A stretch of 64,000 nucleotides of DNA from assembly GCF_900142535.1 (NCBI RefSeq), contig NZ_FRBE01000005.1, positions 1 through 64,000 of the forward strand, in the 5' to 3' direction. Positions 1 to 64,000 of the stretch are shown in pieces. The notes below the pieces were generated by a model, which saw only the letters and a list, made by a program, of their open reading frames with translations, did not search any database and had not been told where the DNA came from. Source of the stretch: Fibrobacter sp. UWEL. Lineage in GTDB: Bacteria > Fibrobacterota > Fibrobacteria > Fibrobacterales > Fibrobacteraceae. Position 1 is the first letter of the stretch. Each line of letters starts with the position of its first letter. Made by a program: the position numbers and the translations under genes.

Positions 1-1
1 T

Positions 2-67
2 GTAGATGTAAAGATAGCCTACGAATGGGAATCGGAATCGAGAGATTCATCTAGCAAGGCTGCCTAA
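2..67 (+). CDS. C-terminal end of an unidentified protein (partial)
   Basis: An open frame enters from the left edge and stops with TAA at 65-67, giving 21 residues that end in a Ser/Lys/Ala tail. The frame looks like a hydrophilic C-terminus, and the gene would converge on the pseudouridine synthase that follows. Too little is visible to assign a family. Another frame stops at about 54, so the choice of frame is an inference. Confidence 0.4.
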   Translation, partial: VDVKIAYEWESESRDSSSKAA

Positions 68-114
68 ATGCTTCCACACATGTTGATGATGCCTCAAAAA
101 AAGCATCGTTTTCC

Positions 115-1134
115 CTAGGGAACAAGAGCTTTCATCTCCTCCGGGAAGTCTCGACTCTCAAAAGTCCTTGATTCCTTCCAGTAAGGCAGCTGAATTTCGG
201 CCTTATAGGCATAAAGCATCTGACTTTTGGAGCCCAGCACGGCGAAATCATCTGCAGAAAGAGCGTCTTCCTGACTTAATTCGCCGCGAGCACGAGCTTC
301 CGCCACCTTATCCGTCATCTTCTCGTAGTACTTTCCATCAAAGCTGTACAGGCGATCACCCAAAATCGGGTATCCCAACTCGGAAAGATGGGCTCGAATC
401 TGATGTTTACGTCCGGTGATCAACTCGCATTCCACCACCGAGTACGCTTCTTCCCGAGATTCACCCGCCTCATTGACCCCGCGGCGCGTTCCGCCAGCGA
501 TTTTTCTAAAAATCGTATGGCAGGGTTTTCCATCTTCAAAATGATGCATCCTGATGCGGATACGATCGTTCGGATCCTCACGAAGAGCCATCTGGCAGTC
601 CACCGCCTGGTCAGGAAATTCACCGCGGACCACCGCCATATAGAACTTCTTCAGCAGGATGCGGTCCAGATTCTTCTGGAAACGTGCGGCGGATTCCGCA
701 TACTTGGCAAACAGCATAACGCCACCCGTGTCCCTATCCAGACGGTGCATGGGCGTAGCCGTTTCATAGTCCGTGCCCCTGCGGACAATTGAAGTAAAGG
801 TATTGTAGAAGATGCGTCCCGTATGGTGAACAGGAACACCTGCGGGCTTTGCGATAAGCATAAACTCTTCGTCTTCAAAAATCACTTCATAGTTGGTGGG
901 GACTTCCGGCTCGGTGTAATTTTCCACATGATACACCACCTTGTCGTTCTTGTGAGCAATGGTAGATGCATTGGCCACCACCCCATTGACAGATACAAGA
1001 CCGCGGGAAAGTTTATCCGCCCAGTCCATCTCGCTATGATACGTAAAGCGAGCGCATAAGGATTTCAGCAGAAGCCAGCCTTCGTGTTCCGGCTGGACAA
1101 CGCTTTCGAAGTACATATCTGAAGGGACGGGCAT
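115..1134 (-). CDS. RluA-family RNA pseudouridine synthase
   Basis: It isomerises specific uridines in rRNA or tRNA to pseudouridine. The 339-residue protein has an N-terminal S4-like RNA-binding segment (about residues 35-70). The RluA catalytic motif HRLDRDTGG is at residues 130-138, with Asp133 as the expected nucleophile. The motif GRKHQIRAHL further on is also typical of the family. The C-terminus is longer than in a minimal RluA protein. Sequence alone does not say which RNA position is modified (RluA, RluC or RluD type). It is downstream of nadD on the same strand, separated by a heptanucleotide tandem repeat, so the two may share a transcript. The family call is firm, the substrate is unknown. 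Confidence 0.93.
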   Translation of the reverse strand: MPVPSDMYFESVVQPEHEGWLLLKSLCARFTYHSEMDWADKLSRGLVSVNGVVANASTIAHKNDKVVYHVENYTEPEVPTNYEVIFEDEEFMLIAKPAGVPVHHTGRIFYNTFTSIVRRGTDYETATPMHRLDRDTGGVMLFAKYAESAARFQKNLDRILLKKFYMAVVRGEFPDQAVDCQMALREDPNDRIRIRMHHFEDGKPCHTIFRKIAGGTRRGVNEAGESREEAYSVVECELITGRKHQIRAHLSELGYPILGDRLYSFDGKYYEKMTDKVAEARARGELSQEDALSADDFAVLGSKSQMLYAYKAEIQLPYWKESRTFESRDFPEEMKALVP

Positions 1135-1136
1135 GG

Positions 1137-1216
1137 GAGTTATGAGTTATGAGTTATGAGTTATGAATTATGAGATACGAGTTACGAGTTATGAGTTATG
1201 AGTTATGAATTATGAG
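1137..1216. repeat. Heptanucleotide tandem repeat (GAGTTAT, about 11 units)
   Basis: Eleven consecutive 7-base units fill the spacer between nadD and the pseudouridine synthase gene. Seven or eight are exactly GAGTTAT; the rest are GAATTAT, GAGATAC or GAGTTAC. The repeat starts 2 bases before the pseudouridine synthase ATG, so its leader, including the ribosome-binding region, consists of the repeat. Variation in copy number could change the distance between the two genes. Confidence 0.9.
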
Positions 1217-1219
1217 GGA

Positions 1220-1855
1220 TTAGTCGCGGTAGAGGTTGTGTTCCTTGATGTACTCGTATACAGAAGGTTCAAGACCTGCGGGGCATTCGTTATAGTTACA
1301 CAGCAGAGCCTTTCGAATCGCGGTACTGGAATACTGGCCTTCAAAGCCTTCTTCGGGGCCAAGCCAAAGCAGGTCGGCGTAGCCGTTTGCCTTATGTTTT
1401 TTCAAATCAGGCTTTGTATATCCATCACGGGCAAACACAATCAGTTCAATGTCGCGCAGCAGCAGGTGTCCATTGTAATTGGTCCCAAAGAAATTCATGG
1501 GGTCACGCCAGTGGGGAATTCCTTCGTAGGTATCGGCTCCAGTCAGCAGGCGGAAATTGATATCCGGGAATTTTTCCTTAAGGCTCATCAAGAATACATA
1601 GGAACCGCGGAAGTCCCCCTGCTGGATTTCCAAGTCAGAAAGCACCAGGCGTTTGTCGCCGGAGAATGCAAGTTCCAGCATGGCAAAGCGATCTTCGGGA
1701 CTGGCATTCAAAGTCTTGTCCCAACGATCGGGGCTAGGCATAAACCACACTTCATCGCAGAAGCCGCGGTCTAGGCAAGTTTTCGCCACCGTCACATGGT
1801 CCTTATGGACCGGATCAAATGCACCCCCTAATACAGCAACATTCTTAATACACAT
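1220..1855 (-). CDS. nadD: Nicotinate-nucleotide adenylyltransferase (NadD-like)
   Basis: It transfers AMP from ATP to nicotinate mononucleotide to form deamido-NAD, a late step of NAD synthesis in the cytoplasm. The nucleotidyltransferase signature GAFDPVHKDH is at residues 11-20 from the chosen start. The C-terminal YSSTAIRKAL segment matches the ISSTxIR motif of the family. About 211 residues is normal length. I chose the ATG at 1853-1855 because the one five codons upstream would lengthen the overlap with the preceding gene. It overlaps the 3' end of that gene by 11 bases, suggesting translational coupling. The family fit is good; another NMN/NaMN adenylyltransferase subtype is possible. 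Confidence 0.85.
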   Translation of the reverse strand: MCIKNVAVLGGAFDPVHKDHVTVAKTCLDRGFCDEVWFMPSPDRWDKTLNASPEDRFAMLELAFSGDKRLVLSDLEIQQGDFRGSYVFLMSLKEKFPDINFRLLTGADTYEGIPHWRDPMNFFGTNYNGHLLLRDIELIVFARDGYTKPDLKKHKANGYADLLWLGPEEGFEGQYSSTAIRKALLCNYNECPAGLEPSVYEYIKEHNLYRD

Positions 1856-2447
1856 ATGCAGCAAAGCCAATATTCATCTGCACACGACCACCCTTGATAC
1901 TCTTATCCTGGAAGGGATCGTAATGCTTTAACACCCAGCGGTAACACACTTCAGCGTACAACATGGTCTTGGAGAAAAACAGCAGCATGGAACCACCGCC
2001 CACGCCCCATTCATTCCAGGCCACGTCACCAATATCACTCAACTCGCTTACGCGGGAATACATACCTGTCACGTATACTTCGCCCAGCAAGTGAACGCCT
2101 AGCTTAATATCAAGATCGGTATGTTCCACTTCGTACTTGGTGTCTTCGGTCTTGGAGCTATAGTCATAAAAGCCATAGCCCACACGCAAAAAACCAAGAT
2201 GAGGATACCACAAGCCAATAATGGGTTCCACCTGATAAAGTCCAAGGCCACGTTCTGCGCCAACGCCAGTGCCGGAACCAAAGCCCAGGAAACCACCCAC
2301 CACCAAGGGAGTACGGATGGAAGGTCCCGAAGATGCAGCCTGCGTTCCGGAAGCGTCTGCAGAATTTGCGGCAGTCGAAGCGGCCCCACCTTTCTGGGCA
2401 AAAGCCAAAACGCCCAGCAAAAGACAAAGAGTGAAAACTTTTTTCAT
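1845..2447 (-). CDS. Predicted outer-membrane beta-barrel protein, unknown function
   Basis: About 200 residues with a clear N-terminal signal peptide (Lys-Lys, a hydrophobic core, then an Ala-rich cleavage region). An Ala/Ser/Gly-rich linker follows, then alternating strands rich in Tyr, Gly and Val, ending in AAYVY. An aromatic terminus of this kind is usual for small barrels assembled by the BAM complex. I could not place it in a named family. The ATG at 2447 gives the best signal peptide; one four codons upstream (2459) is also possible. It lies between a small membrane protein gene and nadD, all on the minus strand and closely packed. Confidence 0.7.
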   Translation of the reverse strand: MKKVFTLCLLLGVLAFAQKGGAASTAANSADASGTQAASSGPSIRTPLVVGGFLGFGSGTGVGAERGLGLYQVEPIIGLWYPHLGFLRVGYGFYDYSSKTEDTKYEVEHTDLDIKLGVHLLGEVYVTGMYSRVSELSDIGDVAWNEWGVGGGSMLLFFSKTMLYAEVCYRWVLKHYDPFQDKSIKGGRVQMNIGFAAYVY

Positions 2448-2460
2448 GAGATTGTTCATA

Positions 2461-2871
2461 CTACAACACCAGAATTAAAGCCACCGTTAATCCCACCAGA
2501 GCATTAGCCAGTTCGTCCAGCTTGCTGATTTTAAAGAAGCCTTTCTCGATGGCGCCATTCTTCAGGATCCGATTCAGTTCCATGTTTGAAAGCATCAGGG
2601 ACAAGGCAAACTTAAATACCAGTGCACCAAGAATCCAGTAGGCAAAACCACAGAGATACGCAATAGTCACATAGATCATGGACAGGAGGGTGACCAGCAC
2701 GAAGTTAGAACGTTTTACAGAGCTATCCCCGGAATCCGTTTCCTTGGCGAGCGCCTTAAAATCCTGAACCTTCTTACAAACCGATTCGTAGCTGGCAAGC
2801 ACCTGAGACAGGTTGTATCCCGCCAGGATTACAGAAGCAACCAGCATGAGTTTTATTGCAACATCCATCAT
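2461..2871 (-). CDS. Small integral membrane protein, unknown function
   Basis: A 136-residue protein with three to four hydrophobic segments: at the N-terminus, two around residues 55-90, and one at the C-terminus ending in LILVL. A charged stretch with a Lys-Glu-Thr-Asp cluster lies between the first and second. I recognise no family motif. The gene sits 7 bases after the rsgA stop codon and 1 base before the downstream frame, so the block from the 109-residue gene to nadD reads as one operon. Function unknown. Confidence 0.65.
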   Translation of the reverse strand: MMDVAIKLMLVASVILAGYNLSQVLASYESVCKKVQDFKALAKETDSGDSSVKRSNFVLVTLLSMIYVTIAYLCGFAYWILGALVFKFALSLMLSNMELNRILKNGAIEKGFFKISKLDELANALVGLTVALILVL

Positions 2872-2878
2872 CTACCGT

Positions 2879-4054
2879 CTAATTTCCAGAATTCAAAATT
2901 CGAATGTAACTTGCAAAGCGGGCCTTGGAAATCTTGCCTTCTTCGACTGCGGCACGTACCGCACAACCCGGTTCCTTCACATGGATACAGTTGCTGTACT
3001 TGCAGGTGAACAAGTCTCCCTCGAAAAAGCCCGGGAATATTTTCGCCAGAGTTTCCGCATCCATATCCATCAGGCCGATACTGCGAATCCCCGGGGTATC
3101 AATCACGATGCCGCCCTTGGGGAAATCTTCCAGCGGGAGATCAAACAAGCTGGAAGACGTAGTCGTATGCCTTCCCTTGCCATCACGTTCACGAACCTCA
3201 CCCGTTTCCAGTTCGGCGTCCGGAACCAACGCGTTCACCAAAGTAGACTTTCCAACTCCACTCTGACCGCTAAAGACGGAAGACTTACCGTCCAGTTCCG
3301 CACGGAGGACTTCCAGGCCTTCTCCAGAACGCACGCTGACCGGAATCACCTTATCCGCGATGGACATAAAGTCACGAATATCCTCGGACAGGTCCGCCTC
3401 ACCGTTGGGGAGCAAATCCATCTTGGTAAGCACCAGCACAAAGGGAAGGTCATTCAGGTTGGCCGCCAGCAGGAAGCGGTCCATAAAGCCATAGTTAAAC
3501 TCCGGCTGAGTCACGCTGGCAACAATGACCACCTGGTCGATATTTGCCGCCAGAGTCTGCTGTTTGTAAAAGCTATCTCGAGGGCCCGGGCGCTTCAGTT
3601 CGCTCTTTCGCGGGAGGACGCGAACCACACAATACTTCTGAGAGCCCACGCCATCGCCTTCGTCTTCTGCGTCATTGACCTGACCCAGGAGCACGCGGTC
3701 GCCTACCGCAGGAAATTCGCCCAAGGTCTTGGACGTGGTGGCGCGGTACATGGCCGTCACCACCTCGCAATTATCGAAACGCACTTCGCAGGTACGACGA
3801 TGTACTTCCATCACCAGGCCTTCAACGCAGTTTTCTTCACCGATATTTTCGATGGGATTCTTCACTTTCTTGATTTTGGCCTTCTTGAATTCGCGGCTGT
3901 AACGTTCCTTAATGGGGCGTTCGTCCACAACCCCACTTTCAAGTTCCTTCATCACGTCAATGCGACGGCTGCGGTGATCGCGACGAGTCGGGCGAACAGA
4001 GCGGAGAGGCTTTTCTTCTTCGCCGTCTAAATCCTGATCAAAATCATTTCGCAT
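2879..4054 (-). CDS. rsgA: Ribosome small-subunit-dependent GTPase RsgA
   Basis: A circularly permuted GTPase that acts in late maturation of the 30S ribosomal subunit. Counting from the upstream GTG at 4063, the order is an OB-fold region (about residues 75-150), the G4 motif TKMD (213-216), the P-loop GQSGVGKST (266-274) and the G3 motif DTPG (322-325). The zinc-binding end has Cys354, Cys359, His361 and Cys367. The G4-G1-G3 order is diagnostic of the YjeQ/RsgA family. I prefer the ATG at 4054 because a GAAGGG ribosome-binding site precedes it. A basic and acidic N-terminal extension of about 60 residues is longer than in Escherichia coli RsgA. It overlaps the upstream 109-residue gene by 11 bases. 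Confidence 0.96.
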   Translation of the reverse strand: MRNDFDQDLDGEEEKPLRSVRPTRRDHRSRRIDVMKELESGVVDERPIKERYSREFKKAKIKKVKNPIENIGEENCVEGLVMEVHRRTCEVRFDNCEVVTAMYRATTSKTLGEFPAVGDRVLLGQVNDAEDEGDGVGSQKYCVVRVLPRKSELKRPGPRDSFYKQQTLAANIDQVVIVASVTQPEFNYGFMDRFLLAANLNDLPFVLVLTKMDLLPNGEADLSEDIRDFMSIADKVIPVSVRSGEGLEVLRAELDGKSSVFSGQSGVGKSTLVNALVPDAELETGEVRERDGKGRHTTTSSSLFDLPLEDFPKGGIVIDTPGIRSIGLMDMDAETLAKIFPGFFEGDLFTCKYSNCIHVKEPGCAVRAAVEEGKISKARFASYIRILNSGN

Positions 4055-4373
4055 CAGGTTCACCCTTCTTCAAATTTTTCTTCTCTTCCACACGCTTCTT
4101 GGCGGCAAGACCCGCTTCGGAATCGTCCCGTTCCCGAGCTTCATCCAGTTCTGCTTCCGTTACTGGACGATCATGCCGGATGGATTCCATAATGAAGTGA
4201 ATTGCCTTCAGGCGGCCATTGCACTTTTCGATGCAGTTATCATAGAATCCACGAGTCTTGTAATCCCATTCCGGCACAATGTCGGATGCATACAGGAAAT
4301 GCTCGATACAAATGGAAAGCTGGTCCGCTTCCCTTCTCAGGTCTTCTATTTTGCTCTTTGTGAAAAATGCCAT
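4044..4373 (-). CDS. Small charged, probably helical protein, unknown function
   Basis: A 109-residue cytoplasmic protein, strongly charged and likely coiled-coil, with an acidic and basic C-terminus that includes a KRVEEKKNLKKGE stretch. No domain recognised. A TATATT box lies exactly 7 bases before the ATG (positions 4381-4386 read on the minus strand) and there is no Shine-Dalgarno sequence, so the mRNA may be leaderless. It appears to be the first gene of the unit that continues into rsgA, with an 11-base overlap. Confidence 0.6.
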   Translation of the reverse strand: MAFFTKSKIEDLRREADQLSICIEHFLYASDIVPEWDYKTRGFYDNCIEKCNGRLKAIHFIMESIRHDRPVTEAELDEARERDDSEAGLAAKKRVEEKKNLKKGEPDAK

Positions 4374-4403
4374 GAAAAGAAATATAGTTTTTTATTTCCC
4401 TAC

Positions 4404-4438
4404 GTCATCCTGAGCGAGCGCAGCGAGTCGAAGGATCT
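4404..4438 (+). repeat. REP-like intergenic element, GTCATCCTGAGC type
   Basis: A 35-base element starting GTCATCCTGAGCGAGCGCA and ending GTCGAAGGATCT. It has the palindromic look of the GTCATxCTGAGC / GGATCT family found between genes in many bacteria. Related elements in this window are at 5378-5486, 9285-9310, 36112-36138 and 55679-55705. It lies between two divergent genes and may supply part of both promoter regions. Confidence 0.75.
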
Positions 4439-4468
4439 CCCATAGCACAATCTTTCTATATTATCATT

Positions 4469-5365
4469 ATGTTCAAGACCCTGCTCCAAATGACCCGTCC
4501 CGTGAATATCGTCATCGCCATCATTACGCTGGTGGTGGGATACTTCCTGCTGGGCGTTCTCCCGGGAGCCTCCAACGGCGTTACCGTTCTGGGCATTAGC
4601 TGGATTGCCATTATCCTGCAGTCTCTTGGGTTCGCATTCGCCATCGGTTTCGGCAACATCCAGAACGACGTTCTTGACTTCGAAAGCGACAAGAAGAACC
4701 GTCCCGATCGCCCGCTGCCTAGTGGCCGCATTTCCATGAAGGCAGCAAAGACCTCCTGGATCGTAATGCTTATTCTTAGCGTGGGATGCGGTTTTGCAGA
4801 CAACCTAACTTCTGGAATTTTCTTTGGCGTTTTGGCCCTGCTGTTGGTCGCCTACAACATGAAGCTAAAGCACATTCCCCTGCTGAAAAATATGACGGTA
4901 GCATACCTTTGCATGACACCATTGATCCTTACTTTGGTCTACCCCATCGGCATTCCAGAAACGGACATTGTTGGCATGGATATTTCAAGCAAGTTGGGAT
5001 TTCTTTACCCCGCTATGATGTTCGCATTTCTGCTCACCACCGCCCGTGAGATTTATAAAGATCTGGAAGATGAAACCGGCGACCTGATGGCAGGCATCAT
5101 GACCTTCCCCCTGATTGCAGGCGCCCCCACCGCACACCGCCTAGCTGGAGCAATCCTCGCCTTCACCTGGATTCTGCTGCCCTTACCCGTTGTTCAAGGA
5201 TACTACTCCACCCTGTTTTTAATCCTTGCTCTCGTTGCCCTGACGCCCTCATTCATCTACATCATCGTCCAGGCCAAAAAGCAGAATTACCATAAGGCAC
5301 AAAGCACCGTCAAAATCGCCATGTTCGCCGGCCTCATCGCTCTTGTTGTAAGCACTGCTGTATAA
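4469..5365 (+). CDS. UbiA-family prenyltransferase
   Basis: An integral membrane enzyme that transfers a prenyl group from a polyprenyl diphosphate to an acceptor. The 298-residue protein has eight or nine hydrophobic segments. Both Asp-rich metal-diphosphate motifs are present: NDVLDFESD (66-74), followed by KNRPDRPLPSGR, and a second YKDLEDETGD (about 198-207). The family includes MenA, UbiA and geranylgeranylglyceryl-phosphate transferases; this sequence most recalls the last type, but the acceptor cannot be read from it. A TATATT box ends 6 bases before the ATG and no Shine-Dalgarno sequence is present, so the message may be leaderless. No neighbour suggests a quinone pathway. Confidence 0.85.
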   Translation: MFKTLLQMTRPVNIVIAIITLVVGYFLLGVLPGASNGVTVLGISWIAIILQSLGFAFAIGFGNIQNDVLDFESDKKNRPDRPLPSGRISMKAAKTSWIVMLILSVGCGFADNLTSGIFFGVLALLLVAYNMKLKHIPLLKNMTVAYLCMTPLILTLVYPIGIPETDIVGMDISSKLGFLYPAMMFAFLLTTAREIYKDLEDETGDLMAGIMTFPLIAGAPTAHRLAGAILAFTWILLPLPVVQGYYSTLFLILALVALTPSFIYIIVQAKKQNYHKAQSTVKIAMFAGLIALVVSTAV

Positions 5366-5377
5366 GAGCAACCACAT

Positions 5378-5486
5378 GTCATCTCGAGCGAAGCAACGTA
5401 GTTGCGAAGTCAAGAGATCTCTTTGACAGAAAACAACAGTATAGATTCCTCGACTACGGTCCTTCGGACCTACGCTCGGAATGACA
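5378..5486. repeat. Composite pair of REP-like elements in opposite orientation
   Basis: The left copy (5378-5421) starts GTCATCTCGAGCGAAGC. The right copy (5444-5486) is inverted and ends CTCGGAATGACAT. They are separated by 22 bases, like a BIME. The pair lies just after the UbiA-family gene and could protect or terminate its transcript. The rest of the 345-base gap up to purF is A-rich sequence with no reading frame I credit, plus the hairpin region at 5637-5690. Confidence 0.7.
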
Positions 5487-5636
5487 TGGAACAGAAAATG
5501 TAAAACGCATCCTCCAAAAACGTCTGTTTTTACACTAAACGTAAAGAAAATGCCATTTTCAGACAAAAATCGCCAAAAAAATAACAAAAAAAACCCTTAA
5601 CGGCTCTCATGGCAGAGGCTATTTTCTAGCCGCTTG

Positions 5637-5690
5637 ATTCTCTCGCTTGCACCGGTTCCGGTGAGCTACGGCCCTCGAGGCAGGGAGAAT
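5637..5690 (+). promoter_or_regulatory. Possible structured 5' leader of purF
   Basis: ATTCTC (5637-5642) can pair with GAGAAT (5685-5690). Between them is a strong hairpin, CACCGG-TT-CCGGTG (5650-5663), extended by GCT/AGC around a 2-base bulge, and a smaller CCCT/AGGG hairpin. The block ends about 20 bases before the purF ATG at 5711, whose ribosome-binding site is AAAGAGGCG. I could not match it to a riboswitch class I know; an attenuator or translation-control element is an inference. Confidence 0.35.
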
Positions 5691-5710
5691 TTCATTTCCA
5701 AAGAGGCGTT

Positions 5711-7096
5711 ATGCTCGAAGAAATTCATGAAGAATGCGGCGTCATCGGCATTTTCAATGGCGAGAACGTTGTACGTAATGTTACCATGGGTCTGTACGCA
5801 CTGCAGCACCGCGGCCAAGAATCCGCAGGTTTCGCAGTAACCGACGGCGACAAGATTCGCGTCCGTAAGTCCATGGGTCTGGTTTCCACCCTCCTGCAAG
5901 AACACAACGTTGACGAATGTCCGGGTACAACCTGCATCGGCCACGTCCGTTACAGCACCACAGGCGCAAGCACCCTGGCAAACGCCCAGCCCATTCTAGT
6001 GAGCTGCAAATGGGGCCAGTTGGCAGTGGTTCACAACGGTAACATCACCAACGCTACCGAACTGCGCCAGGAGATGGAAAACGAAGGTCACATTTTCCAG
6101 ACCACCTCAGACTCAGAAATTCTTCTTCATGAAATCGCCCGCACACAAGCCGATGATTTGGGACAAGCAATCAAGAAAGCCATTACCAAATTCACCGGCT
6201 GTTTTTGTTTGATCTTCATCAGCAAGGACACCATGTACGTTGCCCGCGATGGTTTCGGTTTCCGTCCGCTTTCCATCGCACGTATGGGCAAGTCCTGGTG
6301 CGTGGCCTCCGAGACCTGCGCCTTTGACCTGCTGGGAGCCCACTACGTTCGCGACATCCAGCCCGGCGAATTCTTGACCATCACCAACAACGGCCTTCAT
6401 TCCGAACGCTTCATCCAGAAGGATCGTCTGGCCCACTGCATTTTCGAATACATCTACTTCAGCCGTCCGGACTCCAAGATTTTCGAGCAGTCCTGCGACA
6501 AGGTCCGCCGCAAGATGGGCAAGCAGCTGGCCAAGGAATGCCCCGTTGACGCAGACATCGTCATTTCTGTTCCGGACAGCGCCACTACCGCAGCCCTGGG
6601 CTACGCACAGGCCAGCGGCATCCGCTTTGAAATCGGGCTGCTCCGTAACCACTATGTGGGCCGCACCTTCATCGACCCCACCCAGAACGTTCGCGAACAA
6701 AAAGTTAAGCTGAAGTTCAACCCCATCGAAGGCGTCCTCAAGAACAAGCGCGTCTGCGTGGTGGAAGACTCCATCGTCCGCGGCACCACCCTGAAGATTC
6801 TTTCCAAGATGCTCCGCGATGCAGGCGCCCTGGAAGTCCACATCCGCATTGCATCTCCTCCGGTAGCTCACCCCTGCTTCTTCGGCATGGACTTCCCCAG
6901 CCAGGGCGAGCTTGCAGCCAGCTCCATGACTCCCGACGAAATCGCAAAGATGCTGGGCGTAGAAAGCCTGGGCTACTTGAGCGTTGAAGGCATGAAGGAA
7001 TGTACCGGCGACGGTGAAAACTTCTGCGCAGCCTGCTTCGATAACGACTACCCCGATTACATCGGCATCGATTCCAACAAGATGCGTTGCGGTTAA
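5711..7096 (+). CDS. purF: Amidophosphoribosyltransferase PurF
   Basis: It makes 5-phosphoribosylamine from PRPP and glutamine, the first committed step of purine synthesis. The 461-residue protein starts with an 8-residue propeptide followed by the catalytic Cys9 (EECGVIGIF), so it is a self-processed class II amidotransferase. The PRPP-binding motif VVEDSIVRGTT is in the C-terminal half. Cysteines at CIFEYIYF, AHPCFFG and FCAACFDNDYP match the 4Fe-4S ligands of the Bacillus subtilis type, so this is probably the iron-sulfur, oxygen-sensitive form, which suits an anaerobe. A strong terminator follows. Confidence 0.97.
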   Translation: MLEEIHEECGVIGIFNGENVVRNVTMGLYALQHRGQESAGFAVTDGDKIRVRKSMGLVSTLLQEHNVDECPGTTCIGHVRYSTTGASTLANAQPILVSCKWGQLAVVHNGNITNATELRQEMENEGHIFQTTSDSEILLHEIARTQADDLGQAIKKAITKFTGCFCLIFISKDTMYVARDGFGFRPLSIARMGKSWCVASETCAFDLLGAHYVRDIQPGEFLTITNNGLHSERFIQKDRLAHCIFEYIYFSRPDSKIFEQSCDKVRRKMGKQLAKECPVDADIVISVPDSATTAALGYAQASGIRFEIGLLRNHYVGRTFIDPTQNVREQKVKLKFNPIEGVLKNKRVCVVEDSIVRGTTLKILSKMLRDAGALEVHIRIASPPVAHPCFFGMDFPSQGELAASSMTPDEIAKMLGVESLGYLSVEGMKECTGDGENFCAACFDNDYPDYIGIDSNKMRCG

Positions 7097-7120
7097 GTTT
7101 CAAAAACCTACAAATGTTAA

Positions 7121-7155
7121 AGAGGCTCATTCCCAACCGGAATGAGCCTCTTTTT
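7121..7155 (+). terminator. Rho-independent terminator after purF
   Basis: A perfect 13-base-pair stem (AGAGGCTCATTCC with GGAATGAGCCTCT), a CAACC loop and a T-run. It lies between the convergent purF and SDR genes; the A-rich bases on the left side may let it also serve the minus-strand gene. Confidence 0.92.
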
Positions 7156-7178
7156 CACAAGCGTTGTAATCCAGAAGA

Positions 7179-8099
7179 CTAAACGTGTTCGAAGGTCCAC
7201 TTCACGTGATCCAGCATGAAGTCGCGAGCATCGAACACTAGGCCAAACTGATCCTTGATCTTGGTAACCTCAAACAAGGTGGGCTCATCAGACCAACCTA
7301 AATCGGTTTCCACGATCTTGGTCTTGGTGCCAGGCTTTAGGGAAATCATCATTTCGGCAATTTCCTTCCAGCTCATCCAGGATTCACTAAGACCCAGGTA
7401 GATTTCCTCGTTCTTGTCGGATTCCAGAACCTTCATGTAAAGTTCTGCCTGATGGCTAGCATGAATAAACTGGGTTCCATCATTCTTGATGATGTTAATG
7501 TCGCGGCCTTCCTTAACGGCCTGAGCCATCGTAAAGAAACGACGGTCCGGTTGGCAACAGCCATCGCTCCAAGCGGGATTACCGAAAGTATACCCCGGGC
7601 GAATGATATTGCGAGTCATCTTCACTTCAGGGAACTGAGATCCGTAACCATGAGTGAATCCAAGAACAAAAGCTTCGCCAGCGGCCTTAGTAGCACCATA
7701 AAGATCCATAGGCAAATTGCTGGTCACTTCACGCATGGTGGGGCGAATACGACCCATGGCAGCTGTACTGGAGGTATAAATAAACTTCTTGCAACCAGCA
7801 CGGGCTGAAGCTTCCAGCAGGTTCACTGTTGCGCGGGTATCGTTCATGAGCATGGCGGACGGAGTATCGCCCCAGCCCAACGCAACATGAATACAGGCGT
7901 CGCAGCCATTGAGACCTTCCGCCATCTTTTCAAAATCGGTAAGAGCACATTCAACAAAGGTAACGCCAGGCTGAGCCTTCATGGAAGGCACCTTGTTCGG
8001 ATGACGAGTAGCAACAACCACTTCGTGGCCTCGGGCAATCAAAGCCTTAACCACATAATGACCAATAAACCCAGTTCCCCCGGTAACAAAAACCTTCAT
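7179..8099 (-). CDS. NAD(P)-dependent epimerase/dehydratase (extended SDR)
   Basis: A 306-residue protein with the N-terminal dinucleotide-binding motif GGTGFIG (7-13), a substrate-side serine in the YTSST segment (108-112) and the catalytic pair Tyr134 and Lys138 in YGATK. These define the extended short-chain dehydrogenase/reductase family, which includes nucleotide-sugar epimerases and dehydratases. No sugar-pathway neighbour is present to suggest a substrate. The ATG is preceded by a GATGAGGT ribosome-binding site, so the leadered start is credible. It is convergent with purF and divergent from ddl. Confidence 0.88.
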   Translation of the reverse strand: MKVFVTGGTGFIGHYVVKALIARGHEVVVATRHPNKVPSMKAQPGVTFVECALTDFEKMAEGLNGCDACIHVALGWGDTPSAMLMNDTRATVNLLEASARAGCKKFIYTSSTAAMGRIRPTMREVTSNLPMDLYGATKAAGEAFVLGFTHGYGSQFPEVKMTRNIIRPGYTFGNPAWSDGCCQPDRRFFTMAQAVKEGRDINIIKNDGTQFIHASHQAELYMKVLESDKNEEIYLGLSESWMSWKEIAEMMISLKPGTKTKIVETDLGWSDEPTLFEVTKIKDQFGLVFDARDFMLDHVKWTFEHV

Positions 8100-8240
8100 T
8101 TTTTACCTCATCTCAATTTTGCTGATAGAAATATATAATCCTTTTGGTGCAACGGGCAACTTACCGCTAGAATTTACCATTCAACAGCCATTGTTTTAAC
8201 TACATTATTCACGTAAAAGTTTTTATCAAAGAGGCTTACA

Positions 8241-9275
8241 ATGGCACGTATGCGCGTTCTCGTTTTGATGGGTGGTCCGTCCACCGAACATGATGTTTCT
8301 GTTGTCAGCGGCACTGGTGTTGTCCGCGCAATGAATCCCGACAAGTATAACATTCACCCGGTTCTCATCGACAAGGATGGCACCTGGCACTGGTCTTCCC
8401 GCGAACTGTCCCCCTACCAGAAGGACAACTTCAGCGTGAACTACTTCCGCGGTCTGGAAGGCACTGCAGCAAACACCAAGAAGAACCCGGCCCTCTCTGA
8501 ATTGCCGGACGCTGACATCGCATTCCTCGCTCTCCACGGCAAGTGGGGCGAAGACGGCCATGTGCAGGCTCTCCTCGAAAACTGGGGCATTCCCTACACC
8601 GGTTGCGGCCTCCTGGCTTCTGCCCTCGCCATGGACAAGATCAAGTCCAAGGAAATCTACCGCGCCAACGGCATTCCTACCCCGCCCTACCGCGTGGTAT
8701 TCAAGCACGAATTTACAGGCGATGTTCTGGTGAACGTTGCCGACGAACTGGGCTTCCCGCTCGTCATCAAGGACCCGCTGGGCGGTTCCTCCATCGGTAT
8801 CGGCATCGCCAAGGATATGGACGAAGCCGGCAAGATTGTTCAGGACCTTTACAAGGACACCAACCGCTTGCTGTTCGAAAAGTTCATTGCAGGTGGCGAA
8901 GCTAGCTGCGGCTACATCGAAGGCGAAAAGCCCCTGCCGCCGACCGAAATGCGCATGACCACCCGCGAATACTTTGACTACGAAGCCAAGTACAATGGCG
9001 AATGTAAGGAAGTGACCCCCGCAGAATTTACTCCGGAACTGACCGAACGTATTCAGGAACTGGTGAAGAAGGCTCACTACGCTCTGGGCGGTGCAGGCTA
9101 CAGCCGTACCGACGTCCGTATCACTAAGGACGGCGAACTGTTCGCTATCGAAACCAACACCCTGCCCGGCATGACTCCCACCAGCCTCTTGCCCCAGCAG
9201 GCTGCTTGCAACGGCATTACCTACAGCCAGCTCATCGATATGATCATCGAAAAGAGCCTGTACATCAAGAGATAA
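8241..9275 (+). CDS. ddl: D-alanine--D-alanine ligase
   Basis: It joins two D-alanines with ATP to make the dipeptide end of the peptidoglycan stem. The 344-residue ATP-grasp enzyme has the N-terminal GGPSTEHDVSVVSG motif, the Gly-rich ATP loop KDPLGGSSIGI, and a C-terminal segment (EINTLPGMTP-like, here ETNTLPGMTP) with metal and product ligands. The usual EVN/EIN is ETN here. The length is normal. The ATG follows a GAGG ribosome-binding site. It stands alone, transcribed away from the SDR gene and followed by a REP-like element. Confidence 0.95.
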   Translation: MARMRVLVLMGGPSTEHDVSVVSGTGVVRAMNPDKYNIHPVLIDKDGTWHWSSRELSPYQKDNFSVNYFRGLEGTAANTKKNPALSELPDADIAFLALHGKWGEDGHVQALLENWGIPYTGCGLLASALAMDKIKSKEIYRANGIPTPPYRVVFKHEFTGDVLVNVADELGFPLVIKDPLGGSSIGIGIAKDMDEAGKIVQDLYKDTNRLLFEKFIAGGEASCGYIEGEKPLPPTEMRMTTREYFDYEAKYNGECKEVTPAEFTPELTERIQELVKKAHYALGGAGYSRTDVRITKDGELFAIETNTLPGMTPTSLLPQQAACNGITYSQLIDMIIEKSLYIKR

Positions 9276-9284
9276 ACCTTACGT

Positions 9285-9310
9285 GTCATCCCCGGCTTGA
9301 CCGGGGATCT
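9285..9310 (+). repeat. REP-like element, GTCATCCCCGGC type
   Basis: A short element, GTCATCCCCGGCTTGACCGG followed by GGATCT, that forms a CCCCGG/CCGGGG hairpin. It lies between ddl and tsaB and ends 9 bases before the tsaB ATG. An open frame runs through it from 9206, so automatic start calling could extend tsaB upstream across the repeat. Confidence 0.75.
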
Positions 9311-9319
9311 AGCATAAAG

Positions 9320-9976
9320 ATGAACTTAGACTTATTTGTAGATACTTCCCGCAAGGGGATTTCCATGGGATTGTCCGACAGTGTTTCTGGCTTGTACCAG
9401 GAAACTGTGGACGTTACCGCCCGTGGCGAAACCGCATCCGCCCTTCTCGACGAGCTGTTGACCCGCGTAGACGCCAAGCTGGATGACATCAAGCGAGTTC
9501 TTGTTACCGTTGGTCCCGGCTCCTTTAGCGGTCTCCGTACCGGTGTAGCTTTCTGCCAGGGCTTATGCTTTAGCGGCAAGCGCGAACTTTTTGGAGTCAG
9601 CACTCTTCAAGCGCTAGAATGTTTCGGTACTGCAGAATCCGCAAGTAAGGAAAGCGTTGCCGTAGTGATCCGCGCACGTCCTGGTTACTGGTACTTGCGT
9701 CAGACCGTCAACGGCAAGGCAGATGAAAGCTTTATTGAAACCGCAGAAGTAGTGGAACGTCTGAAGGCTGCAGCAGACCTGAAGGTTGTAGTGGTGGATG
9801 AACCCGCCACCGCAGATGAAACCCTGAAGGTTCTCTTTGAAGAACTGAAGGTGAAACAAGTCCTGGACGCAGGCAAACCCCTTAACTTGTGGGCACCGCT
9901 GTTCACCTCCGAACAGGCAAGCCTCATTCAGGAAGCCAACTACATTCAGCCGTCCTATTTTGAGAAGTTGAAGTAA
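9320..9976 (+). CDS. tsaB: tRNA threonylcarbamoyladenosine biosynthesis protein TsaB
   Basis: TsaB is the non-catalytic partner of TsaD in making the universal t6A base at position 37 of ANN-decoding tRNAs. The protein begins with the ASKHA-fold motif (DTSRKGISMGL) and has the family signature GPGSFSGLRTGVAF. About 218 residues is typical. I chose the ATG at 9320 because the open frame upstream runs through a REP-like repeat and the end of ddl. It is followed 15 bases later by a RimI-type acetyltransferase, a common pairing of ribosome and tRNA modification genes. Confidence 0.92.
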   Translation: MNLDLFVDTSRKGISMGLSDSVSGLYQETVDVTARGETASALLDELLTRVDAKLDDIKRVLVTVGPGSFSGLRTGVAFCQGLCFSGKRELFGVSTLQALECFGTAESASKESVAVVIRARPGYWYLRQTVNGKADESFIETAEVVERLKAAADLKVVVVDEPATADETLKVLFEELKVKQVLDAGKPLNLWAPLFTSEQASLIQEANYIQPSYFEKLK

Positions 9977-9991
9977 CCGCCCGAGAGTAGA

Positions 9992-10444
9992 ATGCCTATT
10001 CGCAAAATGGAAATTGCAGACATTCCCGCAGTTCTTGCAATTCAGGAAGAACTGCAGTTTCAGGAATGGAACGAAAAGCAGTTTACCAGCGAGATCAAGG
10101 CAACCTACGCCGCCTGTTTCGTCTACGAAAGTGAAGCAACAGCCAGCGAAGCCCCTAAGGAAATCTTGGGTTATTCCATCTTCCACATCATGGGTCCCGA
10201 CTCAGAACTGCTAAGCATCGCCACACGCAGTAACCAACAGCAAAAAGGCATTGGACAACAACTGCTTGACGCAGGCTTTGCTCTGCTGGACTTTGCAGGC
10301 GGGGACTGCTGCTTTCTGGAAGTCCGTGAAGGAAACGCAAAGGCCAGACGCTTCTACGAAAAGAACAAGTTCAAGATTTACAGCACCCGCAAGAAATATT
10401 ATTCCGATGGCGAAGACGCCGTTCTTTACAAGACGGAACCTTAA
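9992..10444 (+). CDS. rimI: GNAT N-acetyltransferase, RimI-like
   Basis: A 150-residue GNAT protein. RimI acetylates the N-terminal alanine of ribosomal protein S18. The fold shows beta-4 ending in LSIATRSNQQQKGIGQQLL, where QxxGIG is the acetyl-CoA pyrophosphate loop, then LEVREGNAKARRFYEK. The last stretch matches the LEVRxSNxxAxxLYxxxGF motif of the RimI family. Its place directly after tsaB supports the call. Other GNAT substrates cannot be excluded. Confidence 0.82.
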   Translation: MPIRKMEIADIPAVLAIQEELQFQEWNEKQFTSEIKATYAACFVYESEATASEAPKEILGYSIFHIMGPDSELLSIATRSNQQQKGIGQQLLDAGFALLDFAGGDCCFLEVREGNAKARRFYEKNKFKIYSTRKKYYSDGEDAVLYKTEP

Positions 10445-10461
10445 ACGATCCGGAGATTTAC

Positions 10462-11385
10462 GTGTCCAAAGTTCTCAGTAAAAAGCAAATTCGTGCAAGA
10501 CGTCTTGCCCAAAGCATCGCTGCAGCAATTGCAGTTCTCGCCATCATCGTTTTTTACTTGATCATGACACAAAGCGGTCACTGGCTTGTGGACGACGACG
10601 AATTCGAACACGCCAAGTGGGTTGCCATCCTGGATGGGCAATCCGCAGACTTGGAACGTACGGATTTTGCCGCCAACCTCTTTGCCAATGGGAAGGTAGA
10701 CTCAGTCTTGATTCTGGGACGTCGCTGTCTGCGCAATCGAAACAACGCTGAATTCTACGCCGACGAATTTATGCAGCAGGGAGCCTTCGACAGTACCGCT
10801 GTATTCCTGGCACCTCACGATGATGCATCCACCATCGGCGAAGCATACACGATTATTCCCTGGCTCAAGAAGCATAAGGCAGATACAGTCCTATTGCTCA
10901 CCAGCGCTCCCGCCACCCATCGAGTCAAGAGGATTTTCGAAACTCTCTCCGGCGAAACGCCAGTATACAAGACTGTAGACATTCATCACTATCAGTTTAC
11001 TGCAGATAGCTGGTATTCCAATCGCGAGTCCCGCAAAAACTGGCTTCGCGAATGGCTGGCCACCGCAGCATCATTCATTGACCTGTGGCCTGCAGGCGAA
11101 TTGACCGCAGGCGATTCCGCCTATTACAAGCCTATCGTCTCCCTGAAGGAATACGAACAGCGCAAGAATCCCGTAGTCAATCTCCAATCCTTGATTCCCA
11201 AGGTTCAGGAAAAAATCAAGACTACACTATCTGCAGACACCTCTGCAACTGACACCGCAAAGGTCAACACAGAAAAGCTAGACAAGGAAAAAACGGAACC
11301 CGCCAAGGATTCCGTAAAAACCGATTCCAAGAAAGAATCCGATAAGAAGGATTCAACAAAGAAAGAATCTTCAGCTAAGAAGTAG
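10462..11385 (+). CDS. Membrane-anchored DUF218/YdcF-like protein with a charged C-terminal tail
   Basis: A 307-residue protein starting at GTG 10462 after a CGGAG ribosome-binding site. One transmembrane segment (about residues 18-36) is followed by an extracytoplasmic domain. The domain shows DASTIGEAYTI and VLLLTSAPATHRVKRIFE, similar in order to the DUF218 (SanA/ElyC/YdcF) pattern, in which a TxEA segment is followed by a T-S-x-x-H-x-x-R segment. The last 60 residues are rich in Lys, Asp, Ser and Thr and are likely disordered. Members are linked to envelope integrity, but the biochemical role is unclear. It overlaps the convergent GH9 gene by 15 bases. Confidence 0.6.
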   Translation: MSKVLSKKQIRARRLAQSIAAAIAVLAIIVFYLIMTQSGHWLVDDDEFEHAKWVAILDGQSADLERTDFAANLFANGKVDSVLILGRRCLRNRNNAEFYADEFMQQGAFDSTAVFLAPHDDASTIGEAYTIIPWLKKHKADTVLLLTSAPATHRVKRIFETLSGETPVYKTVDIHHYQFTADSWYSNRESRKNWLREWLATAASFIDLWPAGELTAGDSAYYKPIVSLKEYEQRKNPVVNLQSLIPKVQEKIKTTLSADTSATDTAKVNTEKLDKEKTEPAKDSVKTDSKKESDKKDSTKKESSAKK

Positions 11386-13026
11386 CAGCACCGCCGTCAG
11401 CGGAGAACTCCAGTTGATGGCAATCTCATTGCTCGCAAAAGAACAACGTTCATCCGTATAGGACAAACCCGGCAAATCGCTGGGATAATGGGGCGCGCGA
11501 TGACCGTCCTGTCGATCCGCATTGATACCGCCTACCACAAGGCCTGGGATCGGTTCTTCCACTCCATCTGAATGGCTCAGACGATGATGGGGATGCATGG
11601 GTGAACTCCAGGCCGCACCAGTGACAAAGCAAGTATTTACCGGATTGCGTCCATACACGAAGTGCATCATTTCAAGACTAGCCGATCTTAACACATCATC
11701 CTTTTTCCACTGGTTCACTATCAGCAAAGTCAAGGCATGATTGGCAATTTCGCCATTGCTTCCCCAAATAAACTTGCGGATCGAAAGTCCATAGGCGTCT
11801 TCGTTTTGTTTCTTCAGAATTTCACCTGCAACGCCATCCAGCATCCATTGGGCACGCTGTTGCAGTTCGCGATCGTATTCCTGCAAGGCAAGCAAAGCCC
11901 ACCCCATGTTCTGGGTATCGCGCCAGTCCATTCCAAAGAAAGCCGGATTTTTATCCATATCCGCAGGCAACATCTTGCGGACTTCGCCACAGAGGGAATC
12001 GTCACAACGTCCTGCAGCATTTAAGGCACAGAACAAGGCCGCACGAGTCCAGAAGAATTCGTCATCGTAATGTTCATCGCCATAGCCGCCGCTTCCTTCC
12101 GTATTGCGAGGCCACCCTACCGCGGGATTTTCAACGGCCCAGCCATAGGCCCTGATGGCGGCGTCCAGACAGCAATCTGCAAAAGCCCTATCATCCTTAC
12201 GGAAAACGCAAGAAGCCTGCGCCACTGCGCCAGCAAAATTCAAGGTGGATGTGGTGGACTTTCCCAGCACCAAGCGCTTTTGCAGCATGTCAGAATCATG
12301 AGGCGAAATAAAGCCATCCCAACGTTCCGGAGTTACCTTAAAGAAAACGCCGCCGTCAAGATACTGCATACGCAGGAAAAATTCCAGTTCAAATCGGGTT
12401 TCTTCTTTAAGGCTATAGGGCAAATCAAATGTTCCACCCACATTCACCGCAGCTGCATCAGGTGCCATCTGGCACGCCAGCAAAAGAGTCCCTACGGAAA
12501 TGCCTCCATTCACGATGTACTTGCCATAGTCGCCAGCATCATACCAACCGCCATGAGCATTCCAGGAGCCGTCTCGCTCCATCATGGGATGAAATCCAAT
12601 GTTGTCATCCAAATGGGCCGCAGGACGGGCCCAGGGCCCCGCAAATTCCGCCTTAAGTTCCACGCCGGAACGCTGGTAGAAGAAGGATTTGATATTCGCT
12701 TTGGCCTGGGCGAGAATCCAGCTGTTTGAGATTTCAAACCGTTCCGTCTTAAACTGGGAACCGTCCTTCCCCACAACCATAATGCGATACGAACCCGGTT
12801 CTTTCACAGCAGAAAAATCGCCGGTCCACAAGGTTTCTCCAGAGTAATCGCAAATGCCCTTATGTCCAAAGGAGCCTTCCCTCAGGGAGCCTTCAAAAAC
12901 AACCTTTCCCTGTTCGTCTAGAATGCTAAAAGAACCTTTGCAGGGAAATGCATTCACATCCACAAAAAAGGTTTTAGAAGCCTCGGGCGTATACCCCAAA
13001 TGATTGTAGCGAACAGGATAATTCAT
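11371..13026 (-). CDS. Glycoside hydrolase family 9 (endoglucanase/cellobiase type), no signal peptide
   Basis: GH9 enzymes cleave beta-1,4-glucans with inversion. The 551-residue protein has an N-terminal Ig-like CelD_N domain (about 1-95) and an (alpha/alpha)6 catalytic domain. WYDAGDYGKY (161-170) carries the base-side aspartates Asp163 and Asp166. HHRLSH holds the conserved histidine, and NEIAINW near the end carries the acid Glu534. Remarkably, the protein begins directly with the Ig-like domain and has no signal peptide. This suggests an intracellular enzyme acting on imported cello-oligosaccharides. A TATTCT box ends 6 bases before the ATG, although an AGGAT that could serve as a weak ribosome-binding site lies in between. 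Confidence 0.93.
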   Translation of the reverse strand: MNYPVRYNHLGYTPEASKTFFVDVNAFPCKGSFSILDEQGKVVFEGSLREGSFGHKGICDYSGETLWTGDFSAVKEPGSYRIMVVGKDGSQFKTERFEISNSWILAQAKANIKSFFYQRSGVELKAEFAGPWARPAAHLDDNIGFHPMMERDGSWNAHGGWYDAGDYGKYIVNGGISVGTLLLACQMAPDAAAVNVGGTFDLPYSLKEETRFELEFFLRMQYLDGGVFFKVTPERWDGFISPHDSDMLQKRLVLGKSTTSTLNFAGAVAQASCVFRKDDRAFADCCLDAAIRAYGWAVENPAVGWPRNTEGSGGYGDEHYDDEFFWTRAALFCALNAAGRCDDSLCGEVRKMLPADMDKNPAFFGMDWRDTQNMGWALLALQEYDRELQQRAQWMLDGVAGEILKKQNEDAYGLSIRKFIWGSNGEIANHALTLLIVNQWKKDDVLRSASLEMMHFVYGRNPVNTCFVTGAAWSSPMHPHHRLSHSDGVEEPIPGLVVGGINADRQDGHRAPHYPSDLPGLSYTDERCSFASNEIAINWSSPLTAVLLLLS

Positions 13027-13042
13027 ATCCTAAGAATACATT

Positions 13043-13071
13043 TTAAGGAGCCCGCCAGGCAGACTCCTTAA
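13043..13071 (-). terminator. Hairpin between nfo and the GH9 gene
   Basis: An 8-base-pair perfect stem, TTAAGGAG with CTCCTTAA, encloses a small GCC/GGC stem. It follows the end of nfo on the minus strand. No clear T-run follows, so termination is uncertain and it may be an mRNA-processing or stabilising hairpin. Confidence 0.4.
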
Positions 13072-13083
13072 GCAAATAAACGT

Positions 13084-13917
13084 TTACCGCAAGAACCGCG
13101 ACCGCATCAACTTAATCTCAGCGGCATATCCCGGCAGCTCATTGGGAGTTTCCAAAAAGAACGGCAAATCCCGCAATGACTTATGGTTCACCACCCTTAC
13201 CAACGCGTCCAACCCAATGAAACCGCCTCCAATGACCTCATGACGGTCCTTGTGGCTGCCCATAGGGTTCTTGCTATCATTCAGGTGAATCGCCTTCAGT
13301 TTATTCAAGCCGATGACCTTGTCGAACTGTTCCAGCACATCGTCCAGATGGTCCACAATATCGTAGCCACCGTCAAAAACATGACAAGTATCCATGCAAA
13401 CGCCCATCTTATCCTTCAATTCCACTCGGTCCAAAATAGCACGAATTTCCTCGAAGTTGCGTCCCACCTCAGAGCCTTTTCCCGCCATGGTTTCCAGCAG
13501 GACGGTCGTCTTCTGGGTCGGTTTCAGCAGGCGATTCAGCATGGAAGAAATGAACTCGATGCCCACTTCAGGACCTTGCTTCACATGGCTACCCGGGTGA
13601 AAGTTATACATGGCCTCCGCAAAATGATCCATACGGAAAATATCATCCGCCATCACATCTTCCGCAAACTGACGCAGGCCCGGATCTGCGGCGCAGGCGT
13701 TCAACGTATAGGGAGCGTGAGCCAGGATAGGAGCGAAGTTGTTCGCCTCCATCAGTTCAGAAAGCTTCGCGGCGTCATTCTTGTCGAAGGGTTTTGCCGC
13801 CCCACCACGAGGGTTTCGGGTAAAGAACTGGAAAGTATCCGCACCAATAGAAAGGGCGGTTTTACCCATAGCGAGAAAACCGTCCGTCGAAGATAAGTGA
13901 CAACCAATATGTAGCAT
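13084..13917 (-). CDS. nfo: Endonuclease IV (AP endonuclease)
   Basis: It cuts DNA on the 5' side of abasic sites in base-excision repair. The 277-residue TIM-barrel protein starts with [10 protein letters not shown]. It shows the metal-binding blocks [28 protein letters not shown], the HEVIGGG segment and FFLETP. These match the three-zinc site of the Nfo family. The ATG lies immediately after the stop codon of the upstream outer-membrane protein gene (1-base gap), so translation of the two is probably coupled even though their roles are unrelated. Confidence 0.94.
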
Positions 13918-13918
13918 A

Positions 13919-16900
13919 CTAGAAGGAATAATTCAGAGAGAGGATGAAATAGAGGTCCTTGTACTGGTCAGGACGATTGTCCGGTCTGTAGTCCATTACA
14001 GTACCCACCGTCCAGTCCGTAAAGAGTGTTGCGGTATGATGCACGCGCAAAGCAACAGAACCAGTAATATCAATTTCCATTTCATCTTCATCCTCACCCT
14101 CATCAGAACGATTCATAATATTCTGACGGAAAGATCCATTCAGGGTCATTTCCATAAAGTCCTTCACCAGCGGGAAAGACAGATTATCAGAAATATTCCA
14201 TTCGAATTCCGTCATGTCATCGCGATTATAAATCTTGTAGCGAGGCATGAAGCTAATGGTATTACGCACATTCTCCAAGGTCGTTGTCAAGGAAATCGGA
14301 TAACGCTGTTCAAAGTAATCACCACCATGGAAGTAGTAACCCAGAATGCCATAGGTTTCGTCGGAGAAGTTAAAGCCATCCAGCAAGTCATCATCACCGA
14401 ATTCAGACAAGTCCGTACGATAGACCCATACGCCACCAACCTTCAAGATGTTCTTGGGGAACTTGTAAGTCACGCCCAATTCCACAGTATGCTTCAGCAG
14501 CTTTTCTTCGAACATGGAGGCCAGATAGTCTTCATCTTGCAAGGCCTGGTATTTAGCCCATCTAGCAGAGTCAAGCTTGATGGTGTCGCCATTAGCCTCA
14601 AAGGAAACATTAGCCTTCCCAGAACGAGGGCTGAACCAGCTATCGTCATAAATACCAGATGCGGCTTCGTAGTTAGCGTGAAGTCTCAAGGAAGTGCTAC
14701 GAGTACGATAGTTAAAGCCATACTTCACAAACAGGGCCAGATTGTCCATGATCTTGAATTCGTTACTCAAGTAACCATCATGAATATAGAGAGTACGGTT
14801 TTCCTTCTGGCTATGAGTTTCCAGCCACTTGTCGTCAGCGCCAGACAGGCCCCACTTATCGCCTTCACCCAAGCCAAAGATATTATAGCCGTTTCCACCA
14901 TCGTAGGCATTTTCAACATTGATGTCGTAACCGAAATTCAGTTTCCAGAAATCGGTAAATCGATGCTTCAGGTTACCACCATACAAGCGGGTATTCTGGA
15001 GCTGGTCCGCAGAGCCTGCACTATAATAACCGGCGCCCACATACTTGAAGTAACCTTCCACAAAGGTATTCTCGTTGGACCATTCAAAGGACCCCGCCAT
15101 AGCCCAGTTTCTGTGATCCCAGAATTCGCCATGAGAAGGACGTACTTCCGTAGTCTTGTAATCTCTTACGGTAGATTTTGCCAGCGCGAGAAGTTCACTC
15201 AGTTTCTTCCTCATGTCGGAAACCGTCATCATGGAATTGTCCCCAAAGATGGTTTCCAATTCAGCCTGGCTCAAGGAATAAACAGCTGAGGGATTTTTCA
15301 TCAGGCGATTCAACAAGCTGAAATTAGATACATCAAGACCTTCAGCTTCAAACACACTGTTCATTGCTCGGATGGCTGCGGCATTAGCAGTATCAGCAAC
15401 GCCAATAGCCACCTGGCCATTCAGCTTGATATCGCCCGGATACATGAGCCAATTACCTTCAGCAAACAAGGTTCTAGAAGTCAGAACAGGAGTGGAGGTA
15501 TTCGCATTTTCAGTCATACCATCTCTCAGGAAGGGATCTTCTAGATAGTCCTTACTCCCTACAAAACCTAAGGCTCCATCAAAACGGCGATGCATATTCC
15601 AGAGAACCTTAGCACCAAGAACCATCTTCTGGGCGACAGCCTCACCATCATCGATATATTCGTTATAAATGTCGCGATCCTTAGTGCCCACCACCTTGGG
15701 AGCCTGAACTTCGCCACCAAAGGCAGTAACTTCAAACATAGGCATCTTGGCCGCATTCTTGAAAAGCTGAAGTTCATAAGAAGCGCCCAGCATGCTAACG
15801 CCAGCCATGGCAAGATCATCACTACTGACAAACTGATGGCCAAGAACCATTTTCTGGAAATCATCAGAATAGGAAGCCAAGAAGGAATGAACGTTAAAGT
15901 TGTTCCACTTGTCGCTGGAAATGTCAGAGGCGATTTCAAAGGTGCGGCCATCGTCAGATTCCATCACCACGTCTGCAATCCAGTTTGCAAAAAGACCCGG
16001 AGTCTGGAAATAATTCTTGAAGTGATCTCCATGATAAATGGTATCCTCGCCCACAATCATATCTGCATGATAGTTGCGGTAAGTAAGGACTTCATGGTAA
16101 CCCAAGTCAAGGATTACATTGCCAGAAACCTTCCAGCCCGATTCAGAAGCAACTTCCGCTTCCATAGCGGTCAATTCACTTGCGTAGGAATTTTCAGGTT
16201 CCTCACCCAAGGTGGGTTCCAACATTGCCACATTTCTCAGAAGTCGACGGTCATTCTGACGGGTCACGGATTTCTTGAAAGCAGGATCGGGACGTTCAGC
16301 AGAAGCGAGACCAATCTTGTTGTCTTCCACCAGCAAGCCATTCTGCACAGTCTGATTTTCACCCTGAATAAAGACACCCACGTCATTCAGACGGATGTTC
16401 GTAGAGCGAATGTTCAAAGAGGAACTATCTGTAGCCAGCAAGCCAATGCGGTTCTTTTCCACTCTGGCGCCAGAAAGTTTCAGATTGGAGCCCTTGGATG
16501 CCCAGATACCCACATTGGAACTATTGAGCACGTCAATCCATTGCGCATTCACAAAGGCGTTCTTCACATGCAAGCCAATACGTGCAGGATTGTCAATGGT
16601 TACACCCATCATCTCAAAGGAACCATTTTCAACGGAGATACCGTACTCCGCATCCTTAATAATCAAATCCTGAACGTCAGCATTGTTATTCCCAGTTACG
16701 GAAACACCGTTCCAACGGGAATCCTTGGCCTTGAATACCACGGGGCTATTGGTCTGACCCATAATGGCCAGAGAGCCACCACGAATATCCAGGCCGGTCC
16801 CGGTTTCAAATTCCAGAACAGTACCCGCTTCAATGACAAGAGCCTTTCCCTTCGGGACAACAATCGTCTCCTTAACCAGGTAAGGAGAGGTTCCTTTTTT

Positions 16901-17011
16901 CAAAAAGCCACTTAAAATGCCACCTTTGACATATTCACTATCAACAGCAAAAGCACTCACATGGAGTGCCATTGCAAGTAGTGCTGTTACAGAAACAACT
17001 CTTAAAATCAT
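13919..17011 (-). CDS. Large outer-membrane protein: N-terminal beta-helix, C-terminal barrel
   Basis: A 1030-residue secreted protein. After a signal peptide (about 1-22) comes a right-handed parallel beta-helix of roughly 230 residues with short repeats of the form V-x-N-G/N, resembling NosD/PbH1 repeats. A long region of alternating strands rich in Tyr, Phe, Trp and Asn follows and ends in [12 protein letters not shown] terminal Phe of this kind is typical of proteins inserted by the BAM complex. It is translated together with the upstream FecR-domain gene (4-base ATGA overlap). I infer an outer-membrane barrel displaying, or closed by, a beta-helix. No named family recognised. Confidence 0.7.
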
Positions 17012-18633
17012 TTCGGCGAGACCTCGTAAAGTTTCTTGGCCTTAGCTCTGAACCCGCTCTTATGAACAACTTCGATTTCCAGGCTGTTGGTCATATTGCG
17101 ATTCAGTTCCACAGGCAGCTGGTAATCCAGGCTCTGGATCTGGGAAAGGGTCTCTTGTAATATAGTCTTTCCATTCTGTTTGACAACAACCTTGTACAAA
17201 TATTCGGGGCTATTTTCAGGAATCTTTATTCTAAATTGCAATGTTTTCATCAGGCGAGTATCGCCTTCCGGACGGTTAGGCGGAGCAGTCACTAATTCCT
17301 TTGTACCACCAGAAACTTCGACGTTGAAACGCTTCATGGGATAGCAGCCCATCACACGGGAGACTTCCGCCTTGTTGCCCGCCTGGTCTTCCGCCCTCAT
17401 CACGTATTCGTGACTTCCATTCTTCAGTTTCACGCGCTTCTGGGCGTTACGGGTAATGGCATCCTGGGACACAGGTGCACCATCCACTTCCATGACAAAG
17501 ATACCCGCATCATTCTGCATGCCACCAATGGAAATATTGGCTGAGCAACGAAGGGAGTCGTAAGAAGTCAGTCCTATAGAAGGAGCCTTGGTGTTCACAT
17601 CGCCACAGCTCTTATTCACCTTCAGGTCCACCGTCTTGGAAGTCGTCACGCCGCCACCCATAAAGGTAATGGTAGCCTTATCCGCATTCCACAGGCCATT
17701 TTCGTCGGACACGGAAATCTTCTGCATAAAGGTATGGGGAACACCGTCGGCAGCAGTCACGAGATTGCTGGACTGATAGCTATTGCCCACCTTCACGGTC
17801 AAAGTGGCGTTAGAGTCCGTGGTGCGATAGAGACCGCCCACTTCCAGACCCTGAGAGCAAACTTCAAAGGGAGAAGAGGTTGTCAGCTCAAAGCCATTTT
17901 CGGGCAGAGAAGCCTTTGCGGCACTATCGGCTTCATCCTTCAGCTGCTGCTGGAAAGTGGAGTCAGCCTTCTGGACTTCAGCAATCAAGGTGTTCATATC
18001 CTTGGAAGGATCGGCAAGCAAGACACTCAACTTCTTGGCAAAGCGAGGATGACCGGAGGAAGCCAACTTCACAACCACCAGGGAATCCTTACCGAAGGTA
18101 GTTTCGCCGGCTACGATATTAACGGGAGTATCATGACCTTCGGGGATAATTTCCAACTTACCGGTCTTAAGACCTGCGAAGAACACGCCTTCACCGCCCA
18201 CATAACCTTCCGTACCGCGAATAGATGCGGTTGCGGTACCCGTCTTGAACTTAAAGGTAGAGTTTTTCTGTTTCAGCTTTTCGACAGCAAAGTTGATGTG
18301 GCCCTTCTTGATGTCGATTCGAGTTTCGAAGCCACCCTTGTCGTTGGGTTGCAGCAAAGTTGCCAATTCAACTTCGGCAAATTCAGCAATGGTAATGGAG
18401 CTACCATCCGGAAGGTTGAAGATCACTTCGGAAGCTTCACCTGTACGGACCTTGTCGGACTGGAAAACGTTAGCGTTAGCGCGAAGGGCACTCCAGTCAT
18501 TCTGGCTAATTTTCTGGCGTTCAACAGTGCCCAATACAGAACGAACCTTACCTGCAGCAGGTGCAGAGTAAGCCATTGCGGGAACCAGGGCCAAGACGGC
18601 CAAACCATGAAGCAAAGAACACTTTTCGAACAT
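17008..18633 (-). CDS. Secreted FecR-domain protein
   Basis: A 541-residue protein with a signal peptide (cleavage about residue 23). A FecR domain (about 30-170) follows, with the typical run GKVRSVLGTVER, RTGEASEVIFNLPDGSSITIAEFAEVEL and ATASIRGTEGYVGG. The remainder looks like several Ig-like beta domains; one contains paired cysteines. There is no transmembrane anti-sigma segment and no sigma factor next door, so this is more likely a periplasmic or surface partner of the outer-membrane protein encoded just downstream than a classical FecR regulator. Two stacked palindromes lie 14-45 bases upstream of its ATG, and a GAGGG ribosome-binding site is present. Confidence 0.8.
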   Translation of the reverse strand: MFEKCSLLHGLAVLALVPAMAYSAPAAGKVRSVLGTVERQKISQNDWSALRANANVFQSDKVRTGEASEVIFNLPDGSSITIAEFAEVELATLLQPNDKGGFETRIDIKKGHINFAVEKLKQKNSTFKFKTGTATASIRGTEGYVGGEGVFFAGLKTGKLEIIPEGHDTPVNIVAGETTFGKDSLVVVKLASSGHPRFAKKLSVLLADPSKDMNTLIAEVQKADSTFQQQLKDEADSAAKASLPENGFELTTSSPFEVCSQGLEVGGLYRTTDSNATLTVKVGNSYQSSNLVTAADGVPHTFMQKISVSDENGLWNADKATITFMGGGVTTSKTVDLKVNKSCGDVNTKAPSIGLTSYDSLRCSANISIGGMQNDAGIFVMEVDGAPVSQDAITRNAQKRVKLKNGSHEYVMRAEDQAGNKAEVSRVMGCYPMKRFNVEVSGGTKELVTAPPNRPEGDTRLMKTLQFRIKIPENSPEYLYKVVVKQNGKTILQETLSQIQSLDYQLPVELNRNMTNSLEIEVVHKSGFRAKAKKLYEVSPK

Positions 18634-18646
18634 AAGCCCTCATTTC

Positions 18647-18678
18647 TTTCTATACGGTATAGAAAATAGCCTATTTTC
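18647..18678 (-). promoter_or_regulatory. Two overlapping palindromes upstream of the FecR/outer-membrane operon
   Basis: TTTCTATAC-G-GTATAGAAA (18647-18665) has perfect 9-base arms. GAAAATAG-C-CTATTTTC (18662-18678) has perfect 8-base arms. Each has a single central base, and the two share four bases. They sit in the expected promoter region of the operon and contain TATA-like sequence, so a repressor bound here could cover the -10 element. The binding protein is unknown. Confidence 0.5.
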
Positions 18679-18722
18679 GACCAAAGTGTTTAGAAATTTT
18701 TTCAACAGGTGATTTAGAACAA

Positions 18723-19052
18723 CTAGCCGCCAGCCAATTTGACGGTATAGCCCTTCTTTTCCAGTTCCTGCTTTAAAATATTGCGCTTATCACCCTGAAT
18801 TTCAATGGTAAAGTCCTTCACAGAACCTCCTACACCGCATTTTTGCTTCAGCTGACGGCCAAGTTCCTTCAGTTCATCCTCGTCCAGAGGGATACCCGTT
18901 ACAACGCTCGCCATCTTGCCGCCACCCAGGCGTTTCAGCTGGATACGTACGGTTCCATCCCCCTTGGGACGTTCGGCCTTGGGCTTTTCCTGCTTCACGC
19001 GACCACCCAGTTCAGTAGAATACACAAGCGTAGAACGTTCTTCAATACCCAT
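18723..19052 (-). CDS. SUI1/YciH-family translation factor
   Basis: A 109-residue protein with the SUI1 (eIF1-like) domain at about residues 35-105. The core GTVRIQLKRLGGGKMASVVTGI is followed by CGVGGSVKDFTIEIQGD, the GGxVK-type block typical of bacterial YciH and archaeal aIF1. Bacterial members influence start-codon fidelity and discriminate against leaderless or non-canonical initiation in vitro. That is notable here because many genes in this window may be leaderless. It is a single gene between two large secreted-protein units. Confidence 0.92.
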   Translation of the reverse strand: MGIEERSTLVYSTELGGRVKQEKPKAERPKGDGTVRIQLKRLGGGKMASVVTGIPLDEDELKELGRQLKQKCGVGGSVKDFTIEIQGDKRNILKQELEKKGYTVKLAGG

Positions 19053-19092
19053 AATAAAATCCTTTTTTGACCTAATTTACGTTTTTATACGA

Positions 19093-19119
19093 AAAGAGCT
19101 CGGCTTAGCCGAGCTCTTT
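19093..19119 (-). terminator. Rho-independent terminator of the cadherin-repeat gene
   Basis: A perfect 12-base-pair stem, AAAGAGCTCGGC with GCCGAGCTCTTT, around a TTA loop. On the minus strand it is followed by TTTTCG, and it begins 17 bases past the stop codon of the giant gene. Confidence 0.85.
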
Positions 19120-19135
19120 AATCAAATTTTTCCGC

Positions 19136-22100
19136 TTATTTCTTAACCGGTCTCTTGTAACCGAAAGGCTTCAGCAGTTCGTCAGACTTCTTGAGAACCT
19201 GACCCTTCATCTTGCCAGCGCCGTTGGCCTTAGGTTCGAACGGAGGCAGAGAGCAACGCAGCTTTGCACGGATGTCGGCTTCCACCTTGTAGAGGTATGC
19301 ACCGGTGGACAGCACGCGGCCATCTTCCGTACGGACTTCGCCATCCTTATCCGGCTTCTGTTCGAAGTACATGTTCAAGACACCAGCCTTGTCCGTGTAT
19401 TCCGGATCATCAAGATCAATCTTGAAGCCGTAGTAGTCAACGAAGCCACCCAGAGAGGTGTAGATCCAGACCTTAGCATGCATCTTGGTAGTGTACATGT
19501 TGATCTTGCTCAGATCGCCACTGATGTCAAAGTCGTCTTCGCAGTACTTTTCAACGTACTGTTCCTGAGTGAACTTCACGCAAACGGTGGTATCCTGAGC
19601 CAGGGAATCCACATCCAGACCCATAGCTTCATATTCGTCAGCAGTCTTGCATCGGTCACTGTTCACGCCGCGGCTAGAGATAGTACCATCAGAGAGAACC
19701 AAGTCATCGAAGGTTGCAAGGCCAGCCACATCGTTTACCACAGGCAGACGAATTTCCATAGCCACGGTAGGACCAAGGTGGCCATTGCCTTCAACACCCG
19801 GATACGGAGTATCGAAGGAACCTTCTTCCTGGCCATAGCTGCCGCCAGTCAGAACCTCCAATTCCTTACCAGTAGAGGGATTTTCAACGCTTATAGCAAA
19901 GGTTTCACCCTTCTTCGGCGGATTAGAAGCGTAGTATTCTTCAACCTTTTCCAGATCCATTTCGGTTACCGCTTCGACCACTTCAATATCCATGGACTTA
20001 GCATCCTTCACCTGAACAGTGACGGAGTCTGCAGCAACGTTACCAGCCTTGTCGCGGTATTCACGCTTGATCTTCTGGAAGCCCTTCTTGAGGCCCTGGA
20101 GGGTCAAGGTATCCTGAACGACACCGTTAACGGTCCAGACAACTTCCACAGAGTTGGCGCGGATCTTTTCCATCATGACCGGGCTTACGATCTTAACAAC
20201 CGGCGGAGTCTGGTCGAGAACGATGAACACGGACTGAGTTGCGGCATTGCCGAACTTGTTTTCGTAGGTGTAGGAAACATTGTAACCAATGTCGCCGTCT
20301 GCATTCTTCACGATGTTACCCTTTTCGTCGACGGTGTAGGTCACAACTACAGTGTTGTGCTTTTCGTCTTCGTATTCGTAGGTCACCTTGAAGGAACCGA
20401 CGCTCACGTCAGTAGTCTTAGAAACGGTAGTATCGGATTCGCTGGGCTTGCCATCAGGAACGACAGCGACTTCAATCTTGTCGTCGGTGGTCAGGGCGCC
20501 ATCAGAAGCAACGTTCAGCACCTGGCCGGTAACTGCATCAGCCTGGTAAGAAACAACCACTTCCCTACCGCCAATCTCGGTCTTGTAGGAGACGGTAATC
20601 ACTTCGATAGAGTCAACCTTACCATCGATAATCACCGGAGTCTTCAGCACTTCACCATTCTTATCGGTGTAGTAGGTCACGGTGACGGTCTTGCCATTCA
20701 CTTCTTCAGTGTAGTCAACCCTCACTTCGGAACCGTTCACCGGAGTACGGCTTGCGGGAATCTTCGGATTTTCGTTCAGAGTAAGCTTGCCCTGATCCAG
20801 CACAGAGGATACGGATTCCAGATCCTTGCTAGAAACGTTCACAGTTTCAAGATCCAGCTTCACAGTGAAGGAAGAATCCTTCTTGTTCACAGGATCCTTG
20901 ATAGTCACCTTAATGTCGTTCTTGGAGTCCTTCACGTAAATGTTGGTATCACCAGCAATTACGGTTTCATCCAGAGTAAAGATGCCGCCATCACCCAGAT
21001 CATCTGCCTTGGCAGAGATAATGACCTGCGGAGCAGAAGTGCTGAGCTGGATAACCACAGTATCAGCACCTGCGAAATCCTTCTTCGGATCCTTATAGGT
21101 CTTGATAATGGTGTGGATACCTTCGGTCAAAGTAGTATCCTGGCAGTAATCCCTGGCATCTTCAGTCCAGCAAATGGTCACATCAGGACGGTTGGTAAAG
21201 ACAGAGTCCGGACGGACGAACACGGAGTCACCATCGTCAACCATCTGGATTTCGACCACGGATCTTTCAATCACGTTTTCAACAGCCACGGTAATCTTTG
21301 CAGTGTCTGCAAATTCGCCATCGTTGACTTCAACCTTCAGGATATGTTCCTTAGCAGTTTCGTAATCCAGAGAATCCTTCAGGGTAACCACACCAGTCTT
21401 CGGATCCACCTTGAACAAGCTGGTATCACCATCAACGATGGTGTAAGTCAGGTCGCGGAATTCCTTCTTCTTGGTATCCGGATCAGTTGCCTTCAGAGTA
21501 TCAATGTCAGTCTTCGGAGCAGTGTGTTCGGAAACCGTAATGACCTTGTCATCCAGGTTCGGAGCTTCGTTCACATCGGTAATCTTGATGGTCACGGTAG
21601 TATCGGAGGAAACCTTCTGCGGGTCGGTCACCTTAACCTTGATGGTAAAGGATTCGATCTTTTCGAAGTCAAACTTATCCTTGTTCACTACAACGATTTC
21701 ACCATCTTCGGTAACCTTTACGTAGTCGCTAGTACCGATCAAGGTGTAAGTACGCTTTTCTTCGTTCTTCAGGTCATCCATATCTTCGGAAGTCAGAGTG
21801 CCAATCACAGCTCTGTCAGCCGGATTTTCAGCAATAGTGAATTCCGTAGAAGTAATCACCGGAGTTTCCAGCACGTTCTTCAGATGGATAATCATGGTTT
21901 CGGAAGAACTCAGAGTAGGATCGTTCTTATCCTCAACCTTCACATTCAAGGTGTAGGTGGTATCGTCGGTTTCGTAGTTCAAAGTCTTCTTGACAGTGAT
22001 TACGCCCATGGAGTCCACATCGAAGACGTCGGTAGCGCCATCCACAGCCACCACGCGGTTGTCGCGGAATGCCGGGTTAGAAACGCCGTCCATATCGCGG

Positions 22101-25100
22101 TCGTCACCCCATTCGATGGTACCCACCACAGCACCAACCTTGTTGTGTTCATTCAGGTCGAATTCATCCTTCACAATGTAAGGAGGTTCGTTAACGTCAA
22201 CAATGTTGATGACGCGAACAATCTTGTCAGTCAAACCTGCATCATCCTTAACGGTGATGGTCAGAACATGAACATGGTTCGTCTTTTCGTAGTCCAGCTT
22301 ATCGCCGTCGGTAACGGTCAGGATGAACTTGAAGCCCTTATCATCCTTAATCAGAGCCGGAGTAATAGTGAACAGAGTGTCAGAGCCAGACTTGTTCATA
22401 TCCTTGAAGGATACTTCCATAGACTGCAGGTCACCAGCATCTTCATCCTTGACATAGTATTCCAGGATCTTGGTACCCGTTGCGCTATTTTCACGAACGT
22501 TCACGTAGACAGTATCGTTCTTGACATAGCCGCAATTTTCGGTGCAGGTAGTGTCAGGAGGATCGTCCGGATCGTCACAATCTTCAATCATTGCGTCGCA
22601 AGTGTGACAGATTTCCTTAGCAGGATCACATTCCGGAACAATGATGATTTCAGGAGGTTCTTCCTCGTCGGTCAGTTTCACGTAGACGGTAGCAATATCA
22701 GTGAGGCCACCGCCATCCGTTACGCGGACGTCGAAGTAGAATTCAGTTACCTTTTCATAGTTCAAAGCCTTGGAATCAGCAACCACGACCTTGTTGCTAT
22801 CCATCTTGAACGGAACATCGTCAATCACTTCGTAGCTCAGAGTGCTGAACTTCACGTTCTTGATATCCGGATCAGAAGCCTCGACAGTACCGATGATAGT
22901 GCCTGCTGCAATATTTTCCTTCGGATTGAAGGAAGCGTCTTTAGTAGAAGGAATTTCGTTAATATCGATAACGTTCAACTTACGATCAATAGAAACTTCA
23001 TTACAACCGGTAGCACCAGCCTGGTCCTTCAAAGAAATGGTTACATCATAGGGGAAAGACTTTTCGTCCATATTTGTAGCCAGGTCTTCATAGTTCAGCT
23101 TTGCGCTGTCCTTGACAGAAACTACGATAAAGAACTTTCCATCATCATCCTTTTCAATGGAAAGAGCAAACAAATCTTCAGCACTGACCTTACCAGACAC
23201 CTTCTTGTTATCAGTCAGCGTCGGAACGAAATCAGAAACCTTTGCGTCAGCATTGTCTTCATCCGTAAATTCAATCTTCGTAACAACAGAACCCTTCTTG
23301 GAATGTTCCTTAACATCGTAATGATCCTTACCATCATCGGGGATAACAGGAGGTTCATTAACATCAATCAAGTTAACAGTGATTGTTGCAGTATCCTTCA
23401 GAGAAGGAGTGCCCTTGTCGCTAACGACAACATCAAAGGTAAAGGACTTCACCTTTTCATAATCCAACTTAGAGCCATCAAGAACCGTAATAGCACCGCT
23501 AGAAGTGATTGCGAACGTAGTATTTTCCTCAAGGAAAGCGTATTCCAACTGGCCAAACGGAACAGTCTTACGGTCTGGATCAGTCGCAACTACAGTTCCA
23601 ACGGGGGTTCCTTTTATGGAATTTTCAGGAATTTCAAAGGACTGAGCATCCATGACCGGCTTTTCATTCACATCCAACATCTGGATGGTAATAATGGTCT
23701 TACCAGATTTTGCATCACTCAAATCCGTTGTAGAAGAACTCTTATCAGTAGCAACAACGCGAATTTGCAGGAGGCTATCAGCAGATTCGTAGTTCAACAC
23801 AGCATCTTCGTGCACAACAATTTTACCCGTCACAGGATCCAGATCATAAAGGCTAGTAACCTTCTTATAATTTTCCTCTGTATTCTCTGCATCAAAGGTA
23901 TCGTCAAACTTGTAGGTAAATTCATCATCATCCACGTCTTCTATGACAGCACTCAAAGAACCTGTAGCATAGTCGTCCCCATTAACATCACCTCTAACCA
24001 CATTTTCCTTGATTTTGAAAGTAACAGGACTTAAAACGGGAGCATCGTTCACCGGAGCCACATTAATGGTCATGGTGTAAGTATCTTCAGAAACGATGTT
24101 TTCACCACGAACAACCACAAAGGTAAAGGTTGCTCGAGCAGAACCATAATCATTATCTGCAGGTGTGTAAATAAGACCACCAAACAACTTACCATCCAGG
24201 ATATCCTTGGAAGGAATATTGCGGCCAAGTTCAACGGCCTTTTTATCAATGGTCAAGGCGCCCTTACCAGAAACTTCCAAAATACGGATAGAGTAGTCAC
24301 CAGTCCAAGTTTCACCCTTTCTTGTCAAAACAGTGAAATCACTCTTACCGAATATGTAAGGAGTGTCTTCCGTCGCATTAATAGATTCATCTTGACCAGA
24401 AAGAACATCATCATTATCCTTGATAGAAATGTCAAAGCGACCTTCACGACTCTGGTCAGCCATGACAGCGCCTTCCAAGTCAAAAATGTGAATGGAGAAA
24501 TGTTCCTCATTTTCAACAAAGCCATCATCAAAAACAGTCAAAACGATTGGTTCGCTCAGTTTGGTACTGCCGGCCTTAAAGGTAGCTGTACCAAAAACAC
24601 TTTCACCATTACATACGATTCTATTAGCGTCTTTAACGATATCATCTAAACTAGCATAAACATCGTTTTCATCTACAGCATCTCTATTTTCGGTTCCCTT
24701 AAATTCAAAGCAATATTTAAAAGACACATCTGTTTCAGGAGCTTTACTCAATACAACAGAAAGAGCCTGGGGAGTTTTAATACCTTCTTCCAAAGTTCCC
24801 CAGCTATTGGTTTCGGGGTCACCGAGTTCAGGAGGATCAAACGGAACATAGTGGAAACCAGAACCATCAAAGAAGGCATTAATTGTCACCTTATCAGCAA
24901 GCAACTGACCAGCCAATGTCATGGACTGCCTAACGTTAATAGTTCCCGTTGTAATAAAAGAACCCTGGATAGAATCAGTAGAACTCAAAGCATCAAAGTC
25001 AATATCCTTATTTGTGTAGAAAAGCAAATTACCTGCGTAGTTCTTGTTATCTACGTAGGTATTGGTTCCAGAAGCCCATTCCTTAGTGGAGTTATTGTAC

Positions 25101-25912
25101 CTAGCATCTTCGCTCATGTACACAACGCGAATTCGTGTATTAGACGTAATGGAAGGAAAACCATTCTTCAGGAAGATTCGCGTAAGGCGGCCCTTATTAG
25201 GCATTCTAATATTCAAGTAACTTTTGTTGACAAAATTAATGTAATCGAGATACAAATCATAAGTGCCTTCACCTGCCGGAATGTCAATATTCTTAGTTTC
25301 GTTATTGAGATCAATGCCGTTGTCGTAGGATTTCTCGGCATTCAGTAAAGGGATTCGAAGATCCGAGTTAATTACAGGAACAGCCGTCGGACATTCATCA
25401 TTTGAATAGCTGGAATCAGCCCGCATAATCTTTTTAAACTCGTTGGCAATAGTTCCACCAACACAATGATAACCAGCAGTTACATTTCCAGTACCCCTCC
25501 AGTTCGTTTCACTGGGGATAGTAATATTACCCAAAACACGCACAGGTCCAGAAGTGATGCTGTCCGTACCATCACTCATAATCATGTTACCACCGATAAG
25601 TACGGGACCACCAATGACATGATGCATATTACCACTGGACATGTCAAAATTACCTGCGGCAGTACCAAACCAACCCGATTTATCCGTGACACGGATACTC
25701 TGCCCAAGGAAGTAGATACCTTGGGCACCGAAGATCTTATACTTCATCAAGTCGGTCCAGAAGGCTTCCTGCTTTTCGGAATTGACCGAGTACGACGAGC
25801 CGACATTTGCAAAGTACATCGGCGAGACGCTAGCAGCTAGCGCATCACCAGCGGAGACTACCATAGCAAGAGCGATGGCAAGTTTCTTGACTAATCCTAT
25901 TTCAAATCGCAT
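19136..25912 (-). CDS. Giant cadherin-repeat surface protein
   Basis: A 2258-residue secreted protein. A signal peptide (about 1-27) is followed by a roughly 330-residue beta-rich N-terminal module with repeated short Gly/Asn blocks (FDMSSGNMHHVIGG and similar). A Calx-beta-like domain comes next (about 380-510), then about eight cadherin-like repeats with DVNEPP-type linkers and LDYE / DxD calcium-binding segments. Further Ig-like modules and a C-terminal domain end in basic residues. An Asp/Cys-rich insert interrupts the repeats near residue 1100. Calcium-stiffened repeats of this kind usually mediate adhesion to substrate or cells. A 17-base palindrome lies 44-60 bases upstream of the ATG. 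No S-layer or sortase signal is visible; how it is anchored is unknown. Confidence 0.85.
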   Translation of the reverse strand: MRFEIGLVKKLAIALAMVVSAGDALAASVSPMYFANVGSSYSVNSEKQEAFWTDLMKYKIFGAQGIYFLGQSIRVTDKSGWFGTAAGNFDMSSGNMHHVIGGPVLIGGNMIMSDGTDSITSGPVRVLGNITIPSETNWRGTGNVTAGYHCVGGTIANEFKKIMRADSSYSNDECPTAVPVINSDLRIPLLNAEKSYDNGIDLNNETKNIDIPAGEGTYDLYLDYINFVNKSYLNIRMPNKGRLTRIFLKNGFPSITSNTRIRVVYMSEDARYNNSTKEWASGTNTYVDNKNYAGNLLFYTNKDIDFDALSSTDSIQGSFITTGTINVRQSMTLAGQLLADKVTINAFFDGSGFHYVPFDPPELGDPETNSWGTLEEGIKTPQALSVVLSKAPETDVSFKYCFEFKGTENRDAVDENDVYASLDDIVKDANRIVCNGESVFGTATFKAGSTKLSEPIVLTVFDDGFVENEEHFSIHIFDLEGAVMADQSREGRFDISIKDNDDVLSGQDESINATEDTPYIFGKSDFTVLTRKGETWTGDYSIRILEVSGKGALTIDKKAVELGRNIPSKDILDGKLFGGLIYTPADNDYGSARATFTFVVVRGENIVSEDTYTMTINVAPVNDAPVLSPVTFKIKENVVRGDVNGDDYATGSLSAVIEDVDDDEFTYKFDDTFDAENTEENYKKVTSLYDLDPVTGKIVVHEDAVLNYESADSLLQIRVVATDKSSSTTDLSDAKSGKTIITIQMLDVNEKPVMDAQSFEIPENSIKGTPVGTVVATDPDRKTVPFGQLEYAFLEENTTFAITSSGAITVLDGSKLDYEKVKSFTFDVVVSDKGTPSLKDTATITVNLIDVNEPPVIPDDGKDHYDVKEHSKKGSVVTKIEFTDEDNADAKVSDFVPTLTDNKKVSGKVSAEDLFALSIEKDDDGKFFIVVSVKDSAKLNYEDLATNMDEKSFPYDVTISLKDQAGATGCNEVSIDRKLNVIDINEIPSTKDASFNPKENIAAGTIIGTVEASDPDIKNVKFSTLSYEVIDDVPFKMDSNKVVVADSKALNYEKVTEFYFDVRVTDGGGLTDIATVYVKLTDEEEPPEIIIVPECDPAKEICHTCDAMIEDCDDPDDPPDTTCTENCGYVKNDTVYVNVRENSATGTKILEYYVKDEDAGDLQSMEVSFKDMNKSGSDTLFTITPALIKDDKGFKFILTVTDGDKLDYEKTNHVHVLTITVKDDAGLTDKIVRVINIVDVNEPPYIVKDEFDLNEHNKVGAVVGTIEWGDDRDMDGVSNPAFRDNRVVAVDGATDVFDVDSMGVITVKKTLNYETDDTTYTLNVKVEDKNDPTLSSSETMIIHLKNVLETPVITSTEFTIAENPADRAVIGTLTSEDMDDLKNEEKRTYTLIGTSDYVKVTEDGEIVVVNKDKFDFEKIESFTIKVKVTDPQKVSSDTTVTIKITDVNEAPNLDDKVITVSEHTAPKTDIDTLKATDPDTKKKEFRDLTYTIVDGDTSLFKVDPKTGVVTLKDSLDYETAKEHILKVEVNDGEFADTAKITVAVENVIERSVVEIQMVDDGDSVFVRPDSVFTNRPDVTICWTEDARDYCQDTTLTEGIHTIIKTYKDPKKDFAGADTVVIQLSTSAPQVIISAKADDLGDGGIFTLDETVIAGDTNIYVKDSKNDIKVTIKDPVNKKDSSFTVKLDLETVNVSSKDLESVSSVLDQGKLTLNENPKIPASRTPVNGSEVRVDYTEEVNGKTVTVTYYTDKNGEVLKTPVIIDGKVDSIEVITVSYKTEIGGREVVVSYQADAVTGQVLNVASDGALTTDDKIEVAVVPDGKPSESDTTVSKTTDVSVGSFKVTYEYEDEKHNTVVVTYTVDEKGNIVKNADGDIGYNVSYTYENKFGNAATQSVFIVLDQTPPVVKIVSPVMMEKIRANSVEVVWTVNGVVQDTLTLQGLKKGFQKIKREYRDKAGNVAADSVTVQVKDAKSMDIEVVEAVTEMDLEKVEEYYASNPPKKGETFAISVENPSTGKELEVLTGGSYGQEEGSFDTPYPGVEGNGHLGPTVAMEIRLPVVNDVAGLATFDDLVLSDGTISSRGVNSDRCKTADEYEAMGLDVDSLAQDTTVCVKFTQEQYVEKYCEDDFDISGDLSKINMYTTKMHAKVWIYTSLGGFVDYYGFKIDLDDPEYTDKAGVLNMYFEQKPDKDGEVRTEDGRVLSTGAYLYKVEADIRAKLRCSLPPFEPKANGAGKMKGQVLKKSDELLKPFGYKRPVKK

Positions 25913-25955
25913 ATTACATCTCCTTGGATGAATAAACGGATTCTACAAAAACTCT

Positions 25956-25972
25956 TATTCCAACTTGGAATA
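25956..25972. promoter_or_regulatory. Palindrome upstream of the cadherin-repeat gene
   Basis: TATTCCAA-C-TTGGAATA, perfect 8-base arms with one central base, 44-60 bases before the ATG. Its geometry (8-base arms, one central base) is like that of the palindromes before the FecR operon, but its sequence is different. Confidence 0.45.
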
Positions 25973-26397
25973 TTCGTCACCTACCAAACAACCGTGCGAA
26001 AAAAAATACAAAAAACATACAATGTCCGCAATGATTGCAAGGTCGGAAAGTTGTAAAAGTGTGGTAAAAATTCACATTTTTTCAACACTTTCTTTACCGA
26101 AACGAAAATTTTACGTTCTTTTTCAAATTTCGTTGATCCACATCACGTAATTTTATCGTAAGAAAATTGCTACCTGTAAAAAACATTCCTCATTTTGTTT
26201 CCAAATTTTTTCTTGTTTTTGTCAACTCATTCATCTAAGTTACACGCCTTTGTTTATTAAAATATACATTGCAGGTCATTTTTCTTGGACAAATCTGCAA
26301 AAGAAAAAACGGATTGCTCAGTTTATTGTGATAGAGGTCATCATTCAGACTGCCCACACCTGCTCGTTTGCACAAAAACAGTCTCAAACATGCAGAC
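25973..26397. other. AT-rich spacer without a credible gene
   Basis: More than 400 bases, very rich in A and T with many T-runs. Short open frames are present but lack ribosome-binding sites and protein-like composition. Apart from an FNR-like site at 26133-26146 I see nothing definite. It probably holds the promoter region of the divergent cadherin-repeat gene. Confidence 0.6.
26133..26146. promoter_or_regulatory. Possible CRP/FNR-family site
   Basis: TTGATCCACATCAC matches the FNR consensus TTGAT-N4-ATCAA at 9 of 10 positions. It lies about 220 bases upstream of the cadherin-repeat gene. A match of this quality in AT-rich DNA may be chance. Confidence 0.25.
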
Positions 26398-26426
26398 TTG
26401 AAAAAAATTCAAGCTTTTACTATATT
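26398..26426 (+). promoter_or_regulatory. Sigma-70-type promoter of the SRP RNA gene
   Basis: TTGAAA (26398-26403), a 17-base spacer, and TATATT (26421-26426). Transcription would start at about 26431-26433, exactly at the 5' end of the predicted RNA helix. Confidence 0.8.
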
Positions 26427-26430
26427 GCAG

Positions 26431-26528
26431 GGTCCTAGGTCCTGCGCAATGACTATTTGCGGGCAAATCGCCAGGGCGAAAGCAGCAACGGACTTGCGAG
26501 TTTTTATGTGCTCAGGTAACCTAGGATT
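26431..26528 (+). ncRNA. ffs: Signal recognition particle RNA, small bacterial (4.5S) type
   Basis: The RNA scaffold that joins Ffh to target membrane proteins during translation. The sequence folds as one long hairpin with arms of equal length (about 45 bases each). The apical part has the domain IV form: CCAGG, a GC-GAAA-GC tetraloop stem, then AGCA. This corresponds to the conserved asymmetric and symmetric loops that bind Ffh. The ends pair as TCCTAGGT with ACCTAGGA, then CCTG with CAGG, then CGCA with TGTG. A good promoter precedes it and a terminator follows. The conserved loop is slightly divergent from E. coli, so I rely on the fold as well as the motif. Confidence 0.82.
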
Positions 26529-26534
26529 CTTTTT

Positions 26535-26570
26535 AATAACCTGTTGGTCAAGCCAGCGGGTTATTTTTTT
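26535..26570 (+). terminator. Rho-independent terminator after the SRP RNA
   Basis: AATAACC pairs with GGTTATT around an inner TGG/CCA stem and is followed by seven T residues. It lies 7 bases after the RNA and directly before the phosphatase gene. Confidence 0.8.
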
Positions 26571-26582
26571 ATCTTTGGGCCC

Positions 26583-27200
26583 ATGATTTTATGGACAATC
26601 CGACACACTAAGCCCTATAATCCTAAGGACGTCTGCTACGGACGCCTGGATTTTGACGTCTCCCCCACTTTTGAAGAAGAAAGCGATGGCGCCCTGAAGG
26701 CTCTGGTGGCCGCCGGCGCAAAGCCTACACGACTTTTTTCCAGCCCGCTGCTGCGCTGCCTCCGTCTTTCCGAGAAGGCATCCGCTGTAGTCAACCTCCC
26801 CATCGAAAAGCGGGATGAAATCATCGAAATCAACTTCGGATCCTGGGAAGGCCAGAAAATGGACGCCGTTCCCAAGGAAGAAATGGCCGGATGGGCCGCA
26901 GATCTTCGCGGATACCGATTCAAGAACGGCGAATGCTTCTACGACATCGACAAGAGAGTGGAATCTCTGCTGGACACCCTGGATGACGATGGAGAATTCC
27001 TTTGGATCAGCCACGCTGGTGTCATCGCGTCCCTGCAGCATTTTGCCTGCGGACTTCCCGACAGCGAATTTGTGGAAGGAGCTTTCAGCTACGCCATGGT
27101 GACCAAGTTCGAGTTCAAGAGAAATGCCGACGGTCACTACCGCGGCACCTATACCAAGATTCACGACGGCATCCAGATGGTGCCGCTAAAAATTGGCTAA
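26583..27200 (+). CDS. Histidine phosphatase family protein (CobC/phosphoglycerate-mutase-like)
   Basis: A 205-residue phosphatase of the two-histidine superfamily. The N-terminal TIRHTKPYN holds the phospho-accepting His (RHT instead of the commoner RHG). SSPLLRCLRLSEKA and the later SHAGVIASL, with the second catalytic His, fit alpha-ribazole-phosphatase (CobC) relatives. No cobalamin genes are nearby, so the substrate is open. I chose the ATG at 26583 because the longer frame would start inside the SRP RNA terminator. A TATCTT box ends 7 bases upstream and there is no Shine-Dalgarno sequence. The stop codon overlaps the convergent gene by 4 bases. Confidence 0.82.
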   Translation: MILWTIRHTKPYNPKDVCYGRLDFDVSPTFEEESDGALKALVAAGAKPTRLFSSPLLRCLRLSEKASAVVNLPIEKRDEIIEINFGSWEGQKMDAVPKEEMAGWAADLRGYRFKNGECFYDIDKRVESLLDTLDDDGEFLWISHAGVIASLQHFACGLPDSEFVEGAFSYAMVTKFEFKRNADGHYRGTYTKIHDGIQMVPLKIG

Positions 27201-28159
27201 AAGTCAAAGGTAAATAAAGCCTGAGCGCCGCCATTAAACGTGGGCAGGAGCGCCAGGTGAATGGGATTGTCAAAGTCGCTCAGGAGAGCGTCCACTGCGG
27301 CATCGCCTAGAGAATACAGATAAAGTAAGGCACTAACCCAAATGTACTGGTTTCGGTTCTTGCGATAGTAGGTGACGCGTTCCTGCAATTTTTCATATTC
27401 TTCGGAAGAAGTCCCTTCGCCCGCCTGCAAGTGCTTGCGGTCCAGATAGTATTCCACCATATTCTGGGAAGTCCAGATACTGACAGCGGACCCCATCAGC
27501 CCCATATAGAGAAGGCCCGCCTTTCCAAAGTCCCCATTGTACATCTGGCCTGCGCCAGGGATAATGCCCCACAGCACCGCCTTCATCATGCTGCGCTGTT
27601 CCACGCTGCGGTGATTGTTGTTCCACCAAATACCGAACGCATCAAACATGCTGTATAGGTGTAGGCCGTAAAGCCAAGCGGTTTCAGCCTTGCGCAAGTC
27701 TTCCTGTTCCATCTTCTTGTCGCTGAAGGAACGGACTCGGTTCACGTTTTCACGACGCTTACTCTGATAGAAAGCGATACTATCCCTCGTAGACGCATTG
27801 CGGATCAGGTCCGTGTAATGGGAAACGGAATCCCTGAACGGAGCCGCCTGTTCCAGCACGCGGTCATACTGATACGCCTTATTATAGACGACTTCATAAA
27901 ATAACAGGAGCTCGATACCCGTAATGAAGCCCCCGCGGACGTAATGTTCTGTATAATATTGACCACCGCCAGGCAACACACTGAGCAGCATGGTAAGCGG
28001 CAGGGAGTTTCGTTCGGTGGGAATATCCCATTCGTTTACGGTCAGGGTATCAATGGCTTCAATTCCCGTATGCCCCTTGGGAAGCGGACTATCGGCAAAA
28101 GCCGACACTGCAACAAGCAGCGCTACCAGCAGGCTATGGATAAAGGAACGGGAAAACAT
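27197..28159 (-). CDS. Secreted/membrane protein, DUF5683-like
   Basis: About 320 residues: a signal peptide (FIHSLLVALLVAVSAFADS), then a region with Gly-rich hydrophobic hairpins. LSVLPGGGQYYTEHYVRGG and LWGIIPGAGQMYNGDFGKAGLLYMG are two copies of the P-G-x-G-Q-x-Y motif common in DUF5683 proteins. The C-terminus ends in LFTFDF. The role is unknown; relatives occur widely in Bacteroidetes and Fibrobacteres envelopes. I chose the ATG at 28159 because upstream codons would precede the signal peptide and a TATATT box lies exactly 7 bases before it, with no ribosome-binding site. Confidence 0.65.
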   Translation of the reverse strand: MFSRSFIHSLLVALLVAVSAFADSPLPKGHTGIEAIDTLTVNEWDIPTERNSLPLTMLLSVLPGGGQYYTEHYVRGGFITGIELLLFYEVVYNKAYQYDRVLEQAAPFRDSVSHYTDLIRNASTRDSIAFYQSKRRENVNRVRSFSDKKMEQEDLRKAETAWLYGLHLYSMFDAFGIWWNNNHRSVEQRSMMKAVLWGIIPGAGQMYNGDFGKAGLLYMGLMGSAVSIWTSQNMVEYYLDRKHLQAGEGTSSEEYEKLQERVTYYRKNRNQYIWVSALLYLYSLGDAAVDALLSDFDNPIHLALLPTFNGGAQALFTFDF

Positions 28160-28315
28160 TGGCGCTAATATAGAATTATTCCTAGAAAGAGACCTGCAGG
28201 AATACCGAAGCAAGTATTGAATTTTAAGAAAATTTGTATTTTTTCTACGGTCAGTATTGACTGACATTTTTTGACACTAAATGTTTTTATATTTGAGTCA
28301 TCAAAGGAAACAACA

Positions 28316-28828
28316 ATGAACTTCGAAACCATTAACGATCTTGCTTTGGCCGTCAAGGAAGCCCTGGAAAACAAAGGCGAAATGATGGCAACCGCCGAAT
28401 CCTGCACGGGCGGCCTCATCGCAAGCTCCATCGTCGATATTCCCGGATCCTCCGCAGTACTTGCCGGCGGCATCGTGGCCTATCAGAACGAAATCAAGGT
28501 CAAGTTGCTGGACGTTTCCGCAAGCACTATCGAAAAATACGGCGTGGTCAGCGCAGAAACCGTCAAGGAAATGGCGGAAGGCGCCCGCAAGAAATTCGGT
28601 TGTGAATGGGCAGTGGCCACTACGGGAATCGCAGGTCCCGGAGGTGCCGAACCCGGCAAACCCGTGGGAACCGTATGGATCGGTGTCGCCAGCAGTTTGC
28701 AAAATGAGGCTTTTTGTAAAAATTTTAGTGGAAATCGCAAAAATGTACGCGAAAAAAGCGTGTATATAGCGTTGCAGCTGCTTTTGGAAAGAATTAACCA
28801 AAAAAGCACTTGCACAAAAGTACACTAG
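28316..28828 (+). CDS. pncC: Nicotinamide-nucleotide amidohydrolase (CinA C-terminal domain)
   Basis: It converts NMN to nicotinate mononucleotide in pyridine-nucleotide recycling. The 170-residue protein is a stand-alone CinA C-terminal domain. It shows TAESCTGGLIASSIVDIPGSS near residue 25, GGIVAYQNEIK, and ATTGIAGPGGA with the PVGTVWIG strand. The N-terminal MoCF-like domain of full CinA is absent, which is normal for PncC. I chose the ATG at 28316, which has an AAAGGA ribosome-binding site. Its last codons overlap the recA promoter and the LexA-like box, so the two genes are packed with a regulatory site inside coding sequence. Confidence 0.93.
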   Translation: MNFETINDLALAVKEALENKGEMMATAESCTGGLIASSIVDIPGSSAVLAGGIVAYQNEIKVKLLDVSASTIEKYGVVSAETVKEMAEGARKKFGCEWAVATTGIAGPGGAEPGKPVGTVWIGVASSLQNEAFCKNFSGNRKNVREKSVYIALQLLLERINQKSTCTKVH

Positions 28829-28838
28829 TTAGTATATT
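28810..28838 (+). promoter_or_regulatory. recA promoter with LexA-like box
   Basis: TTGCAC (28810-28815), a 17-base spacer and TATATT (28833-28838) form a sigma-70-type promoter. TGCACAAAAGTACA (28811-28824) overlaps the -35 element. It matches the Fibrobacter LexA motif as I remember it (TGCNC-N4-GTGCA) except for one base in the right arm (GTACA). The box lies within the last codons of pncC. Confidence 0.75.
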
Positions 28839-28870
28839 TGAAAACGAAAAAACAAAAAATGGAGTCAATC

Positions 28871-29968
28871 ATGGCTAAGAAGACAAACAACACCCCCACT
28901 AGCAACCTTTCCGCAGATAAGGCAAAAGCTGTCGAAGCAGCAATTGCACAGATTGAAAAGAATTATGGAAAGGGTTCCATCATGGCACTGGGCCAGCAGC
29001 CCGTCGAAGATATTCCCGTCATTCCTACCGGCTGCATCCAGCTGGATATGGCTCTTGGCGTAGGCGGTTTCCCCCGCGGTCGTATCATCGAAATCTACGG
29101 ACCCGAATCCTCCGGTAAGACCACTCTGACCCTCCATGCCATTGCCGAAGCCCAGAAGCTTGGCGGTGTGGCAGCCTTTATCGATGCAGAACACGCATTC
29201 GACGCAGTCTATGCCCGCAAGCTGGGTGTGGATATCGAATCCCTCCTGGTTTCCCAGCCGGACACTGGTGAGCAGGCTCTGGACATTGCCGAAACTCTCG
29301 TACGTTCCGGAGCAATCGACATCATCGTCATTGACTCCGTGGCAGCACTGGTTCCCCAGGCCGAAATCAACGGCGAAATGGGCGACAACCACGTCGGTCT
29401 CCAGGCCCGCCTCATGAGCCAGGCCCTCCGTAAGCTCACCGGTATTCTCTCCAAGTCCAACACCTGCATGTTGTTCATCAACCAGCTGCGTATGAAGATC
29501 GGCGTCATGTTCGGCAACCCGGAAACCACTACCGGTGGTAATGCACTTAAGTTCTACGCCACCCAGCGTGTGGATATCCGCCGCATCGCAGCCATCAAGG
29601 ATGGTGAAGACGTCATCGGTAACCGCACCCGCGTCAAGGTAGTCAAGAACAAGGTGGCAGCACCCTTTACCCAGTGCGAATTCGACATTCTCTACGGTTG
29701 CGGCATCTCTCGCGAAGCTTCCATCCTGGATCTGGCAACCGAACTGGACATCATCCAGAAGAGCGGTTCCTGGTTCAGCTACAACAACGAACGTATCGGC
29801 CAGGGTCGTGAAAACACCCGTCTGTTCCTGAAGGACAACGCCGAACTCTGCAACGAAATCGAGCAGAAGATTCGCGAAAGCATGAAGGACGTGGAACTGT
29901 TCAAGCTGAACGAAGGCGATGCTATCTCCGCTGACGACGAAATCGAACTGAGCACAGACGAAGGCTAA
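28871..29968 (+). CDS. recA: Recombinase RecA
   Basis: The DNA strand-exchange protein of homologous recombination and co-protease of the SOS response. It has 365 residues from the ATG at 28871. The Walker A motif GPESSGKT is at 77-84, followed by the [10 protein letters not shown]-type Walker B strand and the L1/L2 DNA-binding loops ([16 protein letters not shown]). It ends in the usual acidic tail. An in-frame codon at 28838 lies on the promoter -10 box, so it cannot be the start. Regulation by LexA is inferred from the upstream box. A strong terminator follows. Confidence 0.98.
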
Positions 29969-30020
29969 TCCGCCTCAGTCGTTCCAACTCACTGTAAGAA
30001 CAAACTTTCTTCCTTAGATC

Positions 30021-30072
30021 AAAACTCCGGTCTCTCTTTTTAGCCATTGGGATTGACCGGAGTTTTCTTTTT
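30021..30072 (+). terminator. Rho-independent terminator after recA
   Basis: AAAACTCCGGTC pairs perfectly with GACCGGAGTTTT across a 22-base loop, followed by a T-rich run. It ends 14 bases before the next gene. Confidence 0.88.
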
Positions 30073-30085
30073 TTATTTTTGTCAT

Positions 30086-30688
30086 ATGCTTAAGTCTACT
30101 CTTCTCGTTTGCGGCGTCCTTGCTTCTTTTTCCATCGGTCAAGATTTAGCTCACTGCACCCACCAGGTGGCAGAAATTCCCCTGACCGCAAAATTCAAGG
30201 GTGAATACGTCAACATGAAGAAGAACAACGTAACCGTGGACGTGGAATGGCATCACAATCCTGCCGCCCAGGACACCTTCTATGTCATTGCCTCCGGTTC
30301 AGAATCCCTGATGTACGTAACCGCGGGGGAATTTCGTCACGTCGTTTACGGGAAGACGAAAGCCAAGCGTCAGATTGGCGCACGCCACCTGCGGGAAAAC
30401 ATCGGCGAGACGCCTCTAAAGTACGACGATCTGGAACTGCTGGCTAACGGCTGGTTCCTGTGTCCGGACTCCGCCAGCGTTCCCAATACGCTGGTAACGG
30501 CATTCCCGGAAACTCAGGCAGAGATGACGCTTGATACCATCCCCTTCCCCAAGAACATTTCTGTCAAGAGATGGAACGATGATCGCACCTACGAGATCGA
30601 GGAATGGAAGGATTTTTCCGGCGTGCAGCTACCTGCTAAAACAAAAATTACCGGAAAGAACTTTTCCGGCAACATTATATTCTACTGA
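30086..30688 (+). CDS. Secreted protein, unknown function
   Basis: About 200 residues with an N-terminal signal peptide (Lys, then LLVCGVLASFSIG). The body is mostly predicted beta strand and ends in FSGNIIFY. The segment KYDDLELLANGWFLCP loosely recalls LolA-like folds (outer-membrane lipoprotein carriers and relatives), but I would not assign it. I chose the ATG at 30086. A TATTTT box lies 6 bases upstream and there is no ribosome-binding site. The gene is 3 bases from the convergent outer-membrane protein gene. Confidence 0.6.
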   Translation: MLKSTLLVCGVLASFSIGQDLAHCTHQVAEIPLTAKFKGEYVNMKKNNVTVDVEWHHNPAAQDTFYVIASGSESLMYVTAGEFRHVVYGKTKAKRQIGARHLRENIGETPLKYDDLELLANGWFLCPDSASVPNTLVTAFPETQAEMTLDTIPFPKNISVKRWNDDRTYEIEEWKDFSGVQLPAKTKITGKNFSGNIIFY

Positions 30689-30691
30689 TTT

Positions 30692-31669
30692 TTATTCCTG
30701 ATAGCTTCTGTGGAAGGGGAAGGAGAAGTAGCCTTCATATTCCACCTGGAACAGGAATTGCTGAGCCAGACTACCATCATAGAAGCGTTCCTTGAAACGG
30801 TTCCAGGCCCCAACCTCAACGGAAATATTCTGGAGGCCATCCTTCCAGGAAAAGTGACCGCCCAAAAGCATCTTGCCGTAACTTAAGGATTCCTTCTGAA
30901 CAGTATGGCCTTCACGTAAATAGCCCGTTCTGTAATAGGTGGTCCTGTACAGCAATGCAAAATTTTCATTCAAGGGCACACGGCCATAGTTTTCAACCTC
31001 AAATAGGAAGTCTCTGCTGAAAACGGGAATGTTTCGCTTGTAATCGTAACTCTTGCCGTTATACCCCGTACTCACATCAGACAGAATGTAGTGGAAAGAC
31101 AACCCAAGAACGGAACCCCTGGGGAAAGAATAACTTATCAGGGCGCTCATGTCTACCAGCTGGGCATAGTCAAATTCAGCATCATCGCCATACACGTTAT
31201 TGGTGATATAGTCCGCATTCCAGGTTTCAACAATACGACCCGCGCCTTCTACGTCCGCAGTGACCATTTCCAGGTTAGACTTGAAGTACAGGTAACTTTC
31301 ATAAGTCATGTTCAGTTCAATCTGCGGGTTGAACTTGAACGGGCGGATGCCGATACCGGCCAGATATCCGCCATAGAACGGAGTAATTTCCACGCCGGCG
31401 TCCATGCGCCAGTAAGAAGGGGTTCGGCCCAACTTTTCACCATAGGTCAACAAATCCAGAGGTTCAAGCCAGGTATAGTGGAGAGAACCGTAAGCCTGCG
31501 GTAACCACTTGCCCCAGACAAAGGGGGTATTTCCAGACAAAGTCCACGCCATGTTGGGACCATAGCGGAAACCCGTCTGGGCGCTATGATTGAAATCGGA
31601 CGCAAAGGCATTTGCAACAAGGCAAAAACCAATGACCAAAATGCATGTAAATCGTCTAAAGTGAGCCAT
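30692..31669 (-). CDS. Predicted outer-membrane protein, unknown function
   Basis: A 325-residue protein with a signal peptide (VIGFCLVANAFA). A beta-barrel-like body has many Tyr/Phe/Gly strand pairs (about 12-14 alternating segments). The C-terminal segment is FQVEYEGYFSFPFHRSYQE. There is no paired operon partner; it is convergent with the preceding secreted-protein gene and divergent from a small lipoprotein gene. No family recognised. Confidence 0.65.
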   Translation of the reverse strand: MAHFRRFTCILVIGFCLVANAFASDFNHSAQTGFRYGPNMAWTLSGNTPFVWGKWLPQAYGSLHYTWLEPLDLLTYGEKLGRTPSYWRMDAGVEITPFYGGYLAGIGIRPFKFNPQIELNMTYESYLYFKSNLEMVTADVEGAGRIVETWNADYITNNVYGDDAEFDYAQLVDMSALISYSFPRGSVLGLSFHYILSDVSTGYNGKSYDYKRNIPVFSRDFLFEVENYGRVPLNENFALLYRTTYYRTGYLREGHTVQKESLSYGKMLLGGHFSWKDGLQNISVEVGAWNRFKERFYDGSLAQQFLFQVEYEGYFSFPFHRSYQE

Positions 31670-31750
31670 TGCAGTGTAAAATTTAAATTATTTTTGTCTT
31701 ATTCACCATAAAGTTCTTATTTTGTGGTCAACATATTCTGAGGAGATTGT

Positions 31751-32191
31751 ATGAAGTTGTCTCATTTGTGCGTGCTTGGCATTAGCGCCCTGATGTTCTG
31801 GGCCTGTGCTAGCCGTTACTCTTCCCCGATTCTTATCGAACGCGGCGAAGGTCGTAAGGAATACGAACGCGAATACTTTGCCGTCAAGGAAAGTATGGGC
31901 ATCGACAAGCGTCTGAAGGACGTTTTCAAGCAGGGCTATATCGAAGAAGGCATGACCAACGACATGGTGAACCTGCTGTGGGGACCTCCCGATCACGAAA
32001 AGACCAACGATAAGACCAGCGTTTGGGAATACTACACCCGCGAAGGCAAGCTGATCACCAAGCTCACCTGGAAGCACCCCGACCAGGCCCGTCTGAAGGG
32101 TTACGAAGAAGAATGGATCCTGGAAAAGATCGAAGGCGACCGTTACGGTGGCTCTCCGGCACCCGTTTCCAAGCACAGCTCTAACTACTAG
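31751..32191 (+). CDS. Small lipoprotein with BamE/SmpA-like domain
   Basis: A 146-residue lipoprotein with a lipobox ending in FWAC. The middle part, IEEGMTNDMVNLLWGPPDHEKTNDKTSVWEYY, follows the G-M-T-x-x-x-V-x-x-x-x-G-x-P pattern seen in BamE/SmpA and related small outer-membrane lipoproteins. It could be an envelope-assembly factor or simply share the fold. A GAGGAG ribosome-binding site precedes the ATG. The 3' region has a 10-base direct repeat (GCTCACTTTT) and a terminator. Confidence 0.65.
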   Translation: MKLSHLCVLGISALMFWACASRYSSPILIERGEGRKEYEREYFAVKESMGIDKRLKDVFKQGYIEEGMTNDMVNLLWGPPDHEKTNDKTSVWEYYTREGKLITKLTWKHPDQARLKGYEEEWILEKIEGDRYGGSPAPVSKHSSNY

Positions 32192-32298
32192 TAGCTCACT
32201 TTTACTAACCGCTCACTTTTCATCTAGAGAAGAACCTACGCAACGTTCGCTGTTTTTCAGGATAAAAGTGCGTACTGGATAGATATTTCAGGTTAAAT

Positions 32299-32331
32299 AC
32301 CGCCCGGACTTCCCCTGGCGGTCTTTTTTTA
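32299..32331 (+). terminator. Rho-independent terminator upstream of tpiA
   Basis: ACCGCC pairs with GGCGGT around a C-rich loop, followed by a run of seven T. It ends the lipoprotein transcript, so tpiA needs its own promoter in the 45 bases after it. Confidence 0.82.
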
Positions 32332-32376
32332 CTAAATTTACGCCGTTAAATTTCAAAACCTCTCAAGGAGTTAATT

Positions 32377-33138
32377 ATGCGTCAGTATATCATTGCTGGT
32401 AACTGGAAGATGAACAAGACCGTTAGCGAATCCGTTCAGCTCGCTAAGGACATCGTTGAAGCCGTCAAGGACGTGAAGAAGACCGAAGTGGTCATCGCTC
32501 CGACCTACCTCGCTGCTGCAAAGGTTGCAGACGTCGTTAAGGGCACCAACGTGAAGCTCGCTATCCAGGACATCCACTGGAAGGACCAGGGCGCATTCAC
32601 CGGTAAGGTTTCCGTTGACATGGTTAAGGAAATCGGTGCAGAATACATCATCATCGGTCACTCCGAACAGCGTCAGTACTTCGGCGAAACCGAAGAAACT
32701 GTTAACCTGAAGGTTAAGAAGACTCTCGCTGCAGACATCAAGCCGATCATCTGCATTGGCGAAACCCTCGCTGAACGCGAAGGCGGCAAGCTGGAAGCTG
32801 TTCTCTCCACTCAGGTTAAGGGCGCTTTCGAAGGCGTTTCCGCTGAAGACGCTGCTAAGTGCGTTCTCGCATACGAACCGGTTTGGGCAATCGGTACTGG
32901 CGTTACCGCTACCGACGAACAGGCTCAGGACACTCAGGCATACGTCCGTTCCGTTGTTAAGGAAATCTACGGCGAAGCAATTGCTGAAGGCATGCGCATC
33001 CAGTACGGTGGCTCTATGAAGGGTTCCAACGCTGCTGGCCTCCTCGCTCAGAAGGACATCGACGGCGGTCTCATTGGTGGTGCAGGCCTCAAGGCTAACA
33101 CCTTCATGGAAATCATCGCTGCAGCAGAAGCTAAGTAA
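32377..33138 (+). CDS. tpiA: Triosephosphate isomerase
   Basis: It interconverts dihydroxyacetone phosphate and glyceraldehyde-3-phosphate in glycolysis. The 253-residue TIM barrel has NWKMN at the N-terminus, IIGHSEQRQYFGET with the electrophilic His, and AYEPVWAIGTG with the catalytic Glu. The codon choice (frequent GCT, GTT, AAG) differs from the neighbouring genes and points to very high expression. AAGGAG lies 6 bases before the ATG. secG follows after 42 bases. Confidence 0.98.
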   Translation: MRQYIIAGNWKMNKTVSESVQLAKDIVEAVKDVKKTEVVIAPTYLAAAKVADVVKGTNVKLAIQDIHWKDQGAFTGKVSVDMVKEIGAEYIIIGHSEQRQYFGETEETVNLKVKKTLAADIKPIICIGETLAEREGGKLEAVLSTQVKGAFEGVSAEDAAKCVLAYEPVWAIGTGVTATDEQAQDTQAYVRSVVKEIYGEAIAEGMRIQYGGSMKGSNAAGLLAQKDIDGGLIGGAGLKANTFMEIIAAAEAK

Positions 33139-33180
33139 TTAGCTGATTAAACTTTAAATCTACTCAAGGTAAATAACACT

Positions 33181-33561
33181 ATGACAACTCTCTTTTGGAT
33201 TGGTATCGTCCTCCACGTGTTCCTCTGCTTGTTCCTCATGCTCCTCGTTCTCGTTCAGAACGACAAGATGGGCGGTCTGGCAGGTCTCGGTGGCATGACT
33301 TCTCAGTCTGCTTTCTCCACCGCAGGTGCAGCAACCTTCATCCAGAAGTTGACTCGTATCGTTGCTGTTATCTTCTTCGTCGTGGTTTTCGCCCTCGGCC
33401 TTATCACTGCTAAGCAGGATACCGTGGTTGAAGAATCCGCAATGCAGAAGGCTTCTCACGAAGCAGCTGCTCAGCAGGCTCCGGAAATTCCCGCTATGCC
33501 TGCTAACTTCGGCGCACCTGCTGCTGAAGCTCCGGCTGCTCCCGCACCTGCCGCTGAGTAG
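33181..33561 (+). CDS. secG: Preprotein translocase subunit SecG
   Basis: A small auxiliary subunit of the SecYEG channel in the inner membrane. The 126-residue protein has two transmembrane helices (about 2-25 and 58-80). Between them is the family core VQNDKMGGLAGLGG with AFSTAGAATF. The C-terminal tail is rich in Ala, Pro and Glu. The tpiA-secG-tRNA-Leu order is a common bacterial arrangement and supports the call. Confidence 0.93.
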   Translation: MTTLFWIGIVLHVFLCLFLMLLVLVQNDKMGGLAGLGGMTSQSAFSTAGAATFIQKLTRIVAVIFFVVVFALGLITAKQDTVVEESAMQKASHEAAAQQAPEIPAMPANFGAPAAEAPAAPAPAAE

Positions 33562-33574
33562 TGGATTTAATCCC

Positions 33575-33658
33575 GCGGTCGTGGTGGAATTGGTAGACAC
33601 GCTAGCTTGAGGTGCTAGTGGGAGCGATCCCATGACAGTTCAAGTCTGTCCGACCGCA
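33575..33658 (+). tRNA. tRNA-Leu (anticodon GAG)
   Basis: An 84-base class II tRNA. The acceptor stem GCGGTCG pairs with CGACCGC. The anticodon stem is CTAGC/GCTAG with loop TTGAGGT, giving GAG. The long variable arm is TGGGA-GCGA-TCCCA, and the T arm is GACAG-TTCAAGT-CTGTC. CCA is not encoded. Confidence 0.97.
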
Positions 33659-33660
33659 GT

Positions 33661-33694
33661 AAAAGGTCCGTTCGAAAGAACGGACCTTTTCTTG
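33661..33694 (+). terminator. Terminator after tRNA-Leu
   Basis: AAAAGGTCCGTTC pairs with GAACGGACCTTTT around a GAAA tetraloop, followed by T-rich sequence. It ends the tpiA-secG-tRNA unit. Confidence 0.93.
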
Positions 33695-33747
33695 TTTTTC
33701 ATAACAATGATTTTATAGATTTGATGGATAAGGCTCAAGGTTCTATT

Positions 33748-34002
33748 ATGAAGTTTCTTTTTTCCGCAGTCAGCTTAATCGTCATTTGTGTGATCACAAC
33801 ATCCTGCGGCGTTTATTGTTTTGAAGACGAGGAAAAGGACAAAGAAGAATTGGACCTCAAACATAAAATCTGCTACGAAGACGACAAAATTGACACTTGC
33901 ATTAAAGATCACGAAACAATAGCTTTCACTGAGGAAACGGATATCAGGAGCTACTGCAAGGAAAAGTATTCCTACAAGTGCGAGGATGAACTACCCGACT
34001 AG
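33748..34002 (+). CDS. Small acidic lipoprotein, unknown function
   Basis: An 84-residue protein from the ATG at 33748. The signal peptide ends at a lipobox (VITTSC), and the mature part is strongly acidic with six cysteines that could form disulfides. It is preceded by the terminator of the tRNA unit and followed by murD. No family recognised, but signal sequence and composition support a real secreted product. Confidence 0.55.
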   Translation: MKFLFSAVSLIVICVITTSCGVYCFEDEEKDKEELDLKHKICYEDDKIDTCIKDHETIAFTEETDIRSYCKEKYSYKCEDELPD

Positions 34003-34048
34003 TGTCCTGCATAACACATCTTGCTAAATTTGGAGCTGAGGTTTTTAT

Positions 34049-35395
34049 ATGAACAACAATCTTGTAGCTCCCGTTGGTATTCTTGGCTTTGGCGTTGAAG
34101 GTCAGAGCACTCTCCGTTACTTGTTCCGTGAAGGTGTAAGGGAAATTGTCGTGATGGACAAGAATCCGGTGAACCTGCCGGAAGCCCCCATCGGCATTAA
34201 CGTAAAGGTTTTCAGTGGCGAGAATTATCTGGAAGGTCTTCGTGAATGCGTGACCGTGGTTCGCTCCGCCGGCGTCTACCCCATGAGTCAGGACTTGTTC
34301 AAGTTCCAGATGAACGGCGGCATGATGACCAGCCAGATTCAGTTGTTCCTGGAACAGACGAAATCCAAGAAAGTCATTGGAGTTACAGGAACCCTAGGCA
34401 AGGGCAGTACCGTCAGCATGATCAGCCATATTCTAACAGCTTGTGGCGTCAAGAACGAGATTGGCGGTAACTTTGGCGTGCCGGCGCTGGACCTGCTGGA
34501 AGACGAAACTTCCGACAGAGTGAGCATTCTGGAGTTGTCCAGTTTCCAGCTGATGACCTTGTCCCTCTCACCCGACGTAAGCGTAGTCCTGCGAGTTTCT
34601 ACGGAACATCTGGACTGGCACACCAGCGTGGAAGAGTACCGCGATGCCAAGGCAAACCTTGTTCGCTGGCAGAAGAGTGCAGGCACCTGCGTTTACTTGA
34701 AGGACGCCGCCCCCACCGCCAAGATTGCTAGTGAAAGCCCTGCCCGTAACAAGCTGGCAGTAAGCTTCGGCGATGGCGATGCAAACATCGAAGGCTCTGT
34801 TCTTACCATCGGCAACGAGAAGTTGTTCTTAAGCGATTGCAAGGTCCGCGGGATCTACCAGCTAGAGAACATGGCTGCAGCAACGCTTGCAGTAAGCGCT
34901 CTCGGCATCAAGACTGCAGACGCATTCGAAGCCTTGAAGACTTATGAAACTCTTCCCTTCCGTATGGAATTCAAGGGCGAAAAGAATGGCATCGAATTCT
35001 TTAACGACAGCTACGCCACACGTCCGGATGCAACTATCGCAGCCACCGGCAGCATGAAGCGCCCCTTCGCACTGATTCTGGGCGGTTCCGAAAAGAACGC
35101 AGACTTTAGCGAACTGTCTCAGATCCTAGTGAAGGAACGCCCCAACCTGAAGCGTGTCGCTTTGATCGGCGCTACCGCAGAACGTATGCTGGACGATTTG
35201 AAGAAGGCTGGCGTAGACGCCGCTGGAATCAAGACAGCCATCTTCCCCACTCTCGAAGAAGCTTTTGCAGATAGTCTGAATATTGGCGAAGGCGGAACCG
35301 TCATTATGAGTCCCGCCTGTGCAAGCTTCGGCCTGTTCAAGAACTACAAGGTTCGCGGCCAGGTCTTTGATAAGCTGGTCGCTGATCTGGGATAA
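34049..35395 (+). CDS. murD: UDP-N-acetylmuramoyl-L-alanine--glutamate ligase (MurD-type), altered active-site motifs
   Basis: It adds glutamate to UDP-MurNAc-L-Ala in peptidoglycan synthesis. The 448-residue Mur ligase shows an N-terminal GFGVEGQSTL nucleotide-fold motif, ELSSFQL, STEHLDWH, the LGGSEKNADF block and SPACASFGLFKNYKVRG. Two points are odd. The ATP loop is TGTLGKGST, with Gly after the Lys as in folylpolyglutamate synthase, where MurD usually has GKST. The motif normally DSKATN is DSYATR, so the Lys equivalent to E. coli Lys319 is Tyr. It may be an L-glutamate-adding MurD2-like enzyme or simply a divergent MurD. A GAGG ribosome-binding site is present. Confidence 0.85.
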   Translation: MNNNLVAPVGILGFGVEGQSTLRYLFREGVREIVVMDKNPVNLPEAPIGINVKVFSGENYLEGLRECVTVVRSAGVYPMSQDLFKFQMNGGMMTSQIQLFLEQTKSKKVIGVTGTLGKGSTVSMISHILTACGVKNEIGGNFGVPALDLLEDETSDRVSILELSSFQLMTLSLSPDVSVVLRVSTEHLDWHTSVEEYRDAKANLVRWQKSAGTCVYLKDAAPTAKIASESPARNKLAVSFGDGDANIEGSVLTIGNEKLFLSDCKVRGIYQLENMAAATLAVSALGIKTADAFEALKTYETLPFRMEFKGEKNGIEFFNDSYATRPDATIAATGSMKRPFALILGGSEKNADFSELSQILVKERPNLKRVALIGATAERMLDDLKKAGVDAAGIKTAIFPTLEEAFADSLNIGEGGTVIMSPACASFGLFKNYKVRGQVFDKLVADLG

Positions 35396-35436
35396 GACGG
35401 ATTAACCCATTTGTCAGCGTATATGGCGGTGTCAAT

Positions 35437-36159
35437 CTAGTCCTTTAAACAACGAACAGAGTAACCGCTGTAGTTCTTAGAGAAGGAAACCTCGGAGCCA
35501 CCAAGGAAGACATAATAATAGACTGTTTCTGAATCAAGCTCAGTACTAGACCAGAAGAAAGCATATTCTCCAACTCCGAGGAATTTGTCACCGCCACTGT
35601 AGTAGTGGCCAGCATGGAGAACCGAGAAACCAATCAGATCACTTTCGTCGATGTCACCCAACCCTCCAAAAACATCAAACAACGTATTCCATTCATCCTT
35701 ACTGGGCAGGTGCCAACCCTCAGGGCAAACGCCACGCACCAAGGTCGCTGAGCCTGTCGAAGCGCAGGTTTTGCCGTAGCCGCAGCCCTTGCCCGCTGCG
35801 CTGAAGACCGCAGCAGAGTCCATAGCGGCACTCCACATATACAGACGGCCGTACTTTGCGCAGGAATCGGCACTGTTGTCGTAGCAAAAGCTCTTGGCAG
35901 TTCCCTCGTTGTAATCATAATTTAGATTCTCCGCCATCCAAGTTTGAGTACCGATGGTTACGGTCTTGTAGGTTTGGTTATCGCGGGAATCGGTCAATGT
36001 TCCGTACGAGATTTCGTTCGGGATGACGTTGGAGGAACTGGTACCTGAATCGTCGCTGCAGGCGACAAACATCGCAGCAACCATTAACATCATAGCTAGA
36101 TTCATCAACTTCATGCTTCGCATTTCGTTCAAAATGACACGTAGAGAAAAATTTTTCAT
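35437..36159 (-). CDS. FISUMP-type lipoprotein (TIGR02145), repeat within the signal peptide
   Basis: A 240-residue lipoprotein of the Fibrobacter succinogenes major paralogous family. Signature blocks are WMAENLNYDYN, YGRLYMWSAAMDSA, CPEGWHLPSKDEWNTL and a C-terminal SVRCLKD. The lipobox is MFVAC. The start at 36159 has a perfect AGGAGG 4 bases upstream. Compared with the adjacent paralog (MKNLAVML...), this protein carries about 17 extra residues after MKN. These are encoded by a REP-like element, so the signal peptide has a long charged n-region. An internal ATG at 36114 would remove most of it but has no ribosome-binding site. Function of the family is unknown; surface location is likely. 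Confidence 0.85.
   Translation of the reverse strand: MKNFSLRVILNEMRSMKLMNLAMMLMVAAMFVACSDDSGTSSSNVIPNEISYGTLTDSRDNQTYKTVTIGTQTWMAENLNYDYNEGTAKSFCYDNSADSCAKYGRLYMWSAAMDSAAVFSAAGKGCGYGKTCASTGSATLVRGVCPEGWHLPSKDEWNTLFDVFGGLGDIDESDLIGFSVLHAGHYYSGGDKFLGVGEYAFFWSSTELDSETVYYYVFLGGSEVSFSKNYSGYSVRCLKD
36112..36138 (-). repeat. REP-like element inside the FISUMP signal-peptide coding region
   Basis: On the minus strand it reads GTCATTTTGAACGAAATGCG followed by AAGCATG. It is related to the element at 55679-55705 (GTCATTCTGAACGAAGTGAA). It is in frame and codes for VILNEMRSM. Confidence 0.7.
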
Positions 36160-36251
36160 ATAACCTCCTGAAATTTTTCAATCGTAATGTACAAAAAGAG
36201 GCTGCGTAAAACACAGCCACTTCTCTTATGTTTTGAGAAATTCTTTATCCG

Positions 36252-36971
36252 CTAATCTTTAACGCAACGAACGGAGAACCCGTCGTACTTGAGGTTACCG
36301 AAAATATTCACGAGCTCGTAATAGTAGATGAAGGTCCACCTGTACGCATTGACGCCGTCGATCTCTGCAGAAGACCAGAAGTGTGCGTCGTCGCCCTCGT
36401 CGAAGAAATAGCCATAGTGGCCGCGGTAGCCCGCAGGCAAAACAGCGAAGCCGAAGGAATCCGTTCCATTGCCGCTACTATTCCACCCGCTGCTGGATTT
36501 GAGTTTTGTACCGGCGATGCTAGCTCCCCCCACGGCAATGAATAAAGCATTCAATTCATCATCGTTTGGCAGGTGCCAACCCTCAGGGCAAACGCCACGC
36601 ACCAAGGTCGCTGAGCCAGTCGAAGCGCAGGTCTTGCCGTAGCCGCAGCCCTTGCCTGCGGTGCTGAATACCGCAGCGGAGTCCATAGCCGCACTCCACA
36701 AGTACAGGCGACCATACTTATCGCAGTTGCTTGTTTTATCATCGTAGCAATAGCTCTTGGCGGAACCTTCATTATAATTGTAGTTCAGGTTTTCCGCCAT
36801 CCAGGTCTGAGAGCCGATGGTTACCGTCTTGTAGGTCTGATTGTCGCGGGAGTCCTTCAAGGTGCCGTATGAGATTTCGTTCGGGATGACGTTGGAGGAA
36901 CTGGTACCGGAATCGTCACCGCAAGCGACAAACATCGCTGCAACAATCAACATCACTGCTAGATTCTTCAA
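36252..36971 (-). CDS. FISUMP-type lipoprotein (TIGR02145), TTG start
   Basis: A paralog of the preceding gene, 239 residues, with the same blocks (WMAENLNYNYN, CPEGWHLPNDDEL, SVRCVKD) and lipobox MFVAC. The best start is TTG at 36971, the codon immediately after the tldD stop (TAA then TTG), with GGTGGGCGG upstream as ribosome-binding site; the first ATG would remove the positive n-region. It should be translated by reinitiation from tldD. A 50-base stretch (36568-36617) is identical to 35705-35754 in the other copy, which suggests recent duplication or gene conversion. Confidence 0.82.
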   Translation of the reverse strand: MKNLAVMLIVAAMFVACGDDSGTSSSNVIPNEISYGTLKDSRDNQTYKTVTIGSQTWMAENLNYNYNEGSAKSYCYDDKTSNCDKYGRLYLWSAAMDSAAVFSTAGKGCGYGKTCASTGSATLVRGVCPEGWHLPNDDELNALFIAVGGASIAGTKLKSSSGWNSSGNGTDSFGFAVLPAGYRGHYGYFFDEGDDAHFWSSAEIDGVNAYRWTFIYYYELVNIFGNLKYDGFSVRCVKD

Positions 36972-38354
36972 TTAGCGACCGCCCACCAAAATCTGGTCTA
37001 CCTTAATGGAAGGCTGCCCCACCGTCACAGGAACGTGACCAGAAGAGGCGCCACAGACTCCTGCAGCCAATTCCAGATCGGAGCCCACCATGCTGATTCG
37101 CGGCATGATTTCGTGGCCCTTGCCAATAAGTGCTGCACCGCGAACGGCTTCGCAAATCTTGCCATTACGGATAACATAACCTTCGTCCACGGCGAAGTTA
37201 AATTCGCCCGTAGCCGGGTTCACGGAGCCTCCAGCCATGCGGGCTGCGTACAGACCATAGTCTACGCTTGCGATCATGGAGTCCAGCGTATCCTTGCCCG
37301 GGGCAATAAAGGTATTGCGCATGCGGCTTACAGGAGCGTACTTGTAGGATTCGCGGCGAGCGCTACCAGAAAGCTTTACACCCACTTCCGCAGCACCGAC
37401 GCGGTCAGACATGTAAGTCTTGAGAATGCCATTTTCGATAAGGACGGTGCGTTCTGCAGGTGTACCTTCATCATCGATTTTCAGGCTCCCCCAGACTCCG
37501 TCCAGAGTACCATCGTCAATAGCGGTAAGGCAAGGCTGGCCGATAGCCTCCCCCAGCTTGCCGCAGAAAGGACTTGCATTACGGCGGATAGATTCCGTCT
37601 CCAGCGGATGTCCGCAGGCTTCGTGGAAAATCACACCGCCAAAGCCATTACCCATAATCACAGGCATCTGACCACCACTGATGTAACCAGCGGAAAGCAT
37701 ACGGACAGCACGTTCACCAGCGGAAGTCGCCATCTCTTCGGGATTGTAATTTTCCAGCAGTTCGTAACCGCCAATAGCGCCCGGACGTTCTGCAGAAGTC
37801 AAACGTTCCGTGCCGTCAGTAGCAGTCACGCTAACGCTCAAGCGCACATGAGAGCGGTCCATTTCCAGGTTCACGCCTTCACTGTTCAGCAAATGAATGT
37901 GAGTGCAGTCATCCGCAACAGAAACCGCAACCTGAGCCACCTTATCAGAAATAGCACGAGCAGCCTTGTCTGCACGGAAAAGAAAATCCTGCTTCACAGC
38001 CTGACCAAGAATGCGGGGATCCTTAAAGGCGGCAACGTTAAAATCAGAAACACGCTTTGCAGGATTCAGCTCGATAGGTTTCTGCTCCATCCCGGCAATG
38101 CGACCAAATGCCAGCGTTTCCACCAGCTTTACCAAAGCCTCTTCGGAATCGTCACTAGTGAAGCCATAAAGAACTTCAGTGCCATAAAGCAGACGAATGC
38201 CAATACCGTAATCAGTACCAGCAGTGGCAGAATCAATCTGGCTGGACTTTAAGCCCAATACAGAACTGCGTGTTTCTTCTTCAAAAATTTCAACAAAGTC
38301 TGCACCAGCCTTACGACCGGCTTCAAAAATCTTGACGGCTACAGACGGATTCAT
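36972..38354 (-). CDS. tldD: TldD-family metalloprotease
   Basis: A 460-residue zinc peptidase of the TldD/PmbA (U62) family. The metal motif HEACGH lies in GVIFHEACGHPLETE and is the HExxxH signature of TldD, which with TldE degrades unfolded peptides and matures some microcins. The C-terminal GQPSIKVDQILVGGR is typical. No TldE (PmbA) gene is in the window. The ATG lies directly after the hisF stop with no gap, so hisF, tldD and the FISUMP gene read as one tightly coupled unit. Confidence 0.94.
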   Translation of the reverse strand: MNPSVAVKIFEAGRKAGADFVEIFEEETRSSVLGLKSSQIDSATAGTDYGIGIRLLYGTEVLYGFTSDDSEEALVKLVETLAFGRIAGMEQKPIELNPAKRVSDFNVAAFKDPRILGQAVKQDFLFRADKAARAISDKVAQVAVSVADDCTHIHLLNSEGVNLEMDRSHVRLSVSVTATDGTERLTSAERPGAIGGYELLENYNPEEMATSAGERAVRMLSAGYISGGQMPVIMGNGFGGVIFHEACGHPLETESIRRNASPFCGKLGEAIGQPCLTAIDDGTLDGVWGSLKIDDEGTPAERTVLIENGILKTYMSDRVGAAEVGVKLSGSARRESYKYAPVSRMRNTFIAPGKDTLDSMIASVDYGLYAARMAGGSVNPATGEFNFAVDEGYVIRNGKICEAVRGAALIGKGHEIMPRISMVGSDLELAAGVCGASSGHVPVTVGQPSIKVDQILVGGR

Positions 38355-39146
38355 TTAGACCTCACCGTTCATCTTCTTGCGAACGGGAATACCAGCAGCA
38401 AGCATTTCGCCCTTGATCTGGGGAACGGTGTAGTCACCGAAATGCACCATGGAAGCCACCAGGGCGGCATCGGCAGAAGTCTTGTTAAACAGGTCCACAA
38501 TGTGGTCCGGAGTGCCTGCGCCACCGCTTGCGATGACAGGAATCTGCACAGCCTTTGCCACCTGATCCGTGATGTTCAGTTCGTAACCATTACGAACACC
38601 ATCCGTATCAATTGCATTCAGGCAAATTTCGCCAACGCCCAGTTCTTCGGCCTTCTTGGCCCATTCTACAGCATCCAGACCCATGGCCTGGCGACCACCG
38701 CGAATGTACACTTCGTAACCGCTGGGGAATTTTTCGGAGACACCAACAAACTTGGCATCCATACCCAGCACGATGCACTGACGTCCGAAAGCCTTGGCAC
38801 CTTCGGCAATAATCTCGGGATGAAGAACAGCCAAGCTGTTCACGCTCACCTTTTCAGCACCAGCAAGCAAAGCCTGATGCATGTCTTCCAGATTGCGGAT
38901 ACCGCCACCCACAGCAAAGGGGATAAACACTCGCTTTGCAATCTGGCGGATCATTTCCATGTCACAGGGGCGATTTTCGGCACTGGCAGTAATATCGTAG
39001 AACACCAGTTCATCTACACCGTCATCGCTATAGCGGGCGCCCATCTCCACCGGGTCACCGATATCGATATTGCCCTTAAACTTCACACCCTTCGTCACCT
39101 TGCGGTCACGGACATCCAAGCACACAATCAAACGTTTAGTAAGCAT
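38355..39146 (-). CDS. hisF: Imidazole glycerol phosphate synthase cyclase subunit HisF
   Basis: The cyclase half of the HisHF complex, which makes imidazole glycerol phosphate and AICAR in histidine synthesis. The 263-residue TIM barrel starts [20 protein letters not shown] with the catalytic Asp11. It has [13 protein letters not shown] and [13 protein letters not shown], the two phosphate-binding Gly-rich loops. The other his genes are elsewhere. A TACATT box ends 6 bases before the ATG and no Shine-Dalgarno sequence is present. Confidence 0.96.
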
Positions 39147-39188
39147 AATCCAAATGTAGAAAAAGAAAAATCCCCTGTGAGCAACAAA

Positions 39189-39211
39189 GCCCCTAGTTGT
39201 TAACTAGGGGC
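39189..39211 (-). terminator. Hairpin after trxA (probable terminator)
   Basis: GCCCCTAGTT pairs perfectly with AACTAGGGGC around a 3-base loop. On the minus strand it follows trxA by about 60 bases and is trailed by a short TTTG run, so termination is likely but not ideal. Confidence 0.65.
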
Positions 39212-39272
39212 GGTTGCGAGAGCGAGTGAAAAACAGGAGGTTCATCACTCAACGTACTGAACGAGCGGTCTT

Positions 39273-39596
39273 TTACAGATTTCTGTCGATGACGGTCTTG
39301 ACGGTGTTCTTGGGAACTGCGCCAACCACATTACCCACTTCAACACCGTTCTTGAACAGCTTCATGTTGGGAATGTTGGTGATGCCGAAACGAGCGCAAA
39401 TATCGCCTACGCCAGCTTCGTCCACGTTCATCTTAGCAATGATTGCCTTGCCTTCGTATTCGGTGGCAAGTTCTTCAATCACGGGACCCATCATCATGCA
39501 GGGACGGCACCAGGTAGCCCAGAAATCAACAAAAACCAGCTGACCAGAGCTAATCACTTCATCAAACTTATCTGCAGTAAGGTTCAAAGCAGCCAT
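39273..39596 (-). CDS. trxA: Thioredoxin with CRPC active site
   Basis: A 107-residue cytoplasmic thiol-disulfide oxidoreductase. The fold is complete: FVDFWATWCRPCMMMGP (about 21-37), AKMNVDEA, and the cis-Pro loop in NIPNMKLFKNG. The canonical active site is WCGPC; here it is WCRPC, and the residue before the usual cis-Pro strand also differs (IPNM, not IPTL). Such changes usually shift redox potential or partner choice. The promoter TTGCGA-18-TATATT lies at 39641-39670. Confidence 0.92.
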   Translation of the reverse strand: MAALNLTADKFDEVISSGQLVFVDFWATWCRPCMMMGPVIEELATEYEGKAIIAKMNVDEAGVGDICARFGITNIPNMKLFKNGVEVGNVVGAVPKNTVKTVIDRNL

Positions 39597-39640
39597 TTAT
39601 TTTCTCCATTTCCCTAAAAAGGGGATTCTCTACGCTGTAG

Positions 39641-39670
39641 AATATAGTAAAAATACAATTGCTTTCGCAA
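39641..39670 (-). promoter_or_regulatory. Promoter of trxA
   Basis: Read on the minus strand: TTGCGA (39665-39670), an 18-base spacer, TATATT (39641-39646). Transcription would start about 35 bases before the trxA ATG. Confidence 0.6.
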
Positions 39671-39685
39671 GATTGAAGACCGGAT

Positions 39686-41818
39686 TTAGTAGATCAAGCG
39701 AACCTCATCCACAATCAAAGTAGCACCGCTCTTGCCGTTATAGTGGTTTCCATCAGCACTAGAAGCGAAAACCACACGAATGTGAGTTACGGTTTCATTG
39801 CCAGTTCCCTGAATGACGCCATTGTTAATGGCCTTGGAATCCTTAGAAGACAGCGTTGTCGTGAACACAGAGGAGTTCTCGATGGGAGAGCCTTCCAGAG
39901 GAGTTCCATACTTCAGCTTCAGACGGATGGTACGCAAGCCTGCACTATTCTTTTCAGACACAGAAACCACATCCGGATTTTTACGACCAGAGTTATTATC
40001 CGTAGTTGAACGATACCAGGCAGAAGCCACCAACTTGTTTACGTCAGAGCTGGAGCGGTTCTGGTTCTTGTCACCTGTACGATTTTCTAGCACAATATAA
40101 ACGTCACAACTATCACCACTACCATTATAGGAGAAGGTTACATCCATATAGGCCGGACGAGCTCCAAACTTTTTTCCGAAATCAAGAAGTTCATTGCCGT
40201 CAGGCCAAGTAGAAGAACTTGCCATGGCAAGAGTACCAACACCCTTGGGGTTGAACTCTGCAGTATAGAGACTGCCGCTGGCAATTTTACCCACAGCACT
40301 TCCAGTTTTAATCTGAGCACCAATAACGCCGTTAGAGCTATACTTGGAAGTGGTCGTCAAAATGGTATTGGCGTTACCCCAAACGGAATCTGGTTTCACA
40401 TCATTACTACTCCAGGTATTGAAGTCACTACCCGGCAGCTGATAACCCGCACGTATTTCGTAATCCACAGATTCACCGCCGTTAGAAACGGACACCTTTA
40501 CGCCAGTTCCTAAGTCGTAGGAGGAGCCATCCTTAACGCCAGTGATTTCTGCACCATCCGAAAGTTTAATATCGCTCACCTTGAGAGCACTCAAATCCGA
40601 ACGGAACTCCAGGTCGTCATAGTGAGCCCAATAGACCATCTTACCATTCTCTTCGACGCTATCGACCACAGCATCCTTATCTGCAATTTTCAAAGCGAGA
40701 ATGCGAGGTGATTCAGTTGGCATGGGATAAGAAGCTACAATAGTCCACTGTTCAGAAGATCCATCTTCAGCCGTAATGGTAAACGTTTTTTCTGACGTGA
40801 GATCGATTTTGTCTGTTGTTAAATCATGAGAGGCGGTTTCCGAAACAGTCAGTTCTACAACGGCTTCCGTAGCAGCCTGCTTGGAATCAAAGTCAACAGT
40901 CAAGGTCTTCTTATCATGATCAATTTTTACTTCAGCGTCAGCAACCTTTGCTGAAAGCAGTTCCTTTTCATCAGAAGCCGTTTCATCCGCCTCTGCTACA
41001 GAAACAACAATGACCCAGTTCTTAATAGACCCGTCTTCAGCAGTCACCTTGAACGCTTGCGGCTTCTCCCAAGATTCGACTTTCTTCGGATCAGGATCAA
41101 TGGTAGCTCCCTCGGAAATAACAATATCCTTCAACTCAGCCTTAGACAAATCCGCATCGCTATTCAGTTTCACAAAAACGGAATCATCACCACGATTAGA
41201 TTTCAACTGATTTTCAAAAGTCACCTGCAGCAAGTCCTTGCCAGAAAGCAAGGCTACAGAACTACTGGATGATTCAGGTTCCTTACTGGAAGAAGACATT
41301 TCTGCTTCATCATCACCATCATCGGCTTCTGCGGAAGAAGAACTGCTGGCAACTTCTACACCAGGAATTTCAAATTCAATCTTCCAGATGGACGGATCGC
41401 CATTTTCCGCAACCACCATAATGTAAACGATCAATCCCTTCGGAATACGAATCCTGTCGCCCTTATGGAGTTTATCCTTCACGTATGAAACTTCATTTGC
41501 CAAAGAATCAAGAGCGGCAGAATCCTTAGGAAATTCCTTGAACTTGCCATCCACCAGATGGATGGAGGCCATAGTACTAATGTCATAAGAATCGATTGTT
41601 ACAGAATCCCAAGTGGATAGAGATTCCGGCGGAGCAATCAGCGTAGCCTTGATCAAATGCTCTTCGGGATAAACAGAAGGGTCACCATCCTGTTCATCAA
41701 AGCTAATGCTGTTAAAAGCCTTGTAATGAGACTTACAAAACGTATCGTAGTCCGCCGTACAAGCGGCAAACATCAAAACCACAAAGGCAAAAAGAAAGAA
41801 CTTCAAAATGTTTTTCAT
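39686..41818 (-). CDS. Large lipoprotein with PCMD-like C-terminal domain
   Basis: About 710 residues. A lipoprotein signal peptide ends in LMFAAC. Residues about 30-160 form an unknown N-terminal domain, then serine runs (SSSSS, SSSS) act as a linker. Two or three Ig-like domains with the recurring phrase FTITAEDGS-x-x-W-x-I-V follow. The C-terminal 250 residues resemble PCMD, the putative carbohydrate metabolism domain: GSDFNTW, a GARPAYMDVTFSYN strand, VRVVFASSADG-like (here IRVVFASSADG) and GATLIVDEVRLIY. This suggests glycan binding at the cell surface. I chose the ATG at 41818 with AGGGG upstream rather than the GTG at 41824. Confidence 0.75.
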   Translation of the reverse strand: MKNILKFFLFAFVVLMFAACTADYDTFCKSHYKAFNSISFDEQDGDPSVYPEEHLIKATLIAPPESLSTWDSVTIDSYDISTMASIHLVDGKFKEFPKDSAALDSLANEVSYVKDKLHKGDRIRIPKGLIVYIMVVAENGDPSIWKIEFEIPGVEVASSSSSAEADDGDDEAEMSSSSKEPESSSSSVALLSGKDLLQVTFENQLKSNRGDDSVFVKLNSDADLSKAELKDIVISEGATIDPDPKKVESWEKPQAFKVTAEDGSIKNWVIVVSVAEADETASDEKELLSAKVADAEVKIDHDKKTLTVDFDSKQAATEAVVELTVSETASHDLTTDKIDLTSEKTFTITAEDGSSEQWTIVASYPMPTESPRILALKIADKDAVVDSVEENGKMVYWAHYDDLEFRSDLSALKVSDIKLSDGAEITGVKDGSSYDLGTGVKVSVSNGGESVDYEIRAGYQLPGSDFNTWSSNDVKPDSVWGNANTILTTTSKYSSNGVIGAQIKTGSAVGKIASGSLYTAEFNPKGVGTLAMASSSTWPDGNELLDFGKKFGARPAYMDVTFSYNGSGDSCDVYIVLENRTGDKNQNRSSSDVNKLVASAWYRSTTDNNSGRKNPDVVSVSEKNSAGLRTIRLKLKYGTPLEGSPIENSSVFTTTLSSKDSKAINNGVIQGTGNETVTHIRVVFASSADGNHYNGKSGATLIVDEVRLIY

Positions 41819-41826
41819 CGTCACCC

Positions 41827-43263
41827 CTAATAGTTAAACTTAAAGTCATCCAAAATCAGCTGGGAGCCTTCACCACCACGATAATTCGTAGCTGCAACAT
41901 GGGCATAAGCGGAGGACGCAAACATCACATAAACCGTAGCAACGTCTTCAGTTCCATCACCCAATTCGAGCCCCGCAGGAATTGCAAAGCCTGAATTTAA
42001 AAGATCCTCAGGATCCTTTCCATAGGAAAGGACAACGTTCTGAGTCGTCATGGCCACACTGCTTTCCAAAATCAAAGCGCCTGTAGCAACCACCTTATGA
42101 TCAGCACTTGCGAGAATCACATAGATCAGGCCCTTCTGGGGGAAGTCCTTATTACTTCCATCCACATGTTCATAGGCAAAGGAAACATCAAAGGATGTCG
42201 GGCGTCCTGTAAAAGGTTGTCCCATATTCATACCTGCGGAAAAATCGGAATTTTCAAGACCAGGATAATCGCCATTTGCATTATACAAAGAATTGCAGTC
42301 TTCACCTTCGAAAGATCCGGCAAAATAAACGCCTGTAGCAAGCTTATGGCCTGCAGTAATAAGTACAGCGGTTCCACCAATGACCCTTGAAGTTAAAGTC
42401 AACTTGGACGATTCAAATTCCGCGTTCGCAGCAGCCTTCATCGTCACACCGGATGCAGAAGCACTTGTCGCCATGGCATCGCTAGTAGAACCCCAGAAAG
42501 ACTTGTCCCAGCTGGTGAAATCAGAGCCCGGCAGCTGCGGTTCATCAGCTTCAGAAGAACTGCTGCTCTCTTCGGCAGGTTCAGAGACCTTTTCTGAGGA
42601 ACTGCTTTCAATTTCATTAGAGGAACTGGATACTACTTCTGAAGAGCTAGAGACTACCTCAGTGGAACTGCTTTCGATTTTTTCAGAGGAACTAGATTCC
42701 GCTTCGGAAGAACTAGAGACCACTTCGGAAGAGCTAGAGATTGCCTCAGAAGAACTACTTTCAATTTCTTTAGAAGAACTGGACTCTTCGGCAGGTTCAG
42801 AAGCTTTCTCGGAACTAGAGGAAGATTCGTCAACGCTAGAGCTAGACGCAGGTTCTTTTGCAGGCTTGGTGATGGTCCAAATCTTCACAACGCGGTTATC
42901 TGCATCAAGAGCAACCACACGAACTTCGTCTGCATCCTTCAGGAAAATTACATCACCTTCCTCCAAGGGATTATCCCAGTCAAAAGCAGGGTCCACCGGA
43001 TCATCGTCTGTGGCAATGTAAAGATAAGTTGCACCTAAGGAAGACAAGGAACTAATCACAAGGGAATCCGTACCTTCAGGTAGTTCTATCACACCAGATT
43101 CCACATCTACGGATACAGAATCCATATCCTCGAATGCGCCATCCGCATCGGGATTTGAAGGCAGGCTCACCTTATCCGCTTCCGTACAAGACGTCAATGC
43201 GAATGCAAGTCCAATCACTAGCATTCCCAACCAACGGACTCTATTTAATCTCTTATTAAACAT
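41827..43263 (-). CDS. Lipoprotein with serine-run linker and PCMD-like domain
   Basis: A 478-residue lipoprotein (lipobox ALTSC). After an N-terminal beta domain (about 30-150) comes a linker of about 100 residues built from SSSSE-type repeats with Glu, Val and Ile, a style known from Fibrobacter secreted enzymes. The C-terminal 230 residues are PCMD-like (GSDFTSW, GRPTSFDVSFAYEH, VMFASSAYA, SQLILDDFKFNY). It shares its plan with the next gene, 2-9 bases downstream, so the two are probably coexpressed paralogs. A GGAGG ribosome-binding site is present. Confidence 0.75.
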   Translation of the reverse strand: MFNKRLNRVRWLGMLVIGLAFALTSCTEADKVSLPSNPDADGAFEDMDSVSVDVESGVIELPEGTDSLVISSLSSLGATYLYIATDDDPVDPAFDWDNPLEEGDVIFLKDADEVRVVALDADNRVVKIWTITKPAKEPASSSSVDESSSSSEKASEPAEESSSSKEIESSSSEAISSSSEVVSSSSEAESSSSEKIESSSTEVVSSSSEVVSSSSNEIESSSSEKVSEPAEESSSSSEADEPQLPGSDFTSWDKSFWGSTSDAMATSASASGVTMKAAANAEFESSKLTLTSRVIGGTAVLITAGHKLATGVYFAGSFEGEDCNSLYNANGDYPGLENSDFSAGMNMGQPFTGRPTSFDVSFAYEHVDGSNKDFPQKGLIYVILASADHKVVATGALILESSVAMTTQNVVLSYGKDPEDLLNSGFAIPAGLELGDGTEDVATVYVMFASSAYAHVAATNYRGGEGSQLILDDFKFNY

Positions 43264-43274
43264 TTTCCGCCTCC

Positions 43275-44192
43275 TTAAAAGAAGTACACCAAGGAAAAGT
43301 CCAGTGCAAGCAGATTGATGGTGAAGTTCACGATGTTGTAAACCACCTGGCTCTTGGATACGCCGTTTTCTTCCACGTTTATCACGCTGGAGCTAAGGCC
43401 CAGCAAGCCCACGGAGGTTTCGAAAGCGAATCGGTTCAGCACCATAACGCAAATACCCGGATTAATACCAGCCTTAATGGTCCAGGCATTATTCAAGGTT
43501 TTCTTCATGTCTTCGCCGTTATCGGTCTGGGACATGCCATAAGAATATTCCACAGAGATAGAGGTTTCATTAAAGAAATAGAATGTCTGAGAATCAAAAA
43601 CCTTTAAGTAATTCTTGAGAGTCGGCTGGAAAAAGAAACCATTGCTTACGTACTTGCGGCGTTCAGACAGGTCCAGTAAATCTTCCAACAGTTCAAACTC
43701 AATATCAAACCAAGTACGAGAATACCCAGCACGAAGACCAATGGCCATTGCATCCTTGACGAAATAACCGCCAAAGCCTTCCAGAGTAAAGGTGTAGCCA
43801 TAAGCATCATAAACATCGCCAATCATGATGTTCAAAGCATCATCATCGGTATTCGCCTGGATCAGGGAAAGGGACACACCGCCATAAATACGTCCCTTAG
43901 CAATTGCTTCATCGGGAGATACGGGGTGCAGGCCTTCCAGCAGTCCGCCCTTCTTCTTTACAGGCTCAGTTTCTGCAACCGGTGATTCAACCTGAACCGG
44001 AGCAGCATCTGCAACAGGCGATTCAACCTGAACGGGAACAACTTCTGCAACAGGAGCCTTCTCTTCAACAGGTGTTACAATGGGAGCAGGTTCTTGAGCG
44101 GGTGGCTCAACAACAACAGAATCGCTAGCAGGCATTTCCTGCGCAAAGCAGGCAAGGGCAAAAAAGAGCGTGATAAGAGCAATCTTTCTCAT
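43275..44192 (-). CDS. Outer-membrane protein with Pro/Val/Glu repeat linker
   Basis: A 305-residue protein. The signal peptide is followed by a linker with near repeats of APVQVESPVAD / PVQVESPVAE (about residues 40-75), long enough to reach through the peptidoglycan layer. A barrel-like domain of about 210 residues ends in LDFSLVYFF, with a terminal Phe as expected for BAM-dependent barrels. It is followed after 11 bases by the PCMD-like lipoproteins and may be their outer-membrane partner (inference). Confidence 0.7.
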   Translation of the reverse strand: MRKIALITLFFALACFAQEMPASDSVVVEPPAQEPAPIVTPVEEKAPVAEVVPVQVESPVADAAPVQVESPVAETEPVKKKGGLLEGLHPVSPDEAIAKGRIYGGVSLSLIQANTDDDALNIMIGDVYDAYGYTFTLEGFGGYFVKDAMAIGLRAGYSRTWFDIEFELLEDLLDLSERRKYVSNGFFFQPTLKNYLKVFDSQTFYFFNETSISVEYSYGMSQTDNGEDMKKTLNNAWTIKAGINPGICVMVLNRFAFETSVGLLGLSSSVINVEENGVSKSQVVYNIVNFTINLLALDFSLVYFF

Positions 44193-44213
44193 GCCCTTAA
44201 AGATAAAAATTTG

Positions 44214-45167
44214 TTAACAATTCTGAAACAGCAAAATTCCAGAAATCAGCACAATTGCCCCACCTGTAATGGAGGCGAACATATAGATTTTTGTAGCAAA
44301 CCTACTGCCAGCGGACCCCTTATCAATTCCCTTACGGAAAGCAACAGCGGCAATTCCAAAAGAGATATTCGTCACCATCATTCCTAGGCAAATGACAATC
44401 GCACCAACAAGGGCAAAGAAAACCATTTCATTAAGCAGGCAGAACAATACGATTAAAGCCACTGCAGGACAGGGAACAATGCCGGTTATTGCTGCAAGCC
44501 CGATAATTTCCTTCCAGGAGGCTACAGAAGGTCCCTTTTGATGCTCACTCGGGTTCTTTTTTCTGCTTTTGAGATAATCAGAAACACCCAAAACAATCAA
44601 AAGGAGGCCTGTAAAGACCAACAAACCATAGCTTGCCTTTTCGACACCTTCACGCCCCATCTCAAAGAAGGGAAAAACCGTGGCCTTGAAAATTCCATAC
44701 AGAATAAAAAGCAGTAATACAGCACTTAATGTGTGGGCAAATGTAATTCCAGCACCTAAGGCAACGCCCTGCCGCCACCGCCCTCGTCGGGCAAGAAAGA
44801 ACCCTACCACAATGGATTTTCCATGTCCTGGGCCCAATGCATGAAGCATTCCATACAAGAAACAGATTACCAGATATTTCCAGATGGCGCCGTTATCCCC
44901 GCTTTTCATCTGATGGATTTGCCCGGAAACTTTTTCTCGCAGGTATTTTTGCGTACTGGAAATCCACACCAGGATGCTGAAGGAGGATTCATCCTTCCTT
45001 ACGATAGGCGCGTCCTCCACTACCGCGGGAACATCCGATACAACCGCAGGAGCTGCGGTTTCCTGAATATCAAAACGCTTTTTCTTGACCGCAGCGAAAG
45101 AACTTGCCGTCAAAAATAACAGCAGCGTCAATAATGCTACCACATTGAAACGCATCCAGGAAACCAT
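44214..45167 (-). CDS. zevB: NicO/RcnA-family metal exporter (ZevB-like)
   Basis: A 317-residue inner-membrane protein with an N-terminal signal segment, a soluble portion and six transmembrane segments. The motif GMLHALGPGHGKSIV and the later TGIVPCPAVALIVL are characteristic of the NicO family of nickel, cobalt and zinc transporters. It is paired with a DUF1007 gene (3 bases upstream), as in the zevAB zinc-export pair of Haemophilus. The metal is not decided by the sequence. Confidence 0.85.
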   Translation of the reverse strand: MVSWMRFNVVALLTLLLFLTASSFAAVKKKRFDIQETAAPAVVSDVPAVVEDAPIVRKDESSFSILVWISSTQKYLREKVSGQIHQMKSGDNGAIWKYLVICFLYGMLHALGPGHGKSIVVGFFLARRGRWRQGVALGAGITFAHTLSAVLLLFILYGIFKATVFPFFEMGREGVEKASYGLLVFTGLLLIVLGVSDYLKSRKKNPSEHQKGPSVASWKEIIGLAAITGIVPCPAVALIVLFCLLNEMVFFALVGAIVICLGMMVTNISFGIAAVAFRKGIDKGSAGSRFATKIYMFASITGGAIVLISGILLFQNC

Positions 45168-45169
45168 AC

Positions 45170-45757
45170 CTACTGTTTCTTCCTGAATCTTATGTAAAGC
45201 CCTTCCACATCAGGCTGAAAAGCCTTAAACATAGTCAAGCCATCAAGCGCATCGTTAAAGAATTCCACATCGATCAGGTCCGGCGCATCCACGTCAGATT
45301 TTTCCATATCCGCAGTAATCTGGATATAGTTGGTAGGATCCGCCACAACAGCAACCAACATGGTATATTCATTTTGAATAGGCATCGAGAAACGGGCATC
45401 GAAATCCAGAACAAGACGTCCATTCACGACGGAAGCCTTGAAATCCGCAATCTTTTCGACCGGTAGATAATCAACACCCTTTAACACGTAATTGTAATAG
45501 TTGGACTTCGCCAGAGGTTCCAGAATCGCATTTTGGAACCATCCGTTTTCATCCGAATCAATTTTCCCATTCTTGTTCTTGTCACCGGAGGCAATCATTG
45601 CAGCGCTGTATATTTCGTCGTAGACCCAATGATTGTGAATAGCGGAGAACCCCTTTTCGTTGAAAAGGGCTTTCACCGTGGCGTCCACAAAAACATGAGG
45701 ATGGGCAAAAGCCAACCCCACAGCAAAAAGGAATAGAATTGAAATCCTAGAAAGCAA
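45170..45757 (-). CDS. zevA: DUF1007-family periplasmic protein (ZevA-like)
   Basis: A 195-residue secreted protein. After the signal peptide it begins HPHVFVDA, the conserved His-x-His of DUF1007 proteins, and later has NHWVYDEIYSAA and a DKNKNGKIDSDENGW acidic loop resembling a calcium-binding (EF-hand-like) segment. It is the usual partner of NicO transporters. It overlaps the upstream PEGA gene by 11 bases, and the transporter gene follows closely, so all three are likely cotranscribed. Confidence 0.85.
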   Translation of the reverse strand: MLSRISILFLFAVGLAFAHPHVFVDATVKALFNEKGFSAIHNHWVYDEIYSAAMIASGDKNKNGKIDSDENGWFQNAILEPLAKSNYYNYVLKGVDYLPVEKIADFKASVVNGRLVLDFDARFSMPIQNEYTMLVAVVADPTNYIQITADMEKSDVDAPDLIDVEFFNDALDGLTMFKAFQPDVEGLYIRFRKKQ

Positions 45758-47303
45758 GAATAAATCCAGCAGTCAAGAGGCCTAGACCAATGCCTCCCAA
45801 GGAAGCGCCAATAGCGAATTTCGTATCACCGCTATCATTCAGGCGATGGTTGTCCTTCACCATCTTGCGGGTATCTTCACTATCGAAAGCGGACAACTTG
45901 TTGTAAGCCTTCTTCTTGTCGGCAGCGTCGCTCCAATCACTTTCAGCCAAAGCCCACAGAACACCGCCAGCAATAATGGGTGCGATGGAACTCCAAAGCA
46001 ATCCACGACCAATACGGCGCTGACTACGTTCCCTGTCAAAAGCCTTCTGTTCCTGGATGAAATCCAGATCATCCAGCACCGGAGTCATTTCCACCATGAC
46101 TAAGTTAGGCATGTAGGGACGAATTTCCGTCACCACGGAAGTATCGCGGTAGCCCACCTTTCTCAGATAGATGGTAGCAGACAGCTGAGGCTTCACCCCT
46201 TCCACAATCACATCCGTAATATAATGAGGCATGACATTTTCGGTAGGTTCTTCATTTACGAAGACTTCCGCATTTTCCGGATTGGAGTTCACCGTCAAGC
46301 GGGTGGTGGGATTTCCCATGGGGATTGAAACCTGGTTCGGAATTCCCTCCTTGATTTTCACCACCTGGACACCCCATCTTTCCACGTCCTTCACCACCTT
46401 CTTGATAGAGATGGTATACTTACCCGGAAGGATGTTCCTGATGGTATCGGGAGTGACCTTATTCAGCGGGACGCCATTCACAAAGAGAGAACAAGCTTCC
46501 GTTTCGCTGGTAACAAACAGATTTGCATTTCCCGGAGGATAAAGTTCAATAGTCTCTTCTTCCTCCACAATTTCGGGAACCACATAGTTGGACAGAGACA
46601 AGTCGATCATGACATTGTCTTCCAGGTTAAACAAACGCTTCAATTCATAGCGGTAAATGGTGATGTAAGGATTCTTGGCAGCAGCCTCGAGACTATCCTG
46701 AATCTCTCGCTGGCGAATTTCTTCTTCAATCTTTGCAATATCTTCCAGCTTCTGACGCTGAGCTTCCTTGGCCATAGCGGTTTCCAGGTCGTCATAGGCC
46801 CCATCATCCTGGGCAACCATAGAAGTATCACTCTGTGCTGCAATAGAATCTTTCACCGCATCCGTCATAATGACTTCCACAGTATCCTTCTTCGGAGCCT
46901 CGTCCTCTTCTTCCACGTCTTCAACGTCATCCACTTTCTGACCGTTACTTTCCTGCAGGGCCAAATTTTCCTGGTCCACCAGCTTATCAATCTGCTTCAG
47001 CTGGTTTCCTTCCGGATTCTTCAAATAAACCGTATCATTCTGGATCTTAACGAAAATAGCCATCTGCTCTACAGAGTCACCACTAACCCAGTAACGCACA
47101 GGAACTTCGCGGCTAGGCGGAGCTGCGGGCTCAGCAACAGGGGGCGGCACAGGAGCGGCAGCGGGAGTAGCCACAGGTGCAGCAGCAGAAACGGAGGCAG
47201 GAGCGGCCGTAGAAGAATCAGCAGGGGCAGCATCAAGAGCGGCCTCTTCTGCAAAGGAACAGGCTAACGCACAAAAAACCAAAAAACACAAACGCTTTAT
47301 CAT
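45747..47303 (-). CDS. PEGA-domain membrane protein
   Basis: About 518 residues. The signal peptide is followed by an Ala/Pro-rich linker (about 25-75). A charged helical region (about 110-230) comes next, then two PEGA domains (SLFVNGVPLNK...ILPGKYTISI and TRLTVNSNPENAEVFVNEEPTENV). One or two transmembrane segments at the C-terminus end in LLTAGFILAF. PEGA domains are surface or periplasmic beta domains that often bind cell-wall components. I chose the ATG at 47303; a TATTTT box is 6 bases upstream and no ribosome-binding site is visible. Confidence 0.75.
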   Translation of the reverse strand: MIKRLCFLVFCALACSFAEEAALDAAPADSSTAAPASVSAAAPVATPAAAPVPPPVAEPAAPPSREVPVRYWVSGDSVEQMAIFVKIQNDTVYLKNPEGNQLKQIDKLVDQENLALQESNGQKVDDVEDVEEEDEAPKKDTVEVIMTDAVKDSIAAQSDTSMVAQDDGAYDDLETAMAKEAQRQKLEDIAKIEEEIRQREIQDSLEAAAKNPYITIYRYELKRLFNLEDNVMIDLSLSNYVVPEIVEEEETIELYPPGNANLFVTSETEACSLFVNGVPLNKVTPDTIRNILPGKYTISIKKVVKDVERWGVQVVKIKEGIPNQVSIPMGNPTTRLTVNSNPENAEVFVNEEPTENVMPHYITDVIVEGVKPQLSATIYLRKVGYRDTSVVTEIRPYMPNLVMVEMTPVLDDLDFIQEQKAFDRERSQRRIGRGLLWSSIAPIIAGGVLWALAESDWSDAADKKKAYNKLSAFDSEDTRKMVKDNHRLNDSGDTKFAIGASLGGIGLGLLTAGFILAF

Positions 47304-47374
47304 GCTTTTAAAATACATAAAAATGACCATTTTCAAAAAAACAATCTGAAAAAAGGGCCTTCAGGATGGAACAA

Positions 47375-48136
47375 CTAGAGCTCCTTGACCAACTTAGCGC
47401 AGTAAATCGGCCCGCGTCCCTCTGAACGGTCCGGCAAAATATGAACTCCATAATCCGTACGATCCGCACCAGGCAGCAGGTTTTCAATCTCTACCATCTT
47501 CATGGAGGGACGTTTCTTCAGGATTTTCTTGACCACGTCGTCATTTTCCATAGGAGAAAGCGCGCAAGTACCATATACAATGGTTCCGCCCGGTTTCAAG
47601 GCATCTACAGCAGATGCAAGAAGGGCACCCTGTTCCACAGAAAGACGTTTCACACGCTTCGCAGACCACACCTTCAGATGTTCCGGGGAATTCAGCACAT
47701 GACGGTCAGAAGAACAAGGAGCATCCAGCAAAATCTTATCGTAAGATTCCTTCTTATGAAGACCGAACTTCATACCGTCATAGCCAGAAACCTTAATATT
47801 GCTACGCCAAGCTTCCGGCAAGGAATTTTCAATCACATGACTCAAGCGCAAACGACGATCCGGCGAGCGATCATTACTTTGAAGGGAGCCCTCCCCCTTC
47901 AGCGTCGAGGCAATCACCAAAGTCTTACCCCCAGGAGCCGCACACATATCCAGCACATCATCCCCCGGGCAAACGCCCAAGGCATTCGCAGCAAACACAG
48001 AGGCTTCATCCAGGAAATAAGGATCCAGCCCCTCACCAAAAGAAAGCTGGATAGCCTTACCCTCACCCTTTAAAGCCTCCAAAAGAGCCGGCCAGCGATC
48101 ACCAAACAATTCCGAGTAATAATCAAAAAATTCCAT
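47375..48136 (-). CDS. RsmB/NSUN-type RNA (cytosine-5) methyltransferase
   Basis: A 253-residue methyltransferase of the NOL1/NOP2/Sun family, which makes m5C in rRNA or tRNA using S-adenosylmethionine. It has the SAM-binding block DVLDMCAAPGGKTLVIAS, motif IV LLDAPCSSDRH, and motif VI YGTCALSPMEND; the two cysteines act in catalysis and release. It lacks the N-terminal NusB-like and PUA domains of longer members. The start at 48136 is before the GC-rich repeats; an open frame continues upstream only because the repeats lack stops. Confidence 0.92.
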   Translation of the reverse strand: MEFFDYYSELFGDRWPALLEALKGEGKAIQLSFGEGLDPYFLDEASVFAANALGVCPGDDVLDMCAAPGGKTLVIASTLKGEGSLQSNDRSPDRRLRLSHVIENSLPEAWRSNIKVSGYDGMKFGLHKKESYDKILLDAPCSSDRHVLNSPEHLKVWSAKRVKRLSVEQGALLASAVDALKPGGTIVYGTCALSPMENDDVVKKILKKRPSMKMVEIENLLPGADRTDYGVHILPDRSEGRGPIYCAKLVKEL

Positions 48137-48168
48137 CACCCCAAAACATAGAAATCCGCAGCAAACAA

Positions 48169-48460
48169 GCACCAGGGGCAAGGGGCGGAGCCCCCAAAAA
48201 GCAGCACCATCCCGCAGCCACCCAACACCAGGGGGCAAGGGGGCGGAGCCCCCCAAAAGAGCAGCAAACCAGCAGCCACCCAACACCAGGGGGCAAGGGG
48301 GCGGAGCCCCCCAAAAGAGCAGCAAACCAGCAGCCATCCCACATCAGGGGGCAAGGGGGCGGGAGCCCCCCAAAAAGCAGCCAACCCGCAGCCAACCCGC
48401 AGCCATCCCGCATCAGGGGGCAAGGGGGCGGGAGCCCCCCAAAAAAGCAGCCAACCCGAA
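48169..48460. repeat. GC-rich tandem repeat, five units of 56-69 bases
   Basis: Units begin with ACCAGGGGG or ATCAGGGGG at 48171, 48227, 48285, 48343 and 48412. Each holds GGGGGCAAGGGGGCGGAGCC followed by CCCC, which can fold as a GGGGGC/GCCCCC hairpin, then an A-run and a GCAGCC-rich spacer. The block sits between the methyltransferase gene and tRNA-Gln, about 450 bases without a gene. The reading frames that cross it are low-complexity artefacts. Confidence 0.9.
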
Positions 48461-48479
48461 TTAAACATCCCGAGCAATC

Positions 48480-48540
48480 CTAGTGACAGGCAAAGCCTGT
48501 CGCTAGCAAGGGGGGTCCAGGGGGGAACAGAGTTCCCCCT
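48480..48540. repeat. Paired hairpin element next to the GC-rich repeats
   Basis: CTAG-t-GACAGGC-aaa-GCCTGTC-g-CTAG (48480-48505) is followed by GGGGGAAC-aga-GTTCCCCC (48521-48539). The arrangement, a short hairpin next to a G-run/C-run hairpin, is also seen in the 69-base direct repeats at 51242-51395, so these may belong to one element family. Confidence 0.65.
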
Positions 48541-48548
48541 TGCATCTA

Positions 48549-48580
48549 AAAAAGCCCCGGTCATTTGACCGAGGCTTTTT
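48549..48580 (-). terminator. Terminator after tRNA-Gln
   Basis: On the minus strand, AAAAAGCCTCGGTC pairs with GACCGGGGCTTTTTT (one internal A/C mismatch) around a short loop. It directly follows the tRNA 3' end. Confidence 0.85.
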
Positions 48581-48584
48581 GAAG

Positions 48585-48655
48585 TTGAGTTACCAGGATT
48601 CGAACCTAGACAAACAGAGTCAGAATCTGTTGTGCTACCGTTACACCATAACTCA
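48585..48655 (-). tRNA. tRNA-Gln (anticodon CTG)
   Basis: A 71-base tRNA. The acceptor TGAGTTA pairs with TAACTCA. The anticodon stem ACAGA/TCTGT has loop TTCTGAC, giving CTG, and the T arm is CTAGG-TTCGAAT-CCTGG. CCA is not encoded. It may be part of the transcript of the lipoprotein gene 25 bases upstream. Confidence 0.95.
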
Positions 48656-48680
48656 TCGTTGTGTGCCAAAGTTAGTTAAA

Positions 48681-50096
48681 CTATTCTTCTTTGGCAAGGG
48701 GTTCTTCTAAAATATTTTTGCTTGGAGGCGTATAAGTAAGCCACTGAACCTTCTGTTCTGCATTTTCGGGCAGGTAGACAGCGGTCTCCGTCACATAAGT
48801 CCACCTGGGAGCATCAGATTTTTCCTGAGCAGCAATCACCCTAGGATCACCTGAATACAGAATCATTTCCTGTTCACCATCCGGCAGATCATTTAGACTA
48901 ATCATATCGCAAGTCATGTCGCGAACAAAATGAGATGTACCCTTAAAGCCAACAACCACGCTGTTCACCATACAATTGCTAGACTGATTAGTATCCTGAG
49001 AATCAACAGCAAGCCTTACTCCCATCAAGATGGATGCGGGCTTATGCAAAGTGTCTTCACCCACGTCAAGGGTATCCTTGAGGGATTCAATTTCAGAAGC
49101 CAGGATATAACGGCTTACACCAGACTGGAACACAATATCATCCTGTACCTTACGGAATTCTACGCGGAAGGAATCTTCCGGCACTTCCTTAGGCAAATTG
49201 ATAATCCAGCGACCAAGGCTATCCGTCTTAGTAACCGCAACAAATTCAAGAGAATCACCTTCCGTAAACTTCAGGCCATAAAGGTCAGTAATCACAGCAA
49301 CTTCCACATCTTCACAGGGCTTGCCGTTCTTACAGAAAACCGTACCTGCCAATCTTGCCAAATCCTTAGCAGCTTCTTCAGATTCCTTCACCAGGGAATC
49401 CACTTCCACTTCGGTACTCCAGATGAAAGGACCAATATCGAGAGTGTTGCCAGATTCCACTTCCACCGGAATCTCCCAGCTACGGAAAATCAAGCTGTCG
49501 GCAACACCAGAACTCTGGAGTTTTGCAACAATCTGAGGATCGCCCGGGAAGAATTCAAGCCACCAAGTACCAGCAGGAATCAGCACGCGGAAGCTATCAT
49601 TTGCAAATACGCTTTCATAGAACGGAGTACCCGTCAGGTAAACAGTAAAGTGAGAGCCTACAGAAACATCCGCTTCAGCAACATCTTCATAGTAAAGAAC
49701 ACTGCTAAACACGGCAGCCTTTTCAAGCTTGATGCTATCAAGAACAACAGAATCCTTGAACACAACTTGAGGCATGTAGAAGATTCCTTCCGAAGCAGAA
49801 TCAATCACAGCCAACTGGAACGTATCGGCAATGGCGGAATCGAAGGCGAAAACGCCTGCAGTATCCGTCTTTGCTTCAAACATATCCGGAACGACCAAGG
49901 CTTCATCCGCACTTGCAATGCGAGCCATACGGACAATGGCATTGGAAGCAACCTTACCATCAGCATCACGAACGGTACCGCTTACGGCCACGGTATTTCC
50001 CGTATCAGTAACCGTACCTGCAGTCTTTTCGGTACAGCCAACAAGGACGCCTACAGAGGCGAGCACAAAAAACAGAGGTACAAGCATATTCTTCAT
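48681..50096 (-). CDS. Lipoprotein with carboxypeptidase-regulatory-like domains
   Basis: About 471 residues. The lipobox is VGVLVGC. An N-terminal domain (AVSGTVRDADGKVASNAIVRM ... TDTAGVFAFDS) matches the carboxypeptidase-D regulatory-like beta-sandwich, and a second copy follows at about 235-320 (LAGTVFCKNGKPCEDVEVAV ... TDSLGRWIINLP). The rest is beta-rich, with no enzyme motif. It is encoded 5 bases after the TIGR02147 regulator gene, an arrangement seen repeatedly in Fibrobacter genomes. The regulator may therefore control this surface protein. Confidence 0.75.
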   Translation of the reverse strand: MKNMLVPLFFVLASVGVLVGCTEKTAGTVTDTGNTVAVSGTVRDADGKVASNAIVRMARIASADEALVVPDMFEAKTDTAGVFAFDSAIADTFQLAVIDSASEGIFYMPQVVFKDSVVLDSIKLEKAAVFSSVLYYEDVAEADVSVGSHFTVYLTGTPFYESVFANDSFRVLIPAGTWWLEFFPGDPQIVAKLQSSGVADSLIFRSWEIPVEVESGNTLDIGPFIWSTEVEVDSLVKESEEAAKDLARLAGTVFCKNGKPCEDVEVAVITDLYGLKFTEGDSLEFVAVTKTDSLGRWIINLPKEVPEDSFRVEFRKVQDDIVFQSGVSRYILASEIESLKDTLDVGEDTLHKPASILMGVRLAVDSQDTNQSSNCMVNSVVVGFKGTSHFVRDMTCDMISLNDLPDGEQEMILYSGDPRVIAAQEKSDAPRWTYVTETAVYLPENAEQKVQWLTYTPPSKNILEEPLAKEE

Positions 50097-50101
50097 GTAC
50101 A

Positions 50102-50956
50102 TCATTTTTCATCCTCCTCGGTTTCAGGGGGCAGAGCCACCTTTTCCTTGCTCAGCGGGAAGAACTGAATGTTCATCTGGGCGACCATAGTTTCGCCTTC
50201 GTCAGAACGAACAATATCAACCACTTCCTTGCGGAACAAGTCAATCTTGCTAATAATGCGTTCCAGGCCTTCGGCGGAAACGCTCATTGTCATACAAGAT
50301 ACATTTCTTCGTTCGGTGCTGTAGTGATCTAAAGCATCCTTACCAAGATCTATCATCTGCTTTTGGAACTGATGAACGAATAGCGGAGCAATTTCGGAAC
50401 CGCTGAAGATAGCCTTGTTAACAGAACGATAGCAACCGGTCAGGTCCAGTTCAATAAGGCCGAGAGCCAAGAGCAACTGGATAGCCTGCTTTGCCTGAGG
50501 CAAAGAAATACGGGGATTGAGGAACAGAGCAAGTTCCTGGATATTCTTTTCGCCGATGTTCAAAATGGCGAGAGCTTCACGAGCAGCAACATAATACCAC
50601 TTGCTGTAGTACTCCTGCTGGTTCTTTGTAAGAGACTTGACCGCACTAGGCAGTAGGGCGGACATCTGCTCGAAAATTGCCTGCTTGGAAGCGGCGGTAG
50701 TAGCGTGGGTAAAGTCCACCATCAAGGTGAAGTAACGACCTTCCTTCTCAGTCAGACCAAGAGCAGCAATGAACTTGGGCAACATCTGAGGAGTGAGGGA
50801 CTTTCGGCCACGGATCAAATCCAAATAGAAACCGGAAGAAGAATATCCGGCCTTCTTTGCAAAAGATCTGTAGGAAAAATATCTCTGGACGGACTTACGG
50901 TAGTCATAGTAGTCCTGGAGGTACTTCCTGTAATTATAATATGCGTATACGTTCAT
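50102..50956 (-). CDS. TIGR02147-family regulator-like protein
   Basis: A 284-residue protein of a family named from Fibrobacter succinogenes. It starts NVYAYYNYRKYLQDYYDYRK, then a helix-turn-helix-like segment SYRSFAKKAGYSSSGFYLDLIRGRKSLT (about 28-55). A central helical domain (EGRYFTLMVDF) and a C-terminal segment with SAEGLERI and IVRSDEGE follow. The order suggests DNA binding plus sensing. I chose the ATG at 50956 because the family begins there; the longer frame reaches 51079 but carries the GAACAC boxes. A TATATT box ends 8 bases upstream and no ribosome-binding site is visible. Confidence 0.85.
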   Translation of the reverse strand: MNVYAYYNYRKYLQDYYDYRKSVQRYFSYRSFAKKAGYSSSGFYLDLIRGRKSLTPQMLPKFIAALGLTEKEGRYFTLMVDFTHATTAASKQAIFEQMSALLPSAVKSLTKNQQEYYSKWYYVAAREALAILNIGEKNIQELALFLNPRISLPQAKQAIQLLLALGLIELDLTGCYRSVNKAIFSGSEIAPLFVHQFQKQMIDLGKDALDHYSTERRNVSCMTMSVSAEGLERIISKIDLFRKEVVDIVRSDEGETMVAQMNIQFFPLSKEKVALPPETEEDEK

Positions 50957-50990
50957 CAGGAGTAAATATAATTTTTTCGCGCATTTTTGG

Positions 50991-51156
50991 GAACACTTGA
51001 ATATGTTAAAACGGGGTAAAAATAGGGGAATTTTAGGCCTTTTAGGCCTAGAAAACAGTAGGAGAACAGCAGAGAACACCTAGAGAACACTTTCGGGAAC
51101 ACCTATCAAAAAAAGTATACCACCCTCAAATTTTTTAGGGTATATTTAGGGAACAC
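50991..51156. promoter_or_regulatory. Cluster of GAACAC boxes upstream of the TIGR02147 gene
   Basis: GAACAC or GAACAG occurs at 50991, 51064, 51074, 51085, 51097 and 51151. The middle four are spaced 10, 11 and 12 bases apart, about one helical turn. The box at 50991 overlaps the expected -35 region of the gene. All point the same way, as iterons do. An autoregulatory operator is an inference. Confidence 0.5.
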
Positions 51157-51171
51157 CCAATCCCATCCCTC

Positions 51172-51208
51172 GGACTCTCGCCGACACTCCCGGCGAGAGT
51201 CCTTTTTT
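51172..51208 (+). terminator. Strong plus-strand terminator without an assigned gene
   Basis: GGACTCTCGCCG pairs with CGGCGAGAGTCC around a 7-base loop, followed by six T residues. No plus-strand gene lies upstream within 2.5 kb, so it probably ends a short unannotated RNA or serves as a barrier. Confidence 0.7.
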
Positions 51209-51241
51209 ATACTCAGGGGGTTCCACCCCCTGAAACCCCTA

Positions 51242-51395
51242 GGCACTTGCATTAGCAAGTGCGACGTACGGATTTGACATCACGATTCCTCTGGTTTTGT
51301 AGGGGGCGCACCCCCCTAGACCCCTTGGCACTTGCATTAGCAAGTGCGACGTACGGATTTGACATCACGATTCCTCTGGTTTTGTAGGGGGCGCA
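51242..51395. repeat. Two copies of a 69-base direct repeat
   Basis: Copies start at 51242 and 51327 (period 85) and look identical over 69 bases. Each begins with the hairpin GCACTTGC-ATTA-GCAAGTGC and ends with a GGGGGCGCA block. G-run and C-run hairpins (GGGGG...CCCCC) lie between and before the copies. The whole 484-base spacer from 50957 to 51440 is non-coding. Confidence 0.88.
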
Positions 51396-51440
51396 GCCCC
51401 TGGCTTTTGCAGTTTACATCATTTTATTATCTTTGGGCGC

Positions 51441-52208
51441 ATGGTCAAAGAGTTTTGCTTTCGAGTGCTCCGTTTTATCGGGGTTTTATGCGTGATTTAT
51501 ATTAGCATGGTGTTTTACCTAGCCTTAACGGAAAGGCAAAAGGCATTTCCCCGCGCAATCACTCATACCGAAGCGAACGCAGCTATTGCAGGAAAGGCAA
51601 AGGGTGTATCCTGCACCCTGGAAGACGGCACTGTTCTCGGAGGCTGGGTAATGGGCGACGGGACAACCCCCGTCCTGTTATATTATCCCGATGCCGAAGA
51701 AGACGCAGCCCAGTTTATCGCAGAAGTGGGCGCCCTCCCCAACGCCACCTTAGTCGCATTCAACTACCGCGGTAGCGCCAACAACAAGGGAAACCCCTCC
51801 CAGGAAACATACGAACCCGACGCAAATCAAATCGCACAATGTGCTGCCCAGGTGAACAACGGAATTGCCTATATTGCAGGTCGTGGCACCGGCGCCGTAC
51901 TCGCAGCAAAGCAGGGACTTATTCCAACTTACAATAATTCAAGTTTGATTTTCATCGATCCCGTCTTCAGCATCGCCGACGCAATCTCCAGCAAGTATGG
52001 ATTCCTTTATCCCAAGTTTTTGATTCGCGCAAACGTATCCGTGGAACCCGACCAACTGGAAAAAATTGCAGCCAAATCGACCATCATTTACGACCAAAGC
52101 CAGTTTGAATTAAGGACAAACGAAAATAGTGTGACCTTCGTCACATCCCGTAGAATCTGGCGTAAAGGCAATCCGCTCAAAGAAGTATTTGCGAATTTGA
52201 CGAAATAA
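51441..52208 (+). CDS. Membrane-anchored alpha/beta-hydrolase-fold protein, nucleophile missing
   Basis: A 255-residue protein with one N-terminal transmembrane helix (about 8-27), then an alpha/beta-hydrolase-like domain. The strand-turn motif normally GxSxG is AGRGTGAVLAAKQ, so Gly occupies the nucleophile position. FNYRGSANNKG resembles the oxyanion/NYRG loop. The Asp in FIDPVF may be retained, but no active serine is visible. This suggests a binding or scaffold protein rather than an esterase. A TATCTT box ends 7 bases before the ATG, with no clear ribosome-binding site. Confidence 0.65.
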   Translation: MVKEFCFRVLRFIGVLCVIYISMVFYLALTERQKAFPRAITHTEANAAIAGKAKGVSCTLEDGTVLGGWVMGDGTTPVLLYYPDAEEDAAQFIAEVGALPNATLVAFNYRGSANNKGNPSQETYEPDANQIAQCAAQVNNGIAYIAGRGTGAVLAAKQGLIPTYNNSSLIFIDPVFSIADAISSKYGFLYPKFLIRANVSVEPDQLEKIAAKSTIIYDQSQFELRTNENSVTFVTSRRIWRKGNPLKEVFANLTK

Positions 52209-52381
52209 ACGCATATTTTACATACAACTTCTCTTCATATAAAGTTCAGAAGTATTTTTTATACATCACTCGCGCTTACAAAAAGATTATTTCGCATTTC
52301 GCTTTATTCTTTTTTTCTCACATCCCTAACAAACTTCGTAAATTTTTGTTAATTTACTTTGAAAACAAAAGGAGTTGTTAA

Positions 52382-53128
52382 ATGGAAAATATCATCGTCA
52401 AAATGGACATCCGCGGCTTTCTCCGTTTTCCCCTTCAGGCTATCAAGACTCTGAAGTTGGATAAGCTCGCCAAGCAGGAAACCAATAAGAAGGGTGAAGT
52501 CACCGAAATCGGCCCCTATGCAGACATCGAAGTAGACCCCGTTAGCAAGCGCATTGCTATCACTCCCATCAAGGAACCCAAGGCTACTTCTTTCCGTTTC
52601 ATTCCGGGTGTTAACGGTTCCAAGTCCAAGTTCCTGTATTTCAAGGGCGCTCTGAACGCTATCGGCGAAAAGATCGCTACCGGTTCCTACGAACTGGAAA
52701 AAGACGGCAACAAGTACATCTTCACTAACGCAAACTCCAACAAGAAGAAGGGTACCTGGCAGCCTATTGCATGCCGAAATGCGGTTGCAAACAAGACCAT
52801 GCTCTCCATCGACACTCGCGGAACTATTATATTTGACAGGAACACTAAAAATGGCGTGAACACCGTGGTCAATAAGACTATGGTTGCTGAATTCGACAAG
52901 GCCAAGAAGACCTTCACCCTGACCTTCAGCAAGGAAAAGGGATTCATCAACGTTCGCACCATTGCTAGTCACGCAAACGCCTCCTTCATGGGAACACTTT
53001 CCTCCCACGGTATTGCTCTTCCCAAGAGCAGCTTCCGTACGGAATGTTCCGTGAACGGCAAAACAGTCACCTTCAACGTTGCCGGACTGGTCACAAACCA
53101 GAAGGCAGCCAAAGGCTCCAAGAAGTAA
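52382..53128 (+). CDS. Protein of unknown function with two similar segments
   Basis: A 248-residue basic protein without a signal peptide. Segments near residue 8 (KMDIRGFLRFPLQAIK) and near 141 (SIDTRGTIIFDRNTK) look alike. Each is followed by a charged strand region (IEVDPVSKRIAITPI and AEFDKAKKTFTLTFS), which faintly recalls the swapped-hairpin AbrB/SpoVT pattern. I would not assign it. AAAGGAG stands before the ATG. A small membrane protein gene follows 20 bases later, so the two may work together. Confidence 0.6.
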   Translation: MENIIVKMDIRGFLRFPLQAIKTLKLDKLAKQETNKKGEVTEIGPYADIEVDPVSKRIAITPIKEPKATSFRFIPGVNGSKSKFLYFKGALNAIGEKIATGSYELEKDGNKYIFTNANSNKKKGTWQPIACRNAVANKTMLSIDTRGTIIFDRNTKNGVNTVVNKTMVAEFDKAKKTFTLTFSKEKGFINVRTIASHANASFMGTLSSHGIALPKSSFRTECSVNGKTVTFNVAGLVTNQKAAKGSKK

Positions 53129-53148
53129 TTTGACAGTAGAGGTCAAAA

Positions 53149-53604
53149 ATGGTTGATGTTTTCAAAGTATTTTACGCCACCCATTACAACATCGGTGCAG
53201 TAAGTGCATTGCTCCTCTTGTTTCTGATTTTCCTTCTCTCGAAGAAGAATCTCAGGACGGGTGTCGTAATTTTAGCAGTTCTCGTTGCAATCAACGTGGC
53301 TGTATACAAGAAGACATTCAACAAAGCTTGGACCATTGAGCTTGAACCCGAAAAGACGGAACAAAGCGACGACGGCTACAATAACGAGTTCGCCGTTGAA
53401 AAGGTCACGTTCTCCATCAAGAACTGGTCTTTCGTCGACAAGAAGGGTACAACCCATCATTGGTGCTGGGTCGAAGATTACTGGGATTCTTTTGCAAACA
53501 CAGATATCGTGGCTAAGCTCTGGGGATCCAACGCAGGCAAGAAGGTCAGAAAGTCGACCGAATCCCGTCTGGACGTAAACGAATCTCAGAATAACGAAAA
53601 CTAG
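53149..53604 (+). CDS. Small membrane protein, unknown function
   Basis: A 151-residue protein with two N-terminal transmembrane segments (about 18-30 and 38-52), then a soluble domain with several tryptophans (FSIKNWSFVDKKGTTHHWCW). No family recognised. It is cotranscribed with the preceding gene and overlaps the convergent lpxH gene by 4 bases. Confidence 0.6.
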   Translation: MVDVFKVFYATHYNIGAVSALLLLFLIFLLSKKNLRTGVVILAVLVAINVAVYKKTFNKAWTIELEPEKTEQSDDGYNNEFAVEKVTFSIKNWSFVDKKGTTHHWCWVEDYWDSFANTDIVAKLWGSNAGKKVRKSTESRLDVNESQNNEN

Positions 53605-54332
53605 TCTTTCGTTTTAAATTCTCCCAAGCTTATCTCACCTGCTTCCATCTGGAGGTAGGTGAGTTTTTTTATCCATTCGCCAGAAGACGCTGCAGTACCG
53701 TGATCCAGATTCCATATACCGGAAATATGAATATGGCCGAAGATGCAGAAGTCGCAGTTTTCCTTTTTCATAATGCGATCCGCCCAGGCCTGGTATTCCT
53801 TAAGATTGATGACACGATCCTCCCCCGCCTTACGGCTGCTACGCCCCACAAAGCGAGCAAGAGCCATCCCCCAGTCCGGATGAATCTGCTTGAATAGGAA
53901 ACGATTTAAGGGGAAGTCCAGAATACGACGGAACAGACGGTATCCAAAGTCAGATTTGGCCACACCGTCCCCATGTCTAAAGAGGACGCGTTTCCCCTGA
54001 ATTTCCAGGACAACCTGTTTATGAACATGAACGCCCAGCGATTTCGGGAAAAACGTTCCATAAGCGAAGTCGTGATTTCCCTGGAGCAAATGGACTTCCG
54101 TACCGGATTCCACAAGCTTCTTTAGGGCAAAATACAAGTCGAAATGATTACGGCATACATAATCATTGTACTCGTACCAAAATTCAAAAAGATCTCCCAC
54201 AATGACTACGTGAGAAGCCTTTCCCTGCAAGGATTCCAGGAATTGAATCAGCTGAGATTCCCTGTTCTCTATAGCACCAGGAGGGTTCACCCCTAAATGG
54301 GCGTCCGAAATAAAGAAGGCTTTACGATCCAT
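53601..54332 (-). CDS. lpxH: UDP-2,3-diacylglucosamine diphosphatase (LpxH-type)
   Basis: It hydrolyses UDP-2,3-diacylglucosamine to lipid X in lipid A synthesis, at the inner face of the cytoplasmic membrane. The 243-residue calcineurin-fold enzyme shows the metal motifs FISDAHLG, GDLFEFW, QGNHDF, RHGDG and FGHIHISG in the expected order. The spacing matches LpxH rather than other metallophosphatases. A TAGATT box ends 6 bases before the ATG; the divergent lipoprotein gene has the same arrangement. Confidence 0.88.
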   Translation of the reverse strand: MDRKAFFISDAHLGVNPPGAIENRESQLIQFLESLQGKASHVVIVGDLFEFWYEYNDYVCRNHFDLYFALKKLVESGTEVHLLQGNHDFAYGTFFPKSLGVHVHKQVVLEIQGKRVLFRHGDGVAKSDFGYRLFRRILDFPLNRFLFKQIHPDWGMALARFVGRSSRKAGEDRVINLKEYQAWADRIMKKENCDFCIFGHIHISGIWNLDHGTAASSGEWIKKLTYLQMEAGEISLGEFKTKD

Positions 54333-54371
54333 GCCCCCAATCTAAAAAAATCTTTAGCTATTTTTTGTGCA

Positions 54372-54944
54372 ATGGTTATCAAAATGAAAAAAGTCTGGCT
54401 ATTTTTCGCATCCACAGCGATGCTTCTCATGGGAACATCCTGTTCCATCGACCTTACACGTCTCGGCGGCCTCGACCAGCCAAAGACAATTCCTTTCTTT
54501 GAACCCATCGCTATTAACTACGGCGGAGAAGCCTCCTTGCTGGACGTCCAGCTGCAGCGAGCCTACACAGCAGCGGTAGACACTTCCGTCTACCCTATGG
54601 AAACCTGCCGCGGAAACATTACCATCGACGCTTCCGTGCAGCAGAATCAAGAAGATAAGGGCAGCGCCTGGGCAGTCCCCCTGACGATTATCCCCATTTG
54701 GCCCATCATGCCTGTGGACGAAACCTTAAAGTACCACATGACCACCCACATTTTCTGCAACGGAAGTCTTACCTTCAAGGCAGAATTTGACGAATCAGAA
54801 CCCGTGAGAGCCTTCTGGTATGGCAAGCTCCGTTCCGACTTGGTCAACAAGGCTTCCGAAGCCATGCACCAGAGATTACTGAATCGTCTAAAATACGAAT
54901 TGCAACTGAAACGCAATACGGATTTAAATGCAGGCCTTTCCTAA
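54372..54944 (+). CDS. Lipoprotein, unknown function
   Basis: About 190 residues with lipobox MGTSC. The mature part (beta-rich, with LTIIPIWPIMPVDETLKY as a hydrophobic hairpin) is unassigned. I chose the ATG at 54372; one at 54384 also gives a signal peptide. A TATTTT box ends 7 bases upstream of 54372 and no ribosome-binding site exists. rsmI follows 22 bases later. Confidence 0.6.
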   Translation: MVIKMKKVWLFFASTAMLLMGTSCSIDLTRLGGLDQPKTIPFFEPIAINYGGEASLLDVQLQRAYTAAVDTSVYPMETCRGNITIDASVQQNQEDKGSAWAVPLTIIPIWPIMPVDETLKYHMTTHIFCNGSLTFKAEFDESEPVRAFWYGKLRSDLVNKASEAMHQRLLNRLKYELQLKRNTDLNAGLS

Positions 54945-54966
54945 TACCATTTTGTAGATTCATCCT

Positions 54967-55653
54967 ATGGCACATACACTTTATATCGTCGCTACGCCTA
55001 TTGGCAACATGGAAGACATCACCTACCGTGCAGTCCGCATCCTGAAGGAAGTCCCCCTGGTTCTTGCCGAAGACACACGCCATTCCAGAGTTCTTTTTGA
55101 CGCATACAATATTAGCACCCCCATGGAAGCCTATCATGACTTCAACAAGGAAAAGGTGACCCCAAAGTATGTGGAATTTCTAAAGAACGAAGGGGACATC
55201 GCCCTCATTAGCGACGCAGGTACGCCTGGCGTAGCTGACCCCGCATTTAACCTAGTGCGAGAATGTGTTCGCGAGGGCATTGACGTCCGAGCAGTTCCCG
55301 GACCTTGCGCCATGATTACCGCACTGATCAGCAGCGGCATGCCCACAGACCACTTTGCATTCCAGTATTTCTCCCCTAAGAAAAGCGCCCAGCGCATCCA
55401 TCTGCTGGAAAAACTAAAGGACGAGGAAGCAACCCAGATTTTCTATGCAAGCCCCCACAACATTGACAAGTTCGTGGAAGAAATCAAGTTGGTCTTTGGC
55501 GACATCAAGATTGCCCTCATGCGAGAATTGACCAAGAAGTTCGAAGAACATCTGATCGGTACGCCTACAGAAATTTCCGCCCATTTCAAGAGTCATCCTC
55601 CCAAGGGTGAATTCGTCCTGATTTTTAATCCTCAGGACAAGAGCGGACTGTAA
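54967..55653 (+). CDS. rsmI: 16S rRNA (cytidine-2'-O)-methyltransferase RsmI
   Basis: It methylates the 2'-O of C1402 in 16S rRNA. The 228-residue tetrapyrrole-methylase-fold protein has ATPIGNMEDITYRAVRIL (N-terminal motif), AEDTRHSR, LISDAGTPGVADP and VPGPCAMI-type SAM-site motifs, with a C-terminal KGEFVLIF strand. It is somewhat shorter than E. coli RsmI (286) because it lacks the extra C-terminal part. A TAGATT box ends 6 bases before the ATG, with no clear ribosome-binding site. Confidence 0.95.
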   Translation: MAHTLYIVATPIGNMEDITYRAVRILKEVPLVLAEDTRHSRVLFDAYNISTPMEAYHDFNKEKVTPKYVEFLKNEGDIALISDAGTPGVADPAFNLVRECVREGIDVRAVPGPCAMITALISSGMPTDHFAFQYFSPKKSAQRIHLLEKLKDEEATQIFYASPHNIDKFVEEIKLVFGDIKIALMRELTKKFEEHLIGTPTEISAHFKSHPPKGEFVLIFNPQDKSGL

Positions 55654-55678
55654 TTTAATTAGGAATGCAGATTTGTGC

Positions 55679-55705
55679 GTCATTCTGAACGAAGTGAAGA
55701 ATCCA
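55679..55705 (+). repeat. REP-like element, GTCATTCTGAACGAAG type
   Basis: GTCATTCTGAACGAAGTGAA followed by GAATCCA, between rsmI and lnt. It is the closest relative of the element inside the FISUMP signal peptide at 36112-36138. Confidence 0.7.
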
Positions 55706-55721
55706 GAAGAGCGAGTATTAA

Positions 55722-57695
55722 ATGATAAAAGATTATTTCTTGAGGAAACTTAAAGGTCTTCCTAAATTTTTCTGGATTTATGCAGCCGTAATTTTTATAA
55801 CGGAAATTGTCGTGCTTGCACTGCGTCCAGATGAGCCAGGCCTTTATACCTTCTTCCCGCAATTTGCCCCTCTAGTAGCATCCCTCGTATTCCTTCCCTT
55901 CAAAAACATCCGGAGGAACTTTTCCCGCTGGCTCTATACATACAGCCTTCTCTCCTTCATTTTTCTTGCGATAGACTACAACACGTTTAACCATAATGGA
56001 GCTGGCCACGCAGGTTTAATCCATATCGCCACCACATTCCTACCCGCAGGTCTTTTCTGGATTTTCAAGTTCATCTGCTGGAATGTCCGTCGTGTAAAGG
56101 AAAGTGATTCACGTACCGCCCTCATGTTAAGCGTATTTGCCTGGGGATTGTATGCATTCGCGTTTCCTCCCATGCCCTTGGGACCTGCAGCCTTGCTTTT
56201 ACTGGTACCTTGGTTCATCGTACTAAACCGATTCGGTCGTCAGCAGGCTTTATTCGCAACCTTCTGGTCCGGATTTCTATATAACGCCATCAATTATTAC
56301 TGGATTTACAACGTGATGAATGTGGAAACAGCCCCTTCAGGCCTCATCCTGTTCGGTCTGTTCCTGCTCATCGCTTATTTCAGCGCCTATAACGTTCTCG
56401 CCGCATTTATCTATACCATCGTCAAGAACATCCTCATTAAGGGATATCGAATCCTCCTGTGGATTTACCCGATTTTCTATGCGGGTATTGAAATGACACG
56501 CACCCGCGGGGACTTCAGCTTTCCCTGGAGCCATCTGGGATACGTATTCGGTAACCACATTGAATTTTTGCAGTTGCTCCCCTGGGTGGGAATTTTCGGA
56601 TACACCATCCTGGTAGTAACGTCCAACCAGACCGTAGCCATCGCCTTCGAGAAGCTTTCTGCAAAGGGGCTCAAGGACAAGCAGGAACTGAAAAGAACCG
56701 TTCCCGTCTTGAGCATTCCCGCAATCATTCTCCTATCCCTTTTCCTGCAAGGATCCTACGTTCTCTCCAAGCCAGAAGCAGCACCCTTCTATGGGGCTGA
56801 CAACAAGGAAAATCCCTCCGTCGCTCTGGTACAGCCCAGCATTGCACAAGGCGCCAAGTGGAGTAAGGAACGTTTTGAAAATATCGTCAACAAGACCCTT
56901 GGGATGGTGAAGGATAGCGTCGCACCCGAAACCGACTTAATCGTTCTTGCTGAAACCGCCATTCCAGATTATATCCGCAGGCAGCCTAAAGTCATTCGTA
57001 GGTTGCACCGCCTTGCAGACGAAATGCAGGGAAGCATCCTCACAGGAACTCTGGACTATAAGCGAAATGATCCCGGATCCATCCGTAAGTACGACATTTA
57101 CAATTCCGCATTTCTATTTACCCCTCACGACATTTCTTTCCCCCAGCGCTACATCAAGAAACATCTGGTGCCCTTTAGCGAACGAATTCCCTTCGACGAC
57201 ATCTTCCCCATCCTGAACTATGTGGACCTGGGCGAAGGAGACTTTGTTACTGGCAAGGAGACTCCCGTTTACGGTTCCTTCAAGTGGACTCCCTACATCT
57301 GCTATGACGCCATCTTCGGCGACTTGATTCGCGAAGCAATCCGCGAAGGATCTCGTCTAATGGTGAACATCACCAACGACGGTTGGTTCGGCAAGAGCAC
57401 TGCTCCCTACCAGCACATGAACCTCATCCGCTACCGCGCTATCGAAAACGGGATGCCCGTAGCTAGACTTGCAAACTCCGGCGTATCCCTGTTCATTGAC
57501 CAGTATGGACATTACGACCAGAATACGGATATTTTTGTCGATGCAGTCATACAAAGAAAAATGCCCCTCAAGACAAGGGACACTCTCTATAGTCATATTG
57601 GGGATGCTGTGGAAACAGCTTTACTGTGGTTTTTCCTGATTTACGCCATTACAAGCCTTATCTTCTTCTTCAGGAATCGTAAGGCAAGTAATTAG
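55722..57695 (+). CDS. lnt: Apolipoprotein N-acyltransferase (Lnt)
   Basis: The last step of lipoprotein maturation: transfer of an acyl chain to the N-terminal cysteine, at the periplasmic face. The 657-residue protein has about eight transmembrane segments, then a nitrilase-like domain: LIVLAETAIPDYIRR with the Glu, KKHLVPFSERIPF with the Lys, and PYICYDAIFGDLIRE with the catalytic Cys (Cys-Tyr-Asp rather than the commoner CYE). It is about 150 residues longer than E. coli Lnt. The extra length is mainly an N-terminal block with additional transmembrane segments. The 3' end overlaps the convergent gene by 4 bases. Confidence 0.92.
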   Translation: MIKDYFLRKLKGLPKFFWIYAAVIFITEIVVLALRPDEPGLYTFFPQFAPLVASLVFLPFKNIRRNFSRWLYTYSLLSFIFLAIDYNTFNHNGAGHAGLIHIATTFLPAGLFWIFKFICWNVRRVKESDSRTALMLSVFAWGLYAFAFPPMPLGPAALLLLVPWFIVLNRFGRQQALFATFWSGFLYNAINYYWIYNVMNVETAPSGLILFGLFLLIAYFSAYNVLAAFIYTIVKNILIKGYRILLWIYPIFYAGIEMTRTRGDFSFPWSHLGYVFGNHIEFLQLLPWVGIFGYTILVVTSNQTVAIAFEKLSAKGLKDKQELKRTVPVLSIPAIILLSLFLQGSYVLSKPEAAPFYGADNKENPSVALVQPSIAQGAKWSKERFENIVNKTLGMVKDSVAPETDLIVLAETAIPDYIRRQPKVIRRLHRLADEMQGSILTGTLDYKRNDPGSIRKYDIYNSAFLFTPHDISFPQRYIKKHLVPFSERIPFDDIFPILNYVDLGEGDFVTGKETPVYGSFKWTPYICYDAIFGDLIREAIREGSRLMVNITNDGWFGKSTAPYQHMNLIRYRAIENGMPVARLANSGVSLFIDQYGHYDQNTDIFVDAVIQRKMPLKTRDTLYSHIGDAVETALLWFFLIYAITSLIFFFRNRKASN

Positions 57696-58336
57696 AACAA
57701 GAGCATGGGAGGCCAATGTCCGGCCTTGGGTCTTTCCTTAAATTGAGCGTAAGGAAGGAAGTCCTTTAGGCTGTTGGTCATTGCAGGTTTTATCGCCTGA
57801 TCCATCCTTCCATAAAGGACTTTTGTTTCTCCAGAGCCATCAAAAGGAATTTCAGAATTAATCTGATTTTGGGCAAGATAGGCAAGTCCATCCCCTAGAG
57901 CATTGGGAGACATCTTCTTGGCAGCGCCACGCCATTCATCCACCCAGTCTCCAAATTCTTCGTCAAATAATTCCATAAAGGCGTTGAGGAAAGGATCAAC
58001 AGAAGACTTTGTCTGTGTGGCAATAAACATGAGGTTCTGCTGATTCCAGTTATTTTCTTCTGAACAGAAATTCGTGAATGGGGATAGCAAAAGCCAGTTT
58101 TGTTCCTTAGGCCTTTTATCGCTATTCTTCAAAAGAGCTAGAGCTCCAAGACCCCAGCCCACTACATGGGTGGCCGAGTCCATCCCCTCCAGTTCATAAA
58201 GATTGGACAGGTGTGAAATCATGTTTTCATAGGAAACAAAAGTGTGCTCTGCATCAGAGCTCACTTCCATTAGGTCGTCTTCCCAGAGGCTCAAATCGGA
58301 CGCCCAATCCGGTAACCAAATCCACTTTTCGTACAT
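57692..58336 (-). CDS. BioH-like alpha/beta-hydrolase-fold protein, nucleophile missing
   Basis: A 214-residue soluble protein that follows the BioH/pimeloyl-ACP methyl ester esterase order: a short N-terminal LPDWASDLSLWED, the elbow VVGWGLGALALLKN, an acid-loop motif YGRMDQAIKP, and a His in KAGHWPPM. In BioH the elbow reads GWSxG; here it is GWGLG, so the nucleophile serine is Gly. The remaining triad-like positions (Asp in the acid loop and the His) look intact. It may be a binding protein, or a hydrolase with another mechanism. A GAGGT ribosome-binding site precedes the ATG. Confidence 0.7.
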   Translation of the reverse strand: MYEKWIWLPDWASDLSLWEDDLMEVSSDAEHTFVSYENMISHLSNLYELEGMDSATHVVGWGLGALALLKNSDKRPKEQNWLLLSPFTNFCSEENNWNQQNLMFIATQTKSSVDPFLNAFMELFDEEFGDWVDEWRGAAKKMSPNALGDGLAYLAQNQINSEIPFDGSGETKVLYGRMDQAIKPAMTNSLKDFLPYAQFKERPKAGHWPPMLLF

Positions 58337-58448
58337 AACTGTACCTCACACCCAATTGTAAATTCTTTTTTAAATATACAGCCTTTTTTCATAAAGTATC
58401 ACTCGTCCTAAAAAAAACTCATTTGGTCTCATTTTTTTTCAAATCTAC

Positions 58449-58477
58449 TTGACCGCCCCATAGTGTTTACATATTTT
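58449..58477 (+). promoter_or_regulatory. Promoter of the DUF6175-like lipoprotein cluster
   Basis: TTGACC (58449-58454), a 17-base spacer, TATTTT (58472-58477). The ATG at 58486 is 8 bases further, so transcription would start at or next to the start codon. Confidence 0.65.
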
Positions 58478-58485
58478 TTACTTAT

Positions 58486-59427
58486 ATGAAAAGTTTAAAA
58501 CTCCTTCTTTGCAGTACCCTAATGATGGCTGGTGTAGCCTGTTCTGGCACATCAAACACTCAAAAGGACACCAATAAGGAAACTCGCCAAAAGGCAAAAT
58601 CCGCATATAACGAATTGGAATATGGATCGCAAAAATCCGTAACGAAAAACAAGTCCGTATCCAAGGATTCGGGTGTAAAAAGCGTCACGTCTGCAGACAA
58701 TTTCATCAAACCTGTTATCATGGTAATGCCGGCTCCTAGCGATGACGCCCGCGCCACCCAGGAAGGCATTATGGACTACCTCACCAAGAAAGGTTACGAA
58801 GTCAAGTCCATGGAAGGAAGCGCAGAGCTTAACAACCTGATTCAGATGCAGAATGACATCGTAGGTACAGAAGACGACCAGAGCTATTTGGCCTGTCTTT
58901 CCCTGGATGCAGACATCTATATTAAGTTTTCTGGCTTTTTGAATAACGACGGACAAGTGCTCGTTGAACTGAGTGCCTACGAGTCTTCTACGGCAAGACA
59001 GCTGGGCTCCCATAGCAGTTCCGTCAATAGCCACGGCCGAACTTCCCCGCTTGACATGAAGGCCAACCTGAAGACAGCAGCCAACAAGGCCATGAGTGGT
59101 CTTGAATCCAGGTTGATTTCCTACTGGCAGGACGATCTGAAGAACGGCGTCCAGTACAAGGTGGTCATGAATATCAAGGGCTCCTACGGAGATTCCCAGC
59201 TGGAAGATTTGCAGGAAAACGTGGTAAACAACTTAAAAGCAGCCTTCAACAAGGTGAAGGTCAACACAATGACTGCCCAGACCATAGATCTTGTGGTCTA
59301 TGCAGACCCCGAAAAGGTGGATGACGCCCAGGCTGCATACAGCGAAATTCGTAAATTATTAAAAAGCATGGCGGAAACAAAGAAGATCAGCGTTTCCAAA
59401 AAGCTTATCATTATGGATATCAAGTAA
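58486..59427 (+). CDS. Lipoprotein, DUF6175-like
   Basis: A 313-residue lipoprotein with lipobox GVACSGTS. A Lys/Ser-rich linker precedes the domain PVIMVMPAPSDDARATQEG, which recalls DUF6175 proteins. Two alpha/beta-like halves follow (YEVKSMEGSAELNNL; YKVVMNIKGSYGDSQLEDL), possibly a duplicated fold. Together with the next gene (3 bases later) it may form a surface complex related to LpoB/LPP20-type lipoproteins; that is an inference. Function unknown. Confidence 0.65.
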   Translation: MKSLKLLLCSTLMMAGVACSGTSNTQKDTNKETRQKAKSAYNELEYGSQKSVTKNKSVSKDSGVKSVTSADNFIKPVIMVMPAPSDDARATQEGIMDYLTKKGYEVKSMEGSAELNNLIQMQNDIVGTEDDQSYLACLSLDADIYIKFSGFLNNDGQVLVELSAYESSTARQLGSHSSSVNSHGRTSPLDMKANLKTAANKAMSGLESRLISYWQDDLKNGVQYKVVMNIKGSYGDSQLEDLQENVVNNLKAAFNKVKVNTMTAQTIDLVVYADPEKVDDAQAAYSEIRKLLKSMAETKKISVSKKLIIMDIK

Positions 59428-59430
59428 CCT

Positions 59431-60636
59431 ATGAAACTTAGACTGTTGGCATTATGCGCTTTGATGGCTGTTCCGGTTTTCGCCGGACGCGTCATTACGT
59501 ATACGGCAACATCAAATGTTTCTCAGGAAGAGGCAAACAATGCCGCCATCGCAGGCGTTGCAAAGCAAATATCCGTCCAGATTGAAGCTAACCAGGTAAT
59601 GCACAAGAGTGAAACCGAGGTTAATGGTAAGAGTAATTTCAAACAGTCCTACAAGGCCCAGAACAAAGTTTCTAGCGATCTGAAGATCAAGGGCATTGAA
59701 GTATCTTCCGTAAAGACGGCAGATGGTTTCAAGGCTACCGCAAATCTAGACCTGGACATTTTCACAGCGGATTTACAGCTAAAAATAAAGACTCTCCAGC
59801 AGGAAGTTACAGCACTGGAAGAAGATGCCAAGAAGGCTCTGAATGCACGCAACTACGCCAATGCCATCAAGTCACTGGAAAAGGCACAACCTAAGGTTCT
59901 CCTGCACCAGAAGGCCCTGGACCAGCTAAGCCAGGTTTATCCCGTGAACGACAGTCACCGTCTCCACCAGAACTTAGCGGGAGTGGAAACCATGGTGGTA
60001 GACCGTCTCTCCAAGATCAAGATTGAAGGTCCTGCAGAACAATTTGAATTAACCAAGCCGGAAATGCCCGCATGGGAAGTATCCGTCTCCGATGAATTCG
60101 GCCCCCTCCCCAACTTTCCTCTAGTAGCAAGGCAAGGACGTCAAACGCTTTCCGAAAGGCGTACTCAGGACAAGGGAACGGCAACCTTCAACCTTCGCAA
60201 CGTCAACTTTAGCAGCGGCCCCTACACGATCAATGTAGAAGCCAACCTGCCGCAAGCAATCCTGAGAGACGCAGGCATTCAGAACAGCATTGAAATTTCC
60301 TATACGGTCTCCCAGACAAAGTGTAACGTTCAACTGCAATGCAAATCTGAAGCGAACGTTTGCAATGCCATCGAAAACGGGCTTTCAAAGGTATCCGTAT
60401 TCAATAGTTCTAACGCTGACGTCCCCAAAATCTCAGCAGAAACATCCGCACAGACGAAAAACACCCTAGGATCCTTGACTTCCTATAACATGGAAATCAC
60501 CCTTAAAGGAAACAACATCCTCTTTAGCCGTTCCGTCAAAGGCGCTGGCAAGAATGATGTAGACGCACTGGTAAAGGCAATCAACAAGATCGACTTTAGC
60601 GGCATCAAAAAACAGATTGGATCATCCTGCAAGTAA
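59431..60636 (+). CDS. Secreted protein with LPP20-like N-terminal domain
   Basis: A 401-residue protein with a signal peptide. The N-terminal domain (YTATSNVSQEEANNAAIAGVAKQISVQIE ... VSSVKTADGFKATANLDL) resembles the LPP20 lipoprotein-like fold, in which alternating A/I-rich helices precede strands. A helical region (about 105-165) and Ig-like beta domains follow. The C-terminus has disulfide-capable cysteines. It is tightly linked to the DUF6175-like gene (3-base gap) and the TPM gene (9-base gap). Confidence 0.6.
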   Translation: MKLRLLALCALMAVPVFAGRVITYTATSNVSQEEANNAAIAGVAKQISVQIEANQVMHKSETEVNGKSNFKQSYKAQNKVSSDLKIKGIEVSSVKTADGFKATANLDLDIFTADLQLKIKTLQQEVTALEEDAKKALNARNYANAIKSLEKAQPKVLLHQKALDQLSQVYPVNDSHRLHQNLAGVETMVVDRLSKIKIEGPAEQFELTKPEMPAWEVSVSDEFGPLPNFPLVARQGRQTLSERRTQDKGTATFNLRNVNFSSGPYTINVEANLPQAILRDAGIQNSIEISYTVSQTKCNVQLQCKSEANVCNAIENGLSKVSVFNSSNADVPKISAETSAQTKNTLGSLTSYNMEITLKGNNILFSRSVKGAGKNDVDALVKAINKIDFSGIKKQIGSSCK

Positions 60637-60645
60637 GGAACGAGA

Positions 60646-61470
60646 ATGAAGAAACTACTTGCAGTCTTATTCGCCCTAGTCGCATTCGTCCATGCAGAAA
60701 TTTCTGTGGATGCCATCCCTTCCAAACCTGCGACTAGCTACGTTTACGACGAGAACAGGTTTCTAACCGCACAGGAAATTCAGAAATTTGACGAGTTATC
60801 CGACACGCTCTATAGTAAAGCAGGGGTTGCACTAGCCTGCGTCATTGTCAACGACATCGGAGACGCCTCCTATCGCGAATACGCAGCCAAGCTTGCAGAC
60901 AAGTGGAACATCGGCGGCAAGTCCGATGAGGGCGTCCTTATTTTCGTAGCCTTCAAGCAGCAAAAACGTAGCGTTGAAGTCGGCTATAAGGCAGAAGACT
61001 ACTTACCCGTCATCAAGGTGGAAAAGCTCCAGCAGAAAACCATCGTAAAGTCTTTTAGAACGCAAAACTACAGCGAAGGCATTCTTGAATTCGCCTACGA
61101 CATATCCAAACTGATTTCCAAGGAAAAAGGATTTTCACTGGATCTAGACGAAAGTAACTTCAAGAAGAACGAAGGAAATGCAGCAAGCATGATTCTTTTC
61201 TTCCTCTTTGTATTCTTCGTCGTGATAGGTCTCAAGGCCAGCGGCAGAAAGAAGGGATGGATAGAATCTCTTGTGAGCGGTCTTTTCCATCGCAAGCCTA
61301 AGGAAGTCAAAGAAACAGCACCCCTTACCACCCTGGGCGGATTCGGAGGAAACTTCGGCGGCGCCCGTGGTTCTGGACTAGGTGGCGGCTTTGGCGGTGG
61401 TTTCGGCGGAAGCAGTTTTGGTAGCGGAAGCAGCTTTGGAAGCAACAGCTTCGGCAGTAAAAAATGGTAA
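60646..61470 (+). CDS. TPM-domain secreted protein with Gly-rich tail
   Basis: A 274-residue protein. A signal peptide is followed by a TPM (TLP18.3/Psb32/MOLO-1) domain (about 20-160), with VYDENRFLTAQEIQKFDEL and DEGVLIFVAFKQQKRSVEVGY as its characteristic strand-helix units. One transmembrane segment (about 181-200) follows, then a Gly/Ser/Phe-rich tail of about 45 residues. TPM proteins of this layout (YgcG-like) occur in many bacteria with roles in membrane or peptidoglycan upkeep, largely undefined. The AGGAACGAG before the ATG is a good ribosome-binding site. Confidence 0.88.
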   Translation: MKKLLAVLFALVAFVHAEISVDAIPSKPATSYVYDENRFLTAQEIQKFDELSDTLYSKAGVALACVIVNDIGDASYREYAAKLADKWNIGGKSDEGVLIFVAFKQQKRSVEVGYKAEDYLPVIKVEKLQQKTIVKSFRTQNYSEGILEFAYDISKLISKEKGFSLDLDESNFKKNEGNAASMILFFLFVFFVVIGLKASGRKKGWIESLVSGLFHRKPKEVKETAPLTTLGGFGGNFGGARGSGLGGGFGGGFGGSSFGSGSSFGSNSFGSKKW

Positions 61471-61494
61471 GGAATTTTTGCATCGGATACAATT

Positions 61495-62181
61495 ATGAGA
61501 AAACTACTTAGCGTTCAGGAAATCAAAAACTCTGATTGGCCCGGCATTTTGCAAAAATCCCTGGGCGACAACCTGGTGTCCGCATTTGTTCATGGTGACT
61601 GCCTTATGGAAGGGCACGACGCCATTAACAACCCCTGGACCGTAAGTTTTATCCTGAAGGATAATTCCGTCAACAGCCTTAAAAAATTGCAGGAATTACT
61701 CCCAAAGGCACAAAAGGAAAACATTGAATTTCTCTACTTCTTTACCCAGGACGAAATCAATGATTCCGAAGACGTATTCCCTCTGGAATTTCTCCATCTG
61801 GCAAACAGAAATCAAGCGATTGCCGGCAACGATCCCCTTAAGGATTATGCGCCGAACATTTCCTGCCTGCGTCTGGAATGCGAAAGAGAACTCCGTGGCC
61901 TTATGATTCATTTGCGCCAGGCATATATCCATCTTAAGGAAAACCGCAGTTCCGATGGATTCTTCATGCAGGCAACCAACACCATTCTCCCTATCATGTA
62001 TGGTGTATTCTATCTGAAATTCAGGAATTATCCTGCAAGCCATGACGAAATTTTTAGAAGTTTCCCTGGTATCAGCATTCCAGAACGAAGCAAAAACGTT
62101 GACCAGTTCGTACAAAAAGTGGATGACTACATCAATGCAGTCACCCGTATTATTGACGAAGTGGATAAGCTAGACGTTTAA
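61495..62181 (+). CDS. Nucleotidyltransferase-like protein, unknown function
   Basis: A 228-residue soluble protein. The DVFPLEFLHLANRNQAIAGNDPLKDYAP and RLECERELRGLMIHLRQAYI segments resemble a family of stand-alone nucleotidyltransferase-like proteins. In these the DVFPxEFLDIxxxHxxLxGxDP block follows the catalytic fold. The GS..D..D catalytic motif is not obvious (VHGDCLMEGHDA is the nearest), so activity is uncertain. It is the last gene of the plus-strand secreted-protein cluster, although it has no signal peptide. Confidence 0.55.
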   Translation: MRKLLSVQEIKNSDWPGILQKSLGDNLVSAFVHGDCLMEGHDAINNPWTVSFILKDNSVNSLKKLQELLPKAQKENIEFLYFFTQDEINDSEDVFPLEFLHLANRNQAIAGNDPLKDYAPNISCLRLECERELRGLMIHLRQAYIHLKENRSSDGFFMQATNTILPIMYGVFYLKFRNYPASHDEIFRSFPGISIPERSKNVDQFVQKVDDYINAVTRIIDEVDKLDV

Positions 62182-62182
62182 T

Positions 62183-62428
62183 CTAGAGAATCCGTTTTTT
62201 CTTTTCCGGAAATTTCTCAACGGCCTTAACGGCGTAAACATAAAATTCATTTTCTGCAAGAATATCTCCGTCCTGCAATTCGCAGTCCAGACGGATATCT
62301 AGCTCAACACCATCACGAGCCACTCTCATAAAGTTCTTGTCTCCAAGTTCCTTATTTTCAAAAAGGACATCAATGACTTTCTTGTATGTTCCGTGATGAG
62401 TTGTTCCTAGAATTTCCGTGCAGAGCAT
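62183..62428 (-). CDS. Small protein, possibly UreE-N-like fold
   Basis: An 81-residue protein. The pattern RVARDGVELDIRLDCELQDGDILAENEFYVYAV follows the UreE N-terminal pattern (R-x-x-x-x-D-G-x-E-x-x-I-x-L-x-x-x-x-L-x-D-G-D). The metal-binding C-terminal domain is absent and there are no urease genes nearby, so the resemblance may be only of fold. It is encoded 26 bases upstream of the DUF3300 gene stop on the same strand. Confidence 0.45.
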   Translation of the reverse strand: MLCTEILGTTHHGTYKKVIDVLFENKELGDKNFMRVARDGVELDIRLDCELQDGDILAENEFYVYAVKAVEKFPEKKKRIL

Positions 62429-62454
62429 TATTTATCCATTTACGTTGTTAATGT

Positions 62455-63630
62455 TTAGCGTTTCACGCGAGTAAAGCCACCATTGCCGCCACTTGCAGGA
62501 TTCTTTCTGGAAGGAGGCGTAGAGGTGTTTGTAGAAGTAAAGGGGCCGTTATCGTCCCTAGAGGACTGTCGAGTAAAGGTTGCCGGCTTTTCCTGGCGGC
62601 GACTGTTCTGATCGTCGTGACGATTTTCCCAGCGGCGATCATCAGTTCGGTTACTTTCATATCGACGGTCTTCGGTACTGCGATCTTCAAATCTACGGTC
62701 CTCAAACCTTCGATCATCATTGCGGCGGTCGACAAATCGACGGTCATCAATCCTTCGGTCATTCAAGCGGTGATCTTCCAGACGACGATCTTCTTTACGA
62801 CTATCACGAATCCTGGCACTGATGCCGCCTTCATCTCGGCGAGCCGGTGCAGAGGGATGTACACTGCGAACCGGTTCCATACGGCGAGGAGGCGGATTAT
62901 ATCGACGAGGATGACGAGGAATAGGTCTATGGTGATACCAGCGATAATCTCTCACGAAGATATTGTGATAATCCCATTCAAACCAGCAAGAACCCCAACC
63001 CCATTCTCCAAACCAAGATCCAAGCCAAGCGTGGTGATGGTAACGGATGGAAGGATAAGCGTCCGCATACACATAGAATACCACCCTAGGATCATACACC
63101 GGCACATAGACATATTCCGTACGAACCGGCTCAATGACTATGGTTGTACCCTTTTCCACCTTGACTTGATCGTTAGTCTTTAGCTGACCATAATCATAAG
63201 CCTTTGTACGCAAGCGCTGGACGGCATCCATCACTTCGTCTTTCTGAGCGGAAACAGCATCACCCAGCTGGTCGGACCAAGTTCTGTATTTTGCCATGAT
63301 TCCAAGAACTGTCGGGAACGGAATCAAAGCCTGAACGCTAGGATCATAAGGCAAATTTGCCTTTTCCATTTCCTGAGCAAGCTGTTCGCCCTTCATATCC
63401 TTATGAGCCTGAGCCCAGTTATTTGCTCCCGGGATTTGTTCTCCGTATGTAGATGCGGTAAGTACATGCACCAGAAGCGGATCCGGATACAACGCAATTG
63501 TAGATACTAGCGTATCCAATTCGCTGGAAGAAAAATTACGGGCGGCATTTGCTGACGTTGGTAAAATCACCAAGCAAACCAGCAAGACACCCATCATTTT
63601 AGGGAAAAAAGCTTTGAGAACATTTTTCAT
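62455..63630 (-). CDS. DUF3300-family secreted protein with charged repeats
   Basis: About 391 residues. A signal peptide is followed by the DUF3300 domain (LDTLVSTIALYPDPLLVHVLTASTYGEQI ... QVKVEKGTTIVIEPVRTEYVYVPVYDPRVVFY). A Trp/His-rich region (HHHAWLGSWFGEWGWGSCWFEW) comes next. Then comes a low-complexity block of repeated DDRRFEDRR / DRR units (roughly residues 265-340) with alternating charges, likely disordered. The function of the family is unknown. An AGGAGG lies 4 bases before the first of two adjacent ATGs (63633) and 7 before the second (63630), which I prefer. Confidence 0.85.
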   Translation of the reverse strand: MKNVLKAFFPKMMGVLLVCLVILPTSANAARNFSSSELDTLVSTIALYPDPLLVHVLTASTYGEQIPGANNWAQAHKDMKGEQLAQEMEKANLPYDPSVQALIPFPTVLGIMAKYRTWSDQLGDAVSAQKDEVMDAVQRLRTKAYDYGQLKTNDQVKVEKGTTIVIEPVRTEYVYVPVYDPRVVFYVYADAYPSIRYHHHAWLGSWFGEWGWGSCWFEWDYHNIFVRDYRWYHHRPIPRHPRRYNPPPRRMEPVRSVHPSAPARRDEGGISARIRDSRKEDRRLEDHRLNDRRIDDRRFVDRRNDDRRFEDRRFEDRSTEDRRYESNRTDDRRWENRHDDQNSRRQEKPATFTRQSSRDDNGPFTSTNTSTPPSRKNPASGGNGGFTRVKR

Positions 63631-63736
63631 CATACGACCTCCTATTTTAGTTAATGTACTCAATAGTTGGATTCCTAGACCAGTAAAAAGGATTCAATTT
63701 TGGGCAAATAAGTTCCGGAAAACAACGTGACATACA

Positions 63737-63783
63737 ACACGTAAACACAAATTAACGTGTCTTTTGAACATCATTGGTATAAT
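63737..63783 (+). promoter_or_regulatory. Promoter region with inverted repeat
   Basis: ACACGT (63737-63742) and ACGTGT (63755-63760) form a 6-base inverted repeat with 12 bases between. The right half occupies the -35 position for TATAAT at 63778-63783 (17-base spacer), and no -35 consensus is present. This suggests an activator-dependent promoter. The ATG at 63805 is 21 bases past the -10. Confidence 0.45.
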
Positions 63784-63804
63784 TTTCTAGTCACGGAGTG
63801 TTTT

Positions 63805-64000
63805 ATGAATAAAGATTTTTCCAAGCCGAAAAACCTAGTTTCGGCGATTTTATTGGGTGCTCTCGGGATTGGGGCTCAGAACCTCAACTCAAAAAGCATA
63901 GACTTACCCATCATCCTTGTGGACACAAAGCAACAGTGTCTAGACATGAATGTCAAGGAAAAAATTCCTGCCACTATGAGAGTGCTAGACGGAAAGACCA
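63805..64000 (+). CDS. N-terminus of a probable CotH-like surface protein (partial, cut by the window edge)
   Basis: An open frame of 65 codons runs to the right edge. A hydrophobic segment (LVSAILLGALGIG) is followed by SIDLPIILVDTKQQCLDMNVKEKIPATMRVLDGKT. The order D-L-P-I-I-x-V-D-T-K ... K-I-P-A-x-M recalls the N-terminal region (SNLPIVxIDTxGQxIxDxxKIxAxM) of secreted CotH-type proteins. The assignment rests on one short stretch. A GGAG ribosome-binding site is present. Confidence 0.5.
   Translation, partial: MNKDFSKPKNLVSAILLGALGIGAQNLNSKSIDLPIILVDTKQQCLDMNVKEKIPATMRVLDGKT

Follow-up and report, generated by a model that had tools for sequence, protein, structure and literature searches.

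Regulators paired with a divergently encoded small RNA are familiar from enterobacteria, where OxyR/OxyS, GcvA/GcvB and SgrR/SgrS provide examples. C-rich small RNAs with UCCC motifs, of which there are examples in Staphylococcus and Listeria, reportedly block ribosome-binding sites. SinR of Bacillus subtilis, an XRE repressor, recognizes the box GTTCTYT, which is present in several copies (PMC3163267). The locus described here lies in a 64,000-nucleotide stretch of Fibrobacter sp. UWEL DNA (the window, meaning the whole stretch that was analysed), and resembles the OxyR/OxyS-type pairs in that the genes for a regulator and a predicted small RNA share a divergent control region, the space between them holding conserved boxes that look like binding sites. 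The features are as follows, in window coordinates:

48681–50105, minus strand: lipoprotein gene, with a 4-base stop/start overlap with the regulator gene and a sub-threshold CarboxypepD_reg match
50102–50956, minus strand: TIGR02147 regulator gene, 284 amino acids, with its ATG at 50956–50954
50965–50993, minus strand: regulator promoter, TTCCCA-17-TATATT, from a promoter scan; position conserved
50989–50996, plus strand: box R, GGGAACAC, over the regulator –35
51064–51102, plus strand: box array U, with GAACAG at 51064 and GAACAC at 51074, 51085 and 51097 (steps of 10, 11 and 12)
51141–51146, plus strand: small RNA –10, TATATT, with family consensus TAnnTT at a fixed distance and no conserved –35
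51149–51156, plus strand: box S, GGGAACAC, at the start of the small RNA
51149–51208, plus strand: predicted small RNA gene of about 60 nt, placed by its conserved core and fold; the true start may be 1–4 bases further in
51151–51168, plus strand: near-invariant 5′ segment GAACACCCAATCCCATCC, C-rich and largely single-stranded
51172–51208, plus strand: intrinsic terminator, with a 12-bp stem, a 7-base loop and six T
51441–52208, plus strand: hydrolase-like gene, the usual next gene, with a –10 (TATCTT, 51428–51433) of its own leaderless promoter

An earlier note on this DNA had reported at least six same-orientation copies of GAACAC or GAACAG, four of them 10–12 bases apart, and had called them iteron-like. 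Six copies were located, all on the plus strand (50991, 51064, 51074, 51085, 51097 and 51151), and the four from 51064 to 51097 are spaced as described; with the regulator gene encoded on the minus strand, starting at 50956, the boxes read GTGTTC on the regulator strand. The hexamer is itself common in the window (101 observed compared to 63 expected), so it is the clustering that is unusual, and not the word GAACAC/G. Six boxes within 166 bp of a single strand is the maximum for the window, compared to a maximum of two on the minus strand, and the number exceeds chance insofar as no cluster of more than three arose when the window was simulated 60 times under a first-order Markov model. Across the genome, the pattern GTGTTC-N4-10-GTGTTC gave six matches, two of them within the array, and a backward control pattern gave four. 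The array and the exact R box are each confined to the regulator locus within the whole genome; a genome-wide search for a second array or a regulon found none, the near matches to box R being mostly intragenic. The term iteron-like is apt as a description of tandem spacing, since short repeats in steps of ~11 bp do resemble iterons as generally known, but nothing points to replication. An iteron array or other plasmid or phage replication or partition site is contradicted by the inheritance of a single locus through the family between the same regulator and hydrolase-like genes, a conserved gene order that already speaks against it, and by the lack of an adjoining replication gene, which leaves that origin a negligible probability. 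The copy at 51151, which the earlier note had counted with the others upstream of the regulator, coincides with the start of the separate plus-strand RNA gene predicted here.

The regulator matches TIGR02147 (Fsuc_second) as a full-length member, with 348 bits over residues 1–270 against a cut-off of 50. DUF4423 (PF14394) was assigned to residues 106–268, and HTH_3 was weakly matched at residues 19–70. An AF2 model (mean pLDDT 82.9) places an HTH-type helix bundle at the N-terminus, followed by a winged-helix-like part; all Foldseek matches to the model had E >0.001, and those to HigA and DNA-bound SinR were the clearest ones at the N-terminus. As modeled, the regulator carries an XRE-like helix-turn-helix plus DUF4423. 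The overlap of the copy at 50991 with the regulator –35, claimed earlier, agrees with the promoter scan, in which TTCCCA-17-TATATT spans 50993–50965 on the minus strand. The –10 sits eight bases ahead of the ATG, which suggests that the regulator mRNA is probably leaderless. The lipoprotein had also been named as the partner of the regulator, and this is borne out by the stop/start overlap, consistent with translational coupling, and by an overlap or near-overlap of the same kind in the 77 orthologues examined. The lipoproteins that follow the regulator orthologues (L029–L105) share the sequence GT(V/A)T(D/Q)T(G/E)NT in their mature N-termini, soon after the lipobox cysteine.

A single orthologue of the regulator is present in 78 of 80 genomes of the genus (E ≤ 1e-60) and in 95 of 111 Fibrobacteraceae genomes. 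The upstream layout among these orthologues is fixed, with box R near the ATG, then a U pair, and finally box S furthest from the gene, each kept in position in 90–94 of the 95. Box R (TTTTTGGGAACA; GGGAACA) lies over the –35, 30–36 bp from the ATG, in 88/95, and its GGGAACA is conserved at 94–100% per base across 94 orthologues. The U pair AAAAGAACactttGnGAACACTTTt, the common family core, occurs in 92/95, with a step of 11 bp in 78 and 12 bp in 14; in the window species U is enlarged to four exact boxes. Distances between U and S cluster at 45, 53–57 and 64–67 bp, about one helical turn apart, and phasing between R and U is weak (P about 0.02–0.03, from related species that are not independent). 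In part, the 10.5-bp steps reflect box gain and loss in tandem register together with species kinship. Judged by this distribution, the boxes are ancient in Fibrobacteraceae. The earlier suggestion that they are the binding sites of the regulator gains from (i) their conservation before nearly all orthologues, (ii) their position over the –35, (iii) their helical-turn spacing, and (iv) the XRE-like HTH of the protein; binding itself we infer.

The same boxes could in principle be read by another protein, such as a global regulator or an alternative sigma factor, with the TIGR02147 gene being just one controlled gene. Box R does occupy the place expected of a –35, and neither promoter has the usual conserved –35 element. 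However, a global factor would be expected to have further sites in the genome, whereas the array and exact R box are confined to the regulator locus, and the RNA accompanies the regulator gene across the family; we regard such a factor as unlikely, if still worth bearing in mind.

The plus-strand element has a promoter and an intrinsic terminator of its own, apart from those of its neighbours. The T-run follows the hairpin on the plus strand only, which makes the strand of the small RNA clear, and the fold of the window sequence has an energy of –30.8 kcal/mol (z –6.85). Terminator pairs were taken from folds, a procedure that favours pairing and gives weight to the arm-swap control: among 54 distinct sequences, the first 10 pairs are 98% canonical, compared to a mean of 70% (maximum 76%) for swapped arms. 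Compensatory changes occur at all stem positions in this set. The first 18–20 bases of the RNA are nearly unchanged across Fibrobacteraceae, and in 90 loci, which belong to several genera, every base of GAACACCCAATCCCATCC is 99–100% conserved. An Rfam search of the region found no family at its gathering threshold, the best being rnk_leader at 26.5 bits against 50, and assignment to a known Rfam family was rejected on that basis. Elsewhere in the window, Rfam matches correspond to a Fibro-purF cis-regulatory RNA (5633–5707) and a small SRP RNA (26433–26529). Read from sequence, the element is a separate small RNA gene of ~60 nt, divergent from the regulator and previously unrecorded.

The distribution of the RNA core follows that of the regulator. 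The core is present in 90 of the 95 regulator-bearing genomes, slightly altered in one of them, and is absent from all 16 family genomes that lack the regulator and from other families of the class. The regulator-less set includes a 95%-complete Fibrobacter without regulator or RNA core, consistent with joint loss of the two. In other genera, all 14 core loci inspected (14/14) adjoin a regulator orthologue; the small RNA is thus both divergent from the regulator and co-inherited with it. The exact 18-mer gave 67 matches in 84,980 species genomes, of which 63 fall in Fibrobacter or its close relatives; the other four were put down to chance, having neither boxes nor hairpin. Matches with two mismatches (mostly GGAACACCGAATTCCATCC) were likewise set aside, those inspected lying in a conserved coding-like stretch with no boxes or hairpin. 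Five diverged orthologues are without the exact core (L220, L221, L222, L104 and L105). The first three retain GAACA, a C-rich stretch and the hairpin, and the RNA seems to be lost in L104 and L105. The altered C-rich 5′ ends of L220–L222 (e.g. CCCAAATCCCCAATCCCC), each with a terminator, may be useful for locating an essential seed. Separately, L067 (genome G018) has a broken terminator stem and a non-adjacent hydrolase-like gene, as if rearranged just past the RNA core.

The position of the hydrolase-like gene, which follows on the same strand in 89/95 loci, raises the question of whether the element is a leader with an attenuator of that gene and not a free small RNA; a terminator between a promoter and a gene is, after all, the anatomy of an attenuator. 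Against this, the distance from RNA core to gene ranges from 76 to 704 bp, a –10-like site of the gene's own lies just ahead of its ATG in 81 of the 89 loci, two loci (L144 and L145) retain the RNA but have no such gene within about 2 kb, and the folds show no alternative antiterminator pairing. A leader function accordingly has a low probability, and a separate RNA is the better reading. The hydrolase-like protein has an N-terminal hydrophobic stretch and no match in Pfam or NCBIfam, and its gene order with the small RNA is conserved. Between the two in the window (51217–51386), an 85-base unit containing GCACTTGCATTAGCAAGTGC occurs twice, head to tail, with 92% identity between the copies, and looks like an intergenic repeat of the genome.

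Conservation of GAACAC might also act mainly at the RNA level, with the small RNA bound to a protein through, for instance, mimicry of a 5S rRNA segment (CACCC..TCCCAT.CC). The 5S rRNA of the genome contains GGGTCACACCCGTTCCCATTCCGAACACGG, which resembles the RNA 5′ end. Mimicry would, however, fail to account for boxes R and U, which lie outside the RNA, and divergent versions of the 5′ end (CCCAAATCCCCAATCCCC, TCCAATCCCCAT) retain its C-richness but not the 5S pattern; we give this possibility very little credence.

The genome holds 21 full-length TIGR02147 genes plus one fragment, and the earlier note had treated the box as a candidate motif for the whole family, to be sought as GAACAC clusters ahead of other members. 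None of the remaining 20 full-length paralogues in the genome has an array upstream (0/20), a few having single boxes, and the GAACAC/G box is absent from a second orthologue group, that of L008 (0/30 loci, from 30 genomes). The motif is therefore right for the orthologue group of the regulator and wrong for the TIGR02147 family, as far as upstream sequences tell. Residues near the recognition helix also differ between the orthologue group of the regulator and paralogues such as L005–L009. The loci of the second group (L008 and L299–L327) bear an inverted repeat, TTTTGTATCAT..ATGATACAAAA, both halves of which were found around a TTGAC-like –35 in 24/30 (counted from printed sequences); this is probably the operator of that group. 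The regulator thus belongs to TIGR02147 (Fsuc_second)/DUF4423, with a putative operator that differs from that of the L008 group. Both groups examined have a conserved, group-specific site over their own –35, which speaks for self-regulation being habitual in the family. In addition, L008 and L319 have a GC-rich hairpin and T-run downstream of the promoter and ahead of the start codon; the loop of the hairpin contains GGTTAGGA repeats. The hairpin is a possible attenuator in those two loci only; it was rejected as a family feature because it recurs in just one (L319) of the 29 relatives read.

The reading that we consider likely, and in which we infer the binding, the direction of control and the base-pairing, is that the boxes are operators of the regulator, which would control its own operon and the small RNA, with the RNA pairing in trans via its C-rich 5′ end. 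The regulator would bind GRGAACA boxes about one helical turn apart at R, U and S, and so control both its operon, including the coupled lipoprotein gene, and the divergent ~60-nt small RNA. The conserved –10, the absence of a conserved –35 and the upstream U boxes together suggest that the regulator activates the small RNA, presumably from U boxes ~45–67 bp upstream of S in ~10.5-bp steps. Feedback, by which the regulator would adjust its own expression, is suggested by the position of box R on the –35 of the regulator gene. The small RNA would end at its own terminator and most likely act in trans, its unstructured C-rich 5′ end pairing with G-rich parts of mRNAs, for example ribosome-binding sites.

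Limited searches for a conserved target of the small RNA found none. Fifteen near-complements of the core (CCCAATCCCATCC) occur in the genome, none at a start site. Among start sites in the window there is a single 9-bp match, which lacks conservation. The gene at 57692–58336, with ATTGGGTGT ahead of its start, was discarded as a target because the site is kept only in the nearest relative, as was the lipoprotein start, which ranked 35th of 53 for pairing.

Fibrobacter is among the foremost cellulose degraders in the gut of herbivores, and to our knowledge little is known of its regulation. A literature search found no Fibrobacter small RNA and no paper naming TIGR02147, hence no operator on record there; the divergent regulator/small RNA unit predicted here appears to be new for the TIGR02147 family and, within the literature searched, for Fibrobacter. 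The ~60-nt RNA can be sought immediately in existing RNA-seq data. For one member of a regulator family that is unexplained and numbers 21 full-length copies in the genome, the boxes provide an operator that can be tested, along with a hint that other members have different operators of their own. More tentatively, and with somewhat less than even confidence, TIGR02147 may comprise lineage-expanded, self-regulating one-component regulators with group-specific operators over their own –35 and with their own lipoproteins; the small RNA of the most conserved group, with its near-invariant C-rich seed, would then be a core post-transcriptional regulator of the fibre-degrading Fibrobacteraceae.

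Compared to the OxyR/OxyS-type pairs, the regulator here is a TIGR02147 protein with an XRE-like HTH and DUF4423, is coupled to a lipoprotein, is associated with direct-repeat boxes and occurs in Fibrobacteraceae, and the RNA is only about 60 nt long with one terminator hairpin. The likeness to SinR lies in the XRE-type HTH, in the resemblance of GTTCTYT to TGTTCTCT or TGTTCTTT on the regulator strand, and in the presence of more than two boxes per promoter, with looping suggested. However, SinR binds inverted repeats best, whereas the boxes here share one orientation, R and S reading GTGTTCCC; moreover, just the HTH aligns with SinR (58 columns, rmsd 2.8, E 0.95), with no homology found beyond it, the tetramerisation domain included. 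The likeness of the SinR box to TGTTCTCT is therefore offered as an analogy only. The predicted RNA also exposes CCC/UCCC motifs as the C-rich UCCC small RNAs do, a comparison by motif and not by sequence relation.
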